This document shows, piece after piece, positions 1 through 64,000 of a stretch of 64,000 nucleotides of DNA. This stretch comes from Lentimicrobium sp. (GTDB taxonomy: Bacteria; Bacteroidota; Bacteroidia; Bacteroidales; Lentimicrobiaceae). The stretch spans positions 1-64,000 of the forward strand of contig JANJXJ010000030.1 of the NCBI GenBank assembly GCA_024709105.1. Reading direction: 5' to 3'. A program made the translations under genes and the position numbers. Within the stretch, counting starts at the first letter, position 1; each line of letters begins with the position of its first letter. The notes under the pieces are model-generated. The model made no database searches, was not told where the DNA came from, and was given only the letters and a program-made list of their open reading frames with translations.

Positions 1-606
1 ACCGGCTGCCATGGGGGTGGGCAATGGTTGACCTGATTTCGAAGGAAGCAGTTTCTTCATTACATTATAAAAGTCCTTTTCTCCATTACTTCCCGGAGGA
101 GAATTAAAATGGATGTGTTTTTCAATAACTGCAGCAGTTGCTGCTATTTGCCCTGTAATCTCAGCAGTAGCTTCAACTACAAGAGTCACAAACAAGGTGT
201 CCTGAGTTGCTGATAAGCGTTGAAATGCCATAAGGTTACAGGGAGATGGCACAGCATACCGCTGATTCACTGTGTTGATGTTCCATCCGTTGGGGTGCCC
301 GTTGTAATAATTACCATCCAGCACTGAGTTGGGAACGCTGGTTACGTTGTAAAATGAGGTTCTGCCTGCATTGTCAACTGTATTGTGGTTGTACATAGGG
401 TCGTATCCCGGCCAGCTGGTATGTACACTGATGGAAGTAATCTTATCGGGGTTGTTCACCAGCAAGGTATGAATAGATGGGTTGTAGGTGGCACATGGGC
501 CGCAGCTGGCTTGTGTAAAATGCTCAAGCAGCACCAGGCGCTGTGATTGTGCAAATAACACAGATGCACTGATTAACAATGCGGTAAGCAGAGTAATTTT
601 TTTCAT
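1..606 (-). CDS. Omp28-like secreted thioredoxin-fold protein (3' end outside window)
   Basis: This reverse-strand frame is open for 202 codons from an ATG at 606 and runs off the left edge, so its C-terminus is missing. The N-terminus is a Sec signal peptide (MKKITLLTALLISASVLFAQ), with cleavage expected after the AQ. The mature part starts RLVLLEHFTQASCGPC, the usual opening of Omp28/thioredoxin-like envelope proteins of Bacteroidota: a short strand, then a CxxC (CGPC) motif. Later segments such as DGNYYNGHPNGW fit the same family. The likely place is the periplasm or outer membrane. A role in thiol-disulfide chemistry is inferred from CGPC only. Whether it also ends in a T9SS sorting domain cannot be seen. 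It is transcribed divergently from the next gene. Confidence 0.75.
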   Translation of the reverse strand, partial: MKKITLLTALLISASVLFAQSQRLVLLEHFTQASCGPCATYNPSIHTLLVNNPDKITSISVHTSWPGYDPMYNHNTVDNAGRTSFYNVTSVPNSVLDGNYYNGHPNGWNINTVNQRYAVPSPCNLMAFQRLSATQDTLFVTLVVEATAEITGQIAATAAVIEKHIHFNSPPGSNGEKDFYNVMKKLLPSKSGQPLPTPMAAG

Positions 607-703
607 AGTATGTGTTTTGAGGTTGTCGCAGATGCAAATATCTGCATTTTTACATCAGTAAATTCAAAGTTGAAAAGTTTTTAAAAAATATTTTGAAGAT
701 TTC

Positions 704-735
704 TTGCTTTAGTCAATATTATTGTATTAGTTTTG
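704..735 (+). promoter_or_regulatory. Bacteroidota-type promoter for the T9SS cargo gene
   Basis: A TTG (704-706) is followed after 21 bases by TAGTTTTG (728-735), matching the Bacteroidota -33/-7 pattern TTTG ... TAnnTTTG. Transcription would begin near 742, giving a leader of about 100 bases before the ATG at 846. The motif match is seen; promoter activity is inferred. The rest of 607-845 is AT-rich with no other gene. Confidence 0.4.
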
Positions 736-845
736 TGCCATGCAAGAAGGCTATGACTGCGTAAAATCAATAATTTATTTGATTAAATTGATGGTTTTGG
801 CTTGATTTTTGCATCAATTTTGGTGTTTTCTAATGTCATTTTATT

Positions 846-1580
846 ATGAAAAGATTACTACTTTCTCTCTCTGCCGGCCTTTTAATGGTTTCTACTGTAT
901 TTTCCCAGTCTTTTGTAGTTAAAGATAAAGAAGGAAATGAAGTTACAGGTCAAACCATTGATCACTATTGTGCACCCAGTTATGGTTTTGGTTCTATTGG
1001 TCTCGATGTTTTTAATGTAGCCTCTACCGCCAAAAATGTGAAAGTCAGAAAATACGATAATAGCCTTGTAGAAGGTTCATTTTCGAACATTTGCTGGGTT
1101 GCCTGTTACCCAGATTTCGTACTTGAATCACCAGATCCGATTCTGATTGAGCCCGGAACTTTCTCCCCAAACTTTACTGGAGACATCACTTATGGTGCTA
1201 TTCAAGGTACTTCAACTGTTAAGTTTGTATTTTTTGATATGGACAATGCTCAGGATTCAAGTTTTGTTGTAATCAATTTTATTATTGGAACTTTGGGAGT
1301 TAACAATCCTGCCGCAATCAAATCTGCAACTGTTTCGAATGCTTATCCCAATCCTGCTGTTTCGGCTACCAATATTGATTACCGACTGCCTTCCGGCGTA
1401 AGCAATGCAAAAATTAAAATCAATACTTTGCTGGGTACAACCATTCGCGAAATTTCTTTGTCAAACAGCGAAGGTAAAGCACAGGTTGATGTGTCTAATC
1501 TTTCAAACGGAATTTACGTTTACACTCTTTTTGTAAATAATTCAGCTGTTGCCACACGAAAATTCGTGGTTCAGCGTTAA
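846..1580 (+). CDS. Small secreted protein with T9SS type A sorting domain
   Basis: The 244-residue product begins with a Sec signal peptide (MKRLLLSLSAGLLMVSTVFSQ). The middle, about residues 22-150, is a beta-rich module with several cysteines that I do not recognise. The last 80 residues are a standard type A sorting domain: AYPNPAV, an alternating-strand core, the segment DVSNLSNGIYVYTLFV and the ending RKFVVQR. Such domains carry proteins through the T9SS and are removed on anchoring at the cell surface. The product is therefore probably surface-exposed or released. It has its own promoter and a strong terminator and so is likely monocistronic. The function of the mature module is unknown. 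Confidence 0.8.
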   Translation: MKRLLLSLSAGLLMVSTVFSQSFVVKDKEGNEVTGQTIDHYCAPSYGFGSIGLDVFNVASTAKNVKVRKYDNSLVEGSFSNICWVACYPDFVLESPDPILIEPGTFSPNFTGDITYGAIQGTSTVKFVFFDMDNAQDSSFVVINFIIGTLGVNNPAAIKSATVSNAYPNPAVSATNIDYRLPSGVSNAKIKINTLLGTTIREISLSNSEGKAQVDVSNLSNGIYVYTLFVNNSAVATRKFVVQR

Positions 1581-1627
1581 ACTTACTCATACTTGTTTTA
1601 CTAGGATTACTTGTTTAGCTTAATGTG

Positions 1628-1661
1628 ATGAAGGCCCCGCATTTGCGGGGTTCTTCATTTT
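1628..1661 (+). terminator. Rho-independent terminator, target site of the group IIC intron
   Basis: The stem GAAG plus CCCCGC pairs with GCGGGG plus CTTC around an ATTT loop and is followed by a short T run (1658-1661). It lies 47 bases after the stop of the T9SS gene. The intron begins two bases after this T run, which is the usual insertion position for group IIC introns. Confidence 0.85.
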
Positions 1662-2089
1662 AGTATGTCGGGCATGATATTAAGCTAACAGGATGAGAGT
1701 TCCTGTATGTGCCGAGTTGATAGGAAACATTAGCGAATGACAAGGGTGTTGTGGGCAACTGCAAATCCGAAAGAAGTCATCAGCAAATCTGAAGTTTTGA
1801 CGTACAGAAATCTGATATAAGGCTCACATTGAGAGGGCAACTGAGCTATAGATTGGGAACGCCCAAAATTCAACCGTAACTCAAATGAGTAAATCAGGCA
1901 AAACGCAGAGAAAGTTTAATATCTTATCCCGAGAGGTCTTGTAGTTTGCACCAACAGTGCAGAACGAGCAGTGATGTAAGTTTATATTCTACAAGAAGTC
2001 AGCAGAGGACATAGTATTCGGTGTAGGAACAATACCGAAGAAGGTCTGAATTTTTTAATTTAAGGAGCAGTTAGTTCAAAATTTGTTTT

Positions 2090-3502
2090 ATGAAGCAACA
2101 GCAAGAGATAACCTACCAATTAGACCTGTTTAATCAAACGGGACAGGAGGTTATCCGCCCTTTTGCCCAAAGTGAAGCCGTAAGCGGAGCTTTACCAACA
2201 AAGGCGTTGCAAATAAAAGGAGCAGGCGAACAAGAACGAGCCTTAACCCACGATTTAATGGGAGCGATATTGTGTCATAGCAATATCCGTCAAGCTTACA
2301 GACAGGTAAAGCAGAACAAAGGAGTAGCAGGCATCGACCAAACGGATGTTGGAGAGTTTTCAGGGTGGTATGCAGAAAAAGGAGAAATCCTAATAAGCAA
2401 ACTACAACAAGGCACTTACCAACCACAAGGAGTAAAGCAAGTTGAAATCCCCAAGCCCAATGGAGGCAAACGCAAATTAGGTATCCCAACTGTAACGGAC
2501 AGGATAATCCAACAAGCGATTGCACAGGTTTTAAGTCCGATTTATGAGCGAAAATTTTCCGACCGTAGCTATGGTTTTCGTCCCAATAGGAGTGCACATC
2601 AAGCACTCAAAAAGGGGAGCGAATATGTAGAGCAGGGTAGAATATACGTTGTAGATATGGATTTGAAAACGTTCTTCGATGTAGTCAATCACGACCGCTT
2701 AATGTATCGACTATCAACCACCATTGGCGATAAAACGTTATTGGGATTGATACGCAAATACTTACAAAGCGGTATAATGATAGACGGAGTTGTAAGCCAA
2801 CGCACCGAAGGCACACCGCAAGGCAGCCCACTCTCGCCCTTGTTGTCTAACATAGTTTTAGACGAATTGGATAAAGAGTTGGAGCGTAGGGGACACAAAT
2901 TTGTTCGCTATGCCGACGATTGCAACATCTATGTACGCAGCCAAGAGGCAGGCGAAAGAGTAATGGAGTCGCTGAGCAACTTTATCGAAAACAAACTTAA
3001 ACTACTTGTCAATAGAGAAAAGAGCCAAGTATGTCAAGTTAACCAAACCAAATTTTTGGGACACACCATCCAAATTGATGGTAACCTGAGTATCGCAAAG
3101 AAAAGTGTTGAACGCTTTAAGGAAAAAATACGCAAGATAACCAAGCGCAACAGAGGCATAAAGTTCGAACAAATAATTGCCGAACTTATCCCTGTTATGC
3201 GAGGTTGGCTGAACTATTTTCACAAAGCCCGATGTAAAAGTTTATTGAAAGAACTTGATTCTTGGATACGCAGAAAACTTCGGTGCTACCGATTAAAGCA
3301 ATGTAAACGTGTATTTACGCTACAACAATTTTTGAAAAGCAGAGGTGTTGAAACTTGGCAAAGCTGGATTTTGGCTTCATCAGGCAAAGGGTATTGGCGT
3401 AAATCGGGTTGTCCGCAAATGCACCAAGCACTTAGTATCAAGTGGTTTGACGAGGTAGGTTTGTACAACCTGTCATTAAATTACACAAGGTTTAACAATT
3501 AA
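2090..3502 (+). CDS. ltrA: Group IIC intron reverse transcriptase/maturase
   Basis: This 470-residue protein is encoded in intron domain IV. Reverse transcriptase blocks are visible in order: NKGVAGIDQ, RKLGIPTVTDRIIQQAI, YGFRPNRSAHQAL, the catalytic VVDMDLKTFFDVVNH, EGTPQGSPLSPLLSNI and FVRYADDCNIYV with the YADD metal-binding pair. The maturase (X/thumb) domain follows (MRGWLNYFHKA; SWIRRKLRCYRLKQCKR), and the C-terminus has the KGYWRKSG and QMHQAL segments typical of group IIC enzymes. There is no HNH endonuclease domain, as expected for class C, which uses the terminator hairpin as target. The protein helps the RNA fold and splice and copies it into DNA. An N-terminal extension of roughly 50 residues precedes the first RT block. 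No frameshift is seen. Confidence 0.93.
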   Translation: MKQQQEITYQLDLFNQTGQEVIRPFAQSEAVSGALPTKALQIKGAGEQERALTHDLMGAILCHSNIRQAYRQVKQNKGVAGIDQTDVGEFSGWYAEKGEILISKLQQGTYQPQGVKQVEIPKPNGGKRKLGIPTVTDRIIQQAIAQVLSPIYERKFSDRSYGFRPNRSAHQALKKGSEYVEQGRIYVVDMDLKTFFDVVNHDRLMYRLSTTIGDKTLLGLIRKYLQSGIMIDGVVSQRTEGTPQGSPLSPLLSNIVLDELDKELERRGHKFVRYADDCNIYVRSQEAGERVMESLSNFIENKLKLLVNREKSQVCQVNQTKFLGHTIQIDGNLSIAKKSVERFKEKIRKITKRNRGIKFEQIIAELIPVMRGWLNYFHKARCKSLLKELDSWIRRKLRCYRLKQCKRVFTLQQFLKSRGVETWQSWILASSGKGYWRKSGCPQMHQALSIKWFDEVGLYNLSLNYTRFNN

Positions 3503-3507
3503 AAGAA

Positions 3508-3537
3508 ACCGCCGTGTGCGAGAGCATGCACGGTGGT
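3508..3537 (+). ncRNA. Group II intron domain V
   Basis: ACCGCCGTG (3508-3516) pairs with CACGGTGGT (3529-3537) with one G-T wobble. The tip is a TGC-GAGA-GCA tetraloop stem, and a two-base bulge (3527-3528) sits on the 3' side. The catalytic triad reads CGC (3510-3512), the form seen in class C introns rather than AGC. It lies six bases after the maturase stop. Confidence 0.85.
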
Positions 3538-3713
3538 GTGAGAGGGCGGGGGAGTAATCCCCCTACCTACTCGATTGAAGGAAGGCTATTTATTTCTATT
3601 CCCTCTGCTTGATTTTTTTTATCCTGCTTTTTCTTCTATTATAAAACCCGGTTTTAAAGCAATATCCTTCTTCCATTTTACATCTTAAATATTTTTAAAA
3701 AACTGCGGTTTTG

Positions 3714-3745
3714 TTGGGTTAATATTGATTTTATTTCTAAATTTG
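3714..3745 (+). promoter_or_regulatory. Promoter of the DoxX/3-keto-glycoside operon
   Basis: TTG (3714-3716), 21 bases, then TAAATTTG (3738-3745) match the Bacteroidota promoter pattern. Transcription would start near 3752, about 100 bases before the first gene. The remaining bases between the intron and this gene (3576-3851) show no ORF. Confidence 0.5.
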
Positions 3746-3851
3746 GACATGCATTTTCCCGATCAGGGACTATTCAGGGTTACCGCATTTTTCAACATGA
3801 AATTATTTGTTCGGATGAGGTGTTTTACCTCATTGGTTTAATGCTTTGTGT

Positions 3852-4331
3852 ATGCAATATTCAAAAACAGGACTCGTTTCGCTCGTTATTCTGCGCATGG
3901 CCATTGGCTGGCATTTTTTTTATGAAGGCATGGTAAAAATACTGAACCCAGCCTGGACCTCAAAAGCCTATCTGCTTGATTCGGGGGGCATCTTTAAAAG
4001 CCTGTTTGAATGGATGGCCACAAACAGCAAGGTTTTATTATTTACTGATTTTTTAAATGAATGGGGACTGGCACTGATTGGTTTTTCTCTTCTAACAGGC
4101 TGGTTTACTAAGTTTTCTTCAATAAGTGGAATGCTGTTGCTGCTGTTTTATTATCTGTCGCATCCTGCTTTTCCGGGTATTGAATACCTTTTTCCATCGG
4201 ATGGTAGCTATTTCATTATAAATAAAACTCTCGTTGAACTGTTTGCCCTATTTGTTATCTATTCATTCCCCACTTCACATATAGTTGGAATAGAGCGCTT
4301 AGTGGTAAAAAGAAAAACTCAATCGCAATGA
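3852..4331 (+). CDS. DoxX-like integral membrane protein
   Basis: About 159 residues with four hydrophobic segments, roughly residues 8-28, 63-85, 88-108 and 125-145, in the arrangement of the DoxX family. The family includes the small subunit of thiosulfate:quinone oxidoreductase and many uncharacterised membrane proteins. I start at the ATG at 3852; a TTG two codons upstream gives a slightly longer frame but has no support. The stop overlaps the start of the next gene by four bases (ATGA), so the two are translationally coupled. That coupling to an exported dehydrogenase suggests, by inference only, a membrane partner in passing electrons to the quinone pool. Confidence 0.75.
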   Translation: MQYSKTGLVSLVILRMAIGWHFFYEGMVKILNPAWTSKAYLLDSGGIFKSLFEWMATNSKVLLFTDFLNEWGLALIGFSLLTGWFTKFSSISGMLLLLFYYLSHPAFPGIEYLFPSDGSYFIINKTLVELFALFVIYSFPTSHIVGIERLVVKRKTQSQ

Positions 4332-5893
4332 GCGACAACAATCAAAAACCTAAAAAAGGCATTTCGCGCCGCGATGTACTTGCCGGCCTCGCATCACTGC
4401 CTCTGCTCGGAGCCCTGGGATATGGCCTTTATCTTAATTCGCAGGATCGCAAAAAATACAGTGCTGATATTCTTCACAATATTAAACCTGTTATTCCCAA
4501 AGGAATTCCGCCATTGGTTGAAGGACCAGAACTCAGGCTTGGGTTAGTTGGCACGGGGGGCCGTGGCCGATACATTATGAAAGCGCTGGGGTTTGTAAAT
4601 CCGGCACGTATTGATGAATGGAACAGCAATGCAGCAACCGACAAATACTGGGAAGAATACCTGAAAGAATTTCGGAATCAGGAAAACCTGAACGTTAAAA
4701 TCACTGCTGTATGCGATGTTTTTGATAACAATGCTGAAAGCGGAATGGCTGCCGGAGCCAATATTCACAGGAATGGAACCAACGGAAACATGGGAGATGC
4801 TCCCAAACGCTTCCTTACCTATCAGGAGTTGTGCGCTTCGCCCGATGTGGATGCTGTAATCATCGCCACGCCCGATCATCTGCATGTGCCGGTGGTGCTG
4901 GAGGCTGCCAGACATGGTAAACACGTTTATTGCGAAAAACCCTTGTCATGGACAGTCCCCGAAACCTTTGAAGTAAGAAAAGTTGTAAAAGATACCGGAA
5001 TTGTTTTTCAGCTGGGACATCAGGGCAGGCAAACCGAAAGTTATCAGGTTGCCCGTTCATTGATTGAGCAGGATGTTATTGGCAAAATCTCGCTCATCGA
5101 AGTGTGTACCAACCGGAACGACCCCAACGGGGCTTGGGTGTATGATATTGACCCGGCAGCCAGTGAACAGACCATTGACTGGAAACAATTTATTGGCCCT
5201 GCTCCCTGGCACGATTTCAGCCTGGAACGTTTTTTCAGGTGGCGCTGCTGGTGGGACTACAGCACCGGATTGAGCGGCGACCTGTTTACTCATGAATACG
5301 ATGCGCTCAATCAAATTCTTGATCTGGGAATCCCGCACTCAGCCATGGCTTCGGGAGGAATATATTTTTACAAGGATGGCCGCACAGTTCCCGATGTTCT
5401 GAATATGGCTTTTGAATATCCTGACAAAGACCTGACACTGCTATACAGCGCAACACTCAGCAGCGAAAAAAACAGGGGTAAATCCATTATGGCGCACGAT
5501 GCCTGGATGGAGCTGGATGAAACACTCACAGTTTATCCCGATCGCAGTTCCACCCGTTATCGCGACCAGATTAAACAGGGAATTATAGAACCGGGCAAAC
5601 CTTTGTTCAGCTATATTCCCGGACAAGACCGCATTGATGCCATAACCACACCCACCGAAAAATATTTTGCAGGGCGTGGGCTGCTTTATACCTACCGTGA
5701 TGGTAAAGCAGTGGATACTACCAATTTGCATTTGCGCGAATGGCTCAACTGCATCAGGCTCAACAATGGCGCTCAGCCCAGTTGCGATATTGATCAGGCT
5801 TTTGAAGAAGCCATTACCGCACATATGGGAACAATTTCGTACCATGAAGGCCGGAGAACTTACTGGGACAAAGAAAAGGAAGAGATTGTCTGA
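4328..5893 (+). CDS. Exported Gfo/Idh/MocA family oxidoreductase
   Basis: A 521-residue protein with a twin-arginine export signal (SRRDVLAGLASLPLLGALG, residues 13-31). A Rossmann NAD(P)-binding fold starts at LGLVGTGGRG (residues 71-80). The family's DHLHVPVV and GKHVYCEKPLSW follow, with the conserved Glu-Lys-Pro at 203-205. The C-terminal half is the alpha/beta substrate domain, with WRCWWDYSTGLSGDLFTHE as in family members acting on sugars. These enzymes oxidise or reduce sugar hydroxyls or carbonyls; Tat export allows folding around the cofactor in the cytoplasm first. In this operon it probably makes or reduces 3-keto sugars in the periplasm. It is longer than the usual 350-450 residues, with an insertion after the first Rossmann strand (about residues 85-125). 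Confidence 0.87.
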   Translation: MSDNNQKPKKGISRRDVLAGLASLPLLGALGYGLYLNSQDRKKYSADILHNIKPVIPKGIPPLVEGPELRLGLVGTGGRGRYIMKALGFVNPARIDEWNSNAATDKYWEEYLKEFRNQENLNVKITAVCDVFDNNAESGMAAGANIHRNGTNGNMGDAPKRFLTYQELCASPDVDAVIIATPDHLHVPVVLEAARHGKHVYCEKPLSWTVPETFEVRKVVKDTGIVFQLGHQGRQTESYQVARSLIEQDVIGKISLIEVCTNRNDPNGAWVYDIDPAASEQTIDWKQFIGPAPWHDFSLERFFRWRCWWDYSTGLSGDLFTHEYDALNQILDLGIPHSAMASGGIYFYKDGRTVPDVLNMAFEYPDKDLTLLYSATLSSEKNRGKSIMAHDAWMELDETLTVYPDRSSTRYRDQIKQGIIEPGKPLFSYIPGQDRIDAITTPTEKYFAGRGLLYTYRDGKAVDTTNLHLREWLNCIRLNNGAQPSCDIDQAFEEAITAHMGTISYHEGRRTYWDKEKEEIV

Positions 5894-5946
5894 AAGAAAA
5901 GTAACGAAATCGTGTTTTTAAGGCTCATTAATAAAACAAAGATCAA

Positions 5947-6798
5947 ATGGCATCACGAAGAGATTTTCTGAAATCAGTGCCTTTATTTACCGGAGCCATG
6001 GCTTTGGGACTTGGCGCATCATGTATCAACAGTAAAAATGAAAAAGGCATGGACGTTGGAATTCAGCTGTGGACCCTGCGCAATGATGTTGCCCGTGATC
6101 TCGATGGCACGCTCACTGCACTTGCCGGCATGGGATACAATAGTATTGAGGCTTTTGGCTTTGACGGGAAGTTTTTTGGGCGCGATGCTGTTGCTTTTGG
6201 TCAGTTGATAAAGGATCTGGGTATGAGCCTACACAGTACCCATACCGGCATTACATCAGAAAATGCAGATCAGTATGCAGAAGCCGCAGCAAAGGCCGGA
6301 CTGGAATATCTGGTTTTGCCCTCTATGATGGGTCGTTCCGAAGCCACTGCCGATGATTTCAGGAAAACTGCAGCTGAAATGAACCTGATTGGAGCAGCCT
6401 GCAGGAAACACGGGTTGCAATTTGCCTATCACAATCATGATTTTGAGTTCAGGCCGGTTGATGGCGAAATTCCATACGATATTTTTCTCGCTGAAACCGA
6501 TGCTGAATTAGTTCATTTTCAGGCAGATTTGTACTGGATGGTAAAAGCAGGGAAAGATCCGGTTGATTATTTCAGCAAACACCCTTCAAGGTTTTCTACC
6601 TGGCACATCAAAGATATGGCCACAGATGGTGCAAGCTGTATCATTGGTAATGGTAAAATTGATTTTAAAACCATTATGCTGTCGGCTAAAACAGCCGGAC
6701 TAAACAGGATATTTGTTGAGCAGGAACAATATGCCGAGGGCACTCCGCTGCAATGTGCCGAACAAAGCCTGAATTACATTAAAAAGAACCTATTGTAA
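5947..6798 (+). CDS. Exported sugar phosphate isomerase/epimerase-like TIM-barrel protein
   Basis: The 283-residue product has an unusual export signal: a twin-arginine motif (SRRDFLKS, residues 3-10) and then a lipobox LGASC with Cys26, suggesting a Tat-exported lipoprotein. The rest is the AP endonuclease 2/xylose isomerase-like TIM barrel: VGIQLWTLRNDV at the first strand, SIEAFGFDGKFFG, LHSTHTG, AYHNHDFEF with a metal-binding His, WHIKDM, and EQEQYAEG with an acidic metal ligand. Family members isomerise or epimerise sugars and polyols, and some act on 3-keto sugars. The neighbours on both sides are Gfo/Idh/MocA enzymes 18-53 bases away, so it belongs to the same pathway. The exact substrate cannot be told. 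Confidence 0.83.
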   Translation: MASRRDFLKSVPLFTGAMALGLGASCINSKNEKGMDVGIQLWTLRNDVARDLDGTLTALAGMGYNSIEAFGFDGKFFGRDAVAFGQLIKDLGMSLHSTHTGITSENADQYAEAAAKAGLEYLVLPSMMGRSEATADDFRKTAAEMNLIGAACRKHGLQFAYHNHDFEFRPVDGEIPYDIFLAETDAELVHFQADLYWMVKAGKDPVDYFSKHPSRFSTWHIKDMATDGASCIIGNGKIDFKTIMLSAKTAGLNRIFVEQEQYAEGTPLQCAEQSLNYIKKNLL

Positions 6799-6816
6799 AC
6801 AATAAAACCATTTCAG

Positions 6817-8301
6817 ATGGAAGAAAAACCCAACACAAACAATGGAATGGACCGCCGCAGTTTTATCAGGAATTCAGCCCTTACTGCAGCAGGTTTTATG
6901 ATTATGCCCAGCCATGTAATTTCAGGCCTCGGGCATACTGCCCCCAGCGATAAGCTGAACATTGTAGGGGTAGGCGTGGGAGGCCGTGGAGGCGGAGTTA
7001 TCCGCGCAGTGAGCAGCCAGAATATTATCGGACTCTGCGATGTTGACTGGAAGTATTCTGCAAAGATATTCAGCGAATTTCCTGACGCCAAAAAGTACTA
7101 CGACTGGCGCAAGATGTTTGACGAACTGGGTAAATCCATTGATGCAGTTGTTGTTGGAACTCCCGACCACACCCATGCCATCATCAGCATCAATGCCATG
7201 AAGATGGGCAAACATGTGTATTGCGAAAAGCCGCTCACCCATTCAGTTTGGGAGTCGAGGCAAATGGCTGAGGTAGCCAGACAATACAAAGTTGCTACTC
7301 AGATGGGCAATCAGGGAAATTCTGGAGAGGGAATAAGGCAGGTTTGTGAATGGGTATGGGATGGCGCTATCGGCGAAATCCGTGAAGCACATGCCTGGAC
7401 AAACCGCCCCATCTGGCCTCAGGGGCTGGAAAGACCCAAAGAGGTAATGCCGGTGCCCGATACTTTGGCGTGGGACCTTTTCTTAGGCCCTGCAAAAGAG
7501 CGTCCGTACCACTCCATTTATACTCCATGGAACTGGCGCGGCTGGTGGGATTTTGGTACTGGTGCACTGGGCGATATGGCCTGCCATATTATGGATCCGA
7601 TTTTTATGTCACTTAACCTGAAATATCCCACCAAAGTCCAGGGAACCTCCTCGCAGTTCAACACCGAGTCTCCTCCTTTGGCCGAAGTTGTTAAGTATGT
7701 ATTCCCTGCCAGGGAAAAATTCAAAGGTCTCGACATGCCCGAGGTGAATGTTACCTGGTGGGATGGCGGTTTGTTGCCTCCACGTCCCGAAGAACTGCCC
7801 GATGGCGAAATTATGGGCCGCGACGAAAACGGTGGCTGCCTGCTGATTGGCTCCAAAGGAAAGATCATGACAGGTTGTTATGGCAGAGATCCCTTCCTGC
7901 TGCCTTTGGAATACGATAAAGACTACAAGCGTCCTGCCCCCTCAATGCGCAGGGTTACCACCAGCCACGAAATGGATTGGGTGCGTGCCTGCAAGGAAAG
8001 CCCTGAAAACAGAGTAGAAGCCAGCTCATACTTCGGATATTCCGGACCAATGAACGAAATGGTGGTTATGGGTGTTGTGGCTGTAAGGCTTCAGGATCTC
8101 AAACGCGAATTGTTGTGGGATGGCCAGAACATGCGCTTTACCAACATTGGCGACAACGATGAAATCAGAGTGGTGAAAACTGATAAATTTGAAGTGATTG
8201 ACGGACACCCGCACTTCGATACTCAGCATGAAACCATCAAAGCGAAAGCTGCTGCCGAAGAGTATATCAGGCACCATTACCGCGAAGGATGGACCATGTA
8301 A
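6817..8301 (+). CDS. Exported Gfo/Idh/MocA family oxidoreductase, second copy
   Basis: A 494-residue enzyme with a Tat signal (MDRRSFIRNSALTAAGF). The Rossmann fold glycine motif is at residues 51-60 (GVGVGGRGGG), and VYCEKPLTHS holds the conserved Glu-Lys-Pro at 137-139. WNWRGWWDFGTGALGDMACH and MDPIFMSL fit the C-terminal sugar-binding domain, with the His expected near the active site. It is distinct from the first oxidoreductase, so the two may run opposite steps: oxidation of a glycoside hydroxyl and later reduction of the freed keto sugar. The ending IRHHYREGWTM is typical of longer Bacteroidota and Planctomycetes members. Substrate and direction are inferred from context. Confidence 0.87.
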   Translation: MEEKPNTNNGMDRRSFIRNSALTAAGFMIMPSHVISGLGHTAPSDKLNIVGVGVGGRGGGVIRAVSSQNIIGLCDVDWKYSAKIFSEFPDAKKYYDWRKMFDELGKSIDAVVVGTPDHTHAIISINAMKMGKHVYCEKPLTHSVWESRQMAEVARQYKVATQMGNQGNSGEGIRQVCEWVWDGAIGEIREAHAWTNRPIWPQGLERPKEVMPVPDTLAWDLFLGPAKERPYHSIYTPWNWRGWWDFGTGALGDMACHIMDPIFMSLNLKYPTKVQGTSSQFNTESPPLAEVVKYVFPAREKFKGLDMPEVNVTWWDGGLLPPRPEELPDGEIMGRDENGGCLLIGSKGKIMTGCYGRDPFLLPLEYDKDYKRPAPSMRRVTTSHEMDWVRACKESPENRVEASSYFGYSGPMNEMVVMGVVAVRLQDLKRELLWDGQNMRFTNIGDNDEIRVVKTDKFEVIDGHPHFDTQHETIKAKAAAEEYIRHHYREGWTM

Positions 8302-8351
8302 CCATTTTTTTGAACAATATTTTTATTTCAAACTTAATTAAAACACTTAAA

Positions 8352-9116
8352 ATGAAGAAGTTAATTTTTGTTATGGCCATTGCTGCGGCATTAATGTCGT
8401 GCAATCAGACAGCCACCACAAATGCCGGAACAGAAAACGCTGACACGGTTCAATTGGTAAATGCACTCACCGAAGCCGAAATTGCTGATGGCTGGATGCT
8501 GATGTTTGATGGTGAGACCCCAGGAAAGTGGAGAGGTTATGGTAAAGATCATTTTCCTGCTGGTTGGGTAGTTGAAGAAGGGATGCTCAGATGCATAGGT
8601 TCCGGAAGAGGCGAAGCCGGAGCAGTTGAAGGTGGCGACATCATTTTCGATGAAAAATTCCAGAACTTTGAGCTCGCATTAGAATGGAAAATCTCTGATG
8701 GCGGTAACAGTGGTATTTTTTACCTGGCTCAGGAACTGCCTGATAAAACCATCTGGCAGACAGCTCCCGAAATGCAGGTGCTCGACAATACCAAACATCC
8801 CGACGGACGCGATGGACTGCACAGTGCAGGTGCTCTGTATGATATGATTGGCGTTCCCCAGGATAAAGTAAAACCTGTTGGAGAATGGAATCAGGTTAAG
8901 ATTCTGGTTTACAAAGGTCTGGTTGAACACTGGCTGAATGGCGAAAAGGTGGTTACTTATCATTTATGGACACCCGAATGGAACGAAATGGTGGCCAAAA
9001 GCAAGTTTCCCGAATACAATCCCGATTGGGCCAATATTGCTCAGGAAGGCTTTATCGGACTTCAGGATCATGGCGATGATGTTTGGTACAGAAACATCAA
9101 AATCAAGAAAATGTAG
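8352..9116 (+). CDS. DUF1080 (3-keto-disaccharide hydrolase family) lipoprotein
   Basis: I start at ATG 8352, giving 254 residues and a clean lipoprotein signal (MKKLIFVMAIAAALMSC, lipid Cys17). The upstream in-frame start at 8289 overlaps the previous gene and would bury the signal peptide. The body is a concanavalin-like beta sandwich of the DUF1080/PF06439 type: WMLMFDGETPGKWRGYG, GGNSGIFYLAQE, EMQVLDNTKHPDGRDG, WNQVKILVYKGLVEHWLNG and GFIGLQDHGDDVWYRNIKI. Family members cleave glycosides that have been oxidised at C3. With the upstream oxidoreductases and isomerase this completes a plausible oxidise, cleave and rework scheme outside the cytoplasm. It is the last gene of the operon; a strong terminator follows. 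Confidence 0.87.
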   Translation: MKKLIFVMAIAAALMSCNQTATTNAGTENADTVQLVNALTEAEIADGWMLMFDGETPGKWRGYGKDHFPAGWVVEEGMLRCIGSGRGEAGAVEGGDIIFDEKFQNFELALEWKISDGGNSGIFYLAQELPDKTIWQTAPEMQVLDNTKHPDGRDGLHSAGALYDMIGVPQDKVKPVGEWNQVKILVYKGLVEHWLNGEKVVTYHLWTPEWNEMVAKSKFPEYNPDWANIAQEGFIGLQDHGDDVWYRNIKIKKM

Positions 9117-9121
9117 TTTAC

Positions 9122-9157
9122 AAAAAAAAAGAGCCGGAATCACCGGCTCTTTTTTTG
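9122..9157. terminator. Bidirectional terminator between DUF1080 gene and metK
   Basis: An A run, the stem GAGCCGG/CCGGCTC (9131-9137 with 9143-9149) and a T run make this work on both strands for the two converging transcripts. Confidence 0.9.
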
Positions 9158-9165
9158 TAACGCTT

Positions 9166-10491
9166 TTACAGATTAAAAGCAGTCTTTATCTCATTGACAT
9201 AATCGGTTTCTTCCCAGGCAAAAAGTTTAACCTTTTTGTAATGGCGCACTACTCCGTCAGTTACTTTGTCGAATGTATCACCATTTGTATAATAAACTTC
9301 GGTTTCCACTTCCCTTGGGTCGCGGCCAAAATGTCCGTAACTTGCTGTGGGAGTGTAGATGGGGTTTTTTAATCCGAACCTTTTTATAATTGCGTACGGC
9401 CTGAGATCGAAAATATATTTCACCTTGTCTGCAATTTCGCCATCGGTCAGCAGGGTTCCGTTCTCTCCCTTAACTTTGGAAGTTCCGTAGGTATTAACAT
9501 AAACGCCTACAGGCTCGGCGATGCCAATGGCATAGGCCAATTGCACCAGCACTTCGTCGGCAACGCCGGCCGCTACCAGATTTTTGGCAATATGCCGGGC
9601 AGCATAAGCAGCTGAGCGGTCAACTTTAGACGGGTCTTTGCCCGAAAATGCACCTCCGCCATGAGCGCCTTTCCCGCCATAGGTGTCCACAATTATTTTG
9701 CGGCCTGTGAGCCCGGTATCTCCGTGAGGGCCACCAATTACAAACTTTCCTGTTGGATTCACATGCAGTTTGAAGTTGCCGTCAAAAAGTTTCTTCAAAT
9801 GAGCCGGCAGCTGATTAACCACAGTCGGTATTAAAATATTGCGGACATCATTTTCAATAAGCAGCCGCATTTTTTCGTCACCCTCTTTTACGGGAAGTGA
9901 TTTGTCGGCAAAATCATCATGCTGGGTTGAAATCACAATGGTATCAATCCTCACCGGATGATTGTGGTCATCGTATTCTATGGTTACCTGCGATTTTGAA
10001 TCGGGCCTCAGGTAAGTCATCAGTTTGCCTTCCTTGCGGATGCGGGCAAGTTCCTGAAGCAGCATATGCGAAAGTTCGATGGGCATGGGCATCAGGTTTT
10101 CCATATCGCGGGTGGCATAGCCAAACATCATGCCCTGGTCGCCTGCACCTTGATTTTCAGCATCTTCGCGGTCAACTCCGCGGTTAATGTCGTCGGATTG
10201 TTCGTGAATGGTTGAAATAATTCCACACGATTCACCTTCGAAGCGGTATTCGTTTTTGGTGTAGCCGATTTCCTTAATGGTATTTCTCACTACCTTGTGA
10301 AGATCAACATAACCATTGGTTTTTACCTCGCCGCTGCATACGGTTAGTCCGGTTGTAACCAAAGTTTCACATGCTACTTTCGAATTAGGGTCGAAACGCA
10401 GAAATTCATCAAGCAATGCATCAGATATCTGATCGGCAACTTTGTCGGGGTGCCCTTCCGATACCGATTCGGATGTAAATAAGTAAGCCAT
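9166..10491 (-). CDS. metK: S-adenosylmethionine synthase
   Basis: A 441-residue methionine adenosyltransferase, which makes S-adenosylmethionine from methionine and ATP in the cytoplasm. Signatures are [19 protein letters not shown] at the N-terminus, the hexapeptide-like [26 protein letters not shown] and the glycine-rich [19 protein letters not shown]. The length is slightly above the roughly 385-430 of most homologues, because of a loop near residues 160-195 as in other Bacteroidota. It is monocistronic by layout. I saw no SAM riboswitch: the roughly 120-base leader holds only a TAnnTTTG promoter element and a small CCGGAA-type palindrome. Confidence 0.97.
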
Positions 10492-10619
10492 TACAGCACT
10501 ATTTTTAGTAATAAAATAAAGTGAGATGGGAAAATAAGATCAAAGGCAGGACTTGCTTTAGCATTTTTTTTAATGGTTGCAATCAATCAAATCTTTCCAT
10601 TCCGGAACTTCCGGCGCGG

Positions 10620-10627
10620 CAAAGGTA
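10620..10627 (-). promoter_or_regulatory. metK promoter -7 element
   Basis: On the reverse strand TACCTTTG matches TAnnTTTG. No clear TTTG lies 19-22 bases upstream, so only the -7 box is supported. The leader to the ATG would be about 120 bases. Confidence 0.4.
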
Positions 10628-10974
10628 CTCTTTTTTATTTTATACGGAAGTAGTGTTTAATGCGTAAATGCAATATTTTTCCTGAAAATTCAGATTGTTG
10701 CCTTTTAAAAAGCTACGATTTTGTTTATGTCAGTTCCTGAAATCATACAATAAAGAAAATAATGCTATTGGATTTTATGGTTCTTTAAATAGAATTTTTA
10801 AAGAAAAATTAGCATGAAAAAAGGAAAAAGACCATGGATAAATAGCTCTTATTTGCCATTGCAATCGTTTGTAATTTTGAATTATTTTTTGAGGGTACTA
10901 TGTGTAAAATGTTGATTAAAAGCAAAGTAGCGTTGTAATTTGTGTAAACTTTCCGGGAATTTAAGGCATGTAGC
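10628..10974. other. AT-rich intergenic region without recognisable gene
   Basis: About 350 bases between the metK promoter and the carboxyltransferase promoter. It contains one ATG-started 33-codon frame (10814-10915) of low-complexity composition that I do not accept as a gene. No repeat or RNA structure stands out. Confidence 0.5.
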
Positions 10975-11003
10975 TTTGGGTTTTAAATTATGTATTACCT
11001 TTG
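10975..11003 (+). promoter_or_regulatory. Promoter of the carboxyltransferase-biotin carrier operon
   Basis: TTTG (10975-10978), 17 bases, then TACCTTTG (10996-11003). Transcription would start near 11010, downstream of the first possible ATG at 10990. This decides the later start at 11071 for the gene. Confidence 0.5.
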
Positions 11004-11070
11004 TGTGCTTTGCCGGATTGCAGAACCGGTATCAGGGACATTAAAAGGAACATTATCTAAATCTTCGGAT

Positions 11071-12618
11071 ATGTCATTAACCAAAAAAACATCAGACCTC
11101 AAAAAGAGGATGCGTGATGCGTTGATGGGAGGTGGACAGGTTGCGATTGATAAACAAAAAGCCACGGGAAAAATGACCGCCCGTGAGCGTATCATAGCGC
11201 TTGTAGACCCCAAATCGTTTCACGAGTACGACCTGTTTGTTGAACATGCAGGCAAGGACTTCAACATGGGCGATAAGTATTTGCCCGGCGATGGAGTAAT
11301 TACCGGCACCGGAACCATAAACGGGTATCCTGTTTGTATTTATGCACAGGACTTTACTGTGGCCGGAGGATCCCTTGGCTGGATGCATGCCAAAAAGATC
11401 ACCAAAATCATGGATCATGCCATGAAGCTTAAGGTTCCTATTATCGGAATCAACGACTCGGGCGGTGCACGTATTCAGGAAGGGGTAAATTCTCTTGCCG
11501 GATATGGTGAAATCTTTTACCGCAATACCCAGGCTTCGGGAGTCATTCCGCAAATCAGTGTTATCCTTGGCCCTTGTGCCGGAGGTGCTGTTTATTCACC
11601 AGCTCTTACCGATTTCGTTTTTGTGGTTGATAAAATCTCAAAAATGTTCATTACCGGCCCTGAAGTTATCAAGACAGTGCTTGGTGAAGAGATTTCGATG
11701 GAAGAACTCGGAGGTGCCAGGGTACAAAGCGAAATTACCGGAAATGCTCACTTCTTTGCCGAAAGTGAACAGGAATGCTTCGAACAGATTAAAACCCTCT
11801 GCAGTTTTATTCCCTGGAATAATATTAAAAAAGCAGAAGCCTTCCCCAAAAAACCTCCCCGCACACGCAATTACAATCTCGAAAACATTTTCCCAACCAA
11901 CCCAAGGCAGCCGTACGACGTTAAAGACATCATCAAAGCAATTGTTGATGATTCCGAATTCTTTGAAGTTCAGGCAATGTTTGCTGCCAATATCGTTATC
12001 GGTTTCGCACGTCTGAATGGCAATACTGTTGGGTTTGTTGCCAATCAGCCCCTTGTTCTGGCAGGTGTACTCGATGTTGACTCTTCTGATAAAGCCGCCC
12101 GTTTCATCCGCTACTGCGATGCATTTAATGTGCCTTTGGTAACTTTGGTTGATTTGCCCGGCTATCTCCCCGGAGTTGATCAGGAGCATGCCGGTGTTAT
12201 CCGTCACGGTGCAAAGGTGTTGTATGCTTACTCCGAAGCTACTGTTCCCAAAATGACAGTAATTTTGCGTAAAGCTTATGGAGGAGGATACATTGCCATG
12301 TGTTCAAGCCACCTCAGAGCCGACTTTGTATTTGCCTGGCCTACTGCCGAAATCGCAGTTATGGGCCCCGAAGGCGCCGCCAATATCATCTTCAGGAATG
12401 AAATTAAAAATGCCGAAAATCCTGAAGAAATGCGCAAGCTGAAGATCAAAGAATATAAGGAAAAATTTGCCAACCCTTATGTTGCTGCAGCTTACGGTTA
12501 TGTTGATGCAGTTGTTGAGCCAGCGGAAACCCGCAATATGCTCATCCATGCCCTGGAAATCTCTGCCGAAAAAGTAGAGGTTACCCCGAATAAAAAACAT
12601 GGAATTCCACCGTTTTAA
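11071..12618 (+). CDS. Acyl-CoA carboxylase/decarboxylase carboxyltransferase subunit (propionyl/methylmalonyl-CoA type)
   Basis: From ATG 11071 the protein has 515 residues and begins MSLTKKTSDLKKRMRDALMG, the normal start of this family. The 27-residue longer frame from 10990 spans the promoter. Both crotonase-like lobes are present, with the first oxyanion region at IGINDSGGARIQEGVNSLAG and the second at DLPGYLPGVDQEHAGVIRHG and GGGYIAMCSSH. Such subunits move CO2 between carboxybiotin and propionyl-CoA or methylmalonyl-CoA. A biotin carrier follows after 9 bases. No biotin carboxylase, OadG-like or membrane decarboxylase subunit is next to it, so the complex must be completed from elsewhere. 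The direction (carboxylase or Na+-pumping decarboxylase) cannot be decided here. Confidence 0.92.
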   Translation: MSLTKKTSDLKKRMRDALMGGGQVAIDKQKATGKMTARERIIALVDPKSFHEYDLFVEHAGKDFNMGDKYLPGDGVITGTGTINGYPVCIYAQDFTVAGGSLGWMHAKKITKIMDHAMKLKVPIIGINDSGGARIQEGVNSLAGYGEIFYRNTQASGVIPQISVILGPCAGGAVYSPALTDFVFVVDKISKMFITGPEVIKTVLGEEISMEELGGARVQSEITGNAHFFAESEQECFEQIKTLCSFIPWNNIKKAEAFPKKPPRTRNYNLENIFPTNPRQPYDVKDIIKAIVDDSEFFEVQAMFAANIVIGFARLNGNTVGFVANQPLVLAGVLDVDSSDKAARFIRYCDAFNVPLVTLVDLPGYLPGVDQEHAGVIRHGAKVLYAYSEATVPKMTVILRKAYGGGYIAMCSSHLRADFVFAWPTAEIAVMGPEGAANIIFRNEIKNAENPEEMRKLKIKEYKEKFANPYVAAAYGYVDAVVEPAETRNMLIHALEISAEKVEVTPNKKHGIPPF

Positions 12619-12627
12619 TTCATTGTT

Positions 12628-12954
12628 ATGGAAGAAAGCAACAATTCGCCGGTTTTCAAAACCATTATTATTGATAACGTCAAATATAAGACTACACTTA
12701 CCAAAAAGTTTATGGCACGTAAGTCTTATGAACCTGCTGATCTGAATAAGGTGTACTCTTTTATCCCGGGAACCATTCGCAAGGTTTTCGTAAAAGAAGG
12801 AGCCAAAGTAAAACAGGGCACTCATTTACTTGAGCTCGAAGCCATGAAAATGGTAAATAATATCGTAGCTCCTGTTGATGGCATTGTTACAAGAATTAAT
12901 GTTAAGTCTGGTGATCTGGTAGCGAAAAATTTCCTGCTGGTCGAAATGAACTGA
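12628..12954 (+). CDS. Biotin carboxyl carrier protein (biotin/lipoyl attachment domain)
   Basis: A 108-residue protein whose last 75 residues are a biotinyl domain with the ELEAMKM signature, biotin going on Lys74. The paired hairpin GTIRKVFVKEGAKVKQGTHL and IVAPVDGIVTRINVKSGDLV frames it. The first 35 residues form a short beta segment (VKYKTTLTKKFMARKSYEP) common in carriers of sodium-pumping decarboxylases and propionyl-CoA carboxylases of Bacteroidota. It shuttles carboxybiotin to the carboxyltransferase encoded just upstream. It ends the operon. Confidence 0.92.
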   Translation: MEESNNSPVFKTIIIDNVKYKTTLTKKFMARKSYEPADLNKVYSFIPGTIRKVFVKEGAKVKQGTHLLELEAMKMVNNIVAPVDGIVTRINVKSGDLVAKNFLLVEMN

Positions 12955-12971
12955 ACCGGATAATAAAATTG

Positions 12972-13001
12972 AAAGGCTGCCTCAAGGGCGGCCTTTTTTT
13001 T
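12972..13001 (+). terminator. Rho-independent terminator of the carboxyltransferase operon
   Basis: AAGGCTGCC pairs with GGCGGCCTT (one G-T) around a TCAAG loop, followed by eight T's. Confidence 0.9.
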
Positions 13002-13065
13002 GCAATGGTACTCAGATATTATTAGAGAAACATTCGGGAATATGCCAACTCTGGTAAGATTTTTA

Positions 13066-13158
13066 TAAATTTGCTTTATATACCGGCAGGGCCTTTCATT
13101 GCCCGGTTAATTAAAAGTAATCTGGTAACTTTCAAGGAAAATCAAACTTGTAGTTTTG
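13066..13158 (+). promoter_or_regulatory. Candidate promoter region of the PIF1-like helicase gene
   Basis: Two -7-like boxes occur: TAAATTTG (13066-13073) and TAGTTTTG (13151-13158). Neither has a convincing TTTG at the usual distance, so which one is used is open. The gene starts at 13226. Confidence 0.3.
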
Positions 13159-13225
13159 AATTCTATAAAAGTTCTTTCTTTAAACTGCTTAAAATAAGCA
13201 GATTGTAACATTTATTAAGTAATCT

Positions 13226-15790
13226 ATGGAAAACAGGAAGCCGGAAATAGTAGTCAATGAACCTTCTGTTTACTATGACAATGAGATGCTCAGACTGGCA
13301 TCTGAGTATGTTCAAAATACAAATACACATATTTTCCTGACAGGGAAAGCTGGTACAGGCAAGACTACCTTTTTGCGTAACATTCGCAATATTTCATTTA
13401 AGCGGATGATAGTTGTTGCGCCAACCGGAGTAGCAGCCATCAACGCCGGAGGTGTTACCATACATTCGTTTTTCCAGCTTCCGTTTGGCCCTCAGCTACC
13501 CGAAGAGGCTGTATTGCCCGGCGAAACCGACCCTGAACGTGTAAAATCCGGTGCTGCGCGATATCAGAAAATAAATCGTACTAAAATCAACATCATAAAA
13601 AGTCTCGACTTATTGGTTATTGATGAAATAAGTATGGTAAGAGCCGATTTACTCGATGCCATAGATGCGGTTTTGCGAAAATACCGCAACCGGCATTTGC
13701 CTTTCGGCGGGGTTCAGTTGCTTATGATTGGCGACCTGCACCAGCTTTCGCCGATTGCCAGAGAAGATGAATGGATGTTGCTGAGTAAATATTATGATTC
13801 AGTCTATTTCTTCAGCAGCAGGGCATTGCAACAATGCCATTATGTGAGTATTGAACTTAAACATGTGTACCGACAGGCCGATATTCGCTTTGTGGAACTG
13901 CTGAATAAGGTGCGCGACAATAAACTAGACCCGGATTCTGTTCAACTGCTGAATCAGAGATATATTAAAGGTTTTGTTATTCCTGAAAACGAAGGATACA
14001 TCACACTAACTACCCATAATAATCAGGCCAGAGAAATCAATCAGCGAAAGCTTGAACAGCTTAATTCAAAAATATTGCGGTTCACAGCTGAAATTGATGG
14101 CGATTTTCCTGAATACTCTTTTCCAACTGATGAAAGCCTTGAGCTTAAGATTGGTGCTCAGGTAATGTTTGTAAAAAATGACCCTGACCCGGCAAAGCGT
14201 TTTTTTAACGGGAAAATCGGCAAACTAACCGGTAAAGAAGATGATGTTCTTTATGTGGAATGCCCGGGCGATCATGAAATAATAGCTGTTGAACCTTTGG
14301 TTTGGCACAATTGCAGGTATTCGCTCGATGCTGAAACTAATGAGATCAGGGAGACTATTATAGGAACTTTTACACAGTTTCCGCTCAAACTGGCATGGGC
14401 TATAACTATTCATAAAAGCCAGGGACTCACATTCGACAGGGCAGTAATTGATGCCAATGCAGCTTTTGCGCACGGGCAGGTGTATGTGGCGCTGAGCCGC
14501 TGCCGCACACTCGAAGGCCTGGTATTGAGTTCGCCTATTAACCCGTCATCGGTAAAATCTGATTACACTATTGATGGATTTGTCAGCAATATTGAGGCCA
14601 ACCAACCCGACGACAACCGATTGCTCCAGGATAAAATCAGGTTTCAGCAATCTGTGGTTCTTGAGCTTTTTAATTTTGATTCACTTCAACGAAATTTAAA
14701 CCGGCTGACTAAAGCCATTCAGGACAATGCCACAACGCTGGAGACTGCTTACATTGCTGATATTTCAATAAAATCCTCGCGTTTTAATAACGAAGTGGTG
14801 GCCATTGGCAATAAGTTCAGGCAACAGCTTATGCAAATGTTCAGCAGCGGTAATCTGGTTGAATCTGATCAGCAGTTACAGGAGCGCATTCAAAAAGCCG
14901 GATCTTATTTTGTTCCATTAATTCAGGCCTTGTTTTTCAAAGAAAAGGGGTTGCCTGAAACCGACAATAAAGCCGTTAAAAAGCTGATTGGCGATGTGCT
15001 GGATAGTATTCATCAGGAAGCGTGGAGCAAATTGGTTTGCCTGAGGTCGGTGACAAATGGATTCAGAATTGCAGAGTTTCTGAAAACCAGAGCACTATCA
15101 TCCATCGAAAGTCCAGTGTTTGAAAAGACTGATACAGTGATAATTACAACGGGGAAAACTTCCGATAAAAAATTGTACGAACTAATAAGGCAATGGCGCG
15201 ACTCCACCGCCGAACAACTTGATGTTCCGGTATATCAGGTGCTGCCGCAAAAAACCATGAAAGAGCTGGTTGCCAGATTACCCCGAAGCATTGCTGAACT
15301 CAGGAAGATTTCAGGTATAGGCAAAGTAAAAGCCGCTTCGTTTGGTGATGATATTTTAAAAATCATTTCATCTTATACCGGACAAAAAATCCTGGAAGAA
15401 GAGCTTCCTGAAAAATTGCATGATCCCGAAAGGAATAGAAAAGCTAATCCCAGGCCTGAAAAGGATCAATCGAAACGCATCAGCCTGAACATGTTCAGGG
15501 AAGGAAAGAGTATTGACGAAATTGCCCGGATTCGAAGTCTTGCTGTTTCTACCATCGAAGGTCATCTGTCCATGTATGTTTCAAAGGGAGAACTTTCTCC
15601 GGAAGAACTGATGCCTTCTGACAAAATTGAAGTGATCAGCAAATATTTTCTCGAAAGTCAGAATCCAAGGCTGGCAGATGCAAAAACTGAATTGGGCAAT
15701 GATGTAAGCTTCGGCGAATTAAGGATTGTACTCAACTACCTTATTTTTACGGGAGAAATTGAAATTAATAAAACCGGGACACTGGAATAG
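13226..15790 (+). CDS. PIF1/RecD-like DNA helicase with HRDC and HTH C-terminal domains
   Basis: An 854-residue superfamily 1 helicase. Walker A is GKAGTGKTT (residues 40-48) and Walker B LLVIDEISMV (Asp133-Glu134). GDLHQLSPIAREDEW and the C-terminal helicase motif LAWAITIHKSQGLTF then YVALSRCRTLEGL are as in PIF1-type enzymes. After about residue 480 the protein continues with a linker, an HRDC-like domain (about 648-720, with LPRSIAELRKISGIGKVKA) and a helicase-tail HTH domain (about 749-800, with GKSIDEIARIRSLAVSTIEG). HRDC and this HTH are usually found on RecQ, so here they are fused to a different motor. It probably unwinds DNA at forks or G-rich structures. Its stop codon abuts the stop of convergent engB with no base between. 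Confidence 0.88.
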   Translation: MENRKPEIVVNEPSVYYDNEMLRLASEYVQNTNTHIFLTGKAGTGKTTFLRNIRNISFKRMIVVAPTGVAAINAGGVTIHSFFQLPFGPQLPEEAVLPGETDPERVKSGAARYQKINRTKINIIKSLDLLVIDEISMVRADLLDAIDAVLRKYRNRHLPFGGVQLLMIGDLHQLSPIAREDEWMLLSKYYDSVYFFSSRALQQCHYVSIELKHVYRQADIRFVELLNKVRDNKLDPDSVQLLNQRYIKGFVIPENEGYITLTTHNNQAREINQRKLEQLNSKILRFTAEIDGDFPEYSFPTDESLELKIGAQVMFVKNDPDPAKRFFNGKIGKLTGKEDDVLYVECPGDHEIIAVEPLVWHNCRYSLDAETNEIRETIIGTFTQFPLKLAWAITIHKSQGLTFDRAVIDANAAFAHGQVYVALSRCRTLEGLVLSSPINPSSVKSDYTIDGFVSNIEANQPDDNRLLQDKIRFQQSVVLELFNFDSLQRNLNRLTKAIQDNATTLETAYIADISIKSSRFNNEVVAIGNKFRQQLMQMFSSGNLVESDQQLQERIQKAGSYFVPLIQALFFKEKGLPETDNKAVKKLIGDVLDSIHQEAWSKLVCLRSVTNGFRIAEFLKTRALSSIESPVFEKTDTVIITTGKTSDKKLYELIRQWRDSTAEQLDVPVYQVLPQKTMKELVARLPRSIAELRKISGIGKVKAASFGDDILKIISSYTGQKILEEELPEKLHDPERNRKANPRPEKDQSKRISLNMFREGKSIDEIARIRSLAVSTIEGHLSMYVSKGELSPEELMPSDKIEVISKYFLESQNPRLADAKTELGNDVSFGELRIVLNYLIFTGEIEINKTGTLE

Positions 15791-16420
15791 TTAGTTCTGC
15801 GGGCTGTTATTATTCAGATATTCTTTAAAATCCTTGTTGCCAGCTTCAATAAATGAAAGAATATCTGACCTTCCCATGCTATTTTCAGCGGAAGTAATGA
15901 AGGAAACCGGCAGCTCTTCCCAGGTCTCTGACAATTTTGCCTTAAAAGCTGCGATGTTTGATGTAAGACTGTTTTGAGTTAATTTGTCGGCTTTGGTAAA
16001 CACAACAGCCAAAGGCAAGCCAGCTTCACCCAGCCAGTTGATAAAATCGAGGTCAGCTTTTTTGGGCTCAATCCGCGAATCTACCAGCACAAAAGTGGTT
16101 ACCAGGTTTTGTCTTTTGGTAAGGTAGGTTTTGATCATGCCTTCCCATTTTTCGCGTTCTTTCTTCGAAATGCGCGCATAACCGTACCCGGGCAAATCTA
16201 CCAGATACCATTCCCCGTTCACTTCAAAATGGTTGATGAGTTTGGTTTTGCCCGGTGTGGATGATGTTTTGGCCAGGCCTTTCCGGTTGAGCAGCATATT
16301 GATGAGCGATGACTTGCCAACGTTTGACCTGCCGATAAAAGCATATTCAGGCTTTACCGGAGGCGGGCATTTGGCAGGGTTGGTGTTGCTCAGCAGAAAT
16401 TCAGCAGTATTTATAATCAT
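15791..16420 (-). CDS. engB: Ribosome biogenesis GTP-binding protein EngB/YsxC
   Basis: A 209-residue small GTPase needed for 50S subunit assembly. It shows G1 GRSNVGKSSLI (residues 30-40), G2 with SSTPGKTKLINHF, G3 DLPGYG, G4 FTKADKL and G5 ITSAEN. The length is usual for the family. Its start overlaps the stop of the acyltransferase gene upstream by four bases, so it is the third gene of a glsA-glsB-engB transcript. The TYA-free 3' end touches the convergent helicase gene. Confidence 0.95.
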   Translation of the reverse strand: MIINTAEFLLSNTNPAKCPPPVKPEYAFIGRSNVGKSSLINMLLNRKGLAKTSSTPGKTKLINHFEVNGEWYLVDLPGYGYARISKKEREKWEGMIKTYLTKRQNLVTTFVLVDSRIEPKKADLDFINWLGEAGLPLAVVFTKADKLTQNSLTSNIAAFKAKLSETWEELPVSFITSAENSMGRSDILSFIEAGNKDFKEYLNNNSPQN

Positions 16421-17361
16421 GACTGCCTTTCGGTGATGGTGAGGTGGCGCTCAATCTTTATTTCATAAATATCGGCGATGGTAACAATAATTCCGGTTTC
16501 TTCTACCTCGCCGAATTCATTGTTGATGGCAGTGCCGAAAAATTTCATGGTGGAAGAAAGATTCATATAGGCGTTTACCAGGGGAGGTATGTTTTCGCCC
16601 AAACCTCTTACCTGTTGTATCAGCAGCTTGTAATCCTTGTCATAAACACCGTTTGGAAAAGCCTGTTCCAATTCTGTTTCGTCGGTTTCGAGCTGCAGCG
16701 GAACAATTGGATAAACCAAATTCTCCTTGTCGCCGAAATATTTGCGCATAAAGTACAGAATAAGATCGCGGCCCCGGCGGTTAAAATCGGGGTACATGGT
16801 AATTTTACCAAAGAAATATCTGGCATCCGGATACAGTAATACCAGAGCTCCAAGCCCATCCCATATATTGTCCAGCGAATACATACCTTTTCTTATGTTA
16901 TTAACCGGCTGATAGGCTGGCTGAACAAAAGAACGGCCAAGTTCAATAGTATAGGGCAAATATTCCTCAACAAACTTTTCTGAATAGTGAAACAACTTAA
17001 AAGTAGGGGTATGATATTCGCCATCATCTCCTTTTGTGAGGGTTTTGCAATGCAGATACCTGTAGCCGCCTATAATTTCGCGATCAACCGGATTCCAGAC
17101 AATGAGTTGTTCAAACGGGTTCTCACAGGTGTCATAATAATCCAGGTCAACCGAAAGCCCTGTACCACCGCCGGCATCCCTGAATGTAATTTCACGCAAC
17201 CGCCCTATTTCCTGAACAACATTGGGCGAATTAAAATGATTTACAATGTAAATCAGGTTGTTGCCGGCATTGGTTTTGCGGATAAGCTTATCAGAGGTCA
17301 ATTCTGCCTCTATTATTTCGCGGTCAATGGCCGGAATTATTTGTTCCATTCTCTGGCTCAT
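16417..17361 (-). CDS. glsB: GlsB-like N-acyltransferase (GNAT, hemolysin-like family)
   Basis: A 314-residue protein of the OlsB/GlsB hemolysin-like acyltransferase family. Seen are IGGYRYLHCKT, a central substrate strand, YTIELGRSFVQPAYQP and DGLGALVLLYPDARYFFGKI, which are the family's conserved blocks. In Bacteroides the GlsB-GlsA pair makes commensal glycine lipids: GlsB joins a 3-hydroxy fatty acid to the amino group of glycine. A GlsA-like O-acyltransferase lies five bases upstream, matching that two-gene arrangement. The assignment to glycine rather than ornithine as acceptor comes from the phylum and the gene pair, not from a residue I can point to. Confidence 0.82.
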   Translation of the reverse strand: MSQRMEQIIPAIDREIIEAELTSDKLIRKTNAGNNLIYIVNHFNSPNVVQEIGRLREITFRDAGGGTGLSVDLDYYDTCENPFEQLIVWNPVDREIIGGYRYLHCKTLTKGDDGEYHTPTFKLFHYSEKFVEEYLPYTIELGRSFVQPAYQPVNNIRKGMYSLDNIWDGLGALVLLYPDARYFFGKITMYPDFNRRGRDLILYFMRKYFGDKENLVYPIVPLQLETDETELEQAFPNGVYDKDYKLLIQQVRGLGENIPPLVNAYMNLSSTMKFFGTAINNEFGEVEETGIIVTIADIYEIKIERHLTITERQS

Positions 17362-17366
17362 AATTT

Positions 17367-18233
17367 TTATTCAGGATTAAAAGTTGTTTCAGGATTCTTC
17401 TCCAATTTGTACACATGTTTCCGGAGCAGTGCAGCCCAGTCCCGATCGTTGCGCCTTTTATCAAAAACTTCAAGCGGCACTGGCTTGCCAAATGTAATCA
17501 CAATGTCCTTGTTTTTCTGCCCAAACATCTCATCTACCAGATAAAGCATTTCAATATTTGCCTTTATTCTCAGGAACTTTCTGAGGTTTGCCAGATTGTA
17601 GAAAAACGACGAATTTTTACCGCTGATGTGCACCGGAAGTATATCGCGATTTGATTTTCGCGCTTTTGAAAGAAAGGTTTTTTTCCACTCCAGATCAAGT
17701 ATCTCACCATTTATTTTTCTGGAACAGAGTCCTGCAGGGAAATAAACCACAGTTTTATCTGAAGCAAATGTTTCGTCAAAAACGGCAATATTTGTTGCAT
17801 TCGACCCATGTTTGTTTACCGGAATAAACAAGGGTTTAAGATTAGGCAAATGCATAAGAAAATCGTTTACAGGCGTGGCTATATCAGGTTTTTTCCGCCC
17901 TACAGCCCACATCAATGCCATGCCATCGAGTCCTCCCAGAGGGTGATTTGAGACAACAACAAATCTCTCAGTTAGCAGCAGATTTTTGTCTCCTTTTACC
18001 ACAATATTTACTCCGAAATCCTTAAAAATCGCTTCCAGAAAGTCATGCCCATACAGTGTTCTATGACGATTCAGGATGTCGTTTAACTGATCCTGGTGTA
18101 CAACACGTTTCAGGTAACTCAGTAAAAACCGGGGCATAAGTCTGAGCAGCCGCTCACTTTTGCCAGCGATAACCTTCTCAAGGTCAATGAATTTTACGTA
18201 CCCATCCGGACTAACCTTGTCCTTTTCTTCCAT
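17367..18233 (-). CDS. glsA: GlsA-like O-acyltransferase (PlsC-type)
   Basis: A 288-residue lysophospholipid acyltransferase-type enzyme. The catalytic block reads SNHPLGGLDGMALMW, with His97 and Asp103. That is five residues between the two, one more than the classical HX4D of PlsC. FIPVNKHGSNATN, VVYFPAGLCSRKING and ILPVHISGKNSSFFYNL follow as substrate and acyl-binding blocks. In the glycine-lipid pathway GlsA adds the second acyl chain to the hydroxyl of the N-acylated glycine. It is the first gene of a three-gene reverse operon with glsB and engB. It acts at the inner face of the cytoplasmic membrane. Confidence 0.82.
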   Translation of the reverse strand: MEEKDKVSPDGYVKFIDLEKVIAGKSERLLRLMPRFLLSYLKRVVHQDQLNDILNRHRTLYGHDFLEAIFKDFGVNIVVKGDKNLLLTERFVVVSNHPLGGLDGMALMWAVGRKKPDIATPVNDFLMHLPNLKPLFIPVNKHGSNATNIAVFDETFASDKTVVYFPAGLCSRKINGEILDLEWKKTFLSKARKSNRDILPVHISGKNSSFFYNLANLRKFLRIKANIEMLYLVDEMFGQKNKDIVITFGKPVPLEVFDKRRNDRDWAALLRKHVYKLEKNPETTFNPE

Positions 18234-18268
18234 AATTCAGGTATTAAATCAGGGGCCTGAAATTTTAA

Positions 18269-18276
18269 CAAATTTA
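18269..18276 (-). promoter_or_regulatory. Promoter -7 element of glsA-glsB-engB
   Basis: The reverse strand reads TAAATTTG here, 36 bases before the glsA start. No clean TTTG is seen at the -33 position. Confidence 0.4.
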
Positions 18277-18365
18277 CAAAATTCGATAATTGGATCACCA
18301 TTCCACAAAAAAATGACGAATTATGTTTGAGGTCGAGGGTAAATATTTCTAAAACATTCAGAATA

Positions 18366-18485
18366 TATATTTGAAAATCAATAATATAGGTGATTAGTAA
18401 CAGGTTGTAACTCTCCGCTTCACCAAAAAGTTATTAACAATGGTGGTAAAAAGTGGTAAAAAGTGGTAAAATCACTCTATATTTA
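18366..18485 (+). promoter_or_regulatory. dcw promoter region with MraZ operator (three GTGG boxes)
   Basis: Three GTGG boxes recur at exactly 10-base spacing (18443, 18453, 18463), each followed by TAAAA. The last two sit in the form AAAGTGG-TAA, matching the AAAGTGK-type direct repeats bound by MraZ in other bacteria. A -7-like TATATTTG lies upstream (18366-18373) and a weaker TATATTTA downstream (18478-18485). Bound MraZ would thus sit on or just after the promoter and repress its own operon. The repeat is seen directly; the binding is inferred. Confidence 0.7.
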
Positions 18486-18510
18486 CACCACAAAATTAAC
18501 AAAAGAGATA

Positions 18511-18972
18511 ATGACGGAAATAATTGGCGTTCACGACTGCAAGGTTGATGTCAAGGGCAGACTTATGCTGCCAGGGGCACTCAAAAGCCAGCTCGATGCC
18601 GTTATTTCGGAAGGATTTATCCTGAAACGGAGCATTTTTCAACCTTGTCTCGAGTTGTATCCGCGGCAGGAATGGAACAAGGCTGTAAAAAGAGTAAACA
18701 AGCTCAACCGTTTCGTAAAGAAAAACAACGACTTCATCAGAATCTTCATGGCCGGTGTGCGCGAGGTAGAAACCGATTCCACCGGCCGGCTGCTTATACC
18801 GAAAGATCTGGCTGTTTTTGCCGGTATTAATAAAGATATTGTCTTGTCTTCAGCTCTCAGTATCATTGAGATATGGGATAAGGACAAATACGAAGCCTCC
18901 ATCCGCGACAACATCAGCAGTTTCTCTGAGCTGGCGGAAGAAGTAATGGGGCAAATGAATGATGACGAATAA
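18511..18972 (+). CDS. mraZ: Division/cell wall cluster transcriptional regulator MraZ
   Basis: From ATG 18511 it has 153 residues, beginning MTEIIGVHDCKVDVKGRLML. A GTG at 18463 opens a longer frame, but that codon lies inside the operator repeats. Two tandem swapped-hairpin AbrB-like halves carry the family motif DxxGR twice: DVKGRLMLP and DSTGRLLIP. MraZ forms ring oligomers and binds direct repeats ahead of its own gene; matching repeats are present 41-70 bases upstream. It is the first gene of the dcw cluster, 12 bases before rsmH. Confidence 0.95.
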   Translation: MTEIIGVHDCKVDVKGRLMLPGALKSQLDAVISEGFILKRSIFQPCLELYPRQEWNKAVKRVNKLNRFVKKNNDFIRIFMAGVREVETDSTGRLLIPKDLAVFAGINKDIVLSSALSIIEIWDKDKYEASIRDNISSFSELAEEVMGQMNDDE

Positions 18973-18984
18973 ATCCTTTGAAAT

Positions 18985-19887
18985 ATGTATCATAATCCTG
19001 TAATGCTCAGCGAATGCCTCGATGGACTCGCCATCAACCCCGAAGGCACATATGTAGATGTGACCTTTGGCGGAGGCGGCCATTCGCGTGCAATACTGGA
19101 AAGGCTTACTACCGGAAGGCTGATTGCTTTCGATCAGGATGCAGATGCATTGGTAAATTCAATTGATGACCCCCGGTTTACCCTGGTAAATCAGAATTTC
19201 AGGTTTCTTACCAACTTCCTGCGCTTTTACAAGGCATTTCCAGCCGATGGCATTATTGCTGACCTTGGAATATCATCCTATCAGATAGATCAGCCCGATC
19301 GCGGTTTCTCAATAAGATTTGATGCTGAACTCGATTTGCGTATGGACAGGAAATCAGCCCTTACAGCCCGCGAAGTCATCAACCGCTATGCTCCTGAAAA
19401 ACTCACTGAAATACTAAAGCAGTATGGCGAACTTCCCAACGCCTGGAGGATAGCCATGAAGATTTGTGATGCACGTGAATCATCACAAATCAATACTACC
19501 GGGGAACTTAAAGAAATACTGATGCCTTTTGCCGAAAGGGGAAGAGAAAATAAATTCTTTGCCAGAATTTTCCAGGCCCTGCGCATAGAGGTAAATGCAG
19601 AATTGGAAGCACTGAAAGAGATGCTGACTCAAACTACAAAATCTCTGAAACCCGGAGGAAGACTTGTAGTAATGTCGTATCACTCACTGGAAGACCGACT
19701 GGTGAAGAACTTTGTAAAAACCGGAAATTTTGAAGGCATTGAAAACAAAGATTTTTTCGGAAAGCTTCATGCTCCTTTTAAACCTGTTTCCAGGAAAGCC
19801 ATTGTAGCATCGGATTCGGAAATTGAATCAAACAATCGCGCAAGAAGCGCAAAATTGAGAATAGCAGAAAGAAACCATGACGAATAA
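18985..19887 (+). CDS. rsmH: 16S rRNA (cytosine(1402)-N(4))-methyltransferase
   Basis: A 300-residue SAM-dependent methyltransferase (formerly MraW) that modifies C1402 in the ribosomal P site. The SAM-binding motif is YVDVTFGGGGHSRAIL, with DQDADAL and DLGISSYQID after it. The C-terminal VVMSYHSLEDRLVKNF and NNRARSAKLRIAER are family signatures. It overlaps the ftsL-like gene by 11 bases. Confidence 0.97.
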   Translation: MYHNPVMLSECLDGLAINPEGTYVDVTFGGGGHSRAILERLTTGRLIAFDQDADALVNSIDDPRFTLVNQNFRFLTNFLRFYKAFPADGIIADLGISSYQIDQPDRGFSIRFDAELDLRMDRKSALTAREVINRYAPEKLTEILKQYGELPNAWRIAMKICDARESSQINTTGELKEILMPFAERGRENKFFARIFQALRIEVNAELEALKEMLTQTTKSLKPGGRLVVMSYHSLEDRLVKNFVKTGNFEGIENKDFFGKLHAPFKPVSRKAIVASDSEIESNNRARSAKLRIAERNHDE

Positions 19888-20296
19888 GCAGGCGAAAAAT
19901 TCTTTCAGGCCCAAACCGGCAGAAAAACCTCTGAAGAAGAAACGTTCTTTCAGGGCATTTCGCGTGCTTAATCAAAAGGCAAAAGTTGGCAGTTCGTTGC
20001 ACAGCATTGTTGACGGCACTTTTTTAACCCGGCAAAACCTGTTGACTCAGGTGCGTTTTCTGCTTTTTATCACTTTTATTGGGGTGCTTTATATCGCCAA
20101 TGCCTACAATGCCGAAAAGACAATAATAGAAATATCACGAACCAAAAGGCAACTCGAAGAACTCAGATTTGAATACATCTCAACCAAGTCAAAACTGATG
20201 TTTCACAGCAAACAATCAGAAGTAGCATACAAACTTAAAAATTCAGGGGTAAAGGAATCTGTAACCCCTCCTTCAGTCATTAAAGTAAAGGAGTAA
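19877..20296 (+). CDS. ftsL: FtsL-like cell division protein
   Basis: A 139-residue bitopic membrane protein. It has a basic cytoplasmic N-terminus (about 65 residues, rich in Lys/Arg), one membrane segment (about residues 57-76, FLLFITFIGVLYIANAY) and a short periplasmic helix predicted to coil (EISRTKRQLEELRFEYISTKSKLM). The sequence is too divergent for motif proof, as is usual for FtsL. Its place between rsmH and the division transpeptidase identifies it. It would join FtsQ and a DivIC/FtsB-like partner at the septum. Confidence 0.85.
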   Translation: MTNKQAKNSFRPKPAEKPLKKKRSFRAFRVLNQKAKVGSSLHSIVDGTFLTRQNLLTQVRFLLFITFIGVLYIANAYNAEKTIIEISRTKRQLEELRFEYISTKSKLMFHSKQSEVAYKLKNSGVKESVTPPSVIKVKE

Positions 20297-20304
20297 AAGA
20301 ATAA

Positions 20305-22404
20305 ATGGACAACAAGCGCGAAATACTTTCGAAAGTTTACCTTGTCTATTTTGTCATGGTAGCCATTGGCTTGTCAATTTTGGGCAAGGCTGCCTATATT
20401 CAGCTGGTTGAAGGTGATGAATGGCGCGAAAAAGCGAAAAAGCTCAGTATTAAATATGAAGATATTGAGGCGGTGAGGGGCAACATTATGGCTGTTGACG
20501 GTAGTTTACTGGCAGCTTCAGTTCCCATTTTTGAGCTGAGAATGGATGCCGGAAACACGCATTACAATGATGAGTTTTTCTATGAAAATGTTGATTCACT
20601 GGCATGGCACTTGGCCAACCATTTCAGGGATCGCAGCAGGGCTGAATACCTCAATATTCTTGAAAAAGGTCGAAAAACAAATAACCGGTATCTGTTGCTT
20701 AAGCGCAACATTACCTATGACGATCTAAAAAAGGTTCGTCGTTTTCCCATCTTCAGACTCGGGAAATATAAAGGAGGCATTATTGCTGAACCCAAAAATA
20801 GACGTGAACTGCCATTCAAATGGTTGGCTTTCAGAACTATTGGATGGGACAAAGAGGGAAAAGATAATGATATTGGCCTGGAAGGGGCATACAGTCACCT
20901 GCTCGAAGGCGAACGGGGGCAGCGCTTGGTACAGCGCATCGGATCGGGAGCCTGGCGTCCGGTGAACGATGAAACTGAGATAGAGCCACGCGATGGACAT
21001 GATTTGATTACCTCCATTGATATCAACATTCAGGATGTGGCCGAAGATGCACTTATGCGGCAACTTATTGCCAATGAAGCCGATCATGGTTGTGTTGTAC
21101 TTATGGAAGTAAAGACCGGTTTTATTGTTGCTATTGCCAACCTGGGCAAGAACAAAGAGGGCATTTACGAAGAAAAATACAATTATGCTATTGGCGAAAG
21201 TTCTGAACCCGGTTCAACTTTTAAGCTGGCTTCATTGCTTGCTGCCATTGATGATGGACTGGCAACCCTCAGCGATACAGTTGACACCCATGGCGGAGCT
21301 TATCGTTTTGCCAACCGTATTATGAAAGATTCCCACGAAGGCGGATACGGACGAATAAGTGTAAAAAGAGCATTTGAATTATCGTCGAATGTGGGAATTT
21401 CAAGAACAGTACATGCTGCCTACCGCGACAAACCTCAGCAGTTTATTGACAAGCTGTATGCCATGCGCCTTAATCAGCCGTTGGGGCTTGAAATACCCGG
21501 AGAAGGCAAACCTTCCATTAAGGATACACATCATAAATACTGGTCGAAAGTTTCTTTGCCCTGGATGTCAATTGGATATGAAGTAGCACTTACACCGTTG
21601 CAGACGCTTTCTCTTTACAACACCATTGCCAATAACGGAGTAATGGTTAAGCCTCAGTTTGTAAAAGAGATAAGGATGGCTGGTGAAACTGTTCAACGTT
21701 TTGAAACTGTCGTATTGGCTCAGTCAATTACCAAAAATCCTGAAACCATTGCCATTGCCCGCAAGTTGCTCGAAGGTGTGGTTGAAAACGGAACTGCCAG
21801 CCATTTAAAAAATCCTTTTTATCGTATTGCCGGTAAGACTGGAACAGCTCAGATAGCTCAGAATAATGCTGGTTATAACAAATCCAATTACAAGGCATCA
21901 TTTGCGGGTTATTTCCCTGCCGACGACCCAAAATATTCCATGATAGTGGTTATCAATAACCCGCGGAAAGGATTGTATTACGGAGGTTCCATTGCTGGTC
22001 CTGTATTTAAAGAGGTTGCAGACAAGGTGTATTCCACCCGCCTTGATTTTTCTTCAAAACCAAGTGATACACTTAAAGTTGTTGCACCTTCATTGGCCAA
22101 AGGCTTCTCTAAAGAAATCCAATTGCTTTATAAATCCATGCATCTGCCACTTCCTGTGGAAGCAGAACAGTTTACCTGGGTTTCTATGAAAGCAACTGAC
22201 AGCACTCAGGCAGTAAATTACATCGAAGCGTCTGAGGAAAAAATGCCCGACCTGAGAGGGATGGGAGCACGTGATGCCATATATCTGCTTGAATCTTCAG
22301 GAATCAAAGTGCAGTTTAACGGCAAAGGCAAGGTGAAAAAGCAATCGATACCGGCAGGATCAAAGCTGGTAAAAGGTAGTAAATGTATTATCGAACTCGG
22401 ATAA
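20305..22404 (+). CDS. ftsI: Division transpeptidase FtsI (class B PBP) with PASTA domain
   Basis: A 699-residue penicillin-binding protein. One membrane anchor (about residues 10-30) is followed by the dimerisation/pedestal domain and the transpeptidase domain. Active-site motifs are STFK (Ser304), SSN (360-362) and KTGT (510-513). A C-terminal PASTA domain fills about the last 65 residues (MPDLRGMGARDAIYLLESSG). The enzyme cross-links septal peptidoglycan together with FtsW. PASTA on the division PBP is common in Bacteroidota and Firmicutes but absent from E. coli FtsI. It is followed after 7 bases by murE. Confidence 0.96.
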   Translation: MDNKREILSKVYLVYFVMVAIGLSILGKAAYIQLVEGDEWREKAKKLSIKYEDIEAVRGNIMAVDGSLLAASVPIFELRMDAGNTHYNDEFFYENVDSLAWHLANHFRDRSRAEYLNILEKGRKTNNRYLLLKRNITYDDLKKVRRFPIFRLGKYKGGIIAEPKNRRELPFKWLAFRTIGWDKEGKDNDIGLEGAYSHLLEGERGQRLVQRIGSGAWRPVNDETEIEPRDGHDLITSIDINIQDVAEDALMRQLIANEADHGCVVLMEVKTGFIVAIANLGKNKEGIYEEKYNYAIGESSEPGSTFKLASLLAAIDDGLATLSDTVDTHGGAYRFANRIMKDSHEGGYGRISVKRAFELSSNVGISRTVHAAYRDKPQQFIDKLYAMRLNQPLGLEIPGEGKPSIKDTHHKYWSKVSLPWMSIGYEVALTPLQTLSLYNTIANNGVMVKPQFVKEIRMAGETVQRFETVVLAQSITKNPETIAIARKLLEGVVENGTASHLKNPFYRIAGKTGTAQIAQNNAGYNKSNYKASFAGYFPADDPKYSMIVVINNPRKGLYYGGSIAGPVFKEVADKVYSTRLDFSSKPSDTLKVVAPSLAKGFSKEIQLLYKSMHLPLPVEAEQFTWVSMKATDSTQAVNYIEASEEKMPDLRGMGARDAIYLLESSGIKVQFNGKGKVKKQSIPAGSKLVKGSKCIIELG

Positions 22405-22411
22405 AGCAAAA

Positions 22412-23884
22412 ATGAACACACTCAAGGACATATTGTATCGTTGCAGTATAAAGCGTGTAAGCGGAAATACCGGTATGCCTATTTCCGGGATAATTTTTGA
22501 TTCCCGTAAAGCAGCATCAGGGATTGTTTTTGTTGCTGTTAGAGGCACTCAGGCTGATGGGCATGATTTTATTCCTGAAGTTGCCAGCAAGGGTGTTGCT
22601 GCCATAGTTTGCGAAAAACTTCCCGATGCTCTGCATGAAGAGGTGACTTATGTTGAAGTGAGCGATAGTGCTGAAGCCCTGGCGATTATGGCCGGAAATT
22701 TTTACGGAAACCCATCTTCGAAACTAAACCTGGTTGGAATCACAGGAACCAACGGAAAAACGACTACAGCAACCCTGCTCTATAAACTTTTTCTGGAAGC
22801 AGGTTATAAAACCGGACTTATTTCAACTGTAAGGAATATGGTGAATTTAACTCCTGTTCCTTCAACTCATACCACTCCCGATCCGGTTAGTTTGAATGCC
22901 CTGCTTGACCAAATGGTGCAGGAAGGTTGTGAATTCTGCTTTATGGAAGTAAGCTCCCATGCTGTTGTTCAGCAAAGGGTAGCAGGTTTGGTGTTCAAAG
23001 GAGGTGTATTTACCAACCTTACCCATGATCACCTTGATTATCATAAAACTTTTGATGCCTATCTGAAAGCAAAGAAAACCTTTTTTGACGGACTTCCGGC
23101 ATCAGCCTTTGCGATAACCAATATTGACGACCGCAATGGGTCGGTGATGGTGCAGAATACAAGGGCTGTTATTAAGACCCTGGCAGTAAAAAAGCAGGCT
23201 GATTTTCACTGCCGTATAATCGAAAATCATTTTGATGGCTTGCAGCTGAATATCAACGGGCGTGATGTATGGTGCAGGTTGGTAGGGAGCTTTAATGCCT
23301 ATAACCTGCTCAGCATTTATGCTACTGCTGTGATGCTGGGTTTGCCTCAGGAAGAAGCCCTTACCGGGTTGAGCAAGCTAACTGCAGTAGATGGCAGGTT
23401 TGAATACATGAAATCTCCGTCGGGAATTACAGCCATAGTTGATTATGCTCATACTCCCGATGCTTTGCTGAATGTGATTTCAACCATAAACGATATAAGG
23501 GCAGGCAGCGGGCGGCTGATTACCGTGGTTGGTGCCGGCGGTAACCGCGACAAAACCAAACGGCCTGTAATGGCAAAGATAGCAGCCGAAAACAGCAATG
23601 TTACCATTCTTACTTCTGATAATCCGAGGTTTGAGAATCCCGACGATATTCTCATGGATATGGAAGCAGGAGTCAGCGCTGACAGGAGAAAACATGTACT
23701 GACCATCAGCGACCGCAAGCAGGCCATTCGCACTGCAGCCACATTGGCCGGGAACGGAGATATTATTCTTGTTGCAGGTAAAGGCCATGAAACTTATCAG
23801 GAAATAGCCGGGGTGAAACATCACTTCGATGATAGGGAAGAAGTGGCAAAGGCTTTGGAAATTAATTGGGGTGAAAACAAGTAA
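22412..23884 (+). CDS. murE: UDP-MurNAc-tripeptide synthetase MurE (meso-diaminopimelate type)
   Basis: A 490-residue Mur ligase adding the third stem-peptide residue. The ATP loop is [19 protein letters not shown], and [22 protein letters not shown] and DYAHTPDAL are family blocks. The substrate motif reads DNPRFENP; the DNPR core marks meso-diaminopimelate rather than lysine as acceptor. The cell wall of this organism is therefore expected to be of the DAP type. Confidence 0.97.
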
Positions 23885-23895
23885 ACGCAAGGCGT

Positions 23896-25149
23896 ATGTT
23901 ATACTATCTGTTTGATTATCTGGATAAAAGCATGGATTTCCCCGGGGCAGGGATGTTTCAGTACATCTCTTTCAGGGCTGCACTTGCTGTGATCACTTCG
24001 CTGGTAATCTCACTCATATTTGGTAAAAGCCTCATCAATTTCCTTAAAAGAAAGCTGGTTGGCGAAGTAGTCAGAGACCTTGGCCTTGAAGGTCAGAAAG
24101 AAAAGCAGGGAACTCCAACCATGGGCGGACTGATTATCCTGAGTGCCATCGTTATACCTACTCTTTTGTTTGCCAAGCTCAACAACATTTACATTATTTT
24201 AATACTCATTACCACTATCTGGCTAGGATTTATCGGGTTTCTTGACGACTATATCAAGGTTTTCAGAAACGACAAAAAAGGATTGGCCGGTAAGTTTAAA
24301 GTGTTGGGGCAGATTATCATTGGCCTGGTGGTGGGTCTCACCCTGTATTTCCACGAAGATGTGGTGATCAGGGAAAAAATAGTACAAACCAGCTCGTTCT
24401 CAGCAAGTGCGCCAAGCGAGTTTGAAAGGGTGGGCGACCACGGACAGCGTTTTGCAAGGCAGTCGTCGAAATCTACAAAAACCACCATACCCTTTCTCAA
24501 GAACAATGAACTGGACTATGCTGTATTTCTGAAACCATTTGGTGAAAAAGCCAGAAAGTATGCCTGGCTGATTTATGTTCCGGTGGTAATTCTGATCATA
24601 ATATCGGTTTCTAACGGTGCAAATCTTACCGATGGCATTGATGGTCTGGCTACAGGTACAAGTGCTATTATCGGGGTAACTCTTGGTATACTGGCATGGG
24701 TGTCTGGTAACTTTGTTTTTGCTGACTACCTGAATATTATGTATTTGCCCGATACCGGGGAGCTGACCATTTTTGTTAGTGCTTTTGTTGGTGCATGTAC
24801 CGGATTTTTGTGGTACAACACCTATCCGGCTCAGGTTTTTATGGGCGATACAGGATCTCTTGCCTTGGGAGGGGTAATCGCTGTGCTGGCCATTATGATC
24901 CGCAAGGAACTTCTCATTCCTATCCTTTGCGGGATATTTCTGGCTGAAAATCTTTCAGTTGTAATTCAGGTCAGCTATTTCAAACGCACCAAACGCAAAT
25001 ATGGTGAAGGCCGGCGAATTTTCAGAATGTCGCCCTTACATCATCATTTTCAAAAACTTGGCTATGCCGAGCCAAAAATTGTTCAGCGGTTCTTCATTGT
25101 AGGAATCATGCTGGCAGTAGCTACCATATTGACCTTAAAAATCAGGTAA
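23896..25149 (+). CDS. mraY: Phospho-MurNAc-pentapeptide transferase MraY
   Basis: A 417-residue integral membrane enzyme with about ten membrane spans that makes lipid I. Motifs seen are [35 protein letters not shown] with catalytic Asp residues, [12 protein letters not shown] and [12 protein letters not shown]. It is longer than the roughly 360 of E. coli because of a hydrophilic insert (about residues 155-215) between two spans, as in other Bacteroidota. Confidence 0.97.
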
Positions 25150-25152
25150 GTC

Positions 25153-26496
25153 TTGAAAACAAACAACAAAATACTCGTATTGGGAGCCGGCGAAAGTGGA
25201 GTCGGTGCTGCTTTGCTGGCCAAAGCGCGCGGGTATAGTGTGTTTGTTAGTGACCGTGGACTTATCAAAGAAAAATACAAACATGAACTTCAGAACGCTC
25301 AGATTGAATTTGAGGAGGGAATACATGGCCGCAGCATTCTTGATGGAGTTGATGAAATTATAAAAAGCCCTGGTATACCTGATAATGCTGAAATAGTTGT
25401 AAATGCCGCAAAAGGAGGAATTCGCATAATCTCTGAGATCGAGTTTGCTGCCAGATTTACCAATGCAAAACTGATCTGCATAACCGGGAGCAACGGAAAA
25501 ACCACAACCACTGCACTTACCGGACATATGCTGAAACATGGCGGGCTGAATGCATGTACTGCCGGAAACATCGGAAACAGTTTTGCCCGTGAAGTACTGG
25601 CAGGAAACTATGATTATTACAGTCTGGAACTGAGTAGTTTTCAATTAGACGGAATTGTTGATTTCAGGGCAGATGTCGCTGTATTGCTCAATATTACTCC
25701 CGATCACCTCGACCGATACGATTATAGTTTTGAAAAGTATGCCCGGTCGAAAATGAGAATTGCTTTAAATCAAAGACCTCAGGATGCATTTATCTGGTGT
25801 GCCGATGATGAAATGACCAGAAAAATGGTCGAAAATGCAAAATTGGTTCAGGAAACTTACAAAATCAGCCTTTTTGAAAAAGGGCATGAAGGCGCCTGGC
25901 TCGAAGATGAAACAATAGTATTTAACATAAAAGGGGAAAAGTTCACTATGACAATCGAAGAACTTGCTTTACAGGGTAAGCACAACATTCACAATTCCAT
26001 GGCAGCATCCATAGCCAGTCATTTGGTAGGATTGCGCAAGGAAAGCATAAAGGAGAGCCTGAGTAATTTTGAAAACATTGCTCACCGGCTTGAATTTGTA
26101 GGCAATGTGCATGGCATTGAGTTTATTAACGATTCAAAAGCTACCAATGTTAATTCAGTATGGTGGGCGCTTAGCGAACAAAGCAGACCGGTTATATGGA
26201 TTGCTGGCGGAATAAATAAGGGCAATGATTATACTAAATTGTATGAAGTCGTTGCACACAGGGTGAAGGCGCTGATTTGTCTGGGAACCGATAACCGGCA
26301 CCTGATTGATGCTTTTACCGGTGTAATTCCGCATATTGACGAAGCTGGTTCTGCCCAGGAAGCTGTTAACAAAGCATACCTTCTGGCAAGAGATAATGAT
26401 GTAGTGCTGCTTTCGCCTGCTTGCGCAAGTTTTGACCTTTTTGAAAATTACGAAGATCGTGGAAATCAGTTTAAAATGGCTGTTAAAGCGCTTTAA
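25153..26496 (+). CDS. murD: UDP-N-acetylmuramoylalanine--D-glutamate ligase MurD
   Basis: A 447-residue Mur ligase that adds D-glutamate. The N-terminal Rossmann loop ILVLGAGESGVGAALLAK starts six residues in. GSNGKTTTTALTGHML is the ATP loop, with NITPDHLDRY and ATNVNSVWWAL further on. The start codon is TTG at 25153, the only start that keeps the complete N-terminal Rossmann strand. It begins three bases after the mraY stop. Confidence 0.96.
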   Translation: MKTNNKILVLGAGESGVGAALLAKARGYSVFVSDRGLIKEKYKHELQNAQIEFEEGIHGRSILDGVDEIIKSPGIPDNAEIVVNAAKGGIRIISEIEFAARFTNAKLICITGSNGKTTTTALTGHMLKHGGLNACTAGNIGNSFAREVLAGNYDYYSLELSSFQLDGIVDFRADVAVLLNITPDHLDRYDYSFEKYARSKMRIALNQRPQDAFIWCADDEMTRKMVENAKLVQETYKISLFEKGHEGAWLEDETIVFNIKGEKFTMTIEELALQGKHNIHNSMAASIASHLVGLRKESIKESLSNFENIAHRLEFVGNVHGIEFINDSKATNVNSVWWALSEQSRPVIWIAGGINKGNDYTKLYEVVAHRVKALICLGTDNRHLIDAFTGVIPHIDEAGSAQEAVNKAYLLARDNDVVLLSPACASFDLFENYEDRGNQFKMAVKAL

Positions 26497-26505
26497 AAAA
26501 AATAA

Positions 26506-27705
26506 ATGAAACAAATTCTCAGCAAAATAAAAGGCGACAGAGTGATTTGGGCAGTAGTGCTTCTGCTGTCAATATTCTCTTTGCTTGCTGTTTACAGTTC
26601 AACCGGAACACTGGCTTACAGGTATCAATCGGGTAATACCGAGCATTACCTTATCAGGCATCTGAGTATCTTGTTGCTGGGTTTTGTATTGATGTTTTTT
26701 GCTCACAAAGTAAGGTATAAATATTATGCCCGCATCTCACAGCTGGCACTATATATCTCAGTACCATTATTAGCTTACACACTCTTTTTTGGGACATCGA
26801 TGAACGAAGCCAGTCGGTGGTATACTCTTCCTTTGATCAACATTACTTTTCAGCCTTCCGATTTCGCCAAACTCGCGCTCATTATTTACCTGGCGCGTCT
26901 GTTGGCAAAAAAGCAAGAGGAGATTGATGATTTTAAAAATGGATTTGTTGCAATTCTGTTGCCTGTTGTGATAATAACCCTGCTAATTCTGCCGGCAAAT
27001 TTTTCAACCGCAGCGTTGATCTTTGCTACCTGCCTGGTGTTAATGTTCGTTGGGAGAGTCAGAATTAAATATCTTCTTATGCTTATGGGTGTGGGTATTG
27101 CTGCTTTCGCCATACTTATTGTTTTTGCTGTAAACTCTCCTAAATTAGGTGGCAGGTTTGGTACCTGGCAAGCAAGGATTGAGAGTTTCAGAAGCGGAGA
27201 CAGCGAATCCAATTTTCAGGTTGAACAGGCAAAAATAGCGATAGCTACCGGAGGAATAGCAGGCAAAATGCCGGGCAATTCCACCCAGAAAAACTTTCTC
27301 CCTCATCCATACTCCGATTTTATTTTTGCCATAATTATTGAAGAATATGGGCTGATAGGAGGCAGCATTGTTGTTCTCTTATATTTGATATTAATGTACA
27401 GAGCGGTAAAGATTGTAATGAGAAGTCAGCGGAATTTTGCAGCTTTTCTAACTTTCGGAGTCGCATTCAGCCTGGTTTTTCAAGCTATGGTGAATATGAT
27501 GGTTGCTGTAAATCTGCTTCCGGTTACCGGTCAAACGCTGCCATTGATAAGTATGGGCGGAACTTCAATATGGTTTACAAGTATTGCCATAGGTATAATA
27601 CTCAGCGTTAGCCGAGAGATTGACGAAGCAGAGGAAGCCGCACTCAACGAGAAGACAAAATCACCACAACCACAAACCAAAGAAACAGAATATGCAACTG
27701 CCTGA
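26506..27705 (+). CDS. ftsW: Septal peptidoglycan polymerase FtsW (SEDS family)
   Basis: A 399-residue polytopic membrane protein with about ten spans. It polymerises lipid II at the septum with FtsI. Blocks seen include NEASRWYTLPLINITFQPSD, FLPHPYSDFIFAIIIEEYGL and LLPVTGQTLPLISMGGTS, all SEDS hallmarks. The cytoplasmic tail is hydrophilic, and the last 14 bases overlap the start of murG. Confidence 0.96.
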   Translation: MKQILSKIKGDRVIWAVVLLLSIFSLLAVYSSTGTLAYRYQSGNTEHYLIRHLSILLLGFVLMFFAHKVRYKYYARISQLALYISVPLLAYTLFFGTSMNEASRWYTLPLINITFQPSDFAKLALIIYLARLLAKKQEEIDDFKNGFVAILLPVVIITLLILPANFSTAALIFATCLVLMFVGRVRIKYLLMLMGVGIAAFAILIVFAVNSPKLGGRFGTWQARIESFRSGDSESNFQVEQAKIAIATGGIAGKMPGNSTQKNFLPHPYSDFIFAIIIEEYGLIGGSIVVLLYLILMYRAVKIVMRSQRNFAAFLTFGVAFSLVFQAMVNMMVAVNLLPVTGQTLPLISMGGTSIWFTSIAIGIILSVSREIDEAEEAALNEKTKSPQPQTKETEYATA

Positions 27706-28807
27706 AACAAGAATTATTATCAGTGGTGGCGGAACCGGAGGACATGTTTTTCCGGCTATTGCTATTGCTGATGCCATAAAAGCCATGAATCCTGAGGCTT
27801 CCATTCTGTTTGTAGGTGCTGAGGGTAAAATTGAAACAGAAAAAGTACCTGCTGCAGGGTATCCCATCAAAACATTATGGATAAGCGGTTTGCAGAGAAA
27901 ACTTGCCTGGAGCAATCTTTTATTTCCTTTAAAGTTGATTTTGAGCACTTTAAAAGCCCGTAGAATTATAAAGGAGTTTAAGCCGTTGGTTGTGATAGGT
28001 GTAGGAGGATATGCCAGCGGGCCAACTGTAAAATCCGCAGCATCAATGAAGATACCCACCCTCATTCAGGAGCAGAACTCGTATCCGGGTATTACCAACA
28101 GAATGCTTGCCGGAAAAGCTCAGAAGATCTGTGTAGCTTATCCAGGCATGGAAAAATACTTTCCGGCCGGCAGGATTGTTCTCACCGGAAATCCAGTAAG
28201 GTCTGATATTGTTCATGCGGTTGCAAAAAAGGATGAATCCCTGCAGTTTTTTGGATTGAACCCGGTAAAACCTGTAATACTTGTTTTGGGGGGAAGTCTG
28301 GGCGCCAGAACAATCAATCACAGCATACATAAAGGGTTAAAGCAAATTTCAGATGCAGGAATTCAGCTAATCTGGCAAACCGGAAAAACATACTCTGAAG
28401 CTGCTGATGCTGCTTGCATTCCCTTCAGGGAATCGGGTATCAGAAACTTCTCTTTTATAACCCGCATGGATCTTGCCTATGCAGCTGCCGATGTTGTGGT
28501 GTCGAGGGCAGGTGCGCTTTCAGTTTCTGAGTTGTGTGTAACCGGTAAACCCGGCATCTTGGTGCCTTCGCCGAATGTAGCTGAAGATCATCAGACAAAA
28601 AATGCAATGGCTTTGGTAAGCAGAAATGCAGCCCTGATGATTCCTGATGCCGAAGCCGAAGCAAAGCTGCTGCCTGTTCTTATTGATCTGGTCTGGGACG
28701 AAATGAAGAAAGCTGAGCTTTCAAAAAATATCCTTCAGCTTGCAAAACCCTACGCAGCCACTGAGATTGCCAGGATTGTGAATGAAATTATCTTAAAAAA
28801 AAGTTAA
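27692..28807 (+). CDS. murG: Lipid II synthase MurG (GlcNAc transferase)
   Basis: The start at ATG 27692 gives 371 residues beginning MQLPETRIIISGGGTGGHVF. A longer frame from a TTG at 27620 would add 24 residues of mostly basic, glutamine-rich sequence read through the end of ftsW and is not supported. Motifs are GGGTGGHVFPAIAIA, IQEQNSYPGITNRML, LGGSLGARTINHS and VSRAGALSVSELC. MurG adds GlcNAc to lipid I on the inner face of the membrane. Confidence 0.96.
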   Translation: MQLPETRIIISGGGTGGHVFPAIAIADAIKAMNPEASILFVGAEGKIETEKVPAAGYPIKTLWISGLQRKLAWSNLLFPLKLILSTLKARRIIKEFKPLVVIGVGGYASGPTVKSAASMKIPTLIQEQNSYPGITNRMLAGKAQKICVAYPGMEKYFPAGRIVLTGNPVRSDIVHAVAKKDESLQFFGLNPVKPVILVLGGSLGARTINHSIHKGLKQISDAGIQLIWQTGKTYSEAADAACIPFRESGIRNFSFITRMDLAYAAADVVVSRAGALSVSELCVTGKPGILVPSPNVAEDHQTKNAMALVSRNAALMIPDAEAEAKLLPVLIDLVWDEMKKAELSKNILQLAKPYAATEIARIVNEIILKKS

Positions 28808-28808
28808 C

Positions 28809-30176
28809 ATGAACATCATCCCGAAAACTGTTTACTTTCTTGGCATTGGCGGCATAGGCATGAGTGCCCTGGCCCGCTGGTTTCATGCAGCAGGCAGCGA
28901 AGTGTCGGGCTATGATAAAACTCCCACGGCATTGACTGAAAAGCTGCAGTCAGAAGGCATCCCGGTACATTACACCGACAGTCCTGAACTCATCCCTGCA
29001 AATGCCGGGCTTATAATTTACACACCTGCAATACCAAAGGATCTTAACGAATTTGTTTTTGCTTCCTCAGGTAAGTTTAACATCAGAAAAAGAGCCGAAG
29101 TCCTGGGCGATCTTACCAATAGCCGCAAAACCATTGCAGTTGCCGGGACTCATGGAAAAACAACAGTATCTACCATGATCTCGCACATCATGTATAACTC
29201 ACATCTGGGCTGTACCTCATTTCTCGGCGGGATTTCAAAAAACTACGATTCCAACCTGCTGCTGATGCCCGAAAGTGAGTTTATGGTAGCTGAAGCCGAC
29301 GAATTTGACCGTTCATTCCTGAAACTAACTCCCTGGCTGGCAATCATTACCTCTGCCGATGCCGACCACCTGGATATTTACAGCGACCATCAGGATTTGA
29401 AGAAATCGTTTTCTGAATTTACTTCAAAAGTTAAACCCGAGGGCTATCTTTTGATAAAACAGGGTTTAGGTCTAGAAGTCCTTTCACCGGAGGATGCGGG
29501 AGTTTTTACTTACGCACTTACAGCTCCTGCTGATTTTTATGCACAGAATCTGAGACTGGAAGCTCACCGTTATATTTACGATCTGGTTGTTCCCGAAGGA
29601 GTTATAAAAAATATTTCTCCTGAATTACCTGGCATGTTTAATGTTGAAAACAGTGTTGCAGCTGCTGCCTCAGCCTGGCTCAGCGGGGTGGAAGAGTCAG
29701 TAATCCGGGATTCCATTGGATCATTTTCGGGAGTTAAAAGGCGCTTCGATATCAGGGTGAACCGCCAGGGGATTTTATATATTGATGATTATGCGCATCA
29801 TCCCGAAGAACTAAAGGCATGTATTACTTCGGTTAAAATGTTATTTCCCGGACGACACATAACAGGAGTTTTTCAGCCCCATCTGTTTACCCGCACCCGC
29901 GATTTTGCAAAAGGCTTCTCTGAAAGTCTATCTCTCCTTGACCGGGCCATTTTGCTCGACATTTACCCTGCCAGAGAAAAGCCGATTGAAGGTGTAACAT
30001 CAGCAATGCTCTTGCCCGATATTACCAGCAAAGAGAAGATGCTCATCAGCAAGGAATCTCTTATCGGGAAAATCAAAAACTTAGATCTTGATATTCTGCT
30101 CACACTGGGGGCTGGAGATATTGATCAGCTGGTTGAGCCGATTGAAGATATGTTGAACCAAAATTCACAGCCATGA
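28809..30176 (+). CDS. murC: UDP-N-acetylmuramate--L-alanine ligase MurC
   Basis: A 455-residue Mur ligase adding L-alanine as the first peptide residue. The N-terminal loop FLGIGGIGMSALARW, the ATP loop VAGTHGKTTVSTMIS, EADEFDRSFL and DDYAHHPEELKA are clear. It begins one base after the murG stop and overlaps ftsQ by four bases (ATGA). Confidence 0.97.
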   Translation: MNIIPKTVYFLGIGGIGMSALARWFHAAGSEVSGYDKTPTALTEKLQSEGIPVHYTDSPELIPANAGLIIYTPAIPKDLNEFVFASSGKFNIRKRAEVLGDLTNSRKTIAVAGTHGKTTVSTMISHIMYNSHLGCTSFLGGISKNYDSNLLLMPESEFMVAEADEFDRSFLKLTPWLAIITSADADHLDIYSDHQDLKKSFSEFTSKVKPEGYLLIKQGLGLEVLSPEDAGVFTYALTAPADFYAQNLRLEAHRYIYDLVVPEGVIKNISPELPGMFNVENSVAAAASAWLSGVEESVIRDSIGSFSGVKRRFDIRVNRQGILYIDDYAHHPEELKACITSVKMLFPGRHITGVFQPHLFTRTRDFAKGFSESLSLLDRAILLDIYPAREKPIEGVTSAMLLPDITSKEKMLISKESLIGKIKNLDLDILLTLGAGDIDQLVEPIEDMLNQNSQP

Positions 30177-30958
30177 AAAGAATTTTGAATATAGCGCTGA
30201 AATTTATTTTGGTCACTGGTATTGTGTTGCTTTTTGTTTTTGCCAACAATAAACAGGAGCAGGTCATATGTCCTGAATTTGTTGTAGAGCTGAATTACGG
30301 GAGTGGCGATGCGCTGGTAAGCAGGTATTACATCAGGCAACTCGTAACCGAAAGCAAGATCAGAGTGAAAGGGCAGCCTCTGGGTTCAATACCGCTGGAT
30401 AAAATCCATAAAGTCATTGCTGCAAGTCCTTTTGTGAAAGATGTGAATGTAAGCATGGATGTAAACGGGCTAGTAAGGGCAAATGTAAATCAGCGTGAGC
30501 CTATTGTCCGGATCATTGATGAAAACGGTAAACATTTTTACCTAGATCGCGATGGTTACCGCATTCCGTTGAGTCATGAATATCCGGCAAGGGTGGTAGT
30601 AGCGAACGGTAAAATTAACTCTGACCGGAAGAGTAGTAATAGTAAACTTAAAACTGAACAAATCACTTATAAAAACCTTTCCCCTGACCTGCAGAAAGTC
30701 TATAAGACAGCCAGCTACCTGCAACGTGATGAATTTTTAAAAGCTCTTGCAGAACAGATTTACCTCGACCATTACGGGGAGATTGAACTTATTCCCAAAA
30801 TTGGAGATTATACAATTTTGGTAGGTGACACTACATTGTTTAGTGAAAAATTTGAAAAGCTGAAAGCTTTTTATTCCGTGGGAAACAGTAAGCTGTTAAG
30901 TGCTGAATACAAGACAGTTAACCTGAAATACCGCGATCAGATTGTTTGTAAAAAATAA
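30173..30958 (+). CDS. ftsQ: FtsQ-like cell division protein
   Basis: A 261-residue protein with a short cytoplasmic start, one membrane span (about residues 5-23) and a periplasmic part containing a POTRA-like domain (about 65-125: IPLDKIHKVIAASPFVKDVN) and an FtsQ beta domain (YLDRDGYRIPLS). Sequence identity to E. coli FtsQ is low, and the location between murC and ftsA supports the name. It scaffolds the FtsL/FtsB-type complex. Confidence 0.88.
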   Translation: MKRILNIALKFILVTGIVLLFVFANNKQEQVICPEFVVELNYGSGDALVSRYYIRQLVTESKIRVKGQPLGSIPLDKIHKVIAASPFVKDVNVSMDVNGLVRANVNQREPIVRIIDENGKHFYLDRDGYRIPLSHEYPARVVVANGKINSDRKSSNSKLKTEQITYKNLSPDLQKVYKTASYLQRDEFLKALAEQIYLDHYGEIELIPKIGDYTILVGDTTLFSEKFEKLKAFYSVGNSKLLSAEYKTVNLKYRDQIVCKK

Positions 30959-30968
30959 ACCAAAAAAT

Positions 30969-32231
30969 ATGAAACCCTCTGAAATAGTTGTCGGATTAGA
31001 CATAGGCACAACCAAGATTGCTGCTATTGTTGGCCGCAGGAACGAAAACGGAAAGATTGAAATCCTTGGCTTCGGAAAAACAGAGTCTATAGGTGTTAAA
31101 CGTGGTGTTGTCGCCAACATTGACGATACGGTAAAAAGTATTATCACTGCAGTAAAAGAAGCAGAAAACACTTCGCAGACAGATATTGCAACCGTTAACG
31201 TTGGGATTGCGGGACAGCATATCAAGAGCATTCAATACAGGGGCTCAGTTATACGAACCAACAGCGAGCTGGAAATCAGTCAGGGCGATATTGATAATCT
31301 AACCGACAATATGTACAAACTGGCCATGAATCCGGGCGAAGAGATCATTGATGTAATTCCACAGGAATACACCATTGACGGAGAAAGTGGTATAAAACAT
31401 CCCAAAGGAATGCTTGGCCATCAGCTGGAAGCCAACTTTCACATAATTACCGGTCAGACCATGGCTGCGCGTAACATATTCAAATGTGTGAAAAAAGCTT
31501 CGATAGAGGTAGATTCACTTGTGCTGGAACCTCTGGCTTCGGCAGAAGCTGTGCTGAGCGAAGAGGAGAAAGAAGCCGGTGTGGTGCTTGTGGATATTGG
31601 CGGAGGTACCACTGATATTGCCATTTTTCAGGATGGCATCATCAGGCATACTGCTGTAATTCCTTTTGGCGGAGATATCATTACCGAAGACATCAAGGAA
31701 GGCTGCACCATCATTAAAAAACATGCCGAGGATCTTAAGGTAAAGTTTGGTTCAGCGCTCGCCAGCGAAAACCGCGATGAAGAAGTGGTGGCCATTCCCG
31801 GATTAAGGGGGAGACCTCCCAAAGAAATCACCCTTAAAAATCTCGCCTCTATCATTCAGGCCAGAATGGAAGAAATCATCGAACATGTTTACTTCGAAAT
31901 CAAGAATTCGGGCTACGAAAAAAAACTTATTGCAGGCATTGTACTTACTGGTGGAGGTGCTCAAATGAAGCACATCACCCAGCTTACCGAATTTATTACA
32001 GGTATGGATACCCGGATTGGTTATCCCAACGAACATCTTGCTCCGGGCTTGCCCGAAGAGATGGGAAGCCCGATGTATGCAACGGGTATTGGATTGGTTA
32101 TCATAGGGTTAAACCGACTTGAAAAAGAAACTAAAAAAGTTGAGAAGCCCGAAAAAGGTACCACAAAACCTCAGCGTTCCTCATTCTTTTCCATCATTAA
32201 AAACTTCTTTGACGAGGAAGGTGTTAGTTAA
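30969..32231 (+). CDS. ftsA: Cell division protein FtsA
   Basis: Started at ATG 30969 (420 residues, MKPSEIVVGLDIGTTKIAA), since the longer frame from a TTG at 30942 overlaps ftsQ and adds only basic residues. Actin-like ATPase blocks are VGLDIGTTKI, VLVDIGGGTTDIAIF and GIVLTGGGAQMKHI. The C-terminal amphipathic helix (SSFFSIIKNFFDEEG) is the membrane-targeting sequence. FtsA anchors FtsZ to the membrane. Confidence 0.96.
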   Translation: MKPSEIVVGLDIGTTKIAAIVGRRNENGKIEILGFGKTESIGVKRGVVANIDDTVKSIITAVKEAENTSQTDIATVNVGIAGQHIKSIQYRGSVIRTNSELEISQGDIDNLTDNMYKLAMNPGEEIIDVIPQEYTIDGESGIKHPKGMLGHQLEANFHIITGQTMAARNIFKCVKKASIEVDSLVLEPLASAEAVLSEEEKEAGVVLVDIGGGTTDIAIFQDGIIRHTAVIPFGGDIITEDIKEGCTIIKKHAEDLKVKFGSALASENRDEEVVAIPGLRGRPPKEITLKNLASIIQARMEEIIEHVYFEIKNSGYEKKLIAGIVLTGGGAQMKHITQLTEFITGMDTRIGYPNEHLAPGLPEEMGSPMYATGIGLVIIGLNRLEKETKKVEKPEKGTTKPQRSSFFSIIKNFFDEEGVS

Positions 32232-32315
32232 GATATTAACAGTTGGCCTGTTGATAAATTCCCCGCCAAACCTGACTTTTAAACTTTTTAATCAATTAAT
32301 TTAGGAGATCGAAAA

Positions 32316-33932
32316 ATGCCAGATATGCTCAAATTTGACTTGCCCAAAAATCAGTCATCAATCATTAAAGTGATAGGTGTAGGAGGTGGTGGCAGCAATG
32401 CAGTTACCCATATGTTCAAACAAGGAATCCGCGGTGTGGATTTCATGATTTGCAACACCGATTGCCAGGCTCTTGATACAAGCCCGGTTCCCCTCAAAAT
32501 CCAACTGGGAAACAAAGGCCTGGGTGCCGGTTCTATTCCTCAGGTTGGCCGCGAAGCCGCCACTGAAAACATTGATGAGATCAGAAAAATACTTGAGAGC
32601 AATACCAAAATGGTTTTCATAACCGCAGGTATGGGCGGAGGTACCGGTACAGGTGCAGCCCCCGTTATTGCTTCTCTTGCCCGTGAACTGGGAATCCTCA
32701 CTGTAGGAATTGTTACACTGCCTTTCTCTTTCGAAGGGAGGAAACGTACGCAGCAAGCCCAGGCTGGTATAGAAGAACTGAGAAAATCGGTAGATACCCT
32801 GCTTATCATTTGTAACGATAAGCTCAGAGAGCTCGAAGGTGATCTTAAATTGTCGGAAGCCTTTAATAAAGCCGACAATATACTTACTGTTGCAGCCAAA
32901 GGTATTGCTGAGATTATTACCGTAACCGGTTACATCAACGTTGACTTTGAGGATGTAAAAACCGTTATGAAGGACAGCGGTAAAGCCATAATGGGTTCAG
33001 GAATGGCTTCGGGCGAGAACCGCGCTCTTGAAGCAGTGCAGGAGGCTATGAGTTCACCGCTGCTCGACGATGCCAACATTCGCGGAGCAAGCAATATTTT
33101 GCTTTACATATCTTCAGGAAGCGAAGAAATTACGCTCGACGAAGTAATGGAAATTACCGATTATATTCAGCATGAAGCAGGCTCTTCAGCAGATATTATC
33201 TGGGGCAATGGCACCGATGAAACGCTGGGCGATAAAATAAGCATTACACTGATTGCCACAGGATTTGATTCGAGCACCAACCGAAAAAATGAGCCGGGAA
33301 AGCCTGAAGTAATAGTGCATAAACTTGATTCAGATGTGAATAAGCCTGCACTTCAGCAAACTCCTTCAAATCAGCCGGCTACTAAACCAGCTCCTGCCCC
33401 TCTGGAAGAGATTACACTAATCAGCAAAGCTCAGCCAGTACAGGAACAGCCTGCAAAGCCTGAGCCAGTAGCCGAACGCACTGAAGTTGCTGAACCTCAG
33501 CGGACTTTTACATTCGAAATTTCAAAAAATGCAGAGCCTGTTGTCTCCAGCCAACCTGATGAAAACAAACCATCGGCAGGTTTCAGCGCCATTCCTGTTA
33601 AAACTGAAAAAGAGAAAGCGCCGGGTTTCGATTTTCTGAAGAGTTTCAGGTCGGATGACGACGGAAACTCCAACGAGGAACTCAAAGCCAAACAGGAAGA
33701 AGTTGCCAACGACCGTTTTGCCCGCATGAGGGACATGAGTTACAAAATTGCGACTTCCGAAGGACTCACCGAACTCGAATCTCAGCCCGCTTATCTGCGT
33801 AAAAAGGTTGAATTGAAAGATGCTCCTGCTTCTGATTCTTCTGAGGTTTCCAGATATACACTCTTTAAATCAGAGGGTAATAATGTAGAAATCAGACAGA
33901 ATAACTCTTTCTTGCATGATAATGTTGACTAA
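32316..33932 (+). CDS. ftsZ: Cell division GTPase FtsZ
   Basis: A 538-residue tubulin homologue. The GTP-binding signature GGGTGTGAAP is at residues 107-116, and the T7 synergy loop NVDFEDVKTVM at 208-218 contains the catalytic aspartates. A proline- and glutamate-rich linker of about 190 residues (roughly 335-525) leads to the conserved ending NSFLHDNVD that contacts FtsA and other partners. An AGGAG sits nine bases before the ATG, a rare Shine-Dalgarno-like site for this phylum. An 84-base gap separates it from ftsA. Confidence 0.97.
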   Translation: MPDMLKFDLPKNQSSIIKVIGVGGGGSNAVTHMFKQGIRGVDFMICNTDCQALDTSPVPLKIQLGNKGLGAGSIPQVGREAATENIDEIRKILESNTKMVFITAGMGGGTGTGAAPVIASLARELGILTVGIVTLPFSFEGRKRTQQAQAGIEELRKSVDTLLIICNDKLRELEGDLKLSEAFNKADNILTVAAKGIAEIITVTGYINVDFEDVKTVMKDSGKAIMGSGMASGENRALEAVQEAMSSPLLDDANIRGASNILLYISSGSEEITLDEVMEITDYIQHEAGSSADIIWGNGTDETLGDKISITLIATGFDSSTNRKNEPGKPEVIVHKLDSDVNKPALQQTPSNQPATKPAPAPLEEITLISKAQPVQEQPAKPEPVAERTEVAEPQRTFTFEISKNAEPVVSSQPDENKPSAGFSAIPVKTEKEKAPGFDFLKSFRSDDDGNSNEELKAKQEEVANDRFARMRDMSYKIATSEGLTELESQPAYLRKKVELKDAPASDSSEVSRYTLFKSEGNNVEIRQNNSFLHDNVD

Positions 33933-33944
33933 AACTTACCTGAA

Positions 33945-34391
33945 ATGAGTTTGACAGAAAAGATAAATGAAGACATAAAAAAAGCCATGCTTGCCCGCGA
34001 AAAGGACAAACTTGAGGCTTTAAGGGCTGTAAAATCAGCTTTGTTGCTTGCAATGACCAGCGAAGGCGGAGGAGAAGTGAATGAAGAAACTGAAATTAAA
34101 CTTCTTCAGAAACTTGTAAAGCAAAGACGCGAAACAGCAACAATCTATGCCGGACAAAACAGACCCGACCTGGCTGAAGTGGAAAATTTTCAGGCTGAAA
34201 TCATTTCTGCTTACCTTCCTGCACAATTGGGAGAGGAGGAGTTAAAACCTTTGATCAGTGAAATTATTTCCGAAACCGGAGCAAGCGGAATTAAAGATAT
34301 GGGAAAGGTGATGGCTGCCGCTTCAGCAAAATTCGCCGGAAAAGCTGACAATAAAACCATTTCAAATATTGTAAAGCAACTTCTCTCCTGA
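33945..34391 (+). CDS. GatB/YqeY domain protein
   Basis: A 148-residue helical protein (MSLTEKINEDIKKAMLAREKDKLEALRAVKSAL) of the YqeY family, related to the C-terminal tRNA-contacting domain of GatB. The conserved KLVKQRRETATIY and YLPAQLGEEEL and DMGKVMAAASAKFAGKAD are present. The molecular role is not established; an RNA-binding function is assumed for the family. It sits 12 bases after ftsZ and ends the dcw transcript. Confidence 0.93.
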   Translation: MSLTEKINEDIKKAMLAREKDKLEALRAVKSALLLAMTSEGGGEVNEETEIKLLQKLVKQRRETATIYAGQNRPDLAEVENFQAEIISAYLPAQLGEEELKPLISEIISETGASGIKDMGKVMAAASAKFAGKADNKTISNIVKQLLS

Positions 34392-34421
34392 TTCACTGAT
34401 AACAACTTGCTAAAATCTCCG

Positions 34422-34454
34422 GGGCTGTAAATCTGTTGGTTACAGCCCTTTTTT
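34422..34454 (+). terminator. Terminator at the end of the dcw transcript
   Basis: GGGCTGTAA pairs perfectly with TTACAGCCC (34422-34430 with 34440-34448) around a nine-base loop, followed by six T's. The 260 bases that follow to the next gene are AT-rich with no ORF and no clear promoter box. Confidence 0.9.
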
Positions 34455-34713
34455 ATCAGGTTTCTAAAAAAGGTATGAAGTACTATAATGCTATATTTAA
34501 AATTTAGAACTCTTCTATATAACATTGTATTATTCATATAATCAATGAAATATGAATCAGATTGGTTGTTAATTTGGTGTTATAGTTATTGATGTCAATC
34601 TTTACTTTAATTTATTTTAATCTGTATGAAAGAATATTTCCATATTTTCATGCCTTCATTCTGCAACCTCATGTATTGAAACTATTTATTTAACAATCCA
34701 TATCAACAAACAA

Positions 34714-36711
34714 ATGAGAACACTTTTCCTTACTTTTATCTTAGCTACAATTTGTAGTGTTACCTTTTCACAGAAAAATGCCATCAAATTTGGTAAAATT
34801 GACCCGGAATTGCTAAAAATGACAAAATGCGAACTTGATAGTTCAGCAGGTGCGATGATTGTTAGCGATCTTGGAGATATTTATATTGATTATGATGATC
34901 TCTCAGGCTTCAGAATTAATATGAAAAGGCATTTGCGTGTCAAGATTTTTAATTCCACTGCTTTTGAACTTGCAAAATTCAAGCTGATGGGTTATAAATC
35001 AGGAAATCTTGAAGAAAAATATACCCGTATTAAAGCTGCCTCCTATAACCTTGATGCCTCCGGTAAAATGGAGACCACAGAACTCAGCAAAGACAATATT
35101 TTTACCGACCGCATCAGCAACAAGGAAAAGAGCTATAATTTCTCAGTTCCCAACATTAAGGAAGGAACTGTTTTTGAGGTAGAGTATACGCTTACATCTG
35201 AGTTATTCTGGCAGTTGCCCGACTGGGATTTCCAAACCAATTACCCAACCCTGCTCAGTGAACTTAATGTTGCTGTTCCCGAATATTTTAAATACAAAAG
35301 GCAGATGCGGGGATATATATCGCCCACATCTACTGATTCCAAAATTAATAATCGCTCTATCGTGTTCAGAGACGGCAGTTATTCTGAAGCTGTTGTCTAT
35401 TCGGAATATGCTGATAAATATGTGTTTAAGAATGTGCCTGCTCTATACGAAGAGCCATATATGAACGACATAAGCAATTATACTGCGGCAATCGAATTTG
35501 AACTAGCTGCAATACAGTTCCCTCGTAATTTTAAAGATTATTCCTCTACCTGGGAAAAAATTGCAAGATTGTTATGGGAGGAAGAAGATTTTGGATTGCA
35601 GTTAAAGCGGGGCTGTCCGCTGAAAAAGGAAGCCGAATTGCTGAAAATGACTATTTCCGACCCTAAGCAACGTATGATTGCTGCTCACGAGTTAATTCGT
35701 AATTCAGTGAAGTACGATGGAAGAAACGGTATTTATACCAGCAAGTCGCTCAATAAAGTGTGGGATGAAAAGACAGGGAAGTCTGCTGATATTAATTTAC
35801 TTCTGATCTCCTTCCTCAATGAATGTGATATAGTAACCCATCCGGTGATTCTCAGTACCAGAAAAAATGGCATTATCAATCCGGCGCAAATCATGCTTTC
35901 GAAGTTTAATTATGTAATAGCCGAAGCTATTATTGACAGTACAACGATTCTGCTTGATGCCACCGACAAAAACCTAAGCTGGAATATTATCCCTGAAGCA
36001 TGTCAAAACGGAAAAGGCAGGCGGGTATCGCGCGATGATTATTTCAATGACTGGGTAGAACTGAATGGAAAAACTCCTAATGAGAAAACTTACTTTAATC
36101 AGGTAAAACTTGATTCATTAGGTAATATCAAAGGGAATTTCAGCCTGATGTATTCCGAGTTACTGGCTGTTGATGCTGCAGAAGAAATCAGAAATTCAAG
36201 TACCGAGGAAGAGTACATCAACGAAATTGAAACCTCTTTCACAGGTATGTATATTGATAACTACACGATTGAAAATCTTTCTGACAGAACTCAGCCTTTG
36301 TACATAAAGATGGACGGAGGATTTAAACACAACATTGATGGAACTGTAAAGGATGTTATTTATTTCAATCCGGGTATGGGTATGCTGATTGATGAGAATC
36401 CTTTTAAAGCAGAAGCCAGGGTATACCCAATTGACTTTATACGCCCGATGGCCAATAAGGTAATATGTATGATCACTATTCCCGATGGATACGAAGTTGC
36501 CGAATTGCCCAAAAATATAAATCTTGGAATGAGCGAAAGAAAAGGATCATACAGGTACAGTGTAGTTGTGAATGGTAACACCATTCAGCTTAGTGCAACG
36601 CTAAGCATCAATACCCCTCTCATTACTTTTGATAATTATGAGGAAATCAGGGAATTGTATAACAGAATCGTTGCTAAAAACAACGAAATGGTGGTGCTGA
36701 AAAAGATATAA
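34714..36711 (+). CDS. Secreted DUF3857/transglutaminase-like protein lacking catalytic residues
   Basis: A 665-residue exported protein with a Sec signal peptide ending at about residue 19 (CSVTFSQ). The N-terminal half is a DUF3857 beta domain, followed by a transglutaminase-like core (about residues 290-430) and a C-terminal beta domain of the DUF3858 kind. At the catalytic position the sequence is GKSADINLLLISF, with Ser357 where active members have Cys. The active-site His is replaced by Tyr in KFNYVIAEA. It is therefore probably not an enzyme but a binding or structural paralogue. It overlaps the next gene, its relative, by one base. The function is unknown; a periplasmic or outer-membrane place is inferred. 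Confidence 0.82.
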   Translation: MRTLFLTFILATICSVTFSQKNAIKFGKIDPELLKMTKCELDSSAGAMIVSDLGDIYIDYDDLSGFRINMKRHLRVKIFNSTAFELAKFKLMGYKSGNLEEKYTRIKAASYNLDASGKMETTELSKDNIFTDRISNKEKSYNFSVPNIKEGTVFEVEYTLTSELFWQLPDWDFQTNYPTLLSELNVAVPEYFKYKRQMRGYISPTSTDSKINNRSIVFRDGSYSEAVVYSEYADKYVFKNVPALYEEPYMNDISNYTAAIEFELAAIQFPRNFKDYSSTWEKIARLLWEEEDFGLQLKRGCPLKKEAELLKMTISDPKQRMIAAHELIRNSVKYDGRNGIYTSKSLNKVWDEKTGKSADINLLLISFLNECDIVTHPVILSTRKNGIINPAQIMLSKFNYVIAEAIIDSTTILLDATDKNLSWNIIPEACQNGKGRRVSRDDYFNDWVELNGKTPNEKTYFNQVKLDSLGNIKGNFSLMYSELLAVDAAEEIRNSSTEEEYINEIETSFTGMYIDNYTIENLSDRTQPLYIKMDGGFKHNIDGTVKDVIYFNPGMGMLIDENPFKAEARVYPIDFIRPMANKVICMITIPDGYEVAELPKNINLGMSERKGSYRYSVVVNGNTIQLSATLSINTPLITFDNYEEIRELYNRIVAKNNEMVVLKKI

Positions 36712-38606
36712 TGATGAAAACAACGATCAGAAACTTATTTTTCATTCTTCTGCATTTGTGCTCTTTTCCTGCTTTGGCGCAAAACTATGCTGTTTCTCTT
36801 ATTCCTGCAGAATTGCTGAAAGGTGCCAATTCGGTGATAAGGGAAGATAAGGTAAGCTATACCATAAACTCTGAAAGGGAAGTAGTTAAACAGAGAACCT
36901 TTGCAATAACTATTCTTAACCAAAAAGCAGACGACCTGGCAGTAGTGCTTGTTACTTACAAAACTAACGAGAAAATCAATCTTGGAAACATTGTGATTTA
37001 TGATGCCTCTGGAAAGAAGATTAAAACAGCAAAGTCTTCCGATATCATCGACAGGAGTTATGTGGACAACATGTCTTTGTACACCGATTTGAGATTCAAA
37101 TTCTCAAAAGCAGTTGCTTCTTCACACCCCTACACCCTGATGTACAGCTACGAGATAAAGACCCCCAACCTATATGTAATTGATAATTTTCAACCATATT
37201 CATCTGATAATCAATCGGTACAATATGCTGAAATTTCAGTCACAAACAATACAGATATTGGCTTGCATGTTTCTGTAGGTGGTGAAAATAAACCCCTGAT
37301 CAACAATCCGGATGCCAAAACAACTGTGTGGACATACAAAAAACTACAGCCTCTGAGTTATGAGCCTTTTTCGCCCAATTCCCATGAGGTAGTTCCGTCA
37401 GTTTTTATTTCTCCTGACCAATTGTATTATTCAGGATACCAGGGATCTGCTGCCACCTGGGCAGATTATGGTGAATGGAAATCTGAGTTATTAAAAGGGA
37501 GAGATCAGCTGCCAGTTTCTTCGCATCAAAAATATATACAATTAACAGCCGGATGCAGTTCTAAAGCCGAGAAAGTTCGCAAATTATATAAACATTTGCA
37601 ATCAACCACACATTACATAAGTATCTCGACAGATATTGGTGGTATACAACCACATGCTGCAGCAGATGTTGAAAAGTTAGGTTATGGTGACTGTAAAGAC
37701 CTGAGCAACTATATGGTTGCAATGCTTAATGCTGTTGGAATAGAAGCATACTATACTGCTATTAAATCCGGCAGAGGTAAATATCAGTTTTTTATGGATC
37801 ATCCAGGGCACCAGTCTAATCATATTATTGTTTGTGTCCCTTTAGAAAATGACACCATTTGGCTGGAATGCACCAACCAGGAGATACCGTTTGGTTATGT
37901 TGGTAGTGGAATTGACAACAGATATGCTTTGGTTTTGGATGGGAAGGAGTCCAGGGTGGTTAAAACTCCTCACTTCTCTGAAAAAAATAACCGGTTGACC
38001 TCAAACTTCAAACTGGAAATTATAGGGAGTGATGCAGTATTGACCGGTAAACTCGGATTTGAAGGTTTATTTGCCGGGATTCCAGCTCAGGTGTCCCGTC
38101 AAACCACTCATGATCAACATCAATGGGTAATTGAAAATCTTGAAATCAGGAATTTTAACTTAGCAAATCATCAGTTCAACATTTTCGATCTTGATAAAGT
38201 CTGTGTCAATATTGAATTAACAGCAGGCATACCCGGGTTATTTGCTGAAAATGCGGGGCGTATATATTTGGCTATGAATATGAACAACAAGATTCAGGTA
38301 CCTGAAAAGGTAAGAAACCGGAAATTCCCGCTGGTACTTGATCGGCCCTTCACTCAGGTGGATACAGTTTCCATTGTCCTGCCACAGGGTATTGTTCCTG
38401 AAATGTTACCCGAGGCCAAACTTACCGATCCTGATTTTGGCTATTATTCAATGAAAACAACACAGCATCACGGAGAAATTATTTGTATAAGAGAGTTCTG
38501 TCTTAAAGAAGGAAGATTTCCTGCTGAGCGGTACAAAGACTTTCAGGCATTTATGCAAAATGTTTCCATTGCCGATAGTAAGCAGCTTGTTTTAAAAAGG
38601 GAATAA
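36711..38606 (+). CDS. Secreted DUF3857/transglutaminase-like protein with intact Cys and His
   Basis: A 631-residue exported protein, with signal peptide ending around SFPALAQ. It has the same layout as the upstream gene: DUF3857 N-terminal domain, transglutaminase-like core (about 270-400), C-terminal beta domain. Here the core motif is GYGDCKDLSNYMVAM with Cys328, and SNHIIVCV supplies the His, followed by WLECTNQ with an acidic residue. So a Cys-His-acidic triad is plausible, as in papain-like transglutaminases and peptidases. Two ATGs (36711, 36714) are possible starts; the first overlaps the stop of the previous gene. The substrate is unknown. Confidence 0.85.
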   Translation: MMKTTIRNLFFILLHLCSFPALAQNYAVSLIPAELLKGANSVIREDKVSYTINSEREVVKQRTFAITILNQKADDLAVVLVTYKTNEKINLGNIVIYDASGKKIKTAKSSDIIDRSYVDNMSLYTDLRFKFSKAVASSHPYTLMYSYEIKTPNLYVIDNFQPYSSDNQSVQYAEISVTNNTDIGLHVSVGGENKPLINNPDAKTTVWTYKKLQPLSYEPFSPNSHEVVPSVFISPDQLYYSGYQGSAATWADYGEWKSELLKGRDQLPVSSHQKYIQLTAGCSSKAEKVRKLYKHLQSTTHYISISTDIGGIQPHAAADVEKLGYGDCKDLSNYMVAMLNAVGIEAYYTAIKSGRGKYQFFMDHPGHQSNHIIVCVPLENDTIWLECTNQEIPFGYVGSGIDNRYALVLDGKESRVVKTPHFSEKNNRLTSNFKLEIIGSDAVLTGKLGFEGLFAGIPAQVSRQTTHDQHQWVIENLEIRNFNLANHQFNIFDLDKVCVNIELTAGIPGLFAENAGRIYLAMNMNNKIQVPEKVRNRKFPLVLDRPFTQVDTVSIVLPQGIVPEMLPEAKLTDPDFGYYSMKTTQHHGEIICIREFCLKEGRFPAERYKDFQAFMQNVSIADSKQLVLKRE

Positions 38607-38637
38607 AAAAAGGCCGGTTTAACCGGCCCTTTTTATT
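38604..38637. terminator. Bidirectional terminator between DUF3857 gene and tsf
   Basis: A perfect GGCCGGTT/AACCGGCC stem (38612-38628) lies between an A run and a T run and serves both converging transcripts. Confidence 0.9.
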
Positions 38638-38649
38638 AAAGAAGTGTTG

Positions 38650-39486
38650 TTATGCGCCAAGCATAAACCTTTTGAAAGCTGAAACAGTCAGATCTTTGTT
38701 AAGCTTTTTCAGGTATTCAGCAACTGTGAGTTTGTTATCGCGAACAAATTCCTGATTGAGCAAGGTGCTTTCTTTGTAGAACTTATTAAGTTTACCCAAA
38801 GCAATTTTCTCAACCATTTCTTCAGGTTTGCCTTCCAAGCGGGCTTGTTCTTTACCGATTTCGATTTCACGTTCAATGGTTTCGGCAGGAACATCGTCCT
38901 TGTCAATAGCTACAGGAGCCATAGCTGCAATCTGCATAGCTACTTCATGGCCAGCCTGATCAATACCGTCAACATCAGCTATGTTAAGACCGAGAATGGT
39001 AGCAAGGCGGTTACCAGGATGATTGTAGGCGAAAACGCGGCCCGAACGGATTACCTCAAAGTGGGCAAGTTCCATTTTTTCACCGGTTTTACCAACCATT
39101 TCGGTAATGTTGTCTTCAACATTGCGGCCATTGATATCAAGAGCCTTAAATTCTTCGATTGAAGAAGGCTGATGTTCAATTGCTTTAGCCAGCAACATAT
39201 TGGCGAAGTCAACAAATTCCTGATTTTTTGCAACAAAATCGGTTTCGCAATTGAGCATGTAGATTACTGCGTAATCTTTAGCATCATTGGTACCTGCGAT
39301 AACAATACCTTCGTTGGCATCTTTATCAGCTCTTTTGGTTGCAAGTTTCTGTCCTTTTTTACGCAGATAATCAATTGCTTTTTCAAAGTCGCCATCATTT
39401 TCCTGAAGTGCTTTTTTGCAATCCATCATACCTGCACCAGTCATCTGGCGAAGTTTATTTACATCAGCAGCAGTTATATTTGCCAT
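38650..39486 (-). CDS. tsf: Elongation factor Ts
   Basis: A 278-residue EF-Tu nucleotide exchange factor. The UBA-like N-terminus ITAADVNKLRQMTGAGMMDCKKAL is diagnostic, followed by AIDYLRKKG, the TDFVAKN motif (CETDFVAKNQEF) and the dimerisation domain. It is the last gene of the rplM-rpsI-rpsB-tsf operon, 29 bases after rpsB, and ends before a bidirectional terminator. Confidence 0.97.
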   Translation of the reverse strand: MANITAADVNKLRQMTGAGMMDCKKALQENDGDFEKAIDYLRKKGQKLATKRADKDANEGIVIAGTNDAKDYAVIYMLNCETDFVAKNQEFVDFANMLLAKAIEHQPSSIEEFKALDINGRNVEDNITEMVGKTGEKMELAHFEVIRSGRVFAYNHPGNRLATILGLNIADVDGIDQAGHEVAMQIAAMAPVAIDKDDVPAETIEREIEIGKEQARLEGKPEEMVEKIALGKLNKFYKESTLLNQEFVRDNKLTVAEYLKKLNKDLTVSAFKRFMLGA

Positions 39487-39515
39487 AGTTGTATGCTGTT
39501 AGAGTTTTGTTTAAA

Positions 39516-40427
39516 TTATTTGCGTGGGCCAGCACCTGGCTTTTTGCCAAGTGGCTTGCGTGCTCCTGGTTTGCGTGGGCGGCCATCATCAGTACCTTCG
39601 CCACTTCCGGCCTGTTTTGAACGGAGGCGTTCTTTTCTGGCAATGGTATCCTCATCGTCATCCTCGTCAATATCAAGATCTGCATCGTATCCACCTGCAG
39701 CACCTTCTTCGCGTTCTTCATCACGTTTGTCGCGATCAATTTTGCGCTCCATAAGTCCTTCTTCAATAGCCTGAATCATTTTGCTGATAATCAGCGAAAT
39801 TGATTTCGAAGCATCGTCGTTGGCAGGAATCGGGAAATCTACCAGGTTAGGATCTGAATTGGTATCAACAATTGCAAAAGTGGGGATATTGAGTTTTTTT
39901 GCTTCAGCAACCGCGATGTGCTCTTTTACGATATCAACTACAAAAAGTGCAGCAGGCAGGCGGCTGAGGTCAGCGATTGAACCGAGGTTCTTTTCAAGTT
40001 TGGCACGTTCGCGGGCAATCTGAAGGCGCTCTCTTTTTGAAATGCTTTCAAAACTTGAGCTGGTCATCAGTTTGTCAATTGATGACATTTTGCGAACTGC
40101 TTTACGTATAGTTGCAAAGTTGGTGAGCATTCCACCAGGCCAGCGCTCAGTAACATAAGGCATGCCTACACCCTTAACATGGTCGGCAACTATTTCCTTA
40201 GCCTGTTTTTTGGTAGCAACAAAAAGTACCTTTTTGCCTGATTTGGTAATCTGCTTCATTGCAGCAGCCGCTTCGTCAATCTTGGCGATGGTTTTGTAAA
40301 GGTCAATAATATGAATACCGTTGCGCTCCATAAAGATATAGGGAGCCATGTTCGGGTTCCATTTGCGTTTGAGGTGCCCGAAATGTGAACCGGCATCCAG
40401 TAATTCTTCAAAAGTTGTTCTTGCCAT
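39516..40427 (-). CDS. rpsB: 30S ribosomal protein S2 with charged C-terminal extension
   Basis: The first 230 residues are standard S2 (FEELLDAGSHFGHLKRKWNP, GKKVLFVATKKQAKEIV, RWPGGMLTNFATI). The protein is 303 residues, so about 70 are added at the C-terminus: an acidic stretch (DADLDIDEDDDEDT) followed by a basic, proline- and glycine-rich tail (RKPGARKPLGKKPGAG). Shorter S2 forms usually end near residue 235-260. A 116-base spacer with a nested inverted repeat precedes it. Confidence 0.96.
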   Translation of the reverse strand: MARTTFEELLDAGSHFGHLKRKWNPNMAPYIFMERNGIHIIDLYKTIAKIDEAAAAMKQITKSGKKVLFVATKKQAKEIVADHVKGVGMPYVTERWPGGMLTNFATIRKAVRKMSSIDKLMTSSSFESISKRERLQIARERAKLEKNLGSIADLSRLPAALFVVDIVKEHIAVAEAKKLNIPTFAIVDTNSDPNLVDFPIPANDDASKSISLIISKMIQAIEEGLMERKIDRDKRDEEREEGAAGGYDADLDIDEDDDEDTIARKERLRSKQAGSGEGTDDGRPRKPGARKPLGKKPGAGPRK

Positions 40428-40469
40428 TTAAATTTTTGTTAATTGTTTACATTCTGTCAAAATCAATCA

Positions 40470-40515
40470 CCGGGTAGCTCTGTTATGTGGCTGTTGAGCT
40501 GTGCAGAGGTCCCGG
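40470..40515 (-). promoter_or_regulatory. Structured leader between rpsI and rpsB
   Basis: On the reverse strand CCGGG (40515-40511) pairs with CCCGG (40474-40470), and inside it AGCTC (40500-40496) pairs with GAGCT (40480-40476). This nested hairpin lies 43 bases before rpsB in a spacer far longer than others in the operon. No promoter box is seen there. A control site for S2 synthesis is a reasonable inference but unproven. Confidence 0.4.
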
Positions 40516-40543
40516 CAATTTAGATACTAAACACCATTCAGTA

Positions 40544-40930
40544 TTAACGTTTGCTGAACTGGAATTTCTTACGGGCTTTTTTCTGTCCCGGTTTTTTCCT
40601 TTCAACCATACGGGGATCTCTGCGAAGAAGTCCTTTTGACTTCAGCGGAGGGCGATTCTCGGGGTTGAGTTCGCAAAGTGCCTTTGAAATTGCAAGGCGA
40701 AGAGCTTCGGCCTGTCCGGTAATTCCACCGCCGTCGAGGTTGGCTTTTATGTCATATTTTCCTAATGCATCGGCTATTTCGAGCGATTGGGTTACAACAT
40801 ACTGAAGTGTACCTGTAGGAAAATATTCTTTGTAATCCCTGCCATTAATGGTAATACTTCCATTGCCATCCTTGAGGTATATACGGGCTACAGCAGTTTT
40901 GCGCCTGCCAAGAGCGTTGATAACTTCCAT
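40544..40930 (-). CDS. rpsI: 30S ribosomal protein S9
   Basis: 128 residues: EVINALGRRKTAVARIYLKD at the N-terminus, GGGITGQAEALRLAISKAL in the middle and the tail GQKKARKKFQFSKR that reaches the P site. It follows rplM with a gap of two bases. Confidence 0.98.
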   Translation of the reverse strand: MEVINALGRRKTAVARIYLKDGNGSITINGRDYKEYFPTGTLQYVVTQSLEIADALGKYDIKANLDGGGITGQAEALRLAISKALCELNPENRPPLKSKGLLRRDPRMVERKKPGQKKARKKFQFSKR

Positions 40931-40932
40931 GT

Positions 40933-41388
40933 TTATTTCAATGAGTTAAGGTTAATCAATTTAGGTTGCTGAGCCTGATGAGGATGCTCTGAACCTACAT
41001 ACACTTTCAGGTTGCGATACAAGGCATCGCCCAGTTTGTTGCTGGGAAGCATTCCTCTTACAGCATGCTCAATGATACGCTCGGGGAATTTTTGCAAAAG
41101 CTCCCAGGGAGTGGTAAAACGCTGTCCACCAGGGTAGCCTGTATGACGTACATACACCTTCTCAGTGAGTTTTTTGCCCGTGAGCTTAATCTTCTCTGCA
41201 TTGATTACTATTACATAGTCGCCGCAATCCAGATTGGGAGTGTAATTGGTTTTGTACTTGCCCCTGATCAGATTGGCAACTTTGCTAGAAAGGCGACCCA
41301 GAGTCTGTCCTTCTGCATCAACCAACACCCAGTTCTTCTGAATGTTATCGGGTGTGGCCGACAAAGTTTTATAACTTAATGTGTTCAT
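40933..41388 (-). CDS. rplM: 50S ribosomal protein L13
   Basis: 151 residues with the family blocks NWVLVDAEGQTLGRLSSKVA, DYVIVINAEKIKLTGKKL and AVRGMLPSNKLGDALYRNL. It is the first gene of the rplM-rpsI-rpsB-tsf operon and has a strong promoter about 165 bases upstream. Confidence 0.98.
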   Translation of the reverse strand: MNTLSYKTLSATPDNIQKNWVLVDAEGQTLGRLSSKVANLIRGKYKTNYTPNLDCGDYVIVINAEKIKLTGKKLTEKVYVRHTGYPGGQRFTTPWELLQKFPERIIEHAVRGMLPSNKLGDALYRNLKVYVGSEHPHQAQQPKLINLNSLK

Positions 41389-41552
41389 TTTTTTGATGAA
41401 TTATTGATTGAAAAACAATAAAACCGGTCGCTAAGTTTAATGATCACGGGCATGAAAATCAAAATCTTACGACTGCGCCCCCTAAGATTGGCAAATCCAT
41501 CTGAATCAGGTTACGGCCATTAACAGACACACTTACCCCTTAAAAAGGGGTG

Positions 41553-41584
41553 CAAAGGTAGAGGTATTTTTTTGATTTAACAAA
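41553..41584 (-). promoter_or_regulatory. Promoter of the rplM-rpsI-rpsB-tsf operon
   Basis: On the reverse strand TTTG (41584-41581), 20 bases, then TACCTTTG (41560-41553): a full match to the Bacteroidota promoter. Transcription would start near 41546, leaving a leader of about 155 bases with a CCCCTTTTTAAGGGG palindrome (41536-41550). Confidence 0.65.
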
Positions 41585-41665
41585 TTTGTAAACAATTAAT
41601 TGTTGATAAATTTCAGTCCATTTTTCCCCATACCTTTCTTCGCCTTCTGTTAGCCGTATTCTTAT

Positions 41666-41673
41666 TACCTTTG
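41666..41673 (+). promoter_or_regulatory. gldA promoter -7 element
   Basis: TACCTTTG lies 19 bases before the gldA ATG; no clear -33 box. It would give a very short leader. Confidence 0.4.
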
Positions 41674-41692
41674 CCCCCTCAAGTTTACTATT

Positions 41693-42604
41693 ATGTCAAT
41701 CGAAGTCAGAAACATTTCAAAGCGCTATGGCGATCAGCTGGCGCTTAATGATGTGAGTTTTTCTATAAAGCAAGGTGAAATAGTTGGTTTCCTGGGGCCT
41801 AATGGTGCAGGCAAATCTACCATGATGAAAATCCTTACCTGTTTTATTCCTCCCTCCGGCGGAAGTGCATTGGTGTGCGGACATGATGTGGGAGAGGAAT
41901 CGCTTGAAGTACGGAAAAAAGTTGGCTATCTCCCCGAAAATAACCCGTTGTATACAGATATGTATATCAGCGAATACCTTGAATTTGTAGCCGGAATTCA
42001 TAATCTGGGCCGGAATGCAGCCAAAAGGGTAAAGGAAATGATTGATATTACAGGGCTTGGGCACGAGCGAAGAAAAAAGATCGGTGCACTCTCAAAGGGT
42101 TACCGCCAAAGGGTGGGATTGGCTCAGGCACTGATTCATGATCCGGAAGTCCTTATTCTGGATGAGCCTACTTCGGGCCTAGACCCGAATCAGCTGGTTG
42201 AAATCCGCAATCTTATCGCAGAAATCGGCCGGCGCAAAACAGTGATGCTCTCATCGCATATTATGCAGGAAGTGGAGGCCATGTGCAGCAGAGCTATAAT
42301 TATTAACTTCGGTAAAATTGTTGCCGACGACTCCACCGGGCATCTGCTCTCTGCAAATCAAAATTCTGAAATTATTCTGGTTGAGTTTGATCACGCTGTA
42401 CAACCCGAAGATTTAAAGAAAATTAAAGGAGTGATTCATGCAGTGTCTGTTTCGGGTAATGTTTTTCAGGTGGAAGCAGGAACCGAAGCCGATGTTCGCC
42501 CCGAATTGTTCCGTTTTGCCGTTGATAAAGGTATTGCTGTACTTTCCATGCAAAAGCAGAGCAGCAGGCTCGAAGATGTTTTCCAGCAGCTTACACGCAA
42601 ATAG
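41693..42604 (+). CDS. gldA: GldA-like ABC transporter ATP-binding protein
   Basis: A 303-residue ABC ATPase with Walker A GPNGAGKSTMM, signature LSKGYRQRVGLAQAL, Walker B VLILDEPTSGLDPNQ and the H-loop SSHIMQEVEAM. The KVGYLPENNPLYTDMYISEYL segment and the C-terminal extension (about residues 220-303) match GldA, the ATPase of the GldAFG transporter linked to gliding motility. No gldF or gldG permease is adjacent, so the partner must be elsewhere, or the protein serves another transporter of the same subfamily. Confidence 0.83.
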   Translation: MSIEVRNISKRYGDQLALNDVSFSIKQGEIVGFLGPNGAGKSTMMKILTCFIPPSGGSALVCGHDVGEESLEVRKKVGYLPENNPLYTDMYISEYLEFVAGIHNLGRNAAKRVKEMIDITGLGHERRKKIGALSKGYRQRVGLAQALIHDPEVLILDEPTSGLDPNQLVEIRNLIAEIGRRKTVMLSSHIMQEVEAMCSRAIIINFGKIVADDSTGHLLSANQNSEIILVEFDHAVQPEDLKKIKGVIHAVSVSGNVFQVEAGTEADVRPELFRFAVDKGIAVLSMQKQSSRLEDVFQQLTRK

Positions 42605-43010
42605 TTTTCAGGCAATTAACCTATTTGTTTGGCTTGGATTTTGACCGGGCAGGATTGCAGAAACAATTCCCTGCAAAACCATACTTTGTGATTTGCTGTT
42701 AACAGAGCAGATTCCATTTTTGGAGTAGCTACTATGAAAAATGGGATTCTTTTATGAAAACCATATAACAAAAGAAATATCTGCGCGATAAAAATGCGGA
42801 TTAAGAAGCAGAATCACATGGCTAATTTTAAAATTGGCCCGCATTCAAGGGGCTAATCGGACAATTTTTATGTACAAAACCAAGTGAAATCAAGGGCATC
42901 CAGCAACTTTAGTTTTTCGCCTGATGGGGTTACAATGCTAATAGCTACTGAATGAATTTAAATACTGCTTGTTAACTAGTATTGTCAATACAAAAAAACG
43001 TATTTAACCA
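42605..43010. other. Intergenic region without recognisable gene
   Basis: About 400 bases after gldA. The only structure I see is CCATTTTT (42714-42721) facing AAAAATGG (42737-42744), an inverted repeat of uncertain role without a T run close behind. No ORF above 30 codons looks coding. Confidence 0.5.
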
Positions 43011-43283
43011 TTATGATTTTACCTCGCTGTTCTCACCAGCATTCTTTTCTTTAAGTTTAAAGATATCAGCCAGGAGATAACCCATGGCAGCGCCCCATAA
43101 AACACTCATGTAGGGATTTGAAGTAATGGCACAGCCGCCTGAGTTGCAGCCTATCAAGCGGTAATACAAAAAGCCGCCAAGTGCACCCAGCAAAAGGCCA
43201 GCTAAATTCTTTACAGTGTTTCTCGAGGTAATCCAGGTTTTCATTTTGACGGCAAGATCGTTGCCTTTTGGTGAAGTTGACAT
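43011..43283 (-). CDS. DUF6132-like small membrane protein
   Basis: 90 residues with two hydrophobic segments (about 25-42 and 57-75) separated by the conserved GCNSGGCAITSNPYMS block, seen in DUF6132-type proteins of Bacteroidota. The two cysteines flanking SGG could bind metal or form a disulfide; this is inference. Function unknown. It stands alone, 70 bases after mutS2 on the same strand. Confidence 0.65.
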   Translation of the reverse strand: MSTSPKGNDLAVKMKTWITSRNTVKNLAGLLLGALGGFLYYRLIGCNSGGCAITSNPYMSVLWGAAMGYLLADIFKLKEKNAGENSEVKS

Positions 43284-43353
43284 ACTTTTTATTTAAATAT
43301 TTCGATGTGTGAATATCAACAATAATGCCATTACTATGTTCAACAGCTTATTG

Positions 43354-45792
43354 TCAGTGGAAATACACCAGGGTTACTCCATGGCCACCTCTTTCAAGGC
43401 TTTCATCTTCATATTTTACAACTTCCTGCACATCGCGCAGATAGGAGTGAAGCAGATTGCGCAACACACCATCGCCTTTGCCATGTAGTATCCGTACCTC
43501 ATTTACTCTCAGCAGTATAGCCTGATCAATGTATCGGGCAATCATTTCTTTGGCTTCCTCAGCTTTTTTGCCGCGTATGTCAATTGACATTTTAAAGTCA
43601 GCCATTTTGTCATTCAGCTGATGAATAACTCCTGTACCTGGCTTACTAAACCTTTGATTAGCCTCCCAGGTTCTGATTTCGGCTCTGCCGGCTGCCACAA
43701 TTTTATCGGTGGTGGTGCGCAACTTAACAGACCCAAAGTAAACAGTAACCTGTTTGCCTTTAATCTCTTCAATGCGGCCAATGGATTCCTGGCCTTCCAT
43801 TTTAACAAAACTTCCTTTTTTGAGCGGACCCTGAGGTTCTGAATCTTTAACTTTGTCTGGATTTTCGGTGCTGAGCAGGGGAGGGGTTACACTTAATTCA
43901 TCTATTGACTCAGCAAAATCTTCTTTGGCAGCATCAATTTTTTCGCGAAGTTGTTTTACCACTTCTTTACGTGCGTCTGCTTCTTTTATCTCTCGTATGG
44001 TATTCTCAATCAAGCGGTTGCTGTTGTCTAAAAGCTCCTTGGCTTTAATTTTTGCCTCTTTGAGCATTTCGTTGCGCCTGGTTTCCAGATCATGCAACAG
44101 TTTTTCATAACGTGCAACCAGGTTGGCCAGGGTATCATCAGCAGCTTTCAAGTCGGCTTTTTTTTGCTCGATGTATTTTTTATCTACTTCAAGCTGTGCA
44201 AGTTGCTTTTCAAAATCAAGCTGACTCTGACTTATTTTTGAAGATGCTACATTGAGCAAATCCTCGGGGAAACCAATCTTTCTGGCAATCTCAAAAGCAA
44301 ATGAACTTCCGGGTTTGCCGGGGCTGAGTTTAAAAAGTGGTTGCATGGCGTGCGTATCGTAAAGCATAGCAGCATTAAAAATGCCATCAAACTTATCAGC
44401 CATTAGTTTCAGGTTGGTGTAATGGGTAGTGATAACCCCAAAACATCCTTTTTGATGAAGGCTTCCCAGGGATGCTTCAGCCATTGCTCCGCCGAGTTGG
44501 GGTTCGGTACCGGCGCCAAACTCATCAATCAGTATCAACGTATTTTGGTCGGCATTTTCAATAAAATGCCTGATGTGAATCAAATGAGAGCTGTAGGTAC
44601 TCAGGTCGTTCTCAAGTGATTGTTCATCGCCGATTTCCAGGAAAATTTTAGAAAATAACCCGGCTTTGGAATCGCTGCTTACAGGTATGAGTAAACCGCA
44701 TTGCAGCATATATTGTAATAGTGCTGCAGTCTTAAGGCATACTGATTTCCCTCCGGCGTTGGGTCCGCTGATTACCATGATTCGGTTGGTACTATCCAGA
44801 GAGATGTCCTGATCAACAATCTTTCTACCCTGTTGCTTAAGGCTGAGCATGAGCAGTGGGTGTATGGCTTTTCGCCATTCAATCAGCGGATTTTGAACAA
44901 GTTCCGGCTTAACAGCATCTATTTCTATGGCCAGCATTGCTTTGGCTCTTATGAAATCAATCTCACCCAGGAAAAGGTAATAATCACCCAGATTATCGGC
45001 ATATGGCCTCAGAAAATTGGCAAATTCAATGAGTATTCGCGTAATTTCCTGTTTTTCTTCAACCTTAAGATTCTGAATTTCGTTGTTGATTTCAAATACT
45101 TCAGCAGGTTCTACATAAACTGTCTGCCCGGTTGCAGAGGTATCGTGAACAAATCCGCTTAGTTTCCGCTTGTTGGATGCAGGGAGCGGAATGACCAGGC
45201 GCCCGTTGCGTATGGTAAGGCTGGTATCTTCCTGCAGAATTCCTGCTTTGCGCGATTCCGACATAATCTGGTTGATGCGTTTGTCAACACCAGATGATTT
45301 TTTGCCGATTTCTTTTCTTAGATTGAATAATTTTTCGCTGGCTTTGTCCCTGATTTCTGACTTTTCGTCGAGCAGGCGATCAATTTCGGTAATGATTGAC
45401 TGCTCAGGCAGGGGCAGATTTCCGATTGCCTTTAGTTGTGGATAATCTTCTGATTTCAGCCGGTTAAGGTACTTGATGATTTCAGTAATTGCAATGAGTG
45501 AAAGCCTGAGTTCGGCCATGGATTCTGTATCCAGAAAAGTGCCCGGAAGTTTTATTCGTGAGAGTTCAGCGCTTAGGTCGTAATAATCCTGTGCCGGGAA
45601 ATTTCCTATAAATCTTTGAATATAAACCATTTCGGCCACTTGTCCGGTAAGTTTGCCTATGGTTTCATAATCGGCACTGAAAGCAACAGATTCAGCCAAA
45701 CTTTTTCCTGGAATACTAAGGCAGCGGCTTTTGAGCATTTGCCGGATCTGATTGAATCCGGTCTTTAATTCAAAACTATCGGGATAAATCAC
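43354..45792 (-). CDS. mutS2: Endonuclease/ATPase MutS2
   Basis: I start at GTG 45792, giving 812 residues that begin at IYPDSFELKTGFNQIRQML, the usual N-terminus. A frame from ATG 45867 adds 25 residues and overlaps the preceding gene by 50 bases. Seen are the clamp and coiled regions, Walker A GPNAGGKSVCLKTAAL, Walker B LILIDEFGAGTEP, a long coiled-coil (LEVDKKYIEQKKADLKAADD and on) and a C-terminal Smr nuclease domain (SIDIRGKKAEEAKEMI, ILHGKGDGVLRNLLHSYL). MutS2 limits recombination or rescues collided ribosomes in other bacteria. A TATTTTTG box lies at 45806-45813 just ahead of the start. Confidence 0.94.
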   Translation of the reverse strand: MIYPDSFELKTGFNQIRQMLKSRCLSIPGKSLAESVAFSADYETIGKLTGQVAEMVYIQRFIGNFPAQDYYDLSAELSRIKLPGTFLDTESMAELRLSLIAITEIIKYLNRLKSEDYPQLKAIGNLPLPEQSIITEIDRLLDEKSEIRDKASEKLFNLRKEIGKKSSGVDKRINQIMSESRKAGILQEDTSLTIRNGRLVIPLPASNKRKLSGFVHDTSATGQTVYVEPAEVFEINNEIQNLKVEEKQEITRILIEFANFLRPYADNLGDYYLFLGEIDFIRAKAMLAIEIDAVKPELVQNPLIEWRKAIHPLLMLSLKQQGRKIVDQDISLDSTNRIMVISGPNAGGKSVCLKTAALLQYMLQCGLLIPVSSDSKAGLFSKIFLEIGDEQSLENDLSTYSSHLIHIRHFIENADQNTLILIDEFGAGTEPQLGGAMAEASLGSLHQKGCFGVITTHYTNLKLMADKFDGIFNAAMLYDTHAMQPLFKLSPGKPGSSFAFEIARKIGFPEDLLNVASSKISQSQLDFEKQLAQLEVDKKYIEQKKADLKAADDTLANLVARYEKLLHDLETRRNEMLKEAKIKAKELLDNSNRLIENTIREIKEADARKEVVKQLREKIDAAKEDFAESIDELSVTPPLLSTENPDKVKDSEPQGPLKKGSFVKMEGQESIGRIEEIKGKQVTVYFGSVKLRTTTDKIVAAGRAEIRTWEANQRFSKPGTGVIHQLNDKMADFKMSIDIRGKKAEEAKEMIARYIDQAILLRVNEVRILHGKGDGVLRNLLHSYLRDVQEVVKYEDESLERGGHGVTLVYFH

Positions 45793-45817
45793 TTGATTTT
45801 TTTTGCAAAAATATGGA

Positions 45818-48800
45818 TTAAACAGATTGCCTTTTGTGACTTTTAGCTGAACGGGTTTTATTCGCAAATGCCATCCTGTAAATGAGTATCAATGAATAAG
45901 GCAGCGAAATCATGAGAATAAGCATAAAAATCAGATTAAGCCAGATGGGTTTGATGAAGGTCATTGGGCTGTAATCGCCAATGGTTACATATGCTGCCCA
46001 GTAATAAGGATGTGATTTCAGCATATCGCCTTCCGATAGCATATCTAATTTTGCCTGTCTTAGCGCCTCATCTTTTGGAAGTCCTTTGTTCAGGTATTTA
46101 TAAAAACTGTTTACCACCTGTGCACTTGCCTGATCCTCAACCGACCACATGGTCATTACTATTCCGGGAACCCCGGCATATATAAATCCGCGGGCAAGGT
46201 TCATAATGCCTTCACCTTTCAGTAACTTACCCGTGCCGGTATTACAGGCGCTGAGCACAGCCAGTCCGGCATTGAGATCCATTCCAAACAATTCATAGGT
46301 GTTGAGCATACCGTCTTCAATACTGTCGCCATCCTGATAAAAGACCAGTTTTGAGAGCATGGGCTTTTCATTATTAATAAGGGTATGCATGGCAAAATGC
46401 AAAATATTGTATTCTGATGCCTTGTTTTTGAAAGATTTTTCAGTGGCTTCATCTCCCACCAGTGACTTTCCGGTGAGGACTTTGCGAATTTCTTTGATTT
46501 CATCCTCAACACCGGGTATTGGAAGCAGATAAACGGTATTTCCGCTTTCATCCAGAAAACCATCTTCCTCCAGGTTGGTAAGATTGGTATATGAAGGCGC
46601 CATGGCGAGAAGATTTCGAACGGGTTTCCGGTTGTTGCGCTGAAGATCAGAGAATTGAAGCGATGCAGAAGCTCCGTAACTGATAACATAATCATATATC
46701 AGATATGGAAGTTTCCTGAAATTCATCGTTGTGGAATCCGCTGGAGAGCTTAGCAACATTTCAAAGGAAATGTATCCGATTTCACCGTCGGGGATGATGA
46801 TGAGTTTTTTATTTGAGTTTAGTTTTTCAACAGGCTTTAGCAGGTCGGAATATAATGCGTATGCAGCATTGGAATAGTTGAGGTAGTCATCCATGCCGGG
46901 ACTCATCAGGTTATCGGCATTGGTGGCTGAGACCAGTGTAAGAATATTTTTCCTGAAGTTATTGTCAATTCGGTGCGACTCCACCGCAAATTTGTTTTTG
47001 CTTATCACGAAAATATAAACCATGGTATCGGCTAAAGCATATTCAATAAGGGTTCTGTCCTGGTCGAGATTTTGCTGAATTTTCGCAATTTCAAGCACAT
47101 TTTCTTTGTACTTGAGGTTGTAATAATCGGGATAAACCTTTTCCAGCACATTGATCAGGCTGTCGTACCGGGTTTGGATTTTGAATGAAAGCGATTCCCA
47201 CAGGCTGATTTTATTCTGGTCGGGAGCGGGTTTTAGCTGTTCTTCGTAAATGTATCTGGCATATGAACCCAGGTCAAGCTTCAGCCTGTTTTCCAAGTTT
47301 AGTATCAGAGGTGGTATTTTGCCGAATTGTTTGGCTTCGAGATCAAGCATCGAAGCAAGCAAAACCGCTGACTTACCTTTGTCTGCATATCTGAAAGCTT
47401 CTTCTGCATATGAAACGTTGCCACTTTTTTTATACAATTCAACGGCAACTTTTACAGCATCAAGGTAAGTTGAGCGTTCATCACCCGATATCTGAAGTTT
47501 ACTCTCTTCGTTCTGATAAATCGCCCTTAGTTTTTCAATAACTTTAACAGAAAGTTTGTAGGTTTCCAGACTCTTTTCAAGCAGCTTAATATCATTTTTA
47601 TTCAATGCTTCTACAAAAAGCGCATTTGCTTTGCCATTCAAAGCATTAATCAGGTATCTGTCAGGATTTAGCAATGATTCTTCAGGATTTGATAAAATGT
47701 TGGTTTCTGTAAAACCCGGAGTTATCGAAATAATGGCTTTTTGATAGTTTTCGAGGGCATGAATAACGTCAGAATTTACAATATAATAATTTCCAAGATG
47801 CATGTAGTTGTTGGAAACCTCGCGATTAATTTTTCCGAAGTTATCCAACGATATTCTTAAAGCATCATTGAACATACCATAACCAAAGTCTCTTAATGAT
47901 TCATTTAAAAGAAAGTTTCCATAACGTGTATAAAGAAGCGCAGTTTCCGGATGGTTGGCTCCCAATAGGTTATTTGCCAGAGATACAGATTTCTCGTAAT
48001 AATACTGGGCTTTTGAATTATCACCCAATGCAGAATAAAGTCCTGCAAGATTCTGGAAGGTTTTAATTACTGAAGGATCATTGAGTTCAGCTGGAATGCT
48101 GGCAAGATAGTAATTGAGTGCATTCTCCAGTTCGCCTTTTTTTTCAAGGGTATATCCAATATTCATGTTTAACGACAAAATCTGGGAATGCCCGGGAGGC
48201 AGGTTTTTTTGCGCGATAGCCAATGATCTTTTAAAATATCCCTGAGCTTTTTCATAATCAGCCTGATGTACAAAAATCTGGCCTTTGTTCATGTATAAAC
48301 TGCTTAGGTCGGCATGTTCGGGGCCTAATCTCGAAATAATCAATTTTTCAGCTCTGTCAAAATAGGCAAGTGCTTCGTTTTCTTTGTTTACATAGGTGAA
48401 AAAGCGGCCAAGGTTAAGGTATCCCATAGCCAGGGCAGGATCTTCAGGTTTATAAACCCTTTCATTTATCTCCATCGCCCGGGCAAAAGCCTCTCCGGCC
48501 TGCTGGTAATTGCCTTCCTGAGCATATATAATGGCAGTATTCTGAATAAACATAGCCAGATCGGCATCAACGGGCTTCTTCTTGCTCATTTCCAATTCAA
48601 TGGCATTGTTGAAGGCATCAACAGCCTGGCTGTACTTTCTGGTGTGTATGTATATACTACCAATGGCATTGTATGTCATTGCCATCAGAGTATCTTTCCT
48701 GCCATTCAGCTGAGTCCTCTGTTCTATGCTCTTACCTAATATAATGAGTGCACTGTCATATTTACCTCTGTCTAAATATAATACTCCCTTTTTATGAAGA

Positions 48801-49201
48801 ATTTCTGCATACAGGCTTTTTTCGGCAGGAATTTTTTCAAGCAAGGTTGCTTCTGAAAGGTGAACAAGATTGCGGGCATTGTCGGCATTATTTCTGGTAC
48901 GCTCAATATCAGCCATGGATATCAGCCCGCTGATGTATCTGTTGTAATCCTTGTTTTTCAGGAAGTTTGCTGCAGCAAGCGAATAATATTTATAGGCACT
49001 GTCATATTCAAATGACTGTAAATAATTTTGGGCGAGTTTTAATGGTTCGGACTGACTTCTGGTAACTATAGTTCCAGACTTTGTTTCATTTGAATTTCCG
49101 GAGTTTTGATTATCACATGCTGATGCTAGTATGCTTAAAATGATAAGCATCAATACTCCCGGCTTGAGGCTGGCTATTAGGAGTGAACTGCAGCAGCGCA
49201 T
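45818..49201 (-). CDS. TPR-CHAT domain putative protease, lipoprotein with C-terminal membrane anchor
   Basis: A 1127-residue protein. A lipoprotein signal (LILSILASAC-type, Cys29) opens it. Tetratricopeptide repeats fill about residues 50-560, several with clear ALAYFDRAEKL or AQGYFKRSLAIA helices. A helical linker leads to a CHAT (caspase HetF-associated) domain at about 770-1080. The catalytic dyad is visible as HFAMH (His near 939) and LSACNTG (Cys near 986). A hydrophobic segment (1086-1108) with a basic tail ends it. CHAT proteins are caspase-like peptidases, and TPRs normally sense partners. A strong promoter precedes it, and mutS2 begins 25 bases after its stop, so the two may share transcripts. 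Substrate and trigger are unknown. Confidence 0.85.
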   Translation of the reverse strand: MRCCSSLLIASLKPGVLMLIILSILASACDNQNSGNSNETKSGTIVTRSQSEPLKLAQNYLQSFEYDSAYKYYSLAAANFLKNKDYNRYISGLISMADIERTRNNADNARNLVHLSEATLLEKIPAEKSLYAEILHKKGVLYLDRGKYDSALIILGKSIEQRTQLNGRKDTLMAMTYNAIGSIYIHTRKYSQAVDAFNNAIELEMSKKKPVDADLAMFIQNTAIIYAQEGNYQQAGEAFARAMEINERVYKPEDPALAMGYLNLGRFFTYVNKENEALAYFDRAEKLIISRLGPEHADLSSLYMNKGQIFVHQADYEKAQGYFKRSLAIAQKNLPPGHSQILSLNMNIGYTLEKKGELENALNYYLASIPAELNDPSVIKTFQNLAGLYSALGDNSKAQYYYEKSVSLANNLLGANHPETALLYTRYGNFLLNESLRDFGYGMFNDALRISLDNFGKINREVSNNYMHLGNYYIVNSDVIHALENYQKAIISITPGFTETNILSNPEESLLNPDRYLINALNGKANALFVEALNKNDIKLLEKSLETYKLSVKVIEKLRAIYQNEESKLQISGDERSTYLDAVKVAVELYKKSGNVSYAEEAFRYADKGKSAVLLASMLDLEAKQFGKIPPLILNLENRLKLDLGSYARYIYEEQLKPAPDQNKISLWESLSFKIQTRYDSLINVLEKVYPDYYNLKYKENVLEIAKIQQNLDQDRTLIEYALADTMVYIFVISKNKFAVESHRIDNNFRKNILTLVSATNADNLMSPGMDDYLNYSNAAYALYSDLLKPVEKLNSNKKLIIIPDGEIGYISFEMLLSSPADSTTMNFRKLPYLIYDYVISYGASASLQFSDLQRNNRKPVRNLLAMAPSYTNLTNLEEDGFLDESGNTVYLLPIPGVEDEIKEIRKVLTGKSLVGDEATEKSFKNKASEYNILHFAMHTLINNEKPMLSKLVFYQDGDSIEDGMLNTYELFGMDLNAGLAVLSACNTGTGKLLKGEGIMNLARGFIYAGVPGIVMTMWSVEDQASAQVVNSFYKYLNKGLPKDEALRQAKLDMLSEGDMLKSHPYYWAAYVTIGDYSPMTFIKPIWLNLIFMLILMISLPYSLILIYRMAFANKTRSAKSHKRQSV

Positions 49202-49230
49202 GAGTAGAAATCAGTTAGGGCGATCGTGTG

Positions 49231-49263
49231 CAAATGTAATAAAAAACACACGTTAATTCCAAA
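49231..49263 (-). promoter_or_regulatory. Promoter of the TPR-CHAT gene
   Basis: On the reverse strand TTTG (49263-49260), 21 bases, TACATTTG (49238-49231), a full consensus match. The start site would be near 49224, about 23 bases before the ATG. Confidence 0.65.
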
Positions 49264-49342
49264 GTTTCTTTATTTAATATTATTGTTAAACAATGAGTTG
49301 GATAATCGCTCTGCAGACTTTGATTTTATAGCTGTATAAACA

Positions 49343-49370
49343 AAACAGGGGGCTCGTCAGCCCCCTGTTT
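49343..49370 (-). terminator. Terminator of the dockerin/cohesin-like gene
   Basis: AAACAGGGGGCT and AGCCCCCTGTTT form a perfect 12-base stem around CGTC, followed on the reverse strand by TTTGTTTAT. It lies 22 bases after the stop of the upstream (reverse) gene. Confidence 0.88.
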
Positions 49371-49391
49371 ACCACAAAACCAGCATGATTA

Positions 49392-50609
49392 TTAACGGGT
49401 AATGATCATTTTTTTAGTTTCATTTATTGAATTTATGCCGTTTACCTTCAGAGTGTAATAATATACACCCGGTTCAAGCCCGGCCGAATTGAAATTGATC
49501 TGATAAGAACCGGCTTTCATATTATCGTTAACCAGTGTTCTTACCATCTGACCTTGTTGGTTGTAGAGAGAAACGTTTACTTTTCCTTCAGCTGGCACAG
49601 TGTAAGCAATGGATGTGCTTCCGCTGAAAGGATTGGGGTAGTTTGCCTGCAGATAGCCGGCAGTTGATTTGAATACAGGCAAAGTATAAGTGGTACCGAT
49701 AAGTTCACCTTTCAGGTTGCTGAAATGAGTTGCGGGATCAAGTTCAAACCTGATGCTTTCGCCTTTGAGGTTATCCCTGGTTTCAGCATTGATGGTAACC
49801 ACCGGAAGGTTATTGTTTACAGCTTTTTCTGCAGCTTCCTGGCTCAGCCAGTTGATGCGGATTTCACCGTTTTTTACAGAATAGTTGATATCGCCCAGCT
49901 GGCTGCTTACCGAAGTAACCTCAACCATGGATTCAGGATACCTGATGATCATACCCATTGCAGCGGCTTCGCTAACTTCGTTGGCGCTGATCTCAACTAC
50001 CAGATTGCTGCTGATGGCTGTTTCGGTGTAATTTACCTCAATGGCAGCATAGTCGCGGGTGGTGGGTACAAAAGTTCCGTTTACATCACCTGAACTCGAA
50101 CCGCCTATGGTAGGTACATTGGTCTTGGCTCCGGTATGGTTAAAGGTAACATCCTGAAATACCCAGGGGCCTGCAGGGAAAGGATAGCCCTGAATAAACC
50201 AGCCAATAACTACTGTCCAGTAGTCATTCCAGGTAACTGAGCCGTTTCCGTCAACATCGGCAGCCATTTGCTGTACTGGATTTAACGGGTAGAAACCGAG
50301 AAGATGAAGGAAAATAATGGTTGCATCTGCCATGTTTACTCCTCCGGCTGATATCTCGGTAGTGGCGTGTAGAGTATAAGTGCCATAAGGTACATTGGGG
50401 AAGAGATAAGTTCCGTTGAGCGCTGTGGTAGCTGTTGCGGCAACATTACCATTGGCATCAATAAGGTCGAGGTCAACCAGAGGCACTGGCCTGTTTGGGT
50501 TCATGTGGTAATAGACGGCTCCTGTTACATCTGCCTGCGAAAAAGCCTGAATGGAAATCAGCAATAATGCTGAAATCATTACCGAAAAAATTGTAATTCC
50601 TTTTTTCAT
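49392..50609 (-). CDS. Secreted T9SS protein with dockerin-like and cohesin-like modules
   Basis: A 405-residue exported protein with a signal peptide ending at about residue 25 (SIQAFSQ). Modules in order: a short carboxypeptidase-regulatory-like beta domain (about 28-90, GTYLFPNVPYGTYTL); a dockerin type I-like pair of calcium loops (about 95-135, NMADATIIFLHLLG then DVDGNGSVTWNDYW); a cohesin-like beta sandwich (about 195-305, NLVVEISANEVSEAAAMGM, RYPESMVEVTSV); and a type A sorting domain (about 325-405, ANYPNPFSG to KKMIITR). Its export is through the T9SS. Dockerin and cohesin are the matching halves of cellulosome assembly; together in one protein they suggest self-assembly or docking to partners elsewhere. 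Enzyme domains are absent. Confidence 0.75.
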   Translation of the reverse strand: MKKGITIFSVMISALLLISIQAFSQADVTGAVYYHMNPNRPVPLVDLDLIDANGNVAATATTALNGTYLFPNVPYGTYTLHATTEISAGGVNMADATIIFLHLLGFYPLNPVQQMAADVDGNGSVTWNDYWTVVIGWFIQGYPFPAGPWVFQDVTFNHTGAKTNVPTIGGSSSGDVNGTFVPTTRDYAAIEVNYTETAISSNLVVEISANEVSEAAAMGMIIRYPESMVEVTSVSSQLGDINYSVKNGEIRINWLSQEAAEKAVNNNLPVVTINAETRDNLKGESIRFELDPATHFSNLKGELIGTTYTLPVFKSTAGYLQANYPNPFSGSTSIAYTVPAEGKVNVSLYNQQGQMVRTLVNDNMKAGSYQINFNSAGLEPGVYYYTLKVNGINSINETKKMIITR

Positions 50610-51235
50610 TTTTTTACGGGGTTTTGTTGTTAATAATCGGGTTTTGTTTGTGGTTTATTTTTTTCAATTCCTTAAATGTCAGACTTCAAAATCTGCCGAA
50701 GACAGAAAATTCGTAAAGCCTTTGCCAGGACTTCACGTTTGCAGTTTACTTGCGGTGTTTTAGAAAATTAACCCATGACTGGTTAATACATTTCTTCAAC
50801 GTTTATTCAGAACTTTATCCAGAAATATTTAAAAGGTAATACCATATTTTGAAACTTTTTTAATAAAAGAGAGTAAAAATCTATTAAAACACAGAAAATC
50901 AGTTGATTGTAGAATATTAGTAAACTATTGAGTGATAAGTTTTTTTTAATTTGCTCAAAAAGACGAAATAAAATGCAGTATTTTTGAGCCAATATTTTGA
51001 GTGAAGCGATTACTTTTTGAAAAAAAATGGATTTATAGGACTAAGTGTAAAAAAACTTCACTTAATTTTTAATTCAAAGGTCAATGAAAATTTTCGGCAG
51101 AATAATTTTTGAAGCTTGTAAATACTTGTTGATTAATCAATTAACAAGAAATTCTGTTTTGTTAATAACTCTTTTTCAAAAAAAATGACGATTTAGTATT
51201 ACCTTTTTGTTAAATCCGGATAAAGAAACAGAATC
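50610..51235. other. AT-rich divergent intergenic region with a palindrome
   Basis: About 625 bases between the divergent dockerin/cohesin-like and sigma factor genes. No ORF looks coding. The palindrome TTGATTAATCAA (51129-51140) lies inside a larger CTTGTT...AACAAG repeat (51125-51148). TACCTTTT (51200-51207) is a weak -7-like box 29 bases before the sigma gene. Confidence 0.45.
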
Positions 51236-51817
51236 ATGATCCACTACTCTGATGAAGCAATCATAGAAGGCCTGCGTTTGCGGAGTGATTACATCATCAA
51301 GTACATGTACCAGGAGATGTTCCCAATGATCAGATACCTGGTTGTGAAGAATAGTGGTAATGACGAAGATGCAGAAGATGTTTTTCAGGATGGCCTGATC
51401 ATTGTATTTAAAAAGATCAGAGACCAGCAACTGGAATTGACCAGTTCTTTCCGTACCTACATTTATTCTGTTTGCCGGAATATCTGGCTGCAGAAACTGA
51501 ATAAGCGCAAACAATTTGCCCGTGAATTCAGCGATGTGGAAACCTTTATTGATCTTCCAGATAAGGTTGATCAGTTTCAGGAGGAAGAAATGGAGAAATA
51601 CAGGCTTTACCAGCAGCATTTCCTCACCCTTGGTGAAGATTGCCAGAAAGTACTGCTGTTGTTCATGAAAAAACTGTCGTTGAAAGACATTGCTGCAGAA
51701 ATGGGTTACAAAACAGAAAAATACGCAAAAACGCGAAAATACCTCTGTAAAGAGGAACTGAAAAAGAGAATTATCAATGATCCCAAGTGCCATAAATTCC
51801 TGTCCGATGACAAATAA
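51236..51817 (+). CDS. ECF-like RNA polymerase sigma factor
   Basis: 193 residues. Region 2 holds GNDEDAEDVFQDGLIIVFKKI and SSFRTYIYSVCRNIWLQKL, the core-binding and -10 region helices. Region 4 follows with CQKVLLLFMKKLSLKDIAAEMGY and TRKYLCKEELKK as the HTH. The ECF layout fits, but the specific group is not identifiable. The downstream membrane protein overlaps it by 11 bases, a common arrangement for a sigma factor and its regulator. Confidence 0.88.
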   Translation: MIHYSDEAIIEGLRLRSDYIIKYMYQEMFPMIRYLVVKNSGNDEDAEDVFQDGLIIVFKKIRDQQLELTSSFRTYIYSVCRNIWLQKLNKRKQFAREFSDVETFIDLPDKVDQFQEEEMEKYRLYQQHFLTLGEDCQKVLLLFMKKLSLKDIAAEMGYKTEKYAKTRKYLCKEELKKRIINDPKCHKFLSDDK

Positions 51818-52568
51818 ACTCAAGTATTCCCAGCTGATCGAAAGATTCATAGCCGGGGAAATGAAAGAGGATGAACTCCGATGGTTCGGCAAGGAACTAC
51901 AATCCAATGCAGATCTGTCGGCTGAGCTGAAGCTTGACAAGGATATCGACAACATTCTTCAGGACGAAGATGTAGTTGAGTTCCGCCGCAAGCTGGTCAG
52001 CGTATTCAACGAGTCGAAACAGCAGGAAGTTTCACCAAAAATTGTCAGAATGCAGCCACGCAGGTGGCAGATGGCCGCAGCCGCAGCCATTGCAGTGCTG
52101 ATCATCGCTGGTGGAGCCCTGTTATTGACTCAGCAGCGCTCCTACACGGCCGAGAAGTTGTTCAGTATGTACTACGATTCCGAACGTACTATTGAACTCA
52201 CCCGTTCAGGCAACGCTAACATAGTGGAGGCTATTCTTAAATTCCAGCAAAAAGATTACCAGGGGGCATCGCTTCTGTTTGCTGAAATACTAGATAAGGA
52301 CAGCTCCAATATCGCAGTATGGTTTTACAATGGTATTTCCTACATCGAGACAAACCGTATCGAAGATGCCGTTAAAGCATTCAGGTACATAATCGAAGAC
52401 AGAAACAACCTCTATGTGGAACATGCCGAATGGTATCTCGGGCTGTGCTACCTTAAAAACGAGCAAATTGATTTTGCCGTTGAACAATTCCGCAAGATTG
52501 CGGCCGATCAACAGAACTATCATCACAAAGAAGCTGATAAAATTCTCGTGAAACTGGGCCGTAAGTAA
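51807..52568 (+). CDS. Membrane TPR protein, possible regulator of the adjacent sigma factor
   Basis: From ATG 51807 it has 253 residues (MTNKLKYSQLIERFIAGEMK); the longer frame from 51777 lies within the sigma gene. The N-terminal 85 residues are cytoplasmic and helical, similar in layout to anti-sigma N-domains (IERFIAGEMKEDELRWF). One membrane span follows at about 88-107 (MAAAAAIAVLIIAGGALLL), then periplasmic tetratricopeptide repeats (about 135-245; ILKFQQKDYQGASLLFAEIL, AWYLGLCYLKNEQIDFAVEQF). It may act as a membrane sensor for the sigma factor; no classical zinc anti-sigma motif is seen. A terminator ends the pair. Confidence 0.72.
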   Translation: MTNKLKYSQLIERFIAGEMKEDELRWFGKELQSNADLSAELKLDKDIDNILQDEDVVEFRRKLVSVFNESKQQEVSPKIVRMQPRRWQMAAAAAIAVLIIAGGALLLTQQRSYTAEKLFSMYYDSERTIELTRSGNANIVEAILKFQQKDYQGASLLFAEILDKDSSNIAVWFYNGISYIETNRIEDAVKAFRYIIEDRNNLYVEHAEWYLGLCYLKNEQIDFAVEQFRKIAADQQNYHHKEADKILVKLGRK

Positions 52569-52601
52569 ACACACCCCGAAAAAAAGATCATTGATAATTT
52601 A

Positions 52602-52628
52602 AAAAAGCCGGACTTTCCGGCTTTTTTT
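52602..52628 (+). terminator. Terminator after the sigma factor/TPR pair
   Basis: AAAAAGCCGGA-CTT-TCCGGCTTTTT: a nearly perfect hairpin with a T run. Confidence 0.9.
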
Positions 52629-52757
52629 ATGGCATTTACTTTTTAAAGTACAGACCGAATCTGCTTTCCGGAACTGTGTTGAAATATCTTTCAATAAAAC
52701 CTGAAATACTATTCATGCCCGGTTGCTTTCCATCACATGGATTTTCACGAAAATTGC

Positions 52758-52765
52758 TAATTTTG
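52758..52765 (+). promoter_or_regulatory. valS promoter -7 element
   Basis: TAATTTTG 37 bases before the valS start; no convincing -33 partner. Confidence 0.35.
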
Positions 52766-52801
52766 CAGCTTCTTTATTAATCTGCTTTCAGCTTGTAAAT
52801 T

Positions 52802-55426
52802 ATGGAAATTGCCGCCAAGTACGACCCTTCAGGTATCGAGGAAAAATGGTATCAGCACTGGTTAAATAAAAATTATTTTCGCTCTGTCCCCGACGAACGG
52901 GAACCCTATACCATCGTAATTCCTCCGCCAAATGTAACCGGAGTGTTGCATATGGGACACATGCTCAATAATACCATACAGGATGTGCTGGTGCGCAGAG
53001 CCAGAATGCAGGGCAAAAATGCATGCTGGCTGCCGGGTACCGACCATGCTTCCATAGCTACTGAAGCCAAAGTGGTTGCTAAACTTAAGGAACAGGGCAT
53101 CGAAAAATCGTCTCTCACCCGCGATGAGTTTCTTGCCCATGCCTGGGAATGGAAAGAAAAACATGGTGGAATCATTCTCGAACAACTCAAAAAACTTGGA
53201 GCTTCCTGCGACTGGGAGCGCACAAAGTTTACCATGGATCAGGATTTATACCAGTCGGTGATTGATGTTTTTGTTGATCTCTACAACAAAGGCTTAATCT
53301 ATCGGGGTGTGCGCATGGTTAACTGGGATCCGCAGGCTCTCACTGCCCTGAGCGACGAAGAGGTAATTTACAAGGAAGTAAAATCCAAATTGTATTATCT
53401 GAGATACAGAGTAGAAGGCACTGCCGACGAGTGGGTTACCATTGCCACCACCCGCCCCGAAACCATTTTGGGCGATACCGCCGTTTGTGTGCATCCCGAA
53501 GATGAAAGATTCAGGCACCTGAAAGGAAAAAGAGTACTTGTTCCCTTGATCAAACGCTCTATTCCCGTGATTGAAGATGAATATGTTGACCGCGAGTTTG
53601 GTACAGGCTGCCTGAAAATAACTCCTGCTCACGACATAAACGATTATACCATCGGACTCAAATACAATCTTGAATCCATCGATATTTTCAATGACAATGG
53701 CACCCTGAACGAAAAGGCGCTGCTTTACATAGGTATGGATCGCTTTGAGGTTCGGGAAAAAATTACCGAAGACCTCCTGAATCATGGCCATATCCTTAAA
53801 ATCGAGGATTATGTTAACAACGTTGGTTTTTCTGAGCGCACCGATGCTGTAATTGAACCCAAATTGTCGGTTCAGTGGTTTCTTAAAATGGAAGAAATGG
53901 CTAAACCGGCGCTTGAAGTGGTAATGAACGATACGGTGAAATTTCATCCTGAAAAGTTCAAAAACACTTACAGACACTGGATGGAGAATGTTCGCGACTG
54001 GTGTATCAGCCGTCAGTTGTGGTGGGGTCAGCGTATTCCGGCATATTATCTTTCTACCGGTGAAGTAATTGTGGCTGCCAGTGCAGAAGAGGCACTTGCA
54101 AAAGCTCGCGAGATTTCAAAAAATCCCGGACTGACGGCTTCCGACCTAAGGCAGGATGAAGATGTGCTGGATACCTGGTTCTCATCCTGGTTGTGGCCCA
54201 TTTCGGTGTTTGATGGTATCAGAAATCCTGAAAATCCGGATATAAAGTATTACTATCCGACCAACGATCTGGTGACTGCGCCCGAAATTTTATTCTTCTG
54301 GGTTGCACGCATGATTATGGCCGGATTGGAATACCGGAATGAAATTCCTTTCAAAAATGTATATCTTACCGGTATTGTGCGCGACAAGCTTGGAAGGAAA
54401 ATGTCGAAATCGCTCGGCAATTCGCCCGATCCGCTTGGGTTGATTGAAAAATTCGGGGCCGATGGTGTCAGGGTTGGAATGTTGCTTACATCACCTGCCG
54501 GAAATGACCTGCCTTTCGACGAAAGTCTTTGCGAGCAGGGCCGCAATTTCAGCAACAAGATATGGAATGCCCTGCGGCTGGTAAAGGGCTGGCAGGCAGA
54601 TTCAACGCTTGAGCAGCCTCAATACGCAGCTGCTGCCATTGAATGGTTTGATGCTAAATTAAACAGCAGCCTGGCACTTATCGAGGACAATTTTGCCAAA
54701 TACAGGCTCAGTGATGCCTTGATGACTGCGTATAAATTGGTTTGGGACGATTTCTGCTCCTGGTACCTCGAGATGGTAAAACCGGCTTATCAGCAGCCCA
54801 TAGATAGCAAAACACTCGCTGCCAGTGTTGGTTTCTTTGAAAAACTGATGCAGGTTTTACATCCGTTTATGCCTTTTATTACTGAAGAAATCTGGCATTT
54901 GCTGAATAGCAGGGGAGAAGAAAGTATAATGCTGAGCCCGATGCCTGCTGCCGGAGATTATAATCCGGAATTGCTGAATTGGTTCGAACAGGCTTCAGAA
55001 GCTGTTATCGGAATCAGAAATATCAGAAAAGATAAAAATCTTCCGTTCAAGGATAAGGTTGATCTGATGATCAAAGGTGAAAATCCTGCGAAGTACTTCG
55101 ACGAAGTAGTTGCCAAACTGGGCAATATTTCATCGCTTACATATGTGGAAACAAAGCCCGCTGCTTCGGCTGGTTTTGTTGTGAAAGCAACCGAGTATTA
55201 CATCCCGCTCGGGCAAGGCGTTGACCTTGAGGCCGAAAAGGAAAAACTTATGAAAGAGCTGGAATATACTCAGGGATTTCTGGCATCGGTTGAAAAGAAA
55301 CTCAACAACGAGAAGTTTGTAAGCAATGCCAAACCCGAGGTTGTCGAAAACGAACGTCAGAAACAGGCTGATGCCATAGGCAGAATGGAAATACTAAAAG
55401 CTGCTCTTTCCGACCTGGGAATTTAG
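52802..55426 (+). CDS. valS: Valine--tRNA ligase
   Basis: An 874-residue class I aminoacyl-tRNA synthetase that charges tRNA-Val. The HIGH-type motif is HMGH (residues 50-53) after PPPNVTGVL, and the KMSKS loop is exact (533-537). [18 protein letters not shown] and the editing domain ([32 protein letters not shown]) are clear. The C-terminus ends in the valyl-specific coiled coil ([19 protein letters not shown]) that touches the tRNA. The length is normal. Confidence 0.98.
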
Positions 55427-55447
55427 CCTTTGAAAATCAAATTTATC

Positions 55448-55490
55448 TGGCCTGCCGCGAAAATCATTAATTCCAGCAGGCCATTTTTTT
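55448..55490 (+). terminator. valS terminator
   Basis: TGGCCTGC (55448-55455) pairs with GCAGGCCA (55476-55483) across a 20-base loop, followed by seven T's. Confidence 0.8.
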
Positions 55491-55523
55491 ATTTATTACC
55501 ATTTGTGTAAGTTTTTTTTATTC

Positions 55524-55559
55524 TTTGGTAGTGCTTATTGAGGAATTACTTTATATTTG
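55524..55559 (+). promoter_or_regulatory. Cold-shock gene promoter
   Basis: TTTG (55524-55527), 24 bases, TATATTTG (55552-55559). The start site would be near 55566, so the longer frame from 55538 cannot be translated from this promoter; the start is 55586. Confidence 0.5.
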
Positions 55560-55585
55560 CGCTTATTTTTAATATCACCAATAAC

Positions 55586-55777
55586 ATGAAAACAGGAAAA
55601 GTTAAATTCTTCAATGAATCAAAAGGTTACGGATTTATCCTTGACGATGAGTCCGGAAAAGAGTACTTCGTTCATGCAACTGGTCTGATTGACCGCGTTA
55701 ACGAAGGTGATGCAGTTACTTTTGAACTTCAGGAAGGACGCAAAGGCTTAAACGCCGTTAAGGTAAAATTAGCCTAA
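55586..55777 (+). CDS. Cold-shock domain protein
   Basis: A 63-residue single-domain OB-fold protein (MKTGKVKFFNESKGYGFILD) with both nucleic-acid binding motifs: KGYGFIL (RNP1) and EYFVHAT (RNP2). It binds single-stranded RNA or DNA and acts as an RNA chaperone. It is monocistronic between two terminators, which is normal for the family. Confidence 0.96.
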   Translation: MKTGKVKFFNESKGYGFILDDESGKEYFVHATGLIDRVNEGDAVTFELQEGRKGLNAVKVKLA

Positions 55778-55804
55778 TATTATAGGTTTTTGCTTTAATC
55801 TTTC

Positions 55805-55834
55805 GGGGCTGTTGTGAAAACAACAGCCCCTTTT
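55805..55834 (+). terminator. Cold-shock gene terminator
   Basis: GGGGCTGTTG pairs with CAACAGCCCC around TGAAAA, followed by four T's. Confidence 0.9.
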
Positions 55835-55858
55835 GATTAAATATCAGCAAATAATAGC

Positions 55859-55899
55859 GTCTAAATCAGGTATTTCAGGTCTGAAATCGTAATTTAGAC
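55859..55899. promoter_or_regulatory. Nested inverted repeat upstream of the HmuY/TonB locus
   Basis: GTCTAAAT (55859-55866) faces ATTTAGAC (55892-55899), and inside, on almost the same centre, ATTTCAG (55872-55878) faces CTGAAAT (55881-55887). The whole dyad is 41 bases and ends 32 bases before a TATTTTTG -7 box. It looks more like a binding site for a dimeric regulator than a terminator, as no T run follows. Confidence 0.5.
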
Positions 55900-55930
55900 A
55901 ATTTCTAAATAATTGTTATGTGTTAAATAT

Positions 55931-55938
55931 TATTTTTG
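55931..55938 (+). promoter_or_regulatory. Promoter -7 element of the HmuY/TonB locus
   Basis: TATTTTTG matches TAnnTTTG, 42 bases before the first gene of the locus; a TTG with 15 bases spacing is the nearest -33 candidate. Confidence 0.4.
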
Positions 55939-55979
55939 TAGTGAAATTCAACCGGTAAGCAGGTTGCTTTCAGCTAACG

Positions 55980-56333
55980 ATGAACACAAACAGAACTTTA
56001 TGTGTTAGGACAAGGGTTGCCCTGCTGGCAACTGCTTTTCTTGTGTTCTGGATTTATCTTGGCTCGCTGATTAACTTTCACCAGCATCATATCTTTGGCC
56101 GGACACTAATCCCCAACGGGATACTGAGCAAACGAGAAGAAACTATTACAGTTTCGCAGGAATTGCCTTCGCTCATCAATTTCCTGTTACCGGCAGATGT
56201 GCCCGAAAGCTGCAATCACCTGCCTGTTGTTGAATTTACCGATGTAACTATTCCCACCCATAGTTTCATAGCATTTATTTCTATTGGCATTCCCGCCAGT
56301 CACGGATTAAGGGGCCCTCCTGCACAATCCTGA
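55980..56333 (+). CDS. Small membrane-anchored protein with His cluster, unknown function
   Basis: 117 residues: a basic N-terminus, one hydrophobic segment (about 13-33, VALLATAFLVFWIYLGSLI), then a periplasmic part with NFHQHHIFG, one Cys and the ending LRGPPAQS. I do not recognise a family. It lies at the head of the HmuY/TonB locus, 79 bases before the T9SS HmuY gene, with its own promoter box. The His cluster could bind metal or heme; that is a guess from context. Coding is supported by the signal-anchor and the promoter, not by homology. Confidence 0.55.
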   Translation: MNTNRTLCVRTRVALLATAFLVFWIYLGSLINFHQHHIFGRTLIPNGILSKREETITVSQELPSLINFLLPADVPESCNHLPVVEFTDVTIPTHSFIAFISIGIPASHGLRGPPAQS

Positions 56334-56412
56334 TTATCAGCCATTCTTTTTAATTTCTGCGCCAGGGCGGTTGCCCCGGTTGCATATTATTTAATTCCTA
56401 AATTACTTTCTA

Positions 56413-57648
56413 ATGAAAACTTTTAACGCACTCAGTATATCACTCGGGTTAATGCTGGCATTCTTTGTATTTCCGACCCACGCTCAAACCACTCACACCG
56501 CTTCCATGGGGAATCAATACGTAAATGAAGTATTCTTTTCACTAACTCAGGGAGAAGTTAAAAACTCAGCAAGAAATACCTGGGACCTTGCTTTCTTTAC
56601 CAATGCCTTTAGTGCCGGAGTAATGATTAACGACGGAGCAGGAGTAGCACTTTATACATATCCATACGCTGCAAATGATGGTTGGGAGACTTTCGATACC
56701 ACTGGCATGGGCACATGGAAAAGACTTTACAATAATTGCGCCGATTACGAAGATGGCGCTTTTAACCGCAATGCTCTGGGTCATCCGGATTACGGCTGGG
56801 GAATTTACAATATGACTTCACACAGTGTAACCGGCGATTCATTGTATCTGATAAAACCTCTTGACGGAGTTTACAGAAAATTCCAGATTGTGAAGAAGAT
56901 TTCAACTGAAAACAAGTACATCATTCGTTACGCTTTTCTGGATGGCAGCAACGATAAAACCGACACACTTAATATAAATCAGCATACTGATAAGCTTACC
57001 ATGGCTTTTTCATTTACCGGTGGAATTGTGGATCGTGAGCCGGCAAAAGACAGCTGGGATCTGTTGTTTACACGCTATCACACTATGGTGCAGTCGACTT
57101 ACTATCCTGTAAACGGTGTATTGACCAATAAAAGTAATGTGGTTGCTCAGGTACATCCGGTTGCCATTGACTTCACCGATTGGGTTGACCTTGAGTATCT
57201 TCCTCAGGCCGATGTTATTGGCCACGACTGGAAAACCATCAATATGACCACTTTCCAGTGGGACATAACAGATTCACTTGCTTATTTTATCAAAACCCAG
57301 AACGAATCAATATACAAAGTTGTTTTTGAAGCCTTTTCTGGTTCAGGAACAGGAACTTCTACTTTCAGTGTTCAGGCTCTGGTAACTGCTTCAGCCGGGA
57401 ATCTTAATGCCGGAGTTGTTTCAATTTATCCCAATCCAGCTACTGAGGTTATTAAAATTGAACTCAGGGAAATGCCTGTGAATGCTTCAGCTGCAATTTA
57501 CGATTTGAGCGGTAGAATGGTAAAACAGCAGCAACTTTCCAGTTCACTGCTGCATGAAATCAGTCTGGATTATCTGGTTGCCGGAACATACATTCTCAGG
57601 CTTACTGACAATAATCGTTCGGCCTCATATAAAATTCTGGTGCACTGA
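56413..57648 (+). CDS. T9SS-secreted HmuY-like heme-binding protein
   Basis: 411 residues with a signal peptide ending at about 24 (FPTHAQ). The main part (25-320) is HmuY-like, with the recurring tryptophan-aspartate strands NTWDLAFFTN, DSWDLLFTRY and DVIGHDWKTIN. The C-terminal 80 residues are a type A T9SS sorting domain (SIYPNPATEVIKI to SASYKILVH). HmuY proteins take heme at the surface and pass it to a TonB-dependent receptor; the receptor gene overlaps this stop by one base. HmuY is usually a lipoprotein, so secretion by T9SS is a variant. Heme as ligand is inferred from family. Confidence 0.8.
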   Translation: MKTFNALSISLGLMLAFFVFPTHAQTTHTASMGNQYVNEVFFSLTQGEVKNSARNTWDLAFFTNAFSAGVMINDGAGVALYTYPYAANDGWETFDTTGMGTWKRLYNNCADYEDGAFNRNALGHPDYGWGIYNMTSHSVTGDSLYLIKPLDGVYRKFQIVKKISTENKYIIRYAFLDGSNDKTDTLNINQHTDKLTMAFSFTGGIVDREPAKDSWDLLFTRYHTMVQSTYYPVNGVLTNKSNVVAQVHPVAIDFTDWVDLEYLPQADVIGHDWKTINMTTFQWDITDSLAYFIKTQNESIYKVVFEAFSGSGTGTSTFSVQALVTASAGNLNAGVVSIYPNPATEVIKIELREMPVNASAAIYDLSGRMVKQQQLSSSLLHEISLDYLVAGTYILRLTDNNRSASYKILVH

Positions 57649-59864
57649 TGAAGATTCATTTCTTTGTTGCGTTGTGTTGTGTTTTATTACCGGCACTGGT
57701 ATTAAGTCAGCAGGAGCCGGTGCGTGTAACTGATGCACGCACTGGCAAACCTGTGGCTTTTGCTCATGTTAAGGCAACAGAGTTGGGTAGCAAATCTGCA
57801 AAGTTTTTTGTTACTGATTATGAAGGGTATATAAAATTCACCCTTCAGAAGCCAACCATATTTCAGGTTTCATATGTTGGATATCAGACATTTAACGATA
57901 CACTTTTTCCCGGTGTACCTGCAATAGTAAACCTGCTCCCCGAGGTGTTTTCGCTTGATGAAGTGGTGGTTACTGCGCAATACAATCCGGTAAGTGCCGA
58001 CCGTTCGCTTTACAAAGTCAACGTTATCAACCAGATGCAGCTACGCAGGAGTGCAGCGCCCGATCTTACCGGATTGCTTCGCAATCAGATGAACATACGG
58101 TTTTCGCAGGATGCTTCATTAGGTGCTGGAATGAGTTTGCAAGGGCTTTCGGGTGAACACGTTAAAATTCTGATTGATGGCATCCCGGTTATCGGACGCC
58201 TGAACGGAAGTATTGACCTGAGCCAGATTAATCTGCAAAACGCTGCGCAGGTTGAAATTATTGAAGGGCCAATGTCCATCATTTATGGCAGTAATGCGCT
58301 CGCAGGGGTAGTGAATGTGATTCCTGCCGAAATTCCTGAAAATTCAATTTCGGCAAATGCCGGCACCTACCTCGAATCGGTGGGCATTATAAATTTTGAC
58401 GGTGGCTTCAGTATCCGCAAAGGTAAAAATGCATTCGGGCTGCAAGCTGGCCGGAATTTCTTTGCCGGATATTCACCCGAGGAACAGGGCAGATCAGAAT
58501 TATGGAAACCCCGCCGCCAGGTAAATACTGACATTACTCACAGCCTTACCCTGCCAAAACTCAAAATGGACAACCGGGCCAGCTTTTTTGATGAACTGTT
58601 GCTGGTGAGAGGCAATCTTACTCCTCCATACTTCGAAAAAGCATTTGATAATCATTTTATTACCCGGCGAACCACCTTGAAATCTGATTTATCAACCCGT
58701 GGCGCAAATCCATTCAGAATGAGCAACTCACTTTCGTTTTACAACCGGATGCGCACCTTGTTTTATAATGATCTTACCATTCCGCAGAAAACTCCCACTG
58801 AATACGATACAACCGGTTTTGGCTCATTCCTTTCGCGCGGAGTATATGCTTACAGAAATGAAACCGGTAAATTCGGAACCCAGTTCGGTTATGATCTCAA
58901 TACAGAATGGGGAACCGGGAAACGGTTGGGAAGTAATTCTCAAAACATCACCGATCTGGCTGCATTTGCTACCTTTCAGTACCAGCCAGCCGATTGGCTG
59001 TCGTTTCAGCCCGGATTAAGGTATGCTTACAATTCAAGGTTCAGTTCTCCGCTGATTTATGCACTTCATGCCAAGGCCGGAACTTTTAAGGGTTTTATAC
59101 TGAGAGGTTCATATTCTTCCGGTTTCAGGGCACCTTCACTCAAAGAATTGTATCTGTTTTTTGTTGATGTAAATCACAACATTACAGGCAATCCCGATCT
59201 TAAGCCCGAAAATTCAAAACATGTTCAGTTGCAGATTTCGCATCGCATTGAAAAAACAACCTATGCCACAGAAACCGAAGCCAGATTTTTTCTTAATGAT
59301 ATCAGGAATCAGATAACTCTGGCACAGTCTGAAGGTGACTCCTATTCTTACTTTAACCTGGATAAAGCGCAAACCATGGGTTATTCATTCGGGATCAGAT
59401 CCACACTTTATCCACTGTTTGATCTAAGGCTGGGATATGGTAATACAGGCTCTTCAAATAAGCTCAGCAACGAAAATACTCTGAAACTGTACTGGTCACC
59501 CGAGCTCACCGCAGAGGTTACCTGCCGCATGGAAGAAATTGATTTCCATATAACAGCAATTTATAAATACACCGGAAAAGCCACTCAATTTTATACCGGG
59601 AATGATGGAGTGATTTATCAGGGTTACATGGATTCCTATAATAATCTTGACCTTACATTGCTGAAATCCTTTTTCAAAAGAAGGTTATCAGTAAACCTGG
59701 GTGTTAGAAATCTGTTTGATGTTACCAACATTTCTTCTGTTGCCGGTTCAGGAGGTGTTCATTCTGGTGGAAGCAGCAGCGCACCGGTTGCCTGGGGCCG
59801 CACTTACTTTGTAAAACTCAACTACAACTTCTCCAAAAATGAAAAGGCAGATCCTCAGAAATAG
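57648..59864 (+). CDS. TonB-dependent outer-membrane receptor (probable heme/iron)
   Basis: 738 residues. After the signal peptide come a carboxypeptidase-like beta domain (VTDARTGKPVAFAHVKATE, about 25-100), the plug (LDEVVVTAQYNPVSAD, then GLSGEHVKILIDGIPV and IEGPMSIIYGSNALAGVVNVI) and a beta-barrel ending in an aromatic residue-containing strand (TYFVKLNYNFSK). It imports a ligand energised by TonB. Its position between two HmuY-like genes points to heme. It overlaps the upstream gene by one base and the downstream one by 26. Confidence 0.88.
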   Translation: MKIHFFVALCCVLLPALVLSQQEPVRVTDARTGKPVAFAHVKATELGSKSAKFFVTDYEGYIKFTLQKPTIFQVSYVGYQTFNDTLFPGVPAIVNLLPEVFSLDEVVVTAQYNPVSADRSLYKVNVINQMQLRRSAAPDLTGLLRNQMNIRFSQDASLGAGMSLQGLSGEHVKILIDGIPVIGRLNGSIDLSQINLQNAAQVEIIEGPMSIIYGSNALAGVVNVIPAEIPENSISANAGTYLESVGIINFDGGFSIRKGKNAFGLQAGRNFFAGYSPEEQGRSELWKPRRQVNTDITHSLTLPKLKMDNRASFFDELLLVRGNLTPPYFEKAFDNHFITRRTTLKSDLSTRGANPFRMSNSLSFYNRMRTLFYNDLTIPQKTPTEYDTTGFGSFLSRGVYAYRNETGKFGTQFGYDLNTEWGTGKRLGSNSQNITDLAAFATFQYQPADWLSFQPGLRYAYNSRFSSPLIYALHAKAGTFKGFILRGSYSSGFRAPSLKELYLFFVDVNHNITGNPDLKPENSKHVQLQISHRIEKTTYATETEARFFLNDIRNQITLAQSEGDSYSYFNLDKAQTMGYSFGIRSTLYPLFDLRLGYGNTGSSNKLSNENTLKLYWSPELTAEVTCRMEEIDFHITAIYKYTGKATQFYTGNDGVIYQGYMDSYNNLDLTLLKSFFKRRLSVNLGVRNLFDVTNISSVAGSGGVHSGGSSSAPVAWGRTYFVKLNYNFSKNEKADPQK

Positions 59865-60864
59865 TTTTTTTACCTTCATGGTTTTGCTGTTAAGTTCCTG
59901 CTTTAAGGAAGATGAGAAGGTAATTCCGCTAAAGCCGGGCAATGTTGAAACCTACGTTATTGAGATGTTGCCCGAATATACCATTCAATCCTATTTCAGT
60001 TTTTCGGATGGAGGAATTGTTGCATCAAATGATCGCAGCCACTGGGATATGGCATTGAGTTGCGAACCAGGCGATTATACACTCTGGCTCAATACCTCGG
60101 TTTTTATGAAAGCCGCCCGCACTGGTGTATTCGACTTCAATGTATCTGTCAGCTCTCAAAACCTTGAATTGTTATTTGATGAATCCACTGGCAGGATTGA
60201 AGGAAATGCAATAGGCAAATGGTGGATCAATAACAGCCAAGGATTGCAGGGCGATGGTGAAGTTATTTTAATTGACCGAGGCATTGACAGTGAAGGAGAA
60301 CAACGTGGTTTCGTTAAAATTCAACCTTCTTTTGATCCTGTTTCTGGCGAAGTAATGATCAGGATTGCAGCTACCAATGGCAGCAATGAGCGTTCATTTG
60401 TTATAACCCGCGAAAATGGAAGAAGAGTTACTGCTTTTTCGTTTGATACCGGGATAAGTATTCCTCAGCCAGAACCATCCCCGAATCAATGGGATATATT
60501 ATTCACTACTTACACTACCTTGCTTTTTACCAACACCGGAGAGCCTTATCCTTACCTGGTTAACGGAGTATTGCTTAATGATACCTTAGTAAAAGCTGCA
60601 TTGGATACCCTGGTATCTTTCGAAGAAGTAAGCCGTGAATATGCTGAAAGTCTTCAGCTTTCATATCAGAAAGACATCATCGGTTACGACTGGAAGGCTA
60701 TAAATGGCGATGTAACTTCAGGAAATATTACCTACACTGCCCGGCCCGGCTGGAATTATATCATCCGCGACCGGTTCGGGGTTTTTTATAAATTGCGTTT
60801 TATTGACTTTTATAACAGTCAGGGCAAGAAGGGTTACCCAACTTTTGAGGTTCAGAGGCTGTAA
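59839..60864 (+). CDS. HmuY-like heme-binding lipoprotein
   Basis: 341 residues with a lipoprotein signal (MVLLLSSC, Cys21). It has the same tryptophan-aspartate strands as the upstream HmuY (SHWDMALSCE, NQWDILFTTY, DIIGYDWKAIN) and the ending TFEVQRL. No sorting domain. It is the classical lipid-anchored form and probably presents heme to the same receptor. It starts inside the receptor gene (26-base overlap). A terminator follows. Confidence 0.82.
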   Translation: MKRQILRNSFFTFMVLLLSSCFKEDEKVIPLKPGNVETYVIEMLPEYTIQSYFSFSDGGIVASNDRSHWDMALSCEPGDYTLWLNTSVFMKAARTGVFDFNVSVSSQNLELLFDESTGRIEGNAIGKWWINNSQGLQGDGEVILIDRGIDSEGEQRGFVKIQPSFDPVSGEVMIRIAATNGSNERSFVITRENGRRVTAFSFDTGISIPQPEPSPNQWDILFTTYTTLLFTNTGEPYPYLVNGVLLNDTLVKAALDTLVSFEEVSREYAESLQLSYQKDIIGYDWKAINGDVTSGNITYTARPGWNYIIRDRFGVFYKLRFIDFYNSQGKKGYPTFEVQRL

Positions 60865-60890
60865 TAAATAGTTTGTTGTGTATGTGTTTG

Positions 60891-60917
60891 AAAACCCGGC
60901 CTGTGCAACCGGGTTTT
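60891..60917 (+). terminator. Terminator of the HmuY/TonB locus
   Basis: AAAACCCGG pairs with CCGGGTTTT around nine bases. Confidence 0.8.
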
Positions 60918-60993
60918 CGCTTTTATGGTATCTGCAGCCGGGTTGGCGGGTGATACCTAAGGTGACGGAAATATAAACCCGCTTTGCCGTAAA

Positions 60994-61028
60994 TAAAAAA
61001 AGCACCTACAAAAATTTTGTAAGTGCTT
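60994..61028 (-). terminator. Terminator of the tRNA-Pro transcript
   Basis: Read on the reverse strand, AAGCAC-TACAAA pairs with TTTGTA-GTGCTT with one mismatch, then seven T's. It lies 10 bases after the tRNA 3' end. Confidence 0.85.
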
Positions 61029-61038
61029 GATTTTCATT

Positions 61039-61112
61039 TGTCGGAGTGGCCCGACTCGAACGGGCGACCACTTGCACCCCATGCAAGTACGCTAGCCAAC
61101 TGCGCCACACCC
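61039..61112 (-). tRNA. tRNA-Pro (anticodon GGG)
   Basis: A 74-base cloverleaf on the reverse strand: acceptor CGGGGTG/CACTCCG with a wobble, D arm GCGC/GCGT, anticodon arm CTTGC-ATGGGGT-GCAAG, five-base variable loop and T arm GCCCG-TTCGAGT-CGGGC. The loop places GGG at 34-36 after T33, with G37. C1-G72 and discriminator A73 are proline identity features. It reads CCC and CCU. No CCA is encoded. Confidence 0.95.
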
Positions 61113-61159
61113 CGTGCCTTTGTTAAGAACTACTGTTGTTACAGGCAGGTTTAACGCTG

Positions 61160-61192
61160 CAAAAATACAATATTTTTCGTTTCTCAAAACAA
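61160..61192 (-). promoter_or_regulatory. tRNA-Pro promoter
   Basis: On the reverse strand TTG (61192-61190), 22 bases, TATTTTTG (61167-61160). The start would be near 61153, about 40 bases before the tRNA. Confidence 0.5.
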
Positions 61193-61221
61193 GTTGGGCA
61201 TAATTTTATTCAAACAGCTGA

Positions 61222-61280
61222 TATGCCAAAATGTCGATATGTTAACATACTGATAACTAGTATATTTATATTTTGGCATA
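61222..61280. promoter_or_regulatory. Inverted repeat and palindrome between tRNA-Pro and trxB
   Basis: TATGCCAAAAT (61222-61232) and ATTTTGGCATA (61270-61280) are perfect reverse complements. Between them is the 12-base palindrome TATGTTAACATA (61238-61249). The right arm ends two bases before the trxB -33 box, so it may be an operator; it could also be two stacked sites. Confidence 0.5.
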
Positions 61281-61282
61281 GT

Positions 61283-61314
61283 TTTGGGCAATTGCAGGCA
61301 AAACCTTAATTTTG
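61283..61314 (+). promoter_or_regulatory. trxB promoter
   Basis: TTTG (61283-61286), 20 bases, TAATTTTG (61307-61314), a full match. The start would be near 61321, so the gene begins at ATG 61365 and not at 61284. Confidence 0.6.
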
Positions 61315-61364
61315 AACTTTCTTTAAAAAGCCACTTAAGACTTAACCCAAAAATAGAACTTACA

Positions 61365-62309
61365 ATGAGCGAAGAATTCGAAAAAGTTGAATGCCTGATC
61401 ATAGGATCGGGGCCTGCTGGTTATACTGCTGCAATTTATGCTGCACGTGCCGACCTTAAACCAGTGCTTTATCAGGGTTTGCAGCCCGGCGGGCAGCTTA
61501 CTTCCACCACCGAGGTTGACAATTTCCCAGGCTATCCCGATGGTGTTCAGGGGCCTGAAATGATGATGGACATGCAGCGCCAGGCCGAGCGTTTTGGCAC
61601 CGATATGCGCTGGGGTATCATTACTTCGGTTGACTTCTCGAAAAGGCCTTTTAAAGTAGTTGCAGATGAAACCAAGACCATACTGGCCGAAACCGTAATC
61701 ATTGCCACAGGCGCCACAGCCAAATGGATGGGTTTGGAATCGGAAGCAAGATACAATGGCCATGGAGTTTCAGCCTGTGCTACCTGCGATGGTTTCTTCT
61801 TCCGCGGACAGGATATGGCAGTGGTAGGAGGTGGTGATACTGCCTGCGAAGAAGCCAGCTATCTTGCCAAACTCGGACGAAAGATCTATATGATTGTCCG
61901 CCGCGACGAACTTCGTGCAAGCAAAGCCATGCAAAACCGGGTAATGAACACTCCCAACATTGAGATTCTCTGGAATTCAGTTACCAAAGAAATTGTTGGT
62001 GATGGCAAAATCGTTACCGGAGCCCTGATAGAAAATGTAAAAACCGGAGAAATCAAACAGATTGATGTTCAGGGTTTCTTTGTTGCCATCGGCCACACTC
62101 CCAATACTGATCTGTTTAAAGGCCAGATTGACCTCGATGAAAACGGTTATATTAAAACAATTCCGGGGACAACTCAAACCAATATACCGGGTGTTTTTGC
62201 AGCCGGTGATGTACAGGATCACGTTTACCGCCAGGCAATTACTGCTGCAGGTACCGGATGTATGGCAGCCATTGAGTCGGAGCGTTTTCTGGCTGCCCAG
62301 GAAGATTAA
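61365..62309 (+). CDS. trxB: Thioredoxin-disulfide reductase
   Basis: 314 residues from ATG 61365 (MSEEFEKVECLIIGSGPAGY). FAD-binding IIGSGPAGYTAAIYAAR, the redox-active CATC (Cys138, Cys141) in SACATCDGFFFRG, NADPH-binding VVGGGDTACEEASYL and the C-terminal GVFAAGDVQDHVYRQAITA are all present. It reduces thioredoxin with NADPH. The extra 27 residues of the longest frame lie upstream of the promoter's start site. Confidence 0.97.
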   Translation: MSEEFEKVECLIIGSGPAGYTAAIYAARADLKPVLYQGLQPGGQLTSTTEVDNFPGYPDGVQGPEMMMDMQRQAERFGTDMRWGIITSVDFSKRPFKVVADETKTILAETVIIATGATAKWMGLESEARYNGHGVSACATCDGFFFRGQDMAVVGGGDTACEEASYLAKLGRKIYMIVRRDELRASKAMQNRVMNTPNIEILWNSVTKEIVGDGKIVTGALIENVKTGEIKQIDVQGFFVAIGHTPNTDLFKGQIDLDENGYIKTIPGTTQTNIPGVFAAGDVQDHVYRQAITAAGTGCMAAIESERFLAAQED

Positions 62310-62326
62310 TTTCGGGATTTACACCC

Positions 62327-62365
62327 AAAAAAAAAGACAGACTTCAATGGGTCTGTCTTTTTTTT
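62327..62365. terminator. Bidirectional terminator between trxB and the DEAD-box gene
   Basis: AAAGACAGAC/GTCTGTCTTT stem between an A run and a T run. Confidence 0.9.
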
Positions 62366-62393
62366 GCATGACAGTATGTCATGTTACAGAATC

Positions 62394-64000
62394 TTATTTC
62401 CTTTTAAAACCTCCCGGTTTTCTGGGTGGTTTTTTCCAGGGAGTATCTTCGGCTGGTTTGTCTTTAAAAAACTTCTTTTTCACCGGGAATGGCCTGTCAG
62501 AATTGAATGAACGATGGCCTTTTTTGTCGTTTGGTTCAAATTCGCGCTCAGAGGCTTTTTCAATCCGTACCCCTTTGGGATTTGCATTTTCATTCCCAAA
62601 AGCTTTCAGAATTTTACCCACAGATTTCGTGTCAACTTCCACAAAAGAGAAATTGTCCATGATGTCAATTCTGCCAATTCTTATTTCGCGCGAACGGGTT
62701 ACTTCATTAATCAGTCCGATGATCTGAGGAGGCAGTACTTTGTCCTTGCGGCCAATACTCATAAAAAGCCTGGTAAAATCGCCATTTGAACTGCGGGCTT
62801 CTCTGTCAGGCCGGTCACCGCGTTTTCCTCTTTCGCTTCTTTCGCCACGTTCACCTCTTTCGCCACGGGGTTCACGGTCTCTGTTGTCATCCTCCACATT
62901 CAGGTCGCGGGCATCTCTGTAGTATTCCAGAAAGCGGTTAAACTCAAGTGATACAAAGCGCTTGATAATTTCTTCGCGGTCCATCCACTCGAGTTTGCGG
63001 TAAATTACAGGCAGGAATGACTCAATTTCGGAGTCAATTTCAACATTCTCCATTCTGTCGATGTGATGAAACAGCTGCTTTTCACAAACCTGAAAGCCTG
63101 TCGGAATTTTTGCCTTGCCAAACTCGCGGTTTATTTTTTTCTCAATTTGCCTGATTTTAAATTTTTCCTTCAGGTTGATGATGGAAATGCAGATTCCGGT
63201 TTTGTCGGCTCTGCCTGTTCTTCCGCTGCGGTGAATATATACCTCGGTATCGTCGGGCAGGTTATAATTTATTACGTGGGTAAGGTCGTTTACATCGAGT
63301 CCGCGTGCAGCAACATCGGTAGCCACAAGCATTTGCAGGGTTTTATTGCGGAATCGGTTCATTACATTGTCGCGTGCAGCCTGCGAAAGATCGCCATGCA
63401 ATGAGTCGGCATTGTAGCCGTCGCGGATGAGAGAATCTGCAATTTCCTGGGTTTCAATTCTGGTGCGGCAGAAAATAATGGCATAAATACGCGGATTAAA
63501 ATCGGCCAGCCTTTTGAGTGCAGCGTATCTGTCCTTTGCCTGCACCATATAATATATGTGTTTAACATTGGCTGTACCTGTATTGCGCTTTCCAACAGTT
63601 TTCACCACAGGATCGGTCATGTATTTGGCCAGAATGCGCTCCACTTCTTCGGGCATGGTAGCCGAAAAAAGCAGGGTATGTTTTTCGTCGGGAGTTTGTT
63701 CGAGAATAGTATCAACTTCTTCCTGAAATCCCATATCGAGCATTTCATCAGCTTCGTCAAGAACCACCCATTCTACCTGGCTCAGATCAACCTTTTTGCG
63801 CCGGATCATGTCGTTGAGGCGGCCGGGAGTAGCAACCACAATCTGAGGCCCTTCGGCCAATTGTTTTATCTGAAGCTCGATGCTGGCTCCTCCGTAAACT
63901 GCCGAAACTCTGATAGAAGGGATAAACTGCGAAAAGCTTCGGATGTCCTTCGAAATCTGAAGGCAAAGTTCGCGGGTAGGACAAAGCACCAAAGCCTGCA
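62394..64000 (-). CDS. DEAD-box RNA helicase (5' end outside window)
   Basis: The frame continues past the right edge, so the Q motif and Walker A part are missing. Visible are ALVLCPTREL (motif Ia), VVLDEADEMLDMGF (DEAD), LLFSATMP (SAT), IIFCRTRIETQEI, VATDVAARGLDV and YIHRSGRTGRADKTG. Then comes an Arg/Gly/Glu-rich linker with RGERGERGERSERG repeats (62810-62880), a DbpA-type RNA-binding domain (RLFMSIGRKDKVLPPQIIGLI) and a basic tail (WKKPPRKPGGFKRK). This fits a DeaD/CsdA- or DbpA-like helicase in ribosome assembly or cold adaptation. Confidence 0.92.
   Translation of the reverse strand, partial: QALVLCPTRELCLQISKDIRSFSQFIPSIRVSAVYGGASIELQIKQLAEGPQIVVATPGRLNDMIRRKKVDLSQVEWVVLDEADEMLDMGFQEEVDTILEQTPDEKHTLLFSATMPEEVERILAKYMTDPVVKTVGKRNTGTANVKHIYYMVQAKDRYAALKRLADFNPRIYAIIFCRTRIETQEIADSLIRDGYNADSLHGDLSQAARDNVMNRFRNKTLQMLVATDVAARGLDVNDLTHVINYNLPDDTEVYIHRSGRTGRADKTGICISIINLKEKFKIRQIEKKINREFGKAKIPTGFQVCEKQLFHHIDRMENVEIDSEIESFLPVIYRKLEWMDREEIIKRFVSLEFNRFLEYYRDARDLNVEDDNRDREPRGERGERGERSERGKRGDRPDREARSSNGDFTRLFMSIGRKDKVLPPQIIGLINEVTRSREIRIGRIDIMDNFSFVEVDTKSVGKILKAFGNENANPKGVRIEKASEREFEPNDKKGHRSFNSDRPFPVKKKFFKDKPAEDTPWKKPPRKPGGFKRK

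Follow-up and report, generated by a model that had tools for sequence, protein, structure and literature searches.

The Hmu system of Porphyromonas gingivalis (HmuY-HmuR-HmuSTUV) combines an HmuY-fold protein and a TonB receptor of the two-histidine NPDL type in one operon, an arrangement shared by the locus described here. T9SS genes are known beside hmuY in Porphyromonas endodontalis and P. intermedia (PMC11208336, PMC10434189), and in the hmu operon of P. endodontalis, as described in PMC11208336, POREN0001_0445, a gene with a T9SS sorting domain, precedes hmuY and shares its transcript, which has its parallel at our locus. A precedent for regulation is CruR-BfrG-Bp2921 of Bordetella pertussis, where a DUF2946 uORF encodes a small exported leader with a C-terminal RAPP, followed by a TonB receptor gene; a small leader with this type of C-terminal motif before a TonB receptor gene is also found here. 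According to that report, the nascent exported leader stalls at RAPP before the receptor gene, Rho termination is prevented, and copper relieves this state (PMC9426467). RAPP/RGPP small ORFs before TonB-related genes have been described in silico as a class across Gram-negative bacteria, and our locus has in common with these uORFs a RAPP/RGPP small ORF before a TonB receptor gene (Fujiwara et al. 2025, PMC12992588). According to the same source, RAPP and RGPP support strong arrest in various contexts, and few tetrapeptides are avoided as much by bacteria.

We analyzed a stretch of 64,000 nt from Lentimicrobium sp. (GCA_024709105.1, contig JANJXJ010000030.1, positions 1 to 64,000 of the forward strand), termed the window. 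Gene order, folds, the sorting tail, the lipobox, receptor histidines, leader conservation, and operon partners were computed. Between two terminator-like hairpins, the window contains four ORFs in the same direction, which encode a leader, a first HmuY-type protein (HmuY1), a TonB receptor, and a second HmuY-type protein (HmuY2). The features are as follows:

55805..55830, + strand: terminator-like hairpin, upstream boundary before the leader (11 pairs, loop of 4, T-run; pattern match only)
55980..56333, + strand: leader ORF, 117 aa (N-terminal membrane segment, NFHQHH, variable middle, terminal LRGPPAQS)
56073..56090, + strand: leader codons 32-37, NFHQHH (H34 invariant in alignment A1, 37 sequences)
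56310..56321, + strand: leader codons 111-114, RGPP arrest-type motif, 3 residues before the stop (motif: PMC12992588, PMC9426467)
56413..57648, + strand: HmuY1, 411 aa (signal peptide, HmuY core with inserted beta domain, T9SS type A sorting domain)
56782..56823, + strand: HmuY1 codons H124 to H137 (GHPDYGWG..TSH), within the insert (conservation in alignments A3 and A4)
57424..57642, + strand: HmuY1 T9SS sorting domain, residues 338-410 (PF18962 8.5e-13, TIGR04183 4.7e-13; VIA-align)
57648..59864, + strand: TonB-dependent receptor, 738 aa, with FRAP and NPDL boxes, H510, and H705 (Pfam; alignment)
59839..60864, + strand: HmuY2, 341 aa, lipoprotein (LSSC-FKEDE), HmuY core with inserted beta domain (Pfam, model, alignment)
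60898..60915, + strand: terminator-like hairpin, downstream boundary after HmuY2 (pattern match only)

We give a probability of roughly 0.6 to the reading that these four genes form a surface acquisition operon for heme, or a related tetrapyrrole, under the control of a CruR-like arrest leader. The leader and HmuY1 are separated by 79 nt, whereas HmuY1 and the receptor overlap by 1 nt (TGATG) and the receptor and HmuY2 by 26 nt. An earlier note on this DNA had described a T9SS HmuY, a TonB receptor, and a lipoprotein HmuY, closely coupled through overlapping genes; Pfam and the computed overlaps bear out both the arrangement and the coupling, and the note had overlooked the fourth part, the leader ORF. 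About 40 nt 5' of the leader start, at 55931-55938, lies TATTTTTG, which we take to match the Bacteroidota -7 promoter element. The gap between leader and hmuY1 contains an imperfect GC hairpin in the window (about 56361-56383). An intrinsic terminator or a conserved RNA switch at this position was considered and rejected: no common hairpin was found in the gaps from leader stop to hmuY1 start across the leaders compared, and no Rfam match was obtained at the gathering threshold in 55400-56700. Since no conserved terminator hairpin is found in the gap, a switch at the level of transcription is assumed rather than seen. Elsewhere in the window, positions 2090-3502 hold a 470-aa ORF that, by eye, resembles a group II intron reverse transcriptase.

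Both HmuY-type proteins match PF14064 above the cut-off of 27, HmuY1 with 31.9 bits (1.8e-7) and HmuY2 with 50.7 bits (2.7e-13), and they are the only PF14064 matches in their genome. The two are relatives, as the earlier note had proposed, with 28% identity over 321 aa (BLASTP, E 7e-15) in an alignment that spans the DVIGHDWK and DIIGYDWK blocks. Their AlphaFold models have mean pLDDT values of 92.2 (HmuY1) and 93.2 (HmuY2). In VIA-align searches, seven solved HmuY-type entries (8 chain rows when BfrC is counted) headed both lists, with Z scores of 15.4-12.2 for HmuY2 and 14.1-11.0 for HmuY1. HmuY1 aligned with 6r2h (Z 14.1, rmsd 3.1, 135 residues) and with the HmuY-heme structure 3h8t (Z 12.9, rmsd 3.0, 132 residues); HmuY2 aligned with 3h8t (Z 15.4, rmsd 2.4, 140 residues) and with Bacteroides fragilis BfrB/HmuY-Bf-2 (8b6a, Z 15.2), and the first other fold followed at Z 9.5. 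According to the models, each protein consists of a single HmuY core interrupted by a large, beta-rich insert, which in HmuY2 covers approximately residues 76-210. Two Pfam stretches in HmuY1 and two WD strands had hinted at two HmuY repeats per protein. This possibility was rejected because the solved HmuY structures cover each model from its first core strand through to its last (33..341 and 23..327), which leaves one core with a large insert. In two loci, L117 (HmuY1 at 5373-6653) and L118, the N-terminal core strands are absent from HmuY1, and between core and sorting tail comes a stretch that matches them (MGPGYANEVYY...GVELYTYPYADTSGW), an arrangement that resembles a natural circular permutation.

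The two proteins differ in their anchors, as had been claimed. The tail of HmuY1 scores 48.9 bits against a cut-off of 23 with TIGR04183 and 8.5e-13 with Por_Secre_tail, and it aligns with the T9SS sorting domains 8qb1 (Z 11.6) and 8glk (Z 11.1); the genome encodes SprA (2686 bits). HmuY1 thus has the characteristics of T9SS type A cargo, namely, a sorting domain above the cut-off and a T9SS in its genome. Among the best 80 of 174 loci from a scan of named genomes, the sorting tail was present in 67 of 71 HmuY1 proteins. HmuY2 has a lipobox in 80 of 81 sequences, and at least two Asp or Glu residues are found among the next six residues in 74 of the 81. Such charged lipoprotein signals direct Bacteroidota lipoproteins to the surface, and the lipobox and charged residues after the Cys of HmuY2 follow this pattern. 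Judged by these signals, both HmuY proteins are probably located on the outer face. The earlier note is supported as regards two different anchors around one receptor; its suggested split into a released and a docked hemophore is not decided by the anchors. A lipobox takes the place of the sorting tail of HmuY1 in three loci (L230, L234, and L246), and in L244 it coexists with a remnant of the tail, as if caught in the middle of an anchor swap; surface placement thus seems to be kept in this minority while the anchor changes. The normal HmuY1 tail is also missing in L116, L123, L126, and L128, and the tail-less group, with the four loci above, mostly bears a lipobox.

The HmuY1-receptor-HmuY2 array was followed through several genome samples. 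The family sample consisted of 19 genomes of a single genus, including that of the window. HmuY1 (48-68% identity) was found in 14 of the 18 other genomes (15/19 with our own) and HmuY2 in 16 of the 18 (17/19 with our own); the contigs of G011 and G016 stop short of HmuY1, and G006 and G015 contain neither protein. At the order level, HmuY2 was detected at E 1e-5 in 43 of 295 genomes. The best 80 of 174 loci belong to metagenome genomes of Bacteroidales and Flavobacteriales, several of them named Lentimicrobium or Lentimicrobiaceae, and also include two entries with the titles Chlorobiota and simply bacterium, as well as the strain Taishania pollutisoli CZZ-1 (L265). The three genes occurred together in 71 of these 80 loci, which makes the triplet a conserved unit and answers the survey that the earlier note had called for; its counter-scenario, in which the paralogues serve unrelated receptors in relatives, did not hold. 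With start codons taken mechanically, gaps of at most 20 nt were seen in 67 of the 71 loci between receptor and HmuY2 and in 49 of the 71 between HmuY1 and receptor. A separate set of 49 array loci overlaps with the best-80-of-174 set (for example, G013:C7 and L190), and counts from the two are not additive. One genome, G024, contains two copies of the array (L102 and L111), of which L111 has a second, more distant TonB receptor directly after HmuY2.

Several lines of evidence bear on the ligand. The receptor matches the Pfam TonB barrel (9.9e-25) and Plug families, and H510, between the FRAP and NPDL boxes, is conserved in 70 of 70 sequences and H705 in 68 of 70. Two histidines together with FRAP/NPDL boxes are features of HmuR and HemR (PMC3832793); our receptor accordingly shows the heme-receptor motif, with FRAP and NPxL boxes, a His between them, and a second conserved His. 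Its scores with the curated heme-receptor models were below the cut-offs (TIGR01785, 100 bits against 316.85; TIGR01786, 102.9 against 323.75), and the B12, hemoglobin, and hemin models scored alike (1.4e-30, 1.5e-29, and 1.2e-28), with TonB-B12 best numerically. From its motifs, the protein is a probable TonB-dependent outer-membrane heme gate. The heme role proposed in the earlier note appears likely, considering these histidines and the hemN/PPO operons that relatives of the leader precede. In the own genome, we found cytochrome bd and no match for ferrochelatase or CobN. Within the genus, cytochrome bd was present in 18 of 19 genomes and ferrochelatase in 2 of 19, and these two, G018 and G015, are the members with a leader-headed hem operon. 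At the order level, ferrochelatase was found in 6 of 43 genomes with the array against 67 of 252 without it, a weak trend (Fisher p 0.087). Additional genes lie between HmuY1 and the receptor in three loci: genes for a CbiX-type chelatase and PepSY in L259 (2739-4249) and L268 (2680-4224), and a DUF6607 gene in L265 (2947-3876).

Within the HmuY pair, conserved histidines are confined to HmuY1. H137 is present in 37 of 37 sequences of alignment A3 and 63 of 67 of A4, and H124 in 55 of 67 of A4, both belonging to the GHPDYGWG..H motif of the insert and lying outside what we take to be the HmuY pocket positions. HmuY2 has no invariant His or Met in the alignments and may consequently not bind heme by iron coordination. 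This distribution suggests a division of labor different from the one proposed earlier. Not all known HmuY proteins coordinate iron, some paralogues bind neither heme nor porphyrin, and several paralogues per genome are known (PMC12106395).

The leader has no match in Pfam or NCBIfam. It shows the features of a RAPP-type arrest uORF, that is, a small ORF with a localization signal, here an N-terminal membrane segment, a C-terminal R(A/G)PP, and a downstream gene in the same direction. BLAST from the window leader retrieved 33 leaders including itself, and all 33 end with R[AG]PP within the last eight residues; many of them were matched by N-terminal similarity only, and this set is free of bias from motif selection. 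By motif and position, a leader was recognized in 36 of the 49 array loci and absent from 13, two of which (L110 and L113) have RGSP instead. In the best-80-of-174 set, 47 of 67 loci have a leader (25 RAPP, 20 RGPP, and 2 RGSP), always with the motif 2-4 residues before the stop. The absences (20/67 and 13/49) concern above all Flavobacteriales. In the cultured strain T. pollutisoli CZZ-1, which has HmuY1, the receptor, and HmuY2, a leader was likewise not detected. Among 1857 other ORFs of 60-250 aa in the 49-locus set, 4 end with R[AG]PP, and all four are leaders missed by BLAST, leaving 0 of the remaining 1853.

The motif codons of the 47 leaders include all six Arg and all four Pro codons, which argues that the peptide itself is under selection. 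In close leader pairs, dN was well below dS, except for L135/L136, which are too close to tell. In three genus pairs of middling distance, the middle of the leader is 36-42% identical against 67-76% for the ends, with 74-76% for the first 50 residues. The spacing between the NFH-type motif and RxPP is 78-87 residues in 32 of 36 leaders. In A1, H34 is invariant; the invariance of R111, P113, and P114 in this alignment is partly due to the selection of ORFs by that motif. DUF2946 does not appear among the family matches listed for the window leader and the 37 members, and CXXC is absent from the conserved columns of A1.

Searched against the 295 genomes of the order, the leader profile gave 32 strong matches (E 1e-6 or better) in 31 genomes, and all 32 head receptor operons with HmuY or porphyrin genes; 24 of them are in the training set A1 and were hence expected, and 8 are outside it. 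The array is headed by 26 of the 32 (24 in the profile), including L093 and L096, both without HmuY1. Three strong matches outside the profile head receptor-HmuY pairs (L179, L180, and L181; HmuY by Pfam) and three others receptor-MFS-hemN-PPO operons (L177 and L178, from the same genus as the window, and L182), with hemN and PPO assigned by NCBIfam; the MFS gene was assigned by Pfam in L178 and judged by eye in L177 and L182. In L177 and L178, hemH is on the opposite strand. Two leaders occur in G018, preceding the array and the hem operon, respectively; in G015, only a hem operon is headed by one. A role of the leader as T9SS monitor was set aside because it also heads the operons of L093, L096, and L177-L182. 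Of 15 weaker matches in the order (E 1e-4 to 0.01), six (L183-L188) were examined; weaker relatives contain HxH and HAHPY-like motifs together with RAPP, and L184 heads an OEP/CusB-like/RND set. L183-L188 and L271 represent a further leader type, rich in His and with RAPP/RGPP (HxH ... HAHPY or HSH), that precedes operons for RND efflux or with other receptors and is possibly a metal-sensing sister group. In a phylum sample, the profile matched 2 of 395 genomes at E 1e-3, our own and G658 (two weak matches), with downstream genes judged by eye only.

These data can be combined into a mechanism, of which heme binding, surface hand-over, arrest, the part of Rho, and the signal are what we infer. 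HmuY1 would be exported by Sec and then cross the outer membrane through the type IX system, to catch heme outside, probably via the histidines of its insert domain. HmuY2, held by its lipid anchor and probably facing outward, would act at the TonB receptor by handing over the ligand or by stabilizing the complex, and the receptor would import the ligand along its two-histidine path. The membrane-targeted leader would stall its own ribosome at the C-terminal R(A/G)PP, and by analogy with CruR, the stalled ribosome would keep Rho away, so that transcription could continue into the operon. Once the emerging leader senses ligand through NFHQHH, the stall would be relieved and the operon turned off. 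Because NFHQHH lies about 80 residues ahead of the stall site, it could be outside the membrane or beyond the translocon at that moment, and since a leader with a ribosome-stalling motif heads the operon, the cell may sense supply while making the leader. That the leader arrests the ribosome is likely; given arrest, the chance that heme or a porphyrin is the signal falls slightly short of even. We tentatively propose, at odds below even, that the leader is a heme- or porphyrin-sensing arrest peptide, in which H34 would sample the ligand outside the membrane during the R(A/G)PP hold, and that hemophore-pair arrays, receptor-HmuY pairs, and receptor-MFS-hemN-PPO operons would all be under such a sensor, with no dedicated regulator protein.

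Other explanations of the leader must be weighed against this proposal. Purifying selection and the membrane segment would also fit a leader that is just a small protein of the uptake machinery, either secreted or in the membrane, such as a chaperone or a metal-binding peptide, whose RAPP end has no role in translation; the variable middle between conserved ends, the motif position just before the stop, the fixed spacing, and the general avoidance of RAPP and RGPP (PMC12992588) make this very unlikely. Secretion is monitored by RAPP/RGPP arrest peptides encoded ahead of sec and yidC genes (PMC10987492, PMC12992588), and a leader with an N-terminal membrane segment might likewise monitor Sec or membrane insertion rather than heme; under poor export, the stall would persist and expression of an outer-membrane operon with a high demand for export would rise. 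We regard this as unlikely: all 32 strong relatives (24 in the training set) precede receptor operons with HmuY or hemN/PPO and not sec genes, and the invariant H34 would be left unexplained.

The nature of the ligand can be questioned as well. The RAPP leader CruR, which precedes a TonB receptor gene, senses copper (PMC9426467), and the divergent relatives with HxH..HAHPY, such as that heading the OEP-CusB-like-RND set of L184, precede operons of metal-efflux type, so the signal could be a transition metal (copper or zinc) and the array could import the metal or its chelate rather than heme. The FRAP-His-NPDL receptor, the HmuY folds, the CbiX and hemN/PPO partners, and a leader without conserved CXXC speak against this, and we consider it improbable. 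Less easily dismissed, albeit still unlikely, is another tetrapyrrole, namely, coproporphyrin, protoporphyrin, or cobalamin. The MFS-hemN-PPO operons would suit imported coproporphyrin(ogen), TonB-B12 is the best numerical model match of the receptor, and HmuY2 is similar to 8b6a, a paralogue for which a preference for protoporphyrin, with no coordination of iron, is reported (PMC12106395). However, with no ferrochelatase match in the genome, this enzyme would not be available to complete an iron-free porphyrin, and the receptor has two conserved histidines.

In the open-licence PMC literature, we found no report of HmuY with a leader peptide or of HmuY in Lentimicrobi-; for heme-linked arrest peptides, we found nothing beyond two papers, one of them on CruR, which was the only one that also concerned TonB. 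The locus provides a concrete and widely kept two-catcher variant of Hmu in uncultured Bacteroidota that seem incapable of completing heme with a ferrochelatase, and it ties the uptake of heme to a RAPP-type leader. A response of this leader to heme would mean that a nascent chain acts as the heme sensor. The leader motif can further serve as a marker of heme-related operons in poorly annotated genomes.

Compared with Hmu of P. gingivalis, the operon has two HmuY-fold proteins instead of one, both enlarged by inserts and one with a T9SS tail, and contains no hmuSTUV genes. POREN0001_0445 of P. endodontalis, compared by description only, is portrayed as beta-barrel-like, and the portion of PMC11208336 considered here mentions no leader. 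Unlike CruR, our leader has no DUF2946 match and no CXXC and possesses an invariant His after the membrane segment; the distance from His to motif is 78-87 residues against 45 residues in CruR, and its partners are HmuY and porphyrin genes. The portion of Fujiwara et al. 2025 considered here (PMC12992588) does not mention heme and names no family with such a histidine motif, HmuY, or porphyrin operons. HmuY with one receptor was already known, whereas the two-catcher array, as a form of Hmu, and the leader, as a form of RAPP uORF, appear to be new.
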